Source of the DNA: a virus
DNA: 22,548 nucleotides
Virus record (IMG/VR): IMGVR_UViG_3300037191_001647
Coordinates: 1 to 22,548 of that record
Strand: one strand, 5' to 3'
Positions within the stretch are counted from its first letter, which is position 1. Each line of letters begins with the position of its first letter. The notes under the pieces were generated by a model, which was not told the origin of the DNA, ran no database searches, and worked only from the letters and a program-made list of their open reading frames with translations. Below, piece after piece: positions 1 through 22,548 of the stretch. The translations under genes and the position numbers were made by a program.

Positions 1-16
1 CAAAGCCTAAGTCAAA

Positions 17-28
17 GCCTGAGGAGGC
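17..28 (+). promoter_or_regulatory. Shine-Dalgarno hairpin before primase-helicase
   Basis: GCCT-GAGG-AGGC can fold into a 4-bp stem with a GAGG loop. The AGGAGG Shine-Dalgarno lies across the loop and the 3' arm, six bases before the ATG at 34. The same arrangement occurs at 1970-1985, 4572-4585 and 11401-11412. A direct repeat (CAAAGCCT at 1-8 and 13-20) lies just upstream and includes the 5' arm. A role in tuning ribosome access is inference. Confidence 0.45.
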
Positions 29-33
29 AAGCA

Positions 34-1644
34 ATGAGCCAATTCAAAGAAACCCATCAGCCGTGTGTAGCGTGTGGCAGCAAAGATGCCCGCTCCACGT
101 ACCAGTCCGGGGTGAGCATTTGTTTCTCATGTGGAGACATCGCCGCCCCGGACGGTGCAAAGTCAGCGCAGGTCAAGGGCGTGGCCCTGATTAACGACGT
201 GCACATCATAAGCTTGTCAAAGCGTAGCCTGAGTTTCGACACGTGCAAGCGGTACGGGTACGGTGTGGGTCAGCAGCACCACGTGGGCAGTGTACAGGTC
301 GCGCCCTACTACGACCCCAAGACAGGACAGCTGGTCGCTCAAAAACTTCGTACTGCCGATAAGAAATTCACCATCACTGGTGACGCAAAGCGCATGGGCC
401 TATTCGGCATGCACCTATGTCGAACCGGCGGCAAGATGATTACCATCACCGAGGGTGAGATTGACGCCATGTCCGTGTCCCAAGCTATGGGTAACACTTG
501 GCCTGCCGTTTCCCTACCGAATGGGGGCGGTAACCTGCAAGCACTGCAGGACAACCTAGACTTTCTTGAGTCGTACGACAAGGTGAACCTGTGTTTCGAC
601 AACGACGAAGTCGGTCAGAAAGCACTCGACGCAGCCCTTAATCTGTTCTCTCCGGGCAAGGCACACGTGGTAAACTTGGGTGACTACAAAGATGCCAACG
701 ACATGCTGCAGGACGGCAAACAGAAAGAACTAAGACAGGCCGTATGGGAAGCCAAGGAGTGGAGGCCTGATGGCATCGTGGACCTGAGTGAAATGCGCGA
801 GGAGATTGAAGCTCCGCTGGTGACGGGGCACCCGTACCCTTGGCCAAAGCTCAACAGCATGCTCTACGGAATGCACTCGTCGCAACTCATTACGTGGACT
901 GCGGGAACCGGCGCAGGCAAGACAGCCATCATCAGCGAGCTTGAGCATTGGATGCTTGTGAACGAGCGGATGAAGGTAGGCATCATTCATCTTGAGGAAG
1001 GCGTGGTGCGCTCGAGCCGCCGAATCATCGGCATCGACATGAACAAGCCCATCCACCTACCTGACGCAACGTACACAAAGGAAGAGTTCGATGAACATTG
1101 GGGTGCCACTATTGGCAGTGGTCGCTGCTTTGCTTACAACCATTTTGGTAGCCTCGATTCTGATACGCTACTTAACCGGATTCGGTATCTTGTCAAAGCA
1201 AGAGATTGTCCAGTTGTTGTACTCGACCACGTGTCTATGGTTGTCAGCGGCTCTGATTTGGACGTTGACGAGAGACGCCTATTAGACCGCACCATGACCA
1301 TGCTAAAGTCTCTGACCGAGGAGACCGGAGTCATCTTGCACGTCATCAGCCACTTAAGTAGAACACAAGGAAAATCCCACGAGGAAGGGGGCCAGGTTTC
1401 CTTAAGCAACTTGCGTGGAACCCAAGCCATCGCACAGCTTAGCGACACGGTCATTGCGGCCGAGCGCAACCAGCAAGCAGAGGATGAACTTGAGCGCAAC
1501 ACCACACAGTTGCGTATCCTGAAGAACAGGTACGCAGGCATCACTGGTCCGGCAGACAGGCTTGTGTATCACCACGACACAGGACGCATGATTCTAGCTG
1601 CTGATGTTGAGTCGCCAAGGCCCGACATGGGAGACGAATTCTAA
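34..1644 (+). CDS. DNA primase-helicase, T7 gp4-like
   Basis: Bifunctional replisome protein that lays RNA primers and unwinds DNA ahead of the phage polymerase. The 536 residues show the T7 gp4 order. An N-terminal zinc ribbon has C11, C14, C30 and C33, with the same spacing as T7. A TOPRIM primase domain has the TEGEID motif with E140, and D189 and D191 in FDND. A RecA-like DnaB-type helicase follows, with Walker A GTGAGKT at 291-297 (K296) and Walker B ending in D398. The protein ends in an acidic tail with a terminal phenylalanine (MGDEF); in T7 gp4 the equivalent tail contacts the DNA polymerase. Length is close to T7 gp4 (566). The ATG at 34 has a strong Shine-Dalgarno inside a small hairpin. 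A candidate second gene is nested at 1091-1285 in another frame; there the T-ending codons of this gene rise sharply. Confidence 0.97.
   Translation: MSQFKETHQPCVACGSKDARSTYQSGVSICFSCGDIAAPDGAKSAQVKGVALINDVHIISLSKRSLSFDTCKRYGYGVGQQHHVGSVQVAPYYDPKTGQLVAQKLRTADKKFTITGDAKRMGLFGMHLCRTGGKMITITEGEIDAMSVSQAMGNTWPAVSLPNGGGNLQALQDNLDFLESYDKVNLCFDNDEVGQKALDAALNLFSPGKAHVVNLGDYKDANDMLQDGKQKELRQAVWEAKEWRPDGIVDLSEMREEIEAPLVTGHPYPWPKLNSMLYGMHSSQLITWTAGTGAGKTAIISELEHWMLVNERMKVGIIHLEEGVVRSSRRIIGIDMNKPIHLPDATYTKEEFDEHWGATIGSGRCFAYNHFGSLDSDTLLNRIRYLVKARDCPVVVLDHVSMVVSGSDLDVDERRLLDRTMTMLKSLTEETGVILHVISHLSRTQGKSHEEGGQVSLSNLRGTQAIAQLSDTVIAAERNQQAEDELERNTTQLRILKNRYAGITGPADRLVYHHDTGRMILAADVESPRPDMGDEF
1091..1285 (+). 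CDS. Candidate nested two-TM membrane protein inside the helicase gene
   Basis: An ATG-started 64-codon ORF lies wholly within the helicase gene, shifted by +1. AAGGAAGAG ends four bases before the ATG, a usable Shine-Dalgarno. The product has two hydrophobic stretches, about residues 5-27 and 43-61, joined by a short loop containing Lys-Gln-Glu, and a short charged tail (TRDAY). This is the general shape of a class II holin. Over this span 28 of 65 helicase codons end in T, against about 13 of 100 in the 100 codons upstream and about 4 of 40 downstream (counted by eye). The helicase wobble base is the second codon base of the nested frame, where T means a hydrophobic residue. This fits selection on the nested frame, but a chance T-rich patch would give the same ORF. 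A holin role is inference only. Confidence 0.42.
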   Translation: MNIGVPLLAVVAALLTTILVASILIRYLTGFGILSKQEIVQLLYSTTCLWLSAALIWTLTRDAY

Positions 1645-1679
1645 TGAGCCAGCAGCCAACTTAATCATGAGGAGTAGAA

Positions 1680-1901
1680 ATGAACAGACCTAGGGTTTAC
1701 CTAAGCTCGCTTAAGCCGTTCTGGCGCCGGCACATATGGCTTGCGCGTATATTGGCAGCACTATCGTTAATGGTCCTGCCCTTTATAGTCATAGCCGACT
1801 TCATGGCAGACAAGATGTGGGCCACTATGGGCGTCGTCGGGCGTGAGTGCATAGGCGTTTTTGTGGGCGTGTACGTGGACGATACTGAGGGCCTTGACTG
1901 A
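1680..1901 (+). CDS. Small single-TM membrane protein, unknown
   Basis: The product is 73 residues with a basic N-terminus (RPR, RR), one hydrophobic helix at about residues 21-40, and a C-terminal part with a second, weaker hydrophobic patch (GVFVGVYV) before an acidic end. Arginines before the helix suggest an N-in orientation. GAGGAG at 1669-1674 is a strong Shine-Dalgarno five bases before the ATG; unlike its neighbours, it cannot form the GAGG-loop hairpin. The gene lies 35 bases after the helicase and is probably co-transcribed with it. I do not recognise the family. A lysis or superinfection function is possible, but nothing in the sequence demonstrates it. Confidence 0.75.
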   Translation: MNRPRVYLSSLKPFWRRHIWLARILAALSLMVLPFIVIADFMADKMWATMGVVGRECIGVFVGVYVDDTEGLD

Positions 1902-1932
1902 TGGTCAACAACCCGTACACTGCTCTATTGTA

Positions 1933-1962
1933 GTGAAGGCAAAGTTAAGCTAGAGCAGAAGA
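1933..1962 (+). promoter_or_regulatory. Promoter-like repeat, copy A
   Basis: This 85-base gap contains GTG, four bases, then CAAAGTTAAGCTAGAG (1940-1955) followed by an AGAAGA tract. The gap at 8076-8107 has the same arrangement with 15 of 16 bases identical in the core. CTA..AG followed by purines resembles the initiation end of single-subunit phage RNA polymerase promoters. No other repeat as good was seen in the window. Function is inferred from position and conservation; no phage RNA polymerase gene is present in this window. Confidence 0.4.
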
Positions 1963-1969
1963 CTACCAA

Positions 1970-1985
1970 TTGTCTGAGGAGACAA
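1970..1985 (+). promoter_or_regulatory. Shine-Dalgarno hairpin with altered stem
   Basis: TTGTCT-GAGG-AGACAA forms a 6-bp perfect stem around a GAGG loop one base before the ATG at 1987. The stem sequence differs from the GCCT/AGGC stems at the other three sites, yet every pair is kept. The Shine-Dalgarno (GAGGAG) spans the loop and the start of the 3' arm. Confidence 0.5.
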
Positions 1986-1986
1986 C

Positions 1987-2349
1987 ATGAGTAAGCAATC
2001 TAATTTCGTACTCGGCATCCTGTTGAAGGAAGGCTCAATAACACGACTTACGGCACAGCACTACAACATCGGCAACATCAATGCCGTCATCGGTGACTTG
2101 CGCAAGGTGGGGCACGACATCGGCTCCCTTCCTCGTACTGACGCTGGAGGTAACCCATACAATCAATACGTATACTTGTGGCTTTCCCCCAGACTGGAAG
2201 ACATGCGCCCAACAGCTGTAGCCAAGCGCTACAATCAGCACCGCCGGTCTGCTCCACGTGACCGCAGTCTAACCTTGGTAGGTGGCATCTCCATGACCGA
2301 GTCTATGGCCAGTGCTGTAACTTCACTAGCGCCTAGAAGCTTCCACTGA
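1987..2349 (+). CDS. Helix-turn-helix domain protein
   Basis: The 120-residue product has an N-terminal winged-HTH-like part at about residues 5-45: LLKEGSITRLTAQHYNIGNI, then INAVIGDLRKVGHDI. This matches the pattern of small phage HTH proteins in which a residue-poor turn is followed by a DLR-x-x-G recognition segment. A likely beta wing (NQYVYLWL) comes next, followed by a basic Ser/Arg/His-rich C-terminus (residues about 75-95). DNA binding is inferred from the fold; the target is unknown. The gene begins after promoter-like copy A and overlaps the next gene by one base (TGATG), which suggests translational coupling. Confidence 0.7.
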   Translation: MSKQSNFVLGILLKEGSITRLTAQHYNIGNINAVIGDLRKVGHDIGSLPRTDAGGNPYNQYVYLWLSPRLEDMRPTAVAKRYNQHRRSAPRDRSLTLVGGISMTESMASAVTSLAPRSFH

Positions 2350-2729
2350 TGGGGGCGGCAAGCGCACTGCGCAACAAGAATCTACAGGGCATCCTGTGGA
2401 ACTGGAAACCGGTGGCCGACCTGCTGCCGGGTAAGTGCGGCGCCTCAGACATCGACGGTGTCATAGAGAGGCGCGGGCACTTCCTGTTCTTGGAAGGTAA
2501 GCGTCAGGGAGAGAATTTACCGCTTGGACAGCGAATCATGCTAAGCAACTTGGCTAAGCTAAACCCGGACAAGGTCACTGTGGTGGTTGTCACAGGCGAC
2601 CGGGACTCCGGGCGTATACGTGAGTTCTTCAAGTTCGACGGCAGTGGGGCCCAGTGTGAAACACGCCCGGGCGAGGAGTTCAACGCCGCTATCAACAGAT
2701 GGTGGGCACGGGTAAACAAGAAGAGGTGA
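2349..2729 (+). CDS. PD-(D/E)XK nuclease-like protein
   Basis: The 126-residue product has the active-site pattern of the PD-(D/E)XK fold: D34 and D36 (SDIDGVIER), a beta strand, E49-G-K51 (FLEGK), then GQRIML with Q61. A later strand reads VTVVVVTGD. Related short proteins with a DIDG...ExK...GQ pattern are widespread in phages and are usually left without a function. Its place between helicase and polymerase suggests a role in replication, recombination or host DNA breakdown, perhaps replacing the T7 gp3 endonuclease, which would lie upstream in T7. The start overlaps the stop of the HTH gene (TGATG). Nuclease activity is inferred from motifs only. Confidence 0.7.
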   Translation: MGAASALRNKNLQGILWNWKPVADLLPGKCGASDIDGVIERRGHFLFLEGKRQGENLPLGQRIMLSNLAKLNPDKVTVVVVTGDRDSGRIREFFKFDGSGAQCETRPGEEFNAAINRWWARVNKKR

Positions 2730-2732
2730 GCA

Positions 2733-4556
2733 ATGAAGTACCTCGTATGCGATATTGAAGCCAATGGCTTAGACGATGCAGACACAATATGGATTATCAG
2801 CCTGACCGAGTGCAGCTACATCGCTGGTGTGTTCCTGAACACAGGACCGATGGAGTCGTATTACGGTGACGACCTGATGAAGGGCGTCGAACGTATCAAG
2901 AATTTCGAAGGCAAGACCGTGTTTCACCACGGCATCGGCTACGACTACCCAACACTAGAGCGTGTGCTTAAGATTAAGCTAGACGTAGAACAGGTGGTTG
3001 ATACTCTTGTTCTATCGCGTCTGGCTAACCCGGTTCGACCTGGGGGCCACTCGCTGGCCAACTGGGGTGAGCTTCTGTCTCATCCTAAGGTCGAGCATGA
3101 TGAATGGGACAGGTTCTCACCTGAGATGATTCATCGCTGCGAGGAGGATGTTCGCCTCACAGTCAAGGTGTTCACAAAGCTGGTGCCTATGCTTAAAGAG
3201 CGTAAGCAGGCGGTAGACATTGAGCACCGTACTGCCGTCGTGATTGCAAAGATGTGCCGTCGCGGTGTGAACTTCGATGAGACACAAGGTCTTTCGCTGC
3301 TCGACGAACTTATGGCTGAGAAAGAAGGTCTTGAGTCAGCAGTTCAGACAGGACTGCCCTACTACTACTTCGCCAAAGGAAAGCCGCGGCGGCTTAAGAA
3401 ACTGCCCAACAAATCGCACTGGGCACACGGCCTTATGGATGAAGGTGGTGCCTTTCAAGAAGTCTTGTATCGGCAGCTGAGCTTAGGCTCACGACAAGAC
3501 ATGGTGCTGTACCTGAAGCGCACGTTCAATTGGGAACCTGTTGTGTTCACAAAGACAGGCAACCCCGCTATTACTGATGAGGTTTTAGCAGACTTACCTT
3601 ACCCTGAGACTGTGCAGATGGCTGCGTACTTCAAGGTGGTAAAGCTGCTTGGATACCTAAATGGCGAGAAGAAGAACAACGGCTCTGGGGGCGGGTGGCT
3701 ACACCATGTCAATGAAGGAAAACTACACGCTAATTTTATACCACTAACAGCTATCACTGGACGACCTAGCTGCATGGCGCCTAATCTTCAGCAAGTGCCC
3801 ACTGACCCTCGTGCTCGTCGACTGTTCGGACCAAAGGACGGCTGGTGTATGGTCGGAGTTGACGCAGATGGACAGGAGCTTAGATGCCTTGGACATTACC
3901 TTTCCCCGTATGATAGGGGAGCCTATGGCCGCGAGGTTGTCGAAGGCGACATACACTCCACTGTGCAAAACCTAATCAGCTTTCATGACCGCAAGACCAC
4001 CAAGCCTGTTGAGTATGCCCTCATATACGGAGGGGGTGACAACAAGTTGGGGGCCCTGGCTGTAAAAGATGCGCAGATGGCGGGTAAGAACCTTCAGGGA
4101 ATACTGAAGAACAAGCGGACGCTAAAGGCAATAGGCAAGACCATACGAGACGCTATCATGGCGGGCGTACAGGGGTTCAAGAAACTTGGGGACGACGTTA
4201 AGACCAAAGCCACAGTACACGGCAAGCTGCGTGGACTAGACGGACGCACTCTGTGGGTGCGCTCGCCGCACTCAGCACTAAACCTTCTGCTGCAATCTGC
4301 AGGTATCATTCACATGAAACAGACCATTGCTATTGTCGACGATATGCTGTCCGAGGCTGGCTTGGTAGAGGACGTTGACTATGGTCTGATATTGTGGGTA
4401 CACGACGAACTTCAGTTCGAATGTCGACCTGAGGTTTCCGAGATTGTTGGTAAGACAGCCGCTGCTGCTGTAGAACTAGCTGCAGAGATGCTTGGGTTCC
4501 GCGTCAAGATGACCGGAGGGTACAAAGTTGGAATGAACTGGTCGGAGACACACTAG
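2733..4556 (+). CDS. DNA polymerase, family A, T7 gp5-like
   Basis: Replicative polymerase with an N-terminal 3'-5' proofreading domain. ExoI carries D7 and E9 (CDIEANG, T7 D5/E7), and ExoII reads FHHGIGYDYPTLE. Palm motif A has D377 (VDADGQELR). The O-helix has R420, K424, Y428 and Y432, exactly the R-x3-K-x3-Y-x3-Y spacing of T7 (518/522/526/530). Motif C has D558 (VHDE). The tyrosine at the T7 Y526 position is the residue linked to acceptance of dideoxynucleotides. At 607 residues it is about 97 shorter than T7 gp5. Much of the shortfall lies around residues 210-260, where T7 carries its thioredoxin-binding loop, so processivity may be achieved differently. AAGAGGTG precedes the ATG, three bases after the previous stop. 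Confidence 0.97.
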   Translation: MKYLVCDIEANGLDDADTIWIISLTECSYIAGVFLNTGPMESYYGDDLMKGVERIKNFEGKTVFHHGIGYDYPTLERVLKIKLDVEQVVDTLVLSRLANPVRPGGHSLANWGELLSHPKVEHDEWDRFSPEMIHRCEEDVRLTVKVFTKLVPMLKERKQAVDIEHRTAVVIAKMCRRGVNFDETQGLSLLDELMAEKEGLESAVQTGLPYYYFAKGKPRRLKKLPNKSHWAHGLMDEGGAFQEVLYRQLSLGSRQDMVLYLKRTFNWEPVVFTKTGNPAITDEVLADLPYPETVQMAAYFKVVKLLGYLNGEKKNNGSGGGWLHHVNEGKLHANFIPLTAITGRPSCMAPNLQQVPTDPRARRLFGPKDGWCMVGVDADGQELRCLGHYLSPYDRGAYGREVVEGDIHSTVQNLISFHDRKTTKPVEYALIYGGGDNKLGALAVKDAQMAGKNLQGILKNKRTLKAIGKTIRDAIMAGVQGFKKLGDDVKTKATVHGKLRGLDGRTLWVRSPHSALNLLLQSAGIIHMKQTIAIVDDMLSEAGLVEDVDYGLILWVHDELQFECRPEVSEIVGKTAAAAVELAAEMLGFRVKMTGGYKVGMNWSETH

Positions 4557-4571
4557 TGGGACACGACACCC

Positions 4572-4585
4572 TGCCTGAGGAGGCA
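4572..4585 (+). promoter_or_regulatory. Shine-Dalgarno hairpin
   Basis: TGCCT-GAGG-AGGCA makes a 5-bp stem with a GAGG loop. The AGGAGG Shine-Dalgarno at 4578-4583 is half in the loop and half in the 3' arm, just before the ATG at 4588. It has the same design as the sites at 17, 1970 and 11401. Confidence 0.45.
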
Positions 4586-4587
4586 TA

Positions 4588-4839
4588 ATGAACACAATCA
4601 CAATGTACATATTGGTAATCGTAATGGCTACGGTTAATCCCGCGGCCGGCACACCACCCACCCTGCTTCACAACGCACCAGCTGTGTACTTAAGCAGGGA
4701 CAACTGCGAGGCTGACAAAGTAAATAAAGGCGTACCAGCCGTTGACGCGTGGAAGGAAGCGCATGAAGAAACAGCGGTCATCGCAAGCGAGCTTGGGTGC
4801 ATCCCTATTAAAGTCCCGTTCACGGGTAAGTCCGCGTGA
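4588..4839 (+). CDS. Small exported or membrane-anchored protein, unknown
   Basis: The 83-residue product has a hydrophobic N-terminal segment at residues 4-16 (ITMYILVIVMATV), followed by NPAAG and then a soluble part. This could be a signal peptide or an anchor. Two cysteines (in DNCEAD and LGCIP) in the exported part could form a disulfide in the periplasm. No family recognised. The start sits behind a Shine-Dalgarno hairpin. The stop overlaps the GTG start of the exonuclease (GTGA), so translation of the exonuclease is probably coupled to this gene. Confidence 0.75.
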   Translation: MNTITMYILVIVMATVNPAAGTPPTLLHNAPAVYLSRDNCEADKVNKGVPAVDAWKEAHEETAVIASELGCIPIKVPFTGKSA

Positions 4840-5651
4840 CGCGAACGGCACTCATAGATGCTGACCTGGTCTGTTACATGACCTGCATGGGTGAGGAGGG
4901 AGAGCAACACGCTGTTCAAATGACAGACGACGAAGGCGCCACGCCTATGACAAACAGTGGTGTCTCACGTGCCGTATCCAAGGCACTGGAGCGCATAGAT
5001 GCGTGGCGACTGTTCGTAAAAGCTGACGATGTGGTGCTTGCGTTTACCCAAGGATACAACTTCCGCAAGAAGCTGAGTCGTTTCTATAAGGCCACGCGCA
5101 CCATAAAGCCTGCCATCTATGAGGATGTAGAGGCAGAGGTGCGGGCCTCACACACCAGCGTGAGCTATGAAGGAACAGAGGGAGACGACGCCCTTGGACT
5201 GACGCAGAACTGGTTGGACAGTGATACCGTGGTCGTATCAGGGGACAAGGACATAAGAACCATCCCCGGTTACATATACCACGTTCCGCACTGGGCCCGC
5301 ATCAAGAAGGGTGACTTCGGTAAGGTAGAGTACAACACTACAGAGGAGGCAGACAGGTTCTGGATGATGCAGACACTGATGGGGGACACTACTGATGGAT
5401 ATGGCGGCTGCCCCGGGGTCGGACCTAAGCGTGCCAAGGAGGTACTTGAAGTATGTCACACGACTAACCAGATGTGGGGCGCAGTAGTCGCGGAGTATAC
5501 CGCCAAGCACACACACAAGTCATGGGGCAAAAAGTTCGTTCATGGTGGGGGCCCGAGACAGGAAGCTCTAATCAACGCACGGCTGGCTCGCATCCTGCGG
5601 GCAGGCGATTACGACCACGACAAACAGGAGGTGAAACTATGGGCCCCTTAA
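4836..5651 (+). CDS. 5'-3' exonuclease, T7 gp6-like
   Basis: A FEN-like flap/5'-3' exonuclease, in T7 used to remove primers and degrade host DNA to nucleotides. The N-terminus (TALIDADLVCY) supplies the first metal-binding aspartates. The core has E115, D117 and D118 in TEGDD and D137 and D139 in SGDKD. Then comes a helix-3-turn-helix DNA-binding segment (MGDTTDGYGGCPGVGPKRA) as in T7 gp6. The product has 271 residues; T7 gp6 has 300. The start is GTG, overlapping the preceding stop as GTGA with no strong Shine-Dalgarno of its own, which points to coupled translation. The last 13 bases overlap the next gene. Confidence 0.93.
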   Translation: MTRTALIDADLVCYMTCMGEEGEQHAVQMTDDEGATPMTNSGVSRAVSKALERIDAWRLFVKADDVVLAFTQGYNFRKKLSRFYKATRTIKPAIYEDVEAEVRASHTSVSYEGTEGDDALGLTQNWLDSDTVVVSGDKDIRTIPGYIYHVPHWARIKKGDFGKVEYNTTEEADRFWMMQTLMGDTTDGYGGCPGVGPKRAKEVLEVCHTTNQMWGAVVAEYTAKHTHKSWGKKFVHGGGPRQEALINARLARILRAGDYDHDKQEVKLWAP

Positions 5652-6109
5652 GCGACGAGCAGGAGAAATGGTGTAACGACATCATTGGACCGGGCTATCT
5701 ACCCCTGCCGACTAAGCATGTGTGCCCTGAGTGCCCCAACCACAAGGGCAAGCTGTGTGATTCTCGCTGCGTGCTTAATAAGGCGGCACACGTGGAGATA
5801 CCTATGCCGCCCCCCGTTCTTAAGCAGGACTTCGCAAGGCTTGGCGACATTCTAGATGAGGTCTACGCCCAAGCTGCGTACGGCAAGGGACAGGAGCGGC
5901 ATGCCAACAACAAACCTTGGCATGCCCAGCCTTGGGTCGATATTACCAACGCCGCCGGCATTGGCTTTCTCACAGGTCAGGCCCTGAAGAAGACCACCGA
6001 ATCACGTGCCATGGATACAGGTGCTGCCTGCAAGGAAATGCTGGGTGCCATGCACTATCTGGCTATGGCCATTCACTACCGGAGAACTCACGATGGGACC
6101 AACAACTGA
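5639..6109 (+). CDS. Conserved phage-type protein with Cys-cluster, unknown
   Basis: The start at 5639 is chosen because a near-perfect Shine-Dalgarno (AGGAGGTG) lies just upstream; the reading frame is open further 5' but only as overlap with the exonuclease. The 156-residue product has a cysteine cluster near residues 29-45 (HVCPECPNHKGKLCDSRC) that could bind zinc. A helical C-terminal half follows (AYGKGQERHANNK, QPWVDI, GFLTGQALKKTTES, EMLGAMHYLAMAI). The YGxG..RH..QPW and GQALKK patterns look like a recurrent phage protein family whose function I cannot name. Lying directly before and overlapping RNR suggests a link to nucleotide metabolism, which is inference. Confidence 0.8.
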   Translation: MGPLSDEQEKWCNDIIGPGYLPLPTKHVCPECPNHKGKLCDSRCVLNKAAHVEIPMPPPVLKQDFARLGDILDEVYAQAAYGKGQERHANNKPWHAQPWVDITNAAGIGFLTGQALKKTTESRAMDTGAACKEMLGAMHYLAMAIHYRRTHDGTNN

Positions 6110-7826
6110 GATTGCGCGATGGATTCACGCGTGGAAGTACCGAGGTGCAGGCGAGAGTTTCCTTGAGTTTCGTAATCGACTGGCCAGCGCACTGCAGGAC
6201 AACCCGGCTCACTTTAGATTACTGCAGAGTATCTTTGGTGAGCAGCGGTTCCTGCCGGGCGGGCGCATTCAGTCGGCCATGGGGTCGGCGCGTCAGACTA
6301 CGCCGTACAACTGCTTTGTGTCGCCAACCATTGAAGACTCGATGCCGAGTATCCTTAGTGCATTCGGCTCTGCTGTGATGACGATGCGCGAAGGCGGAGG
6401 AGAGGGCTATGACTTCAGTAACCTGCGGCCGGCAGGTGACCGTATCCGTTCACTTGACTCGCAAGCCAGCGGACCGGTGTCCTTCATGGGCATCTTTGAT
6501 GCAGGGTGTAAGACCATAGCCAGTGCCGGCCACCGCCGCGGCGCGCAGATGGGTGTGTTACGTGTCGACCACCCGGACATCGAGCGCTTCATCCGCGCCA
6601 AGCAGAACACCACCGACCTGACCGCCTTCAACATCAGTGTGGCAATCACTGACGAGTTCATGCGATGCGTGAAAGAGAACAAGGACTTCCAGCTTCGCTT
6701 CGAAGGGCAGAACGCAGGCACTGTGCATGCGCCTACCCTGTGGGAAACCATCATGCGTGGCACGTGGGAGTGGGCTGAGCCTGGCGTTCTGTTCATAGAC
6801 CGCATCAATGAGATGAACAACCTACACTACTGCGAGACCATCGCGGCCACCAACCCGTGTGGTGAGCAACCACTGCCGCCCAACGGTGCGTGCTTACTTG
6901 GCTCGTTCAACCTGACGAAGTATGCAACGTACACGTACAACCCGCACGCTCCCGCAGCGCAGGCTGAGAGCTACGGCATGGACGTAACCCAGCTGCTTCA
7001 TGACATACCGCACGTGGTGCGGGCCATGGACAATGTGATTGACCGTGCGCGTTACCCGCTTGTGGAACAGGAGGTCGAGGCCTTAAGTAAACGCAGGATG
7101 GGCATTGGTATCACCGGGATGGCGAACATGTTTGAAGCCATGGGTTTACCCTACGGCTCGAGTGGATTCCTGCAGAAGCAAGGTGAGGTGATGAGCTTAA
7201 TCACCAATGCTTGCTACCGTGCGTCTATTCAGCTGGCCAAGGAAAAGGGAGCGTTCCCTTTGTTTGACCGAGATGAATACATGCGCTCCAAGTTCGTCAT
7301 GGCCTTGCCTGAGCATATTCAGGAGGGCATATACGAGCACGGTATCCGGAACAGCCACCTGACTTCCATCGCTCCGACCGGCACCATCTCACTGTCAGCC
7401 GACAATGTGTCCAGCGGTATCGAGCCTGTGTTCTCGCATGCGTACGACCGCACGATACAGACCGAGTCTGGACCTAAGATTGTCCATGTCGAAGACTACG
7501 GCAGTCGCGTGTTCGGCCACAAGGGCAAGACGGCAAACGAATGCACCGCAAAGGAACACTTGAATGTTCTCCTTATGGCGCAGAAGTACATCGACAGTGC
7601 TTGCTCAAAGACCTGCAACGTCAGCCCTGACATGCCGTGGGCCGACTTCAAAGACCTGTACATGATGGCATGGGAAGGTAGAGCCAAGGGCTGTACCACG
7701 TTCAACGCGGGCGGCAAGCGCTTTGGTATCCTCAACACAGCAGCCGCGGAGGCGGATGATGAGCCGGCTGAGGAAGGAACTGCTTGCTATATAGACCCTG
7801 TAACCATGGAGAGAAGCTGTGAGTAG
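6093..7826 (+). CDS. nrdJ: Ribonucleotide reductase, class II (B12-dependent) type
   Basis: Reduces ribonucleotides to deoxyribonucleotides for phage DNA synthesis. The 577 residues (from the ATG at 6093, with GGAG upstream) contain the ten-strand barrel hallmarks. C74 lies in PYNCFVSP. The radical site is N254, C256 and E258 in NPCGEQPLPP, and the second redox cysteine is C267 in GACLLGSFNL. A phosphate-binding loop reads APTGTISLSADNVSSGIEP. A C-terminal reductant pair sits at C565 and C576 (ACYIDP...SCE). The NPCGE-QPLPP-GAC-LGS signature and the absence of a companion small-subunit gene in the window indicate the adenosylcobalamin-dependent class. No ATP-cone is seen at the N-terminus, so overall activity control through dATP is probably missing. 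The gene overlaps both neighbours (17 and 8 bases). Confidence 0.93.
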   Translation: MGPTTEIARWIHAWKYRGAGESFLEFRNRLASALQDNPAHFRLLQSIFGEQRFLPGGRIQSAMGSARQTTPYNCFVSPTIEDSMPSILSAFGSAVMTMREGGGEGYDFSNLRPAGDRIRSLDSQASGPVSFMGIFDAGCKTIASAGHRRGAQMGVLRVDHPDIERFIRAKQNTTDLTAFNISVAITDEFMRCVKENKDFQLRFEGQNAGTVHAPTLWETIMRGTWEWAEPGVLFIDRINEMNNLHYCETIAATNPCGEQPLPPNGACLLGSFNLTKYATYTYNPHAPAAQAESYGMDVTQLLHDIPHVVRAMDNVIDRARYPLVEQEVEALSKRRMGIGITGMANMFEAMGLPYGSSGFLQKQGEVMSLITNACYRASIQLAKEKGAFPLFDRDEYMRSKFVMALPEHIQEGIYEHGIRNSHLTSIAPTGTISLSADNVSSGIEPVFSHAYDRTIQTESGPKIVHVEDYGSRVFGHKGKTANECTAKEHLNVLLMAQKYIDSACSKTCNVSPDMPWADFKDLYMMAWEGRAKGCTTFNAGGKRFGILNTAAAEADDEPAEEGTACYIDPVTMERSCE

Positions 7827-7989
7827 AGTGTCGCTGCGCTCGCGTATAAACGACAAGTGTAAGGAGTGCATCTACGACAGCGTCGCGCCAGGTAACTGGC
7901 GCCAACAAGTCCAGATGTGCACCTCGCGCGATTGCCCGTTGTTTGATGTTAGACCTAAGAGTACGCCTGTGAATTCACCAAATAAGTAA
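7819..7989 (+). CDS. Small Cys-rich conserved phage protein
   Basis: A GTG-started 56-residue gene overlapping the end of RNR by eight bases. The product reads RINDKCKECIYDSVAPGNW, then RQQVQMCTSRDCPLFDVRPK. The four cysteines in two pairs (C-x2-C and C-x4-C) suggest a compact zinc-binding fold. I recognise the pattern K-C-x2-C-IYD...W-R-x-QV-x2-C-x4-CPL(F/Y)-x-VRPK as a small protein found in many T7-like and other phages, usually near replication or RNR genes and without an assigned function. It is the last gene before the terminator, so it ends the DNA-metabolism operon. AAGCTGTGAG offers no strong Shine-Dalgarno, so coupling to RNR is likely. Confidence 0.85.
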   Translation: MSRVSLRSRINDKCKECIYDSVAPGNWRQQVQMCTSRDCPLFDVRPKSTPVNSPNK

Positions 7990-7995
7990 CTTATG

Positions 7996-8020
7996 CAGGG
8001 CCCGTGCGGCCCTGTTTTTT
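7996..8020 (+). terminator. Intrinsic terminator after the DNA-metabolism module
   Basis: CAGGGCC (7996-8002) and GGCCCTG (8008-8014) form a perfect 7-bp GC-rich stem with a 5-base loop, followed at once by six T (8015-8020). It stands seven bases after the last replication-module stop and before a promoter-like element, so it separates two transcription units. Confidence 0.92.
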
Positions 8021-8075
8021 CACAAGCTATTGTTATAGTGTAACACTTTGATTAGTAACCTTATTACCAAAAGAG

Positions 8076-8107
8076 GTGTAACCAAAGTTCAGCTAGAGAG
8101 AAGAGGA
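8076..8107 (+). promoter_or_regulatory. Promoter-like repeat, copy B
   Basis: GTG, four bases, then CAAAGTTCAGCTAGAG (8083-8098) and a purine tract. Spacing is identical to copy A at 1933-1962 and the 16-base core differs at one position. It lies between the terminator at 7996-8020 and the first gene of the virion module, where a middle or late promoter is expected. The rest of this 127-base gap (8021-8075) is AT-rich; a TTGTTA/TAGTAA pair with a 17-base spacer could be a weak sigma70-type promoter, but the match is poor. Confidence 0.45.
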
Positions 8108-8116
8108 TACCTTTAA

Positions 8117-8464
8117 ATGGCTGAAATTCCAAGACTTTCTTACGACTTGATTGACTTACTTGACCGCACCACAGACCAGCCACACCTTCCGCGCACAGGA
8201 CTTGAGTTTTCTACGTTCAGCGAAGCCGTTGTTAGACAGACTGCGTATGCAGCTGGCTTCCGCGCCTGCGTCGATATGTTGGTAGAAATGCGCGCAGCTG
8301 ACGAGGCTGAAGCCAATGCTAAAAGCAACCCGGTTGAACCTGAACAAGATGACCCGTTCCTCACCGTGTATGGTCCGGACGGCAAACCTCATACGGGCGT
8401 GGCATCCACACACATGGCCGGTCGTCTTGCTACAGATGACCATGATGACGGAAGTGAGCCGTGA
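8117..8464 (+). CDS. Hypothetical protein at start of virion module
   Basis: The 115-residue product has a helical first half (SYDLIDLLDRTT, then QTAYAAGFRACVDMLVEMRAA) and an acidic, probably disordered second half rich in Asp, Glu and Pro, ending in DDHDDGSEP. No catalytic motif and no recognised family. It is the first gene after the terminator and promoter-like copy B. The ATG follows a purine-rich leader (GAGAGAAGAGGA) about ten bases upstream that can act as a Shine-Dalgarno. Similar small acidic genes precede the head genes in several podoviruses, but that is only positional. Confidence 0.7.
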   Translation: MAEIPRLSYDLIDLLDRTTDQPHLPRTGLEFSTFSEAVVRQTAYAAGFRACVDMLVEMRAADEAEANAKSNPVEPEQDDPFLTVYGPDGKPHTGVASTHMAGRLATDDHDDGSEP

Positions 8465-8735
8465 TGGAATACCTATAGGTTTCATGTGGTTATCGAGGAT
8501 GTCTGATAGGGCTGTTGAGATGCACGCATGCGCAGAGCCGGCACAATTTGGACGGCTTGTTAACAAACAAGTCCTTGCTGAATTCAAGAAGATGATGCTA
8601 GACAGCGGGGCACACCACGTTGTTGCGCTACATGGCAACCCAGTCTACAGGCGTCTTCTTGTAAAGCTTGGCTTTACCAGTCACAGCACCTATGTAACCA
8701 CAATTGACCTGAGGACAGTCCAATGGGATTCCTAA
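8442..8735 (+). CDS. GNAT-type acyltransferase-like protein
   Basis: About 97 residues. GIPIGFMWLSR gives strand beta4; a mid segment reads MHACAEPAQFGR where the acetyl-CoA-binding turn is expected; a helix KQVLAEFKKMMLDSGAHHVVAL follows, then GNPVYRRLLVKLGFTSH, the GNAT motif B pattern of an N-x2-x-x-L-x-x-LGF end. The N-terminal strands of a full GNAT (about 140-150 residues) are missing, so this is a short or minimal version. The start is uncertain: ATG codons at 8436, 8442 and 8445 and GTG at 8454 are all in frame within the end of the previous gene, and none has a good Shine-Dalgarno. The substrate is unknown; modification of a phage or host protein is a guess. Confidence 0.65.
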   Translation: MMTEVSRDGIPIGFMWLSRMSDRAVEMHACAEPAQFGRLVNKQVLAEFKKMMLDSGAHHVVALHGNPVYRRLLVKLGFTSHSTYVTTIDLRTVQWDS

Positions 8736-8977
8736 GTAAAATATTTGGCGGCGGGAAGAAACAAGCCCCTGTCGTAGCTGCCGTTGCAAAAGAAGAGCCT
8801 GAAGAGAAGCCCTTGCAGACCGCCCCGGTTGACCCGAATGAAGAAGAGCGCCGAGTCGTAGCGAGTACAAATCGCAAGCAAGTACTCGCTCGCAGAGGAC
8901 GAAGTTCACTTGTGACATCGCGCAGGGACGACGAAGGAATACGAGGTGGTGTATCAATAGCAGGTAACGTAGTCTAA
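8723..8977 (+). CDS. Small virion-type protein, T7 gp6.7/gp7.3-like (first copy)
   Basis: The 84-residue basic protein starts MGFLSKIFGGGKK, passes through an Ala/Pro/Glu-rich middle and ends with a basic block, RGRSSLVTSRRDDEG...RGGVSI. T7 gp7.3 (a tail/ejection protein of about 99 residues) ends in a very similar way (KKSLSVARSSGGGINI), and the gene lies just before the portal, as in T7. The following gene ends with the same type of block. The ATG overlaps the end of the GNAT-like gene and follows GAGGA. A structural role at the head-tail vertex or in ejection is inferred from T7. Confidence 0.7.
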   Translation: MGFLSKIFGGGKKQAPVVAAVAKEEPEEKPLQTAPVDPNEEERRVVASTNRKQVLARRGRSSLVTSRRDDEGIRGGVSIAGNVV

Positions 8978-9324
8978 TGGGCGCCGTTAAGAAGGTATTC
9001 AGCGCAATTACAGGGGCAAAAAGCAAAAATAATGCAGCGCAGCAAGCACAGGCAGCGCAGCAAGCACAGGCAGCACAGGTAGCACAGGCATCTGCTGACG
9101 CCAAGGCATCTGCTGCTGCAACCGCGGCAAAGGCAAAGTCAGACCTAGATGCGCGTTCGGCTGCAGACCGTGAGGCCAAGCGCGCCCAGACCACAACGGC
9201 CAGCGGAGTAAGCAGTGGAGTAAACAACAGCCGAGTGACCGGAAGGACGGGCCGCAGTGGACTTGTAAGTCGTAGAGGCGAAGATGCAGGCGCAACACGA
9301 AGCGGTGTATCAGTACCAAGGTGA
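8977..9324 (+). CDS. Small virion-type protein, T7 gp7.3-like (second copy, Ala/Gln-rich)
   Basis: The 115-residue product starts MGAVKKVFSAITGAK, like the previous gene's MGFLSKIFGGG. An Ala/Gln-rich helical repeat region follows (residues about 20-75, coiled-coil-like), encoded partly by an 18-base tandem repeat. The end is TGRSGLVSRRGEDAG...RSGVSVPR. The C-terminal pattern GRS-x-LV-x-x-RR...G-x-x-R-x-GVS is shared with the preceding gene and resembles the end of T7 gp7.3. The start overlaps the previous stop (TAATG). A tail-assembly or ejected-protein role is inferred from T7 position and motif. Confidence 0.72.
   Translation: MGAVKKVFSAITGAKSKNNAAQQAQAAQQAQAAQVAQASADAKASAAATAAKAKSDLDARSAADREAKRAQTTTASGVSSGVNNSRVTGRTGRSGLVSRRGEDAGATRSGVSVPR
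9034..9087. repeat. 18-base tandem repeat, three copies
   Basis: The unit GCAGCGCAGCAAGCACAG at 9034-9051 is repeated perfectly at 9052-9069 and imperfectly at 9070-9087. It encodes AAQQAQ units in the second gp7.3-like gene. Copy number could vary between relatives by slippage. Confidence 0.9.
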
Positions 9325-9333
9325 GGATGAAGT

Positions 9334-10854
9334 ATGGCGACGGCAAAAGAACGCTATGACGCACTTCAGCCCGACCGCCAGCAGTTCCTGAACAGGGCCA
9401 GGCACAACGCCATGCTGACCATACCTTCGTTGCTTCCGCTTGAGGGGCAGGACGGGCAGTCACACCTTGTTGAGCCTTACCAAAGCCTAGGCTCCGAGGG
9501 CGTTGTAAACCTGTCGTCTCGCGTGACTATGGCCATGCTTCCGGCAGGGCGCCCGCACCTTCGTCTCGACATACCTCCGTTTCAGCTTATGCAGATGAAT
9601 GCCGAGGTCGACGAAGAGACGAACAAGGACTTGGCCAAGGGCGAGAAGCTGATTCAAGCAGCGGTTGAGAAAGCAAACTGGCGAGGGTCTACACTTCAGG
9701 CCTTGCAGCAGCTAATAGTAGCCGGCAACGTCGTCGAAGAGTTCCTTGACGACCAGTCCTTCGCTATCCACAGACTAGACCACTTTGTAGTACGCCGGTC
9801 TAAGAAAGGGCACGTTGTGGAGGCAGTTATCCACGAGATGTGGGACCGAGAGCTTGAAGGCAACGACGACCCTGCAACGCATACCTCAGCTTCACCCGCG
9901 GCAAACGACGACGAAGTCGATGTGTACACCTACATACGCCTAATGTCTGATGGCCTGTACCACGTGTCGCAGCAGTTCGGTGACGGGTCTGCTGCGGGAA
10001 ACCTTGGTTTAGAAACATTCGATAAAGACGCATTGCGTTATTCGTTCCTGCGTTGGAATGAATCACCGGGCGAGGACTACGGTCGGTCCAAGGTCGAAGA
10101 GGTCATTGCTGACCTTCGTTCGCTGGACTCATTGTCTAAGCAAGCACTTGAGCTTGGCGGCATGGCGGCTAAGAACTTCATCATGATTCGCCCCGGCGCC
10201 AACGCCAATTCAATAAAGAACAGAATCAACCGCATCACCAACGGTGAGTCACTAATCGGTGACCCCGAGAGTGTGGACATGAAACAGTTCGACACCCGAA
10301 CTGCACAGCAAGGCCTTGAGGTTCTAATCTCAAAGCTAGAGTCTAGAATTAGTAGGACCTTCCTTCTGCTGTCAACGCAGCAACGCAGTGGGGACCGTGT
10401 CACGGCGACTGAAATTGAGCGAGACATACAAGAACTTGAGTCCGTCCTAGGCGGTACGTTCTCAGTACTCTCGCTTACCCAACTAGAACGCCGTACCACT
10501 CTCCTGTTGGAGGACATGAAGGCCAAGAAGCAATTCCCTGATGTTGGGAAGGATGCTCTACAGCCCACTATCTTGACAGGACTTGAAGCCTTAAGCCGCG
10601 AGCGAGACGTTGGTCGTGCGCAACAAGCTGGGCAGATAGTCCAACAATTCGGCGAGGAAGGCATTAGGTATGTTAAGCTTGGTGTAGTGCTCAACAAAGC
10701 CTTGGTTGGCTTGGGTATACCTGAAGCTGTTCGTACGGATGCTGAGGTTCAGGAAGAGAAGCAGCGCGAAGCTGCTCAGGCACAACAACTTGCCGCCACA
10801 GCACCGGCCGTAACAGCCGCAGCTGGCCGGCAGCCGCAGGAGAACTTGGGATGA
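9334..10854 (+). CDS. Portal (head-tail connector) protein, T7 gp8-like
   Basis: The 506-residue product (T7 gp8 has 536) forms the dodecameric ring at the head vertex through which DNA is packaged and ejected. The N-terminus matches the family: ERYDALQPDRQQFLNRAR, then PSLLPLEG...YQSLGSEGVVNLSSR and MAMLPAGRPHLRLDIP. The centre has RWNESPGEDYGRSKVEEVI and DLRSLDSLSKQALELG. Late segments read RTFLLLSTQQRSGDRVTATEIERDIQELESVLGGTFS and GLEALSRERDVGRAQQ. The C-terminus is Ala/Gln-rich. GAGGA stands upstream of the ATG. The last four bases overlap the next start (ATGA). Confidence 0.96.
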   Translation: MATAKERYDALQPDRQQFLNRARHNAMLTIPSLLPLEGQDGQSHLVEPYQSLGSEGVVNLSSRVTMAMLPAGRPHLRLDIPPFQLMQMNAEVDEETNKDLAKGEKLIQAAVEKANWRGSTLQALQQLIVAGNVVEEFLDDQSFAIHRLDHFVVRRSKKGHVVEAVIHEMWDRELEGNDDPATHTSASPAANDDEVDVYTYIRLMSDGLYHVSQQFGDGSAAGNLGLETFDKDALRYSFLRWNESPGEDYGRSKVEEVIADLRSLDSLSKQALELGGMAAKNFIMIRPGANANSIKNRINRITNGESLIGDPESVDMKQFDTRTAQQGLEVLISKLESRISRTFLLLSTQQRSGDRVTATEIERDIQELESVLGGTFSVLSLTQLERRTTLLLEDMKAKKQFPDVGKDALQPTILTGLEALSRERDVGRAQQAGQIVQQFGEEGIRYVKLGVVLNKALVGLGIPEAVRTDAEVQEEKQREAAQAQQLAATAPAVTAAAGRQPQENLG

Positions 10855-11039
10855 CAGATAAAGATACCTCACTACCATGGCCCAAGGGCGACATTGTAGT
10901 GACCCCAGATAATGTCGACGCATCGTTCGTTAGATGGGAAGCCATAAAGGCAATGAAGACGCGCACTGCTACACCAGAGCAGGTGGCACTGGTGCGAGAC
11001 TGTGACGCGGTGATGCAGGAAGCCATGGAGAATCGGTGA
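10851..11039 (+). CDS. Small hypothetical protein between portal and peptidase
   Basis: A 62-residue soluble product. LPWPKGDIVVTPDNVDASFVRWEAIKAMKTR is followed by TPEQVALVRDCDAVMQEAMENR, which reads as a beta-rich start and two helices. No family recognised. The start overlaps the portal stop by four bases (ATGA), and the upstream AGGAG inside the portal gene can serve as a Shine-Dalgarno, so the gene is tightly coupled to portal expression. A virion or assembly-chaperone role is possible from position only. Confidence 0.7.
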   Translation: MTDKDTSLPWPKGDIVVTPDNVDASFVRWEAIKAMKTRTATPEQVALVRDCDAVMQEAMENR

Positions 11040-11392
11040 TGGAAATCGCCTCGGGCCCATGGCCAGACTTCGCCTACCGAGAGATTGCGTGCAAGCACTG
11101 CGGCAACGCCGTCATCGTCAAAGAGGCAATGGACAAGCTCCAATTACTTAGAGACATGATGGCGCAGCCGTTGAAGATTAACTCAGCGTACCGCTGCTAC
11201 GTCCACAACAAGAACGTGGGTGGCTCTGATGCTAGCAAGCACTTGGGCGGTGAAGCATTCGATATATCAACCAACGGAGTCGACTCCAATAAGCTGCGCG
11301 CGTGTGCAGAGACTGTAGGCTTCACAGGATTCGGGACGTACGCCACGTTCCTGCACGTTGACATAGGCCCGCCTAGAGAGTGGACCGGATAA
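11039..11392 (+). CDS. M15-family peptidase, probable endolysin
   Basis: Peptidoglycan peptidase of the M15A / peptidase_M15_4 type, which cuts peptide bonds in the stem or cross-bridge. From the ATG at 11039 the 117-residue product has the family path: FAYREIACKHCG, INSAYRCYVHNKNVGGSDASKH, then zinc ligands H68 and D75 (H-L-G-G-E-A-F-D) and H106 in FLHVDIG. Length fits a stand-alone catalytic domain without a binding domain or signal peptide. A GTG in frame at 11036 is an alternative start; GGAG is spaced better for the ATG. Its place between portal and scaffold is unlike T7, whose amidase gene 3.5 lies in the early DNA-metabolism region. Lysis is the simplest role; a virion-associated role is an alternative. 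Confidence 0.85.
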   Translation: MEIASGPWPDFAYREIACKHCGNAVIVKEAMDKLQLLRDMMAQPLKINSAYRCYVHNKNVGGSDASKHLGGEAFDISTNGVDSNKLRACAETVGFTGFGTYATFLHVDIGPPREWTG

Positions 11393-11400
11393 CTTAATAC

Positions 11401-11412
11401 GCCTGAGGAGGC
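11401..11412 (+). promoter_or_regulatory. Shine-Dalgarno hairpin before scaffold gene
   Basis: GCCT-GAGG-AGGC gives a 4-bp stem with a GAGG loop, followed by ACG and the ATG at 11416. It is identical to the core at 17-28 and in the same relation to its start codon. Confidence 0.45.
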
Positions 11413-11415
11413 ACG

Positions 11416-12303
11416 ATGGTAGATTCAGTAACAGACCCGGGTGACATTCAAGTCCCCGCAACAACGGCGGCAGGGTACGGCTCTCTTCACATTGCAACGA
11501 CGCAAGAAGATGCCGCATCAGCGCGCGTATCGGCGGGCGCCGCAACCCCGCAGTCACTTGGGGTTGACCAAGCTTCATTCGATAAGTTCTTCAACGACGG
11601 TGAGTTCGACTACGCCAGCTACGGCAAGGAACAAGCGTTCAAGGCCAAAGGCAAAACCGAAGGAGCCGACGCCACAGGAGGTGAACCGGCCGCAACCAAG
11701 GATGGTGATACCCAAGCGCCCGATACAGCTGCAGCGCAGGATGCGGTATCTAATGCAGGACTGAACTGGGACACGCTATCGCAGTCTGTTTCCGAGAACG
11801 GGGACATCACCAAGGAAGACCGTGCTGCGCTCGTTAAGATTGGCATTCCGAATAACATCATCGACACACACATCAATGCTGTACACGGTCAAACGCAGAA
11901 CCTTATAGACACTGTCATCTCAGGCATCGGCGGACAAGCCACGTTCGACGCCGTGTTCGATGCGCTACAAGAACATCCGATGGAGTTGCGCAACAAGATT
12001 GACGGCCTGTTGCAAGACCCGGATACGCGAGAGGCAGGTATTAACCTAGCCTTCCATAAGTCGGGCGTACAGCGTCCGGTAGCTGATGGAGCCAGAGCAC
12101 AGGTAGTTCCGGTGACTGGCGCACGTGCATCCAGAAGTTCACCGGCCCAACAAGGGCTTGGGTACAAAACTTTCGAAGAGCAGGCAGCTGCTCAATCCGA
12201 CCCGCGTTACAAGAATGACGCGGCTTACCGCGGTGCTGTCATGGCTAAGATTGCTGTGTCTCAGTACAACGTCAACCCGAGGGCACACCGAGGCGGTCTG
12301 TGA
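11416..12303 (+). CDS. Scaffolding protein, T7 gp9-like
   Basis: Internal assembly scaffold for the procapsid, lying between portal and capsid as in T7. The 295 residues are acidic and Ala/Thr/Asp-rich with low-complexity N-terminal and central parts. FDKFFNDGEFDYASYGKE lies at about residues 55-72, and a helical core DLDP-like region FDAVFDALQEHPMELRNKIDGLLQDPDTR at about 177-205. The C-terminus, YKTFEEQAAAQSDPRYKNDAAYRGAVMAKIAVS, matches the conserved SDPRY..D..YR end of T7-type scaffolds, which in such scaffolds is the capsid-contact region. Translation starts behind a Shine-Dalgarno hairpin. Confidence 0.9.
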   Translation: MVDSVTDPGDIQVPATTAAGYGSLHIATTQEDAASARVSAGAATPQSLGVDQASFDKFFNDGEFDYASYGKEQAFKAKGKTEGADATGGEPAATKDGDTQAPDTAAAQDAVSNAGLNWDTLSQSVSENGDITKEDRAALVKIGIPNNIIDTHINAVHGQTQNLIDTVISGIGGQATFDAVFDALQEHPMELRNKIDGLLQDPDTREAGINLAFHKSGVQRPVADGARAQVVPVTGARASRSSPAQQGLGYKTFEEQAAAQSDPRYKNDAAYRGAVMAKIAVSQYNVNPRAHRGGL

Positions 12304-12968
12304 TGGACCCTATTGCGCCTAAGTGGACCCAGCACCACGTCTTTCCCACTTACGTCATGACTCGTCAGTGGGAAGTGCCTACCGTCAACCAAAAATTGAA
12401 GGAAGGTATCTGGCGAGACAGAGCACTTGACCCTACGGGGTTGTATCGGTCAAACGCTGCCGGCACTTGGCACTCCAAAGACAACGTCCTTGGGCGCCTC
12501 GGTGATGCCGGCAAACGCCTCCACGACATGTTCGGAGAGGCGTTTGTTGCCTACGCATACAGCAGCCTTGGGGCTGACCCTGAGTTCAAGTGTCACGTGA
12601 AACTGAACGCTTGGGCTATGGTCTATTCCGACAGAGGATATGCTGCGGTCCACACCCACCCAAATTGTCACGCCAGTGGCGTCTACTACGTGGACAACAC
12701 TGTACCTGACACCGAAGTAACAATGGCAACGGGTGTAACACTAAAAGCCGGTGATATTGAGTTTTTGGACACACGCGGTCTTAACTGCATGGCACCGAAT
12801 ATGAAGCTAATGACTAGCGCTATATTCGGCTACCACACAGGGCGGATGTTGGTGTTCCCAAGCTCACTGCCGCACTACGTCCATCCTGTACGAGGTGAAG
12901 GCGAGCGTATCGCGATTTCCGTGAACGCCACTTACCTCATGACCCCTAAGGAAGAATCAAATGCCTAA
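12303..12968 (+). CDS. 2OG-Fe(II) oxygenase-like protein
   Basis: The 221-residue product shows the double-stranded beta-helix pattern of the putative 2OG-Fe(II) oxygenase family common in aquatic phages. LNAWAMVYSDRGYAAVHTHPNCHASGVYYVD carries metal-ligand candidates H117 and H119. GRMLVFPSSLPHYVHPV carries the distal histidine H191, and R202 in ERIAISVNATY is the likely 2-oxoglutarate anchor. Note that an H-x-H replaces the common H-x-D. The substrate is unknown. Lying between scaffold and capsid genes, it may hydroxylate a virion protein, which is inference. ATG at 12303 overlaps the scaffold stop; GTG at 12300 is an alternative start with equal Shine-Dalgarno support. Confidence 0.75.
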   Translation: MDPIAPKWTQHHVFPTYVMTRQWEVPTVNQKLKEGIWRDRALDPTGLYRSNAAGTWHSKDNVLGRLGDAGKRLHDMFGEAFVAYAYSSLGADPEFKCHVKLNAWAMVYSDRGYAAVHTHPNCHASGVYYVDNTVPDTEVTMATGVTLKAGDIEFLDTRGLNCMAPNMKLMTSAIFGYHTGRMLVFPSSLPHYVHPVRGEGERIAISVNATYLMTPKEESNA

Positions 12969-13473
12969 CCCGACCAAGCACACGAAGTTCTCCGTAAAGG
13001 AACTTTCTGGCACGGTGCCAGAGGTTGCTCTTGTTGAAGCCGGCGCCATCCTGGCTGAGTCTATTCCAGTCACCATGACCAACGTCGCCAACAGCATCGA
13101 CTTTTCGTACAGCGCAACAGCTGAAGACAACGGCACGGCCGGAGCCCTCGATGGTCAGCCCGGTGTAATCTACGCGGGGCCTTCTGGTATGGCCGTGCGT
13201 GTGGCCATCGCAAACGTGGACACCATTGAGCATGCCTCAACCCCTCCTGAAGCGACCGACACAGCAGCGTTGACCCTGTGGCGCAACTCAGAAGCAGTGG
13301 GGTACGGAGACGAAGGATTCAACGCTCATGTAAGCGAAATTGCCGTCGAGAACAGCCTCGACACAATCGTTGCGGGACTAAACGAAGGTGACGTTCTGCG
13401 CGTTGGCTTTACGTTCACGGGTGAAGTGAACGGCGACCTAGACGTTGCGCCCGGTGTGATGACCATCACATAA
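12961..13473 (+). CDS. Predicted beta-rich virion protein, unknown
   Basis: 170 residues, rich in Val, Thr, Ala and Gly, with alternating hydrophobic strands and few lysines. The second half (DTAALTLWRNSEAVGYGDEGFNAHVSEIAVEN, then DTIVAGLNEGDVLRVGFTFTGEV) has the strand order and the AGLNEGDVLRV turn seen in C1q/TNF-like jelly-roll domains. The first half is not recognised. Immediate upstream position to the capsid gene makes a head decoration or head-fibre protein plausible; this is inference. AAGGAA precedes the ATG, which lies eight bases inside the oxygenase gene. The stop codon forms the edge of a 16-base dyad. Confidence 0.7.
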   Translation: MPNPTKHTKFSVKELSGTVPEVALVEAGAILAESIPVTMTNVANSIDFSYSATAEDNGTAGALDGQPGVIYAGPSGMAVRVAIANVDTIEHASTPPEATDTAALTLWRNSEAVGYGDEGFNAHVSEIAVENSLDTIVAGLNEGDVLRVGFTFTGEVNGDLDVAPGVMTIT

Positions 13474-13488
13474 TACGCACTTGCGTAT
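13473..13488. repeat. Perfect inverted repeat between beta-rich gene and capsid
   Basis: ATACGCA and TGCGTAT are separated by CT. In RNA this gives a 6-bp stem with an ACUU loop. No T-run follows, so it is not an intrinsic terminator. It could be a processing site, an operator-like dyad or part of a promoter: TAATACG at its left edge and TATAGAG at its right edge resemble pieces of T7-type promoters with wrong spacing. Confidence 0.6.
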
Positions 13489-13531
13489 AGAGTATTGACG
13501 AACGCAATTGAAAAGCGGCGTCTTTGGACTG

Positions 13532-13568
13532 ACCCCTGTACGAGACATACATTTCGTCAGGGGTTTTT
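13532..13568 (+). terminator. Intrinsic terminator upstream of the capsid gene
   Basis: ACCCCTG (13532-13538) pairs with CAGGGGT (13558-13564). A bulged T and an inner ACGA/TCGT stem extend the helix, with a loop of about 10 bases, and the run of T at 13564-13568 follows. It would cut back read-through from the oxygenase and beta-rich genes before the capsid gene, implying that the capsid has its own promoter nearby. Confidence 0.75.
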
Positions 13569-13592
13569 CCAAAGGTGTAAGGAGACACGGCA

Positions 13593-13724
13593 TTGCAGTG
13601 CCCCGCTCCCCTCACTTTATCCGGACTGCAACCCGGGTGTCTATTTTTCCATACCCGCGACAAGAAGGCTTCAGCGGCGCCACGGTCTCCCAAGGGAACA
13701 AAGACTAAGGTCAACCAACGATAA
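13593..13724 (+). CDS. Candidate small TTG-started gene before capsid
   Basis: A 43-residue ORF with a TTG start placed eight bases after a clear Shine-Dalgarno (TAAGGAG, 13578-13584). The product starts MQCPAPLTLSGLQPGC and ends in a basic, Lys/Arg-rich, probably unstructured tail (DKKASAAPRSPKGTKTKVNQR). Two cysteines are present. It fits neatly between the terminator at 13532-13568 and the Shine-Dalgarno of the capsid gene, filling a gap otherwise without a gene. The C-terminal composition is like small basic virion or nucleic-acid-binding peptides. No family recognised, and the TTG start makes this tentative. Confidence 0.45.
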   Translation: MQCPAPLTLSGLQPGCLFFHTRDKKASAAPRSPKGTKTKVNQR

Positions 13725-13770
13725 CCGACGAGACGCATTACCACTCACCCTCAATTCAAGGAGTGTCATA

Positions 13771-14778
13771 ATGACTCTTTTCGTAGGTGACCCCTCAGCC
13801 CCGACTCGTTTCGGTACTGACGTTGCCGACACCTCGGACAACACCGGCCTGTTCCTAAAGGTATTCGGTGGTGAAGTTTTCGCGGCCTTTTCCGAGAAGG
13901 TCCATACTGCTGATAAGCACATCGTCAAGGAAATCGCGAGCGGCAAGTCTGCTCAGTATCCTAAGACGTGGAAAGTCGAGGCTGGCTACCACTCTGCCGG
14001 CGTTGAAATGCTGGGTCAGGACACCGATGAGACCGAGCGCGTCATCTCTATTGATGGCTTGCTGGTTGCACACATCGGCATCTACGACCTGGACGAAGCG
14101 ATGGCGCACTTCCAAGTGCGCTCAACGTACACCGCTGAACTTGGCAAGGCTCTGGCTCGTGTGTTTGACACGAACGTGTATCGCACCGTGGTTTCGACCG
14201 CAAAGCAATCCGCGAACATGCCGGGCGCAAACTCGACGACCCCGTTCCCTGATGGCATCCGCCTTCTGAGCGCGGACGTGTCGGGAACCATCACCGCAAC
14301 CGCGGGCTCTCAGTGGTGGGAAGTGATGCGCGGCCTACAGGTAGATGCCGATGGCCGTGATTACGACGGTCGCGTCTACTTAGCAGTGCCTCCGAGCACT
14401 TACGACGCAACGGCATTTGCGCAGGTTGCTGACACGGCCGCTAACCCGTTCCTATTCGCGAACCGCGATGTGACCTTCGGTGGTCAAGAGCAGGGTGGAA
14501 CCCTTCAACTGCGTAGTGTCGGCATGTATATGTCGAACCTCATCCCGCAAAGCAATGATACCGCCAACGGCGACATCAAAGCCAAGTACCGTGCTGACTA
14601 CAGTACGGTCCTCGGTGTTGCGTGGGGCAACGAAGGGGTCGGTACGACCAAGCTCATTGGCATGGGCCTAGAGCAAACGCGTGACGTGCGTCGTCAGGAA
14701 GACTTCATCGTCGCCAAAATCGCAGTGGGCCACGGCCCTGTGCGCAACGAAATCTGCTGGGAAGTGGCCAACACTTAA
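13771..14778 (+). CDS. Major capsid protein, T7 gp10A-like
   Basis: 335 residues (T7 gp10A has 345) forming the icosahedral shell. Family landmarks: NTGLFLKVFGGEVFAAF at the N-arm, HIVKEIASGKSAQYP, ERVISIDGLLVAHIGIYDLDEAMAHF, and VRSTYTAELGKALARVFD, all closely parallel to T7 gp10 (FLKVFGGEVLTAF, ISSGKSAQFP, IDGLLTADVLIYDIEDAMNHY, VRSEYTSQLGESLA). The frame is open 92 codons upstream, but AAGGAG seven bases before the ATG at 13771 and alignment with T7 fix the start. Codon use is GC-ending and regular, as expected for the most highly expressed gene. I found no obvious slippery site for a gp10B-type extension near the stop. Confidence 0.97.
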   Translation: MTLFVGDPSAPTRFGTDVADTSDNTGLFLKVFGGEVFAAFSEKVHTADKHIVKEIASGKSAQYPKTWKVEAGYHSAGVEMLGQDTDETERVISIDGLLVAHIGIYDLDEAMAHFQVRSTYTAELGKALARVFDTNVYRTVVSTAKQSANMPGANSTTPFPDGIRLLSADVSGTITATAGSQWWEVMRGLQVDADGRDYDGRVYLAVPPSTYDATAFAQVADTAANPFLFANRDVTFGGQEQGGTLQLRSVGMYMSNLIPQSNDTANGDIKAKYRADYSTVLGVAWGNEGVGTTKLIGMGLEQTRDVRRQEDFIVAKIAVGHGPVRNEICWEVANT

Positions 14779-14825
14779 GAGCAGAGCCTAATCAGCAATA
14801 CGTTCCCTCCTCGCGTGGCGCTGTA

Positions 14826-14865
14826 GGGGACCGCGGAACTTTCAAGGCTCCGCGGTCCCCGTCTT
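14826..14865 (+). terminator. Strong terminator after capsid (T7 T-phi position)
   Basis: GGGGACCGCGGA (14826-14837) and TCCGCGGTCCCC (14849-14860) form a perfect 12-bp GC-rich stem with an 11-base loop, followed by GTCTT. The U-tract is weak, so it may be leaky, as T-phi after T7 gene 10 is. The rest of the 129-base gap holds only the Shine-Dalgarno of the next gene (CCGGAG, 14894-14899). Confidence 0.88.
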
Positions 14866-14907
14866 GAGGAGCCGCACCTAGCGTGCGATTTTTTCCGGAG
14901 ATACACC

Positions 14908-15561
14908 ATGGTGATGATTGCTCACCTGACTGAACTTGAGGCCGTCAACGAGATACTACGCTCGATTGGCGAGACCCCTGTTCAGGGCCTAGACTCAGGG
15001 CAGCAAGACGCTGAGCAAGCGGCAGAGGTACTGCACCAAGTGAGTCGTAGGATTCAAGCCCAAGGCTGGTACTCCAACACTCGCCGCGGTGTGGTATTGA
15101 CCAAGAACTTCACCAACCAATTTCCCCTCGGTGTGAACGTGCTCAAGGTGGATACTGTAAATCCGAGGGACCGTTCAGAAGCGGGGAACCAGACAAACTC
15201 CAAGCAGTACAATGCTGTCATGCGCAGAGAGGCTGCTGGCAGTAAGTTCATCTTGTACGACCTGAACAACAACACAGAAACGTGGGCCACACCCACTACG
15301 CTGACAATTGACGTTGTAGAGTTCTTGCCGTTCAATGACCTGACTCCGCTACTGCAGACATACATTCACTTTGCAGCTGGCCACAGGTTCCAGAAAGTAT
15401 CTGTGTCCAGCCAAGTGCTTTGGGAGTTCACACGCGAGGATGTGGACGAGGCTCAGCTGATGGCCGTGCAAGAAGACGCAGACAACGAAGACGACAGTGT
15501 ACACCGCTACGGGGCTACGGCTGAAGTATCGCGTAGGAACAATCCACTTTACGGAAGCTGA
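14908..15561 (+). CDS. Tail tubular protein A, T7 gp11-like
   Basis: 217 residues (T7 gp11 has 196). Forms the dodecameric adaptor ring between portal and nozzle. The N-terminus, LTELEAVNEILRSIGETPVQGLDSGQQDAEQAAEVLHQVSRRIQAQGW, is the family hallmark (AVN.iL..IGE.PV ... A...L...sr.vq..GW). TRRGVVL, PLGVNVLKVDTV, and VVEFLPFNDLTPLLQTYIHFAAGHRFQ follow, as in other TTPA proteins. GGAG lies eight bases before the ATG. Another ATG (14914) follows two codons later and cannot be excluded as the start. It is expressed downstream of the leaky capsid terminator. Confidence 0.94.
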   Translation: MVMIAHLTELEAVNEILRSIGETPVQGLDSGQQDAEQAAEVLHQVSRRIQAQGWYSNTRRGVVLTKNFTNQFPLGVNVLKVDTVNPRDRSEAGNQTNSKQYNAVMRREAAGSKFILYDLNNNTETWATPTTLTIDVVEFLPFNDLTPLLQTYIHFAAGHRFQKVSVSSQVLWEFTREDVDEAQLMAVQEDADNEDDSVHRYGATAEVSRRNNPLYGS

Positions 15562-15569
15562 GGTTCAAC

Positions 15570-17981
15570 ATGGGTAAAACCATTGAAGGCGTAATACCGA
15601 CTCTGTTCGGTGGCGTATCTCGCCAGCCCCCTCAGGTCCGACAGCCCAACCAGCTGGAGGTCTTTGACAACGCACTTGCTTCAGTTATAACTGGCGGATT
15701 CGAGAAGAGACCCACCACGCAGTTAATCGCAAAGATGACAGAGCTTAACGCCGGCACTGACTACAACATCCACGCCATTGACCGCTCGCCTACCGAGAAG
15801 ACCATAGTCGCGTTCGAGGGCGGACTTACGCCCAGTGTAGAGGCGTTCAATGCGCTGACAGGAGCAAACCTGCCTGTAACCACAACAGACACCATCCAGA
15901 ACTTCATTGTGAATAATACCGGTGTCAACTCCCTTGGTATCATTGGTCCCACCTATCACAACTCCTATCCGGACCCAGCTGAGACGACTGTTGACTGGAC
16001 CTTTGTTTCAACCGCGGGTGCAGTGGTGTGGAAGGTCGAGGGGTCTGCTGACAACGTAGTGTTTAACAACATTGCCACAGGTAAGACTGGAACGGGCGGG
16101 AGCTTCAGCACGACCATAGGTGCAGTTGTGACTGGAGACCACAACTTTGTACGTATGACCATTACGACTGCCGGGGGCTCTGGTACTGACAAGCTGAGTG
16201 TGTGGGCCGTATATAAGTCACTTGGGTACTTGCACGAGAGTGTGCCCGAAGACATTTATGCAACATCGGTTGCTGACTTCACCTTCACGACCAACCGCCT
16301 CGTGAACACGGCTATGTCGCACCTGAACCTGAATGCGGTGACAGGAGCAATAACCAGCACTGTGCAGCAGTTCTCAAACCTTCCCACAGCCACAGGTTCT
16401 GGTAACATACACCGAGTGCGCGGCACAGACGTAGATGGGTTCGGCACGTTCTTCGTTAAGGACAACGGGGCTGGTGACTATATTGAGATTGTCGACCCTA
16501 CTGTGCAGAACGTGATAGCAGAGAGCACCATGCCTCACCAGCTGGTACGCTCAGCGGATGGTCTTACGTTCACCTTCAGTGCAGCCACGTGGAACGACCG
16601 TGCTGCCGGCAACGCCATACTGAACCCTGACCCAAGTTTCATAGGGCGCCCAATTTCATATGTTGCCTTCTACCGCAACAGACTGGCGCTGCTCTCTGAT
16701 GAGACCTGTGCCCTGTCGCAGTCCGGGGACGTGTTCAACTTGTTCGCGCAGAAGGCTACTGCAGTTCTCGACTCAGACCCTATAGAGCGAGGCGCTACGA
16801 CTGTCAACGTTAACCTGCTGAACTTCGCAACCGTGTTCAGAAAGCTCCTGTTCCTGACCAGCAACACAGCTCAGTTTGAACTTGGGTCAGGCGACGGCCG
16901 CGCACTTACGGGCGAGACTGCCGAGATGGACATGAGCACCACGTACCAAGCTAGTAACCTCGCTTATCCTGTGTCTATGGGAGACGTGCTCTACTTCCCG
17001 GGAAAAATCGAAGGTGCGGCCGTGGTGTACGAATACTCCTTCCAAGACACCTCGTTCAACAACACGGCTCTAGACATAAGCCGACACGTCCTTGGTTACA
17101 TCCCCAATGACGTGCTTCGTATCGTTACCGACTCAGCATCTAACACCATGTTCGTGTTGACGACCGGCGAGCAGAACAGCTTGTTCATTTACCGCACGTT
17201 CTTTGATGGAAGCCAGAAGCTTCAGTCGGCATGGGGCAAGTACACATTTGGTGCAACAGAGGCTGATGCTTACGTACAGGGCATGGCACTCTTTGACAAT
17301 TGGTTGTACCTGGTCATCGAACGACCTGACGGAATATGGCTTGAGAAACTCCCTGTTGAGACTGAGTCTACCGACACGTCAATGCCCTACATGCCCTTGC
17401 TCGACCAACGTCAACTACTTACGGGCGTGTACGTGTCAGCAACAAACCTGACCACTTTTACTTCTGTCCCACAGCACGACGAGGACTTCCGCGTAGTTGA
17501 AGGACCTGCGAGCACACTGCCGGGTAACCAGCTGTCTGTGGTGGGATACCCAACGACCACAACGATAACGGTGTCAGGTGACCACACTGCAGGCGCTTGC
17601 TACGTGGGCAAGACCGTGACCATGACCGCAGAGCTAAGCAAGATTTTCCCAATCAGCGAGGGCAGCCCTATCGTCACGGGGCGCTTGCAGCTGCAGGACC
17701 TAACCACTCTGTACAAGGATACCGGCTACTTCGAACTTAGGGTTACACCTGACGGGGACCGGCCGTCATTCAGCTATTTCTTCGAAGGAAAAATCTTGGG
17801 TGACTCCGAGACAACCATCAACGGTACGACTCCATCTAGCTCAGGAGCGTTCGGCCACAAGAAGGTTATGTCTAAAGCAGACACAGTGAAGATTGAGTAC
17901 ATATCTGCAGAGCCAGAGCCTTGCACAATAACTTCAGTGCAATGGCGTGGGTTCTTCAATGAAACAGGGAGAGCTGGATAA
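15570..17981 (+). CDS. Tail tubular protein B (nozzle), T7 gp12-like
   Basis: 803 residues (T7 gp12 has 794). Hexameric nozzle at the tail tip. The N-terminus, IPTLFGGVSRQPPQVRQPNQLEVFDNALASVITGGFEKRPTT, is the family signature (GG.SqQP...R...Q.......s...GL.KRP). Around residues 105-215 there is an extra beta-rich segment (VDWTFVSTAGAVVWKVEGS to DHNFVRMTITTAGGS) before the ATSVADFTFTTNR block, which in T7 follows the N-terminal part directly. Middle and late landmarks include GRPISYVAFYRNRLALLSDE, QSGDVFNLF, LLFLTSNTAQFEL and YQASNLAYPVSMGDVLYFPG. GAGG precedes the ATG. The stop overlaps the next start (TAATG). Confidence 0.96.
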   Translation: MGKTIEGVIPTLFGGVSRQPPQVRQPNQLEVFDNALASVITGGFEKRPTTQLIAKMTELNAGTDYNIHAIDRSPTEKTIVAFEGGLTPSVEAFNALTGANLPVTTTDTIQNFIVNNTGVNSLGIIGPTYHNSYPDPAETTVDWTFVSTAGAVVWKVEGSADNVVFNNIATGKTGTGGSFSTTIGAVVTGDHNFVRMTITTAGGSGTDKLSVWAVYKSLGYLHESVPEDIYATSVADFTFTTNRLVNTAMSHLNLNAVTGAITSTVQQFSNLPTATGSGNIHRVRGTDVDGFGTFFVKDNGAGDYIEIVDPTVQNVIAESTMPHQLVRSADGLTFTFSAATWNDRAAGNAILNPDPSFIGRPISYVAFYRNRLALLSDETCALSQSGDVFNLFAQKATAVLDSDPIERGATTVNVNLLNFATVFRKLLFLTSNTAQFELGSGDGRALTGETAEMDMSTTYQASNLAYPVSMGDVLYFPGKIEGAAVVYEYSFQDTSFNNTALDISRHVLGYIPNDVLRIVTDSASNTMFVLTTGEQNSLFIYRTFFDGSQKLQSAWGKYTFGATEADAYVQGMALFDNWLYLVIERPDGIWLEKLPVETESTDTSMPYMPLLDQRQLLTGVYVSATNLTTFTSVPQHDEDFRVVEGPASTLPGNQLSVVGYPTTTTITVSGDHTAGACYVGKTVTMTAELSKIFPISEGSPIVTGRLQLQDLTTLYKDTGYFELRVTPDGDRPSFSYFFEGKILGDSETTINGTTPSSSGAFGHKKVMSKADTVKIEYISAEPEPCTITSVQWRGFFNETGRAG

Positions 17982-18514
17982 TGGCAGTAGCAGCTGTTAT
18001 GTTCGGTGCCTCCGTTGTCATGGGAGCCGTAGCCACACGTAGTAAAAACAAAGCACTAGCCGCAGAGCAGCGCGCCAGAACTGAAGCAGGCCAGCGAAAG
18101 GCTGATGAGCTTGCGCGCCAGCAGGTCCGTGCTGATGAGGTATCGCAGGAGCAAAAGTCAGACCTTGCCAACGAGATGGATATACAGCTTGGCAGGATTC
18201 AAGCCGCTGCCGGCGAGGGTGGGCGCTCAAACTTCACTGCAGCACGCGAGGCAGGAGCAATTGGTTCAACATTTGGTGCTGACTTTGCTCGAGTAGAGAG
18301 CAACAGACTGGAAGGGCATAGGGCACGGGCTGCGACAGAAACGTCAATCATAGAAGAGAACAACGCCGCCATCAAGGCGACCAAGAAGAAACAGACGAGC
18401 AACATCATAGGTTTCTTTGGTAGCACCCTTAGCAGCGCCGCCAGTGTTAAAAAATGGTCATCGCCTTCATCGACTGTCCCTACCTCCACTATCGACACAG
18501 GACCAGAGGCCTGA
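17981..18514 (+). CDS. Internal virion (ejection) protein, T7 gp14-like
   Basis: 177 residues (T7 gp14 has 196). A hydrophobic N-terminal segment (VAAVMFGASVVMGAVAT, about residues 2-18) is followed by a long charged helix (residues 22-70, Ala/Glu/Arg/Gln-rich, coiled-coil-like), then GRIQAAAGEGGRSNFTAAREAGAIG and a second Ala/Arg-rich helix, ending in a Ser/Thr-rich tail. This is the shape and position of gp14, which inserts in the outer membrane during ejection in T7. The first codon overlaps the stop of the nozzle gene, so translation is coupled. Confidence 0.85.
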   Translation: MAVAAVMFGASVVMGAVATRSKNKALAAEQRARTEAGQRKADELARQQVRADEVSQEQKSDLANEMDIQLGRIQAAAGEGGRSNFTAAREAGAIGSTFGADFARVESNRLEGHRARAATETSIIEENNAAIKATKKKQTSNIIGFFGSTLSSAASVKKWSSPSSTVPTSTIDTGPEA

Positions 18515-18561
18515 TAGTCTAACTTCATACCCGAGCACTGTAGTCACAAACTCAATCTTGA

Positions 18562-18573
18562 CTTAACTTAGAG
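18562..18573 (+). promoter_or_regulatory. Weak promoter-like match before the ejection gene
   Basis: CTTAACTTAGAG agrees with 9 of 12 bases of the 3' half of copy A (GTTAAGCTAGAG). The 67-base gap between the gp14-like and gp15-like genes is a plausible promoter location. The GAGG at its end also serves as the Shine-Dalgarno for the ATG at 18582, so part of the match is explained without a promoter. Confidence 0.2.
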
Positions 18574-18581
18574 GCCCACCC

Positions 18582-21500
18582 ATGGCACTAGCACAAACCC
18601 CGCAGATTAGGTCTCAGGTCATAAACCGCGATACGACCGACACGACCGGCCTCCGCGATGTTGCTGGTGCAGGCAACGAATTGGCTGGGTTCGCAGACTT
18701 CTTCAGAAAGACTTCAGATATTGCCCACGAGAAGCAAGAGAAGGCCGACATTCGTCGCGATGAAGATGCGCTTCTACAGCTGGACTTGGCTGCTAAGGCC
18801 GACCCAGAGAAGGCCAAGGAGGCCATCCGAACTGGTGACTACAGCGGGTTCGTAGGTCAGGAGCGAGCTGCTCGGGCCCATTTCAAGAACGCCGCTCCCA
18901 CAATCTTAGGTCGAGCCATAGGTATTCGAGAGGCCAAGGCGTTCAGTGTTGAGGCTCAGTCCTTTGACCCAGCGGGTGACCTGCAGCAGTTCACGCGTGA
19001 ACACATCAGAAAGTCAACACTAGGTATGAGCCCACGGGGTGCAGCCGCATTCGCCACTGAGATTGAGAGGACGCTACCTGAACTTCTGCGCAATAGGAAC
19101 AAGGCCAACGCAGACCACACCCGCACCACGACCATTGACAACACCAGAACCATACTAAACTCAGCCCTAGATGAAGGTAACTTCAATACGTACGGCGATG
19201 TCAAGAAGATGTACATGGCTGCCTCTGCTGCTATGGCAGGAACGCCAGCCCTTGAAGCCCAAGTCTTACTTCAGATGACCGCGGACCGTGAGCTAATTAA
19301 ACGCTCAGCGACAGAGACAGACCCCGGTAAGTTGGCGCGCATATTCTCCCTGCTGAACGAGCGGGATGCCGAAGGCGACAACATGACTGTTCTTGAGCGA
19401 AATCGTGAAGACGTAGACAAGATTGTCAACAACGCAGTCGCCAACCAGGTGGGCATTACGACAGCTGCGTTCCTTCAGTTCGAGAGAGACTTCGAGGTCG
19501 GTATAGTCGCTGCTGGCTCCGACCCTGCTAAGCTTAGAGACCTGTCAGCTCGCCTTATCCAATCAGCTGGCAACTACACATCGCACAAGCACCCTCGCTA
19601 CGTGGCTATGCAGGTAGCTCTGGTTAAGGCAGTGCAGGGCTCAACTGAAACAAACGCCGTAGTGCGTGCGTGGAGGAATGGCAGGGTCGCATTCAGTACT
19701 AAAGAGCGTGACGGTATGATTGATGCCGCACGTGCTGTAGGAAGCGATGAAGCCATTGACATGGCTGCACAGATGGGGGGGTCTGCTAAGCAAGTACAGG
19801 CTATATCCATGGGGCTGTCCTCAGGTAACCCAGACGTAATACTCGCATCTCTGGCTGAAGTCACTGCCATTCTAGGCCACCCTAAAGCAGGCACTCACGG
19901 GGTGACTTCGTACATAAAGGACAAGAAGGCCCTCGCTATCTACACGGCCACCCTTGGGGCGGACACTGACAGTATACGTGCTATGTTGCCTAACCTGGTG
20001 GAAAGGCTGACTAATTTCAACGGTGAGATTGACGGTAACTTTGGTAATCGCTTTAACGTCAACCGCAACGTATCTGGCGTTACGGCAAAGCGCAATGCGC
20101 GTCAGGGCATTGGTTCGTACGCTCACTTCCTCAAGACTAGACTAAAGAACACAGACAAAGACGAGCTCGAAGCTATGGGCCTTGTTGGTATGGGCGACGG
20201 TAACCTAAGCAACCTAAGCCCTGAAGTTATATCTCACATGGTGGAGATGCTCGACGTGGCTTCAATTGCTGCTGGCGCAAGTAGTGACAATAATGGCGAA
20301 CAGCTTTGGGGTTACTTTAAGAATATAGCACAGCAAGACTTCATGATGGGGTCAGAGAGCGGCCGCCCTATGGCGTACCTGAACAAGGCCCCGCGCGTGC
20401 TGGTCGCTGCTGATGGAAGCTTGCGTCGGGTGGCCCCGTGGACAGCGCAGTCTGTGAAAGACACGACCGCCGATTGGAAAAGGATGTACGGGGTCACCGT
20501 AGGGCTGATACCTGACTCGCAGACTGAAATCGACGGCAGTATGTTGCTGACGTTCGACACCGACCACCGCACTGGAATGCCTATGGCGTTTAGTGCCACC
20601 ACTGAGTTTTCAGGTCGTGTGCATATTCCGCGTGAGATTGCCGAGGGACCACTAATGCTTGTCCTTGGTGACGATGAGGTTGACGAAAGCGGTGAGTACA
20701 TCATAGCCCGAATCAAGAAACCGGGCGACATCATGGAAGACAACCCGGACGTATCCATTGATGGTGACGAGGGCAATACACTGACTGAAGAGTTCTTGGT
20801 AGACCACCGCACAAAGTTGCGGTGGAACAGCCAAGCTAGAACTTGGGAAATCCGAGGTCTGGCAGGGCCTCCTCTGCCAGCTGACAGCGCTTCACTCGAG
20901 GAGGTTGAGGAGTTCGCCGCGACTATGTCTAACGTACTGGGCGTAACCCCCAAGGTGTGGCAAGCCATGTCTCCACGTGCCCGGCGTGAAGCGTTCGCTG
21001 AAGCTGGCCACCCGTCCTCACAGACCATCGAGGAGCTGGAGGAGCAGCTTACGGTTCAGCCTTCGTACACACCTGACGGTCAGCTTAAGACTGCCGGGAG
21101 TGGGCCTCAGGCCATTGTCGAGGAGCTTAACCGGCGTAGAAAGCAGATATCCGACTCTAGAGTAAGCGACCAAGAGCATAATGCCCTACAGAAGAGGCAA
21201 GACGCGGCTGATTCAGCCCGTGCGCTGGAGACTGTTAGAAGACGTGAAGTTGCTACAGGGGTACGGCCTTTGGTCTCTAATCGCACCGGAAGCAGGTTCG
21301 ATAAGAGTGGCGAGCTTCCTGACCAAAGCAGCGCTATCGGAGGACGTACCGAAGGGCCTGGTATTGGAGCTGCCAAGCAGTTCTTCTTCAGCCTGTTCGG
21401 TAAGGACAGGCCCGCAACACCTAAGTCATCTTCAATTAATTCCAACGTGCCTGTCCCGTCTGGATATGGCGTACCGGGCAAAGTCCCCAGCGCTACGGCC

Positions 21501-22214
21501 GCAGAACAAGAGGCGGCTATCGACGATGTAGTAACCAACGGAGTTGACATAGGAATGTTCAGCGCTGCAGCAGCGAACGAAGGCAAGGCCGCGCTTCCCG
21601 AAGACCGCATACAAGCTACGGCCACTGCCTCAATGGCTGGGGGTGGGTACTTGGATGACTTGTCACAGCGTACATCGTCTCAGTTCATGATGGACACCGT
21701 GACCTTCATCAGGAAAAGCGAGGGCTGGAAATCCACCGTGTACCCTGATTTGGCCAACGGACAACCGACCATTGGTTTCGGCTTTAGTCTAAACCGCAAT
21801 GACGCGGAAGAGGCACTTAAGGCAGCTGGTGCGCCGACACTCAAGGAGGTAAAAGCAGGCAAGCCCATAACCATAGACGCTGCTGCAGTACTAGCTGAGT
21901 ATGCTGTGACGGAACTGGCTGTGTTCTTGAAGAAGCACTTCAAGGGCGTACCCCTCGCTAAGCACCAACTTAAGGCGCTCATTAGTCTTGGGTACTCGTC
22001 TCGCCATAAGATTAAGCCCAGTGGTCTTAGTGGTCCCACCCTAATCGGACCCCTAATTACCAAGGCTATTCGAGCGCAAAACTGGGATGAAGCCGCCAAT
22101 GAGATTGAGTTTAATTCATTGGGTGGAATTAAAGAGGACATACTGGACGGAATGATAGCGCGCCGCCGCCTCGAGGCAGCTATGTTCCGCGGACTCAATG
22201 CAGAAGTAGAATAA
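18582..22214 (+). CDS. Large ejection protein with C-terminal GH24 lysozyme (T7 gp15-like position)
   Basis: 1210 residues, Ala- and charge-rich and mostly helical, in the slot of T7 gp15 (747 residues), which with gp14 and gp16 builds the channel through the cell envelope. The N-terminus (RDTTDTTGLRDVAGAGNELAGFADFFRKTSDIAHE) resembles podoviral internal proteins. Residues about 1038-1210 are a T4-lysozyme-type GH24 domain: FIRKSEGWKSTVYPD....PTIGFGFSLNR carries the catalytic E1047 with D1056 and T1063 (T4 lysozyme E11, D20, T26). A flexible Ser/Pro/Gly-rich linker at about 930-1035 precedes it. The lysozyme would open peptidoglycan during DNA entry. In T7 the muramidase is in gp16, so here the domain is carried by a different ejection protein. 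GAGG lies seven bases before the ATG. Confidence 0.9.
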   Translation: MALAQTPQIRSQVINRDTTDTTGLRDVAGAGNELAGFADFFRKTSDIAHEKQEKADIRRDEDALLQLDLAAKADPEKAKEAIRTGDYSGFVGQERAARAHFKNAAPTILGRAIGIREAKAFSVEAQSFDPAGDLQQFTREHIRKSTLGMSPRGAAAFATEIERTLPELLRNRNKANADHTRTTTIDNTRTILNSALDEGNFNTYGDVKKMYMAASAAMAGTPALEAQVLLQMTADRELIKRSATETDPGKLARIFSLLNERDAEGDNMTVLERNREDVDKIVNNAVANQVGITTAAFLQFERDFEVGIVAAGSDPAKLRDLSARLIQSAGNYTSHKHPRYVAMQVALVKAVQGSTETNAVVRAWRNGRVAFSTKERDGMIDAARAVGSDEAIDMAAQMGGSAKQVQAISMGLSSGNPDVILASLAEVTAILGHPKAGTHGVTSYIKDKKALAIYTATLGADTDSIRAMLPNLVERLTNFNGEIDGNFGNRFNVNRNVSGVTAKRNARQGIGSYAHFLKTRLKNTDKDELEAMGLVGMGDGNLSNLSPEVISHMVEMLDVASIAAGASSDNNGEQLWGYFKNIAQQDFMMGSESGRPMAYLNKAPRVLVAADGSLRRVAPWTAQSVKDTTADWKRMYGVTVGLIPDSQTEIDGSMLLTFDTDHRTGMPMAFSATTEFSGRVHIPREIAEGPLMLVLGDDEVDESGEYIIARIKKPGDIMEDNPDVSIDGDEGNTLTEEFLVDHRTKLRWNSQARTWEIRGLAGPPLPADSASLEEVEEFAATMSNVLGVTPKVWQAMSPRARREAFAEAGHPSSQTIEELEEQLTVQPSYTPDGQLKTAGSGPQAIVEELNRRRKQISDSRVSDQEHNALQKRQDAADSARALETVRRREVATGVRPLVSNRTGSRFDKSGELPDQSSAIGGRTEGPGIGAAKQFFFSLFGKDRPATPKSSSINSNVPVPSGYGVPGKVPSATAAEQEAAIDDVVTNGVDIGMFSAAAANEGKAALPEDRIQATATASMAGGGYLDDLSQRTSSQFMMDTVTFIRKSEGWKSTVYPDLANGQPTIGFGFSLNRNDAEEALKAAGAPTLKEVKAGKPITIDAAAVLAEYAVTELAVFLKKHFKGVPLAKHQLKALISLGYSSRHKIKPSGLSGPTLIGPLITKAIRAQNWDEAANEIEFNSLGGIKEDILDGMIARRRLEAAMFRGLNAEVE

Positions 22215-22223
22215 GGAAACAAC

Positions 22224-22548
22224 ATGCCAATTGACCTGAACACACTAGGCGCAGAGACAGAGAGCGACACTATAGTTCAGAACTCTCTGTCAGGCGCGAG
22301 TGCTCAGGCCGTACCTGTCAGTGCAGATACGATTCAATCAACTGCAAACGTGGGGGCTACGCGCATAGGTGATGGGAGTGATTCAGTAATCGCTCGCCCC
22401 GACAGGTTCGAGGAGGACCATCAGAATGACATTGGGTTTATTGATGGAATTACGACCGGTGCACTTGACGGGGGCTATATCACAGGAGGATACAAAGCCT
22501 TGGCAGCGTTCAATGCTGCTGATGACGCTGGTATTGACCGCACTGTTG
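22224..22548 (+). CDS. N-terminal part of a further internal virion protein (truncated by window)
   Basis: The ATG at 22224 follows AAGGA with six bases of spacing, nine bases after the previous stop, and the frame stays open for 108 codons to the edge. The product starts MPIDLNTLGAETESD and is rich in Asp, Gly and Ala; RFEEDHQNDIGFIDGITTGALDGGYITGGYKALAAFNAAD is the last recognisable stretch. By position it corresponds to T7 gp16 (1318 residues), but the lytic transglycosylase signature of gp16 is not seen in the part present. A gp16-like identity is inferred from gene order only. Confidence 0.8.
   Translation, partial: MPIDLNTLGAETESDTIVQNSLSGASAQAVPVSADTIQSTANVGATRIGDGSDSVIARPDRFEEDHQNDIGFIDGITTGALDGGYITGGYKALAAFNAADDAGIDRTV

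Follow-up and report, generated by a model that had tools for sequence, protein, structure and literature searches.

Selection on a reading frame nested in the primase/helicase gene of Roseobacter phages, and a candidate overlapping membrane-protein gene at the same site in an uncultured T7-like phage

The window analysed here, a 22,548-base piece of an uncultured T7-like phage, carries within its primase/helicase gene a second open reading frame (ORF; positions 1091-1285, plus strand) that we judge, with a probability of roughly 0.55, to be a genuine small overlapping gene. The argument runs through another group of phages: from the substitutions between their genomes, an overlapping membrane-protein gene at this helicase site is strongly supported in Roseobacter phages, and since the window carries an ORF of like anatomy, an overlap gene is probable there as well. 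Phage annotation pipelines skip overlapping genes.

The enclosing gene is a T7-type primase/helicase gene (34-1644, plus strand; PHROG 239 DNA primase/helicase, E = 4e-172; Pfam DnaB_C, Toprim_2 and Helic-prim_T7_N). The nested ORF overlaps the part of it that encodes Walker B and has the structure given in a preliminary description of this DNA, namely an ATG, 64 codons and a TAG stop in the +1 frame relative to the helicase; its start falls at helicase codon 352 (window numbering), and its product reads MNIGVPLLAVVAALLTTILVASILIRYLTGFGILSKQEIVQLLYSTTCLWLSAALIWTLTRDAY. Upstream stands a Shine–Dalgarno-like sequence, AAAGGAAGAG (1077-1086, plus strand), with 8 nt from the end of AAGGA to the ATG. 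The product is hydrophobic overall. Of the two hydrophobic segments originally claimed, the first (1103-1174, plus strand; approximately residues 5-28) is strong, with a Kyte–Doolittle 19-residue maximum of 2.84 from residue 7, whereas the second (1205-1261, plus strand; approximately residues 39-57) is marginal at 1.51, below 1.6, and appears as a helix in the AlphaFold model. That model, made from the single sequence, predicts a two-helix hairpin (helices 4-31 and 36-63, pLDDT 79). The product has no match in Pfam, PHROGs or phage tblastn, and a Foldseek search with the model returned only matches with E > 0.7, none of them informative. Directly 3' of the helicase gene, at 1680-1901, lies a stand-alone 73-aa membrane protein with one clear transmembrane (TM) segment, a GAGGAG Shine–Dalgarno sequence and no family match. 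This one-TM neighbour qualifies the earlier statement that the window holds no stand-alone two-TM gene, an absence that carries little weight because the window is a 22.5-kb fragment.

The two frames are one base apart, so that the third base of each helicase codon is the second base of a nested codon. T occupies the helicase third base in 28 of 66 codons in the ORF span, compared with 12 of 100 upstream and 3 of 40 (7.5%) downstream, a recount that bears out the surplus first described (28 of 65, 13 of 100 and 4 of 40). By codon count, the patch comprises 28 T-ending codons of 65 (1072-1266, plus strand), and the richest 65-codon stretch of third-base T among the window genes examined starts at 1072. 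Gene-wide synonymous shuffles attained a 65-codon maximum of at least 28 in 0.04% of cases, and 28 T-ending codons at the ORF's own location arose in 0 of 5,000 synonymous shuffles. Within a null survey of 253 non-redundant phage genes, a third-base T patch with p <= 0.001 was found in three, the window helicase among them, and a nested ATG ORF of at least 60 aa with a mean hydropathy of at least 1.0 was found in five (about 2%), the window's included. The T patch and the hydrophobic nested ORF are each, taken singly, uncommon rather than unique; two other phage genes (L148 and L316) have equally strong T-wobble patches (scan p = 0 of 1,000). At this helicase site, a third-base T surplus with p < 0.01 is present in 5 of the 24 helicases that carry the ORF compared with 1 of the 77 that lack it, the Roseobacter phage entries in that count being related to one another, and the T surplus here tracks the presence of the ORF across lineages. 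An ORF with a Shine–Dalgarno sequence at the site fixed by the Roseobacter phages occurs in 0.5% of synonymous shuffles of the window helicase, whether gene-wide or local (a probability of 0.005 that takes its position from the roseophage ORF), in 0.6% when local codon composition is retained, and in 0 of 4,000 gene-wide shuffles when a hydropathy of at least 0.9 is also required; the alternate frame is in this sense open beyond chance, which is one mark of an overlapping gene.

Roseobacter phage CRP-125 supplied the strongest nested ORF of the null survey; it starts at window codon 348 behind GAAGGAG-TAGACG-ATG (internal ATG at record position 9064; nested product MILSSLLSMTPLAVVVF...). A nested ORF is present at the same helicase site in nine of nine CRP phages (CRP-125, 171, 113, 227, 114, 361, 118, 804 and 403), encoding 62-70 aa with a hydropathy of 0.9-1.4, raised third-base T and excellent Shine–Dalgarno sequences such as GAAGGAG-N6-ATG. 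All nine records (OR4207xx), which come from isolated phages, annotate DNA primase only and leave the nested ORF unannotated, and the main text of the paper describing the CRP genomes mentions neither overlapping genes nor holins (PMC11092137). Codons 347-416 of the primase gene (L390-L397 and L404; window numbering) form, in the eight distinct CRP phages, the sole long internal stop-free stretch in the +1 frame, and the +2 frame is without any. The CRP and window ORFs agree in helicase position (start codon 348 or 349 compared with 352), the +1 frame, the Shine–Dalgarno sequence followed by ATG, the length, the hydrophobic product with its predicted hairpin, and the T-wobble surplus; they differ in that the nested products have no detectable similarity, and the helicases are only about 45% identical. 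Codon-aligned BLOSUM scores between window and roseophage nested products were not above those of synonymous shuffles (p = 0.59 and 0.88), and common descent is therefore unproven.

Synonymous-site conservation, which the preliminary description had proposed as a check on the overlap, was measured in eight distinct CRP phages (CRP-125/171/227/114/361/118/804/403) as third-base identity given amino-acid identity. The mean z is 3.25 over codons 348-412, with a peak exactly over the ORF, and z values well away from these codons lie between about -1 and +1; the conservation is thus confined to the ORF. The pair CRP-171/804 illustrates the effect, with 71% amino-acid identity and 89% third-base identity compared with 44% expected. 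In several pairs, wobble changes are also scarcer than changes at codon positions one and two, as in CRP-114/361 (ratio 0.93 vs 3.44, p = 0.003) and CRP-118/804 (0.71 vs 1.64, p = 0.009); no such depletion was seen in CRP-125/171. The negative controls gave the expected values: a z of -0.5 for the L257/L258 clade, near 0 for a 75-member clade and 0.5 overall for a 41-member clade. Recombination does not account for the CRP pattern of high third-base identity combined with low amino-acid identity, because a recombined tract lowers changes at all codon positions together.

The window's own lineage offers no relative near enough for a selection test on ORF 1091-1285. Searches for close relatives of the helicase found none, the 80 IMG/VR loci being about 39-45% identical and the best isolates about 45%, and a search with the 1210-aa internal protein likewise found no close relatives. 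The nearer helicases are L164, L262, L171 and L357 (54-62% identical), L367 (56-58%), L083 (about 51%) and the partial L268. Checked for stops, the nested frame of these relatives gave a divided answer: it is open in L164, L262 and L367, with a GAGGAG Shine–Dalgarno sequence, an ATG at helicase codon 352 or 353 and, in L164, a stop at exactly the homologous place to the window's, and it is broken by stops in L171, L268, L357 and L083, as also in T7, Pasto, Lau218 and S-CBP2. The original proposal of an overprinted membrane-protein gene thus gains from the conservation in the CRP phages and the same anatomy in the window, and loses by the stops in near relatives. The window's third-base match to L164, L262 and L367 is 0.30-0.32 in the span, lower than the 0.38-0.49 found elsewhere, and its nested product is no more similar to the sister-clade products than synonymous shuffles are. 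Among these three relatives themselves, three-way third-base identity rises sharply over codons 349-415 (27 of 47, compared with 41 of 250 elsewhere). Conditional on amino-acid identity the mean z is 1.9, with codon-position ratios that are those of an ordinary, less diverged gene, and as a sign of nested-frame constraint this value is suggestive only. Neither this rise nor the one seen between L313 and L284 and in similar pairs was accepted as direct proof of overlap, because comparable tracts are spread over the full length of the gene in other pairs and, for the three relatives, because L262 and L367 had been retrieved via motifs inside the region and the codon-position ratios are normal.

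The 41-member clade also has the nested frame open, with an overall z of 0.5 and no overall constraint, so that an open frame by itself proves little; for want of overall constraint the clade was rejected as a set of further carriers. Within it, a few pairs, those with L309, stand out in third-base conservation: over codons 350-414, L309 compared with L350, L281 and L288 combines high third-base identity, low amino-acid identity and an open nested frame, as in the roseophages, and these four are possible additional carriers of an overlap under selection. The antisense -1 frame, open in L164, L262 and L367, was set aside because the helicase wobble bases are its own third positions. The DNA polymerase gene of the sister clade contains, towards its N-terminal end, another open +1 frame that encodes hydrophobic segments (L169:9962-10285, G004, and the homologous region of L367 and L262); the window lacks it.

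The main rival to an overlapping gene is a patch of foreign, T-rich codon usage, for instance a short recombination tract from a phage rich in T at wobble positions. T at the wobbles over the hydrophobic strands near Walker B would keep the +1 frame open and hydrophobic, and the ORF would be a by-product without function; we give this an appreciable chance, clearly short of even. The codon usage of the span is indeed foreign to the gene (log-likelihood -93.6, compared with a mean of -71.7 and a minimum of -82.5 for other segments), and sites that distinguish the window's own clade from the distant L257/L258 clade match the latter in 21 of 40 cases at codons 340-400 compared with 64 of 310 elsewhere (p = 4e-5). 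That clade has the start sequence AAGGAAGAGTT[CT]GATG in common with the window, its nested frame is partly decayed, and its z of -0.5 indicates no constraint; in addition, mosaic tracts are frequent in the helicase gene and over-represented at codons 360-400, and a comparison of 85 helicases shows this span to have the +1 frame that is most open and also most hydrophobic. However, the tree of codons 340-400 sets the window beside L257/L258 weakly (79/78) and does not reject the window's own clade (AU p = 0.44); with such tree support, we do not accept recombination from the L257/L258 clade as proven. A foreign patch also leaves unexplained both the rarity of an ORF with a Shine–Dalgarno sequence when local codon composition is kept and the pattern in the roseophages, and an imported tract could itself bring a working gene. 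As a separate observation, IMG/VR relatives (for example L313/L284, L270/L365 and L350/L309) show too many tracts at codons 360-400 in which the third bases are nearly identical although the helicases otherwise diverge, a surplus that the retrieval motifs may inflate; these codons are possibly a recombination hot spot.

Much less probable is that the wobble bias stems from another element, such as an internal promoter, an RNA structure or a translational pause, to which the ORF is incidental. The T7 internal promoter phi4c (L387, T7 12671), placed by alignment on the LDH motif, would fall at about window codon 342, a short way 5' of the ORF, but the constrained stretch in the roseophages matches a stop-free frame bounded by a Shine–Dalgarno sequence with ATG and by a stop. 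Least probable, and very unlikely, is that an ordinary helicase gene clustered its T-ending codons at random. The survey's yield of hydrophobic nested ORFs (5 of 253 genes) and the choice of the most striking one by the preliminary description lend this some plausibility; against it stand the p <= 0.0004 of the T patch in the window helicase and the agreement of position, Shine–Dalgarno sequence and ATG with an independently supported overlapping gene.

If the ORF is an overlapping gene, as we favour, we infer that in the window virus ribosomes would start within the helicase mRNA at AAGGA-N8-ATG and that the 64-residue product would insert in the inner membrane as a helical hairpin, with the same bases specifying the helicase's Walker B region. 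Since each helicase wobble position doubles as the middle position of a nested codon, keeping the nested protein hydrophobic would require T there and disfavour A and G, giving rise to the T patch. The product would then be a small protein of the inner membrane that is expressed together with the replication genes and perhaps influences membrane integrity or the timing of lysis; an accessory effect of this kind is the likeliest role, in which we have low confidence. More broadly, shifting the reading of the hydrophobic helicase strands by one base yields a frame that is itself hydrophobic and easy to open, and for this reason we propose, tentatively and at slightly less than even odds, that the Walker B region of T7-type primase/helicases is a recurrent cradle of overprinted two-helix membrane proteins, widespread genes that annotation has missed. 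Equally tentative is the corollary that unrelated-looking products arose or diverged at one start position in the Roseobacter phages, the window lineage and the sister clade. If real, a membrane gene maintained by selection within the replicative helicase gene of cultured marine phages would couple replication to a membrane function through a single mRNA. It could also bear on the lysis activities of T7-like phages beyond the known holin, evidence of which has been reported for T7 (PMC8365609). The overlap is directly testable because the roseophages are cultured.

Among known systems, class II holins resemble the window ORF in being small, with two putative TM helices (the second marginal here), but the ORF has no family or informative fold match to them and any lysis role is putative, so the class II holin label of the preliminary description was not upheld. 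The nested ORF of CRP-125 lies two genes after the lysozyme gene, and a role there as sole holin is unlikely because a separate protein of that phage (L403:34172-34576), annotated as hypothetical, matches the 3TM holin family PF11351 (GTA_holin_3TM) and the holin family PHROG 3427. A search for PF11351 in relatives gave no match anywhere, the controls likewise remaining without a match, so that its outcome carries no information. T7 genes 4.1 and 4.2 are also small ORFs overlapping the gene 4 primase/helicase, at other positions (12988-13326, crossing the 3' end of the gene, and 11635-11757, near its 5' end), and at the site of the window's nested ORF the T7 frame contains stops. The sgl genes of ssRNA phages encode short membrane proteins, have Shine–Dalgarno sequences and are often nested within the replicase gene in its +1 frame; they have arisen de novo repeatedly, show little sequence similarity and have had their function proven by lysis assays (PMC7693330), whereas the window ORF, from a dsDNA phage, is known from sequence. 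The embedded Rz/Rz1 spanins likewise place a membrane-associated gene within another gene of a dsDNA phage (PMC5295617, PMC6139136), with the differences that the outer gene also serves lysis and that Rz1 is an outer-membrane lipoprotein rather than a helical hairpin.
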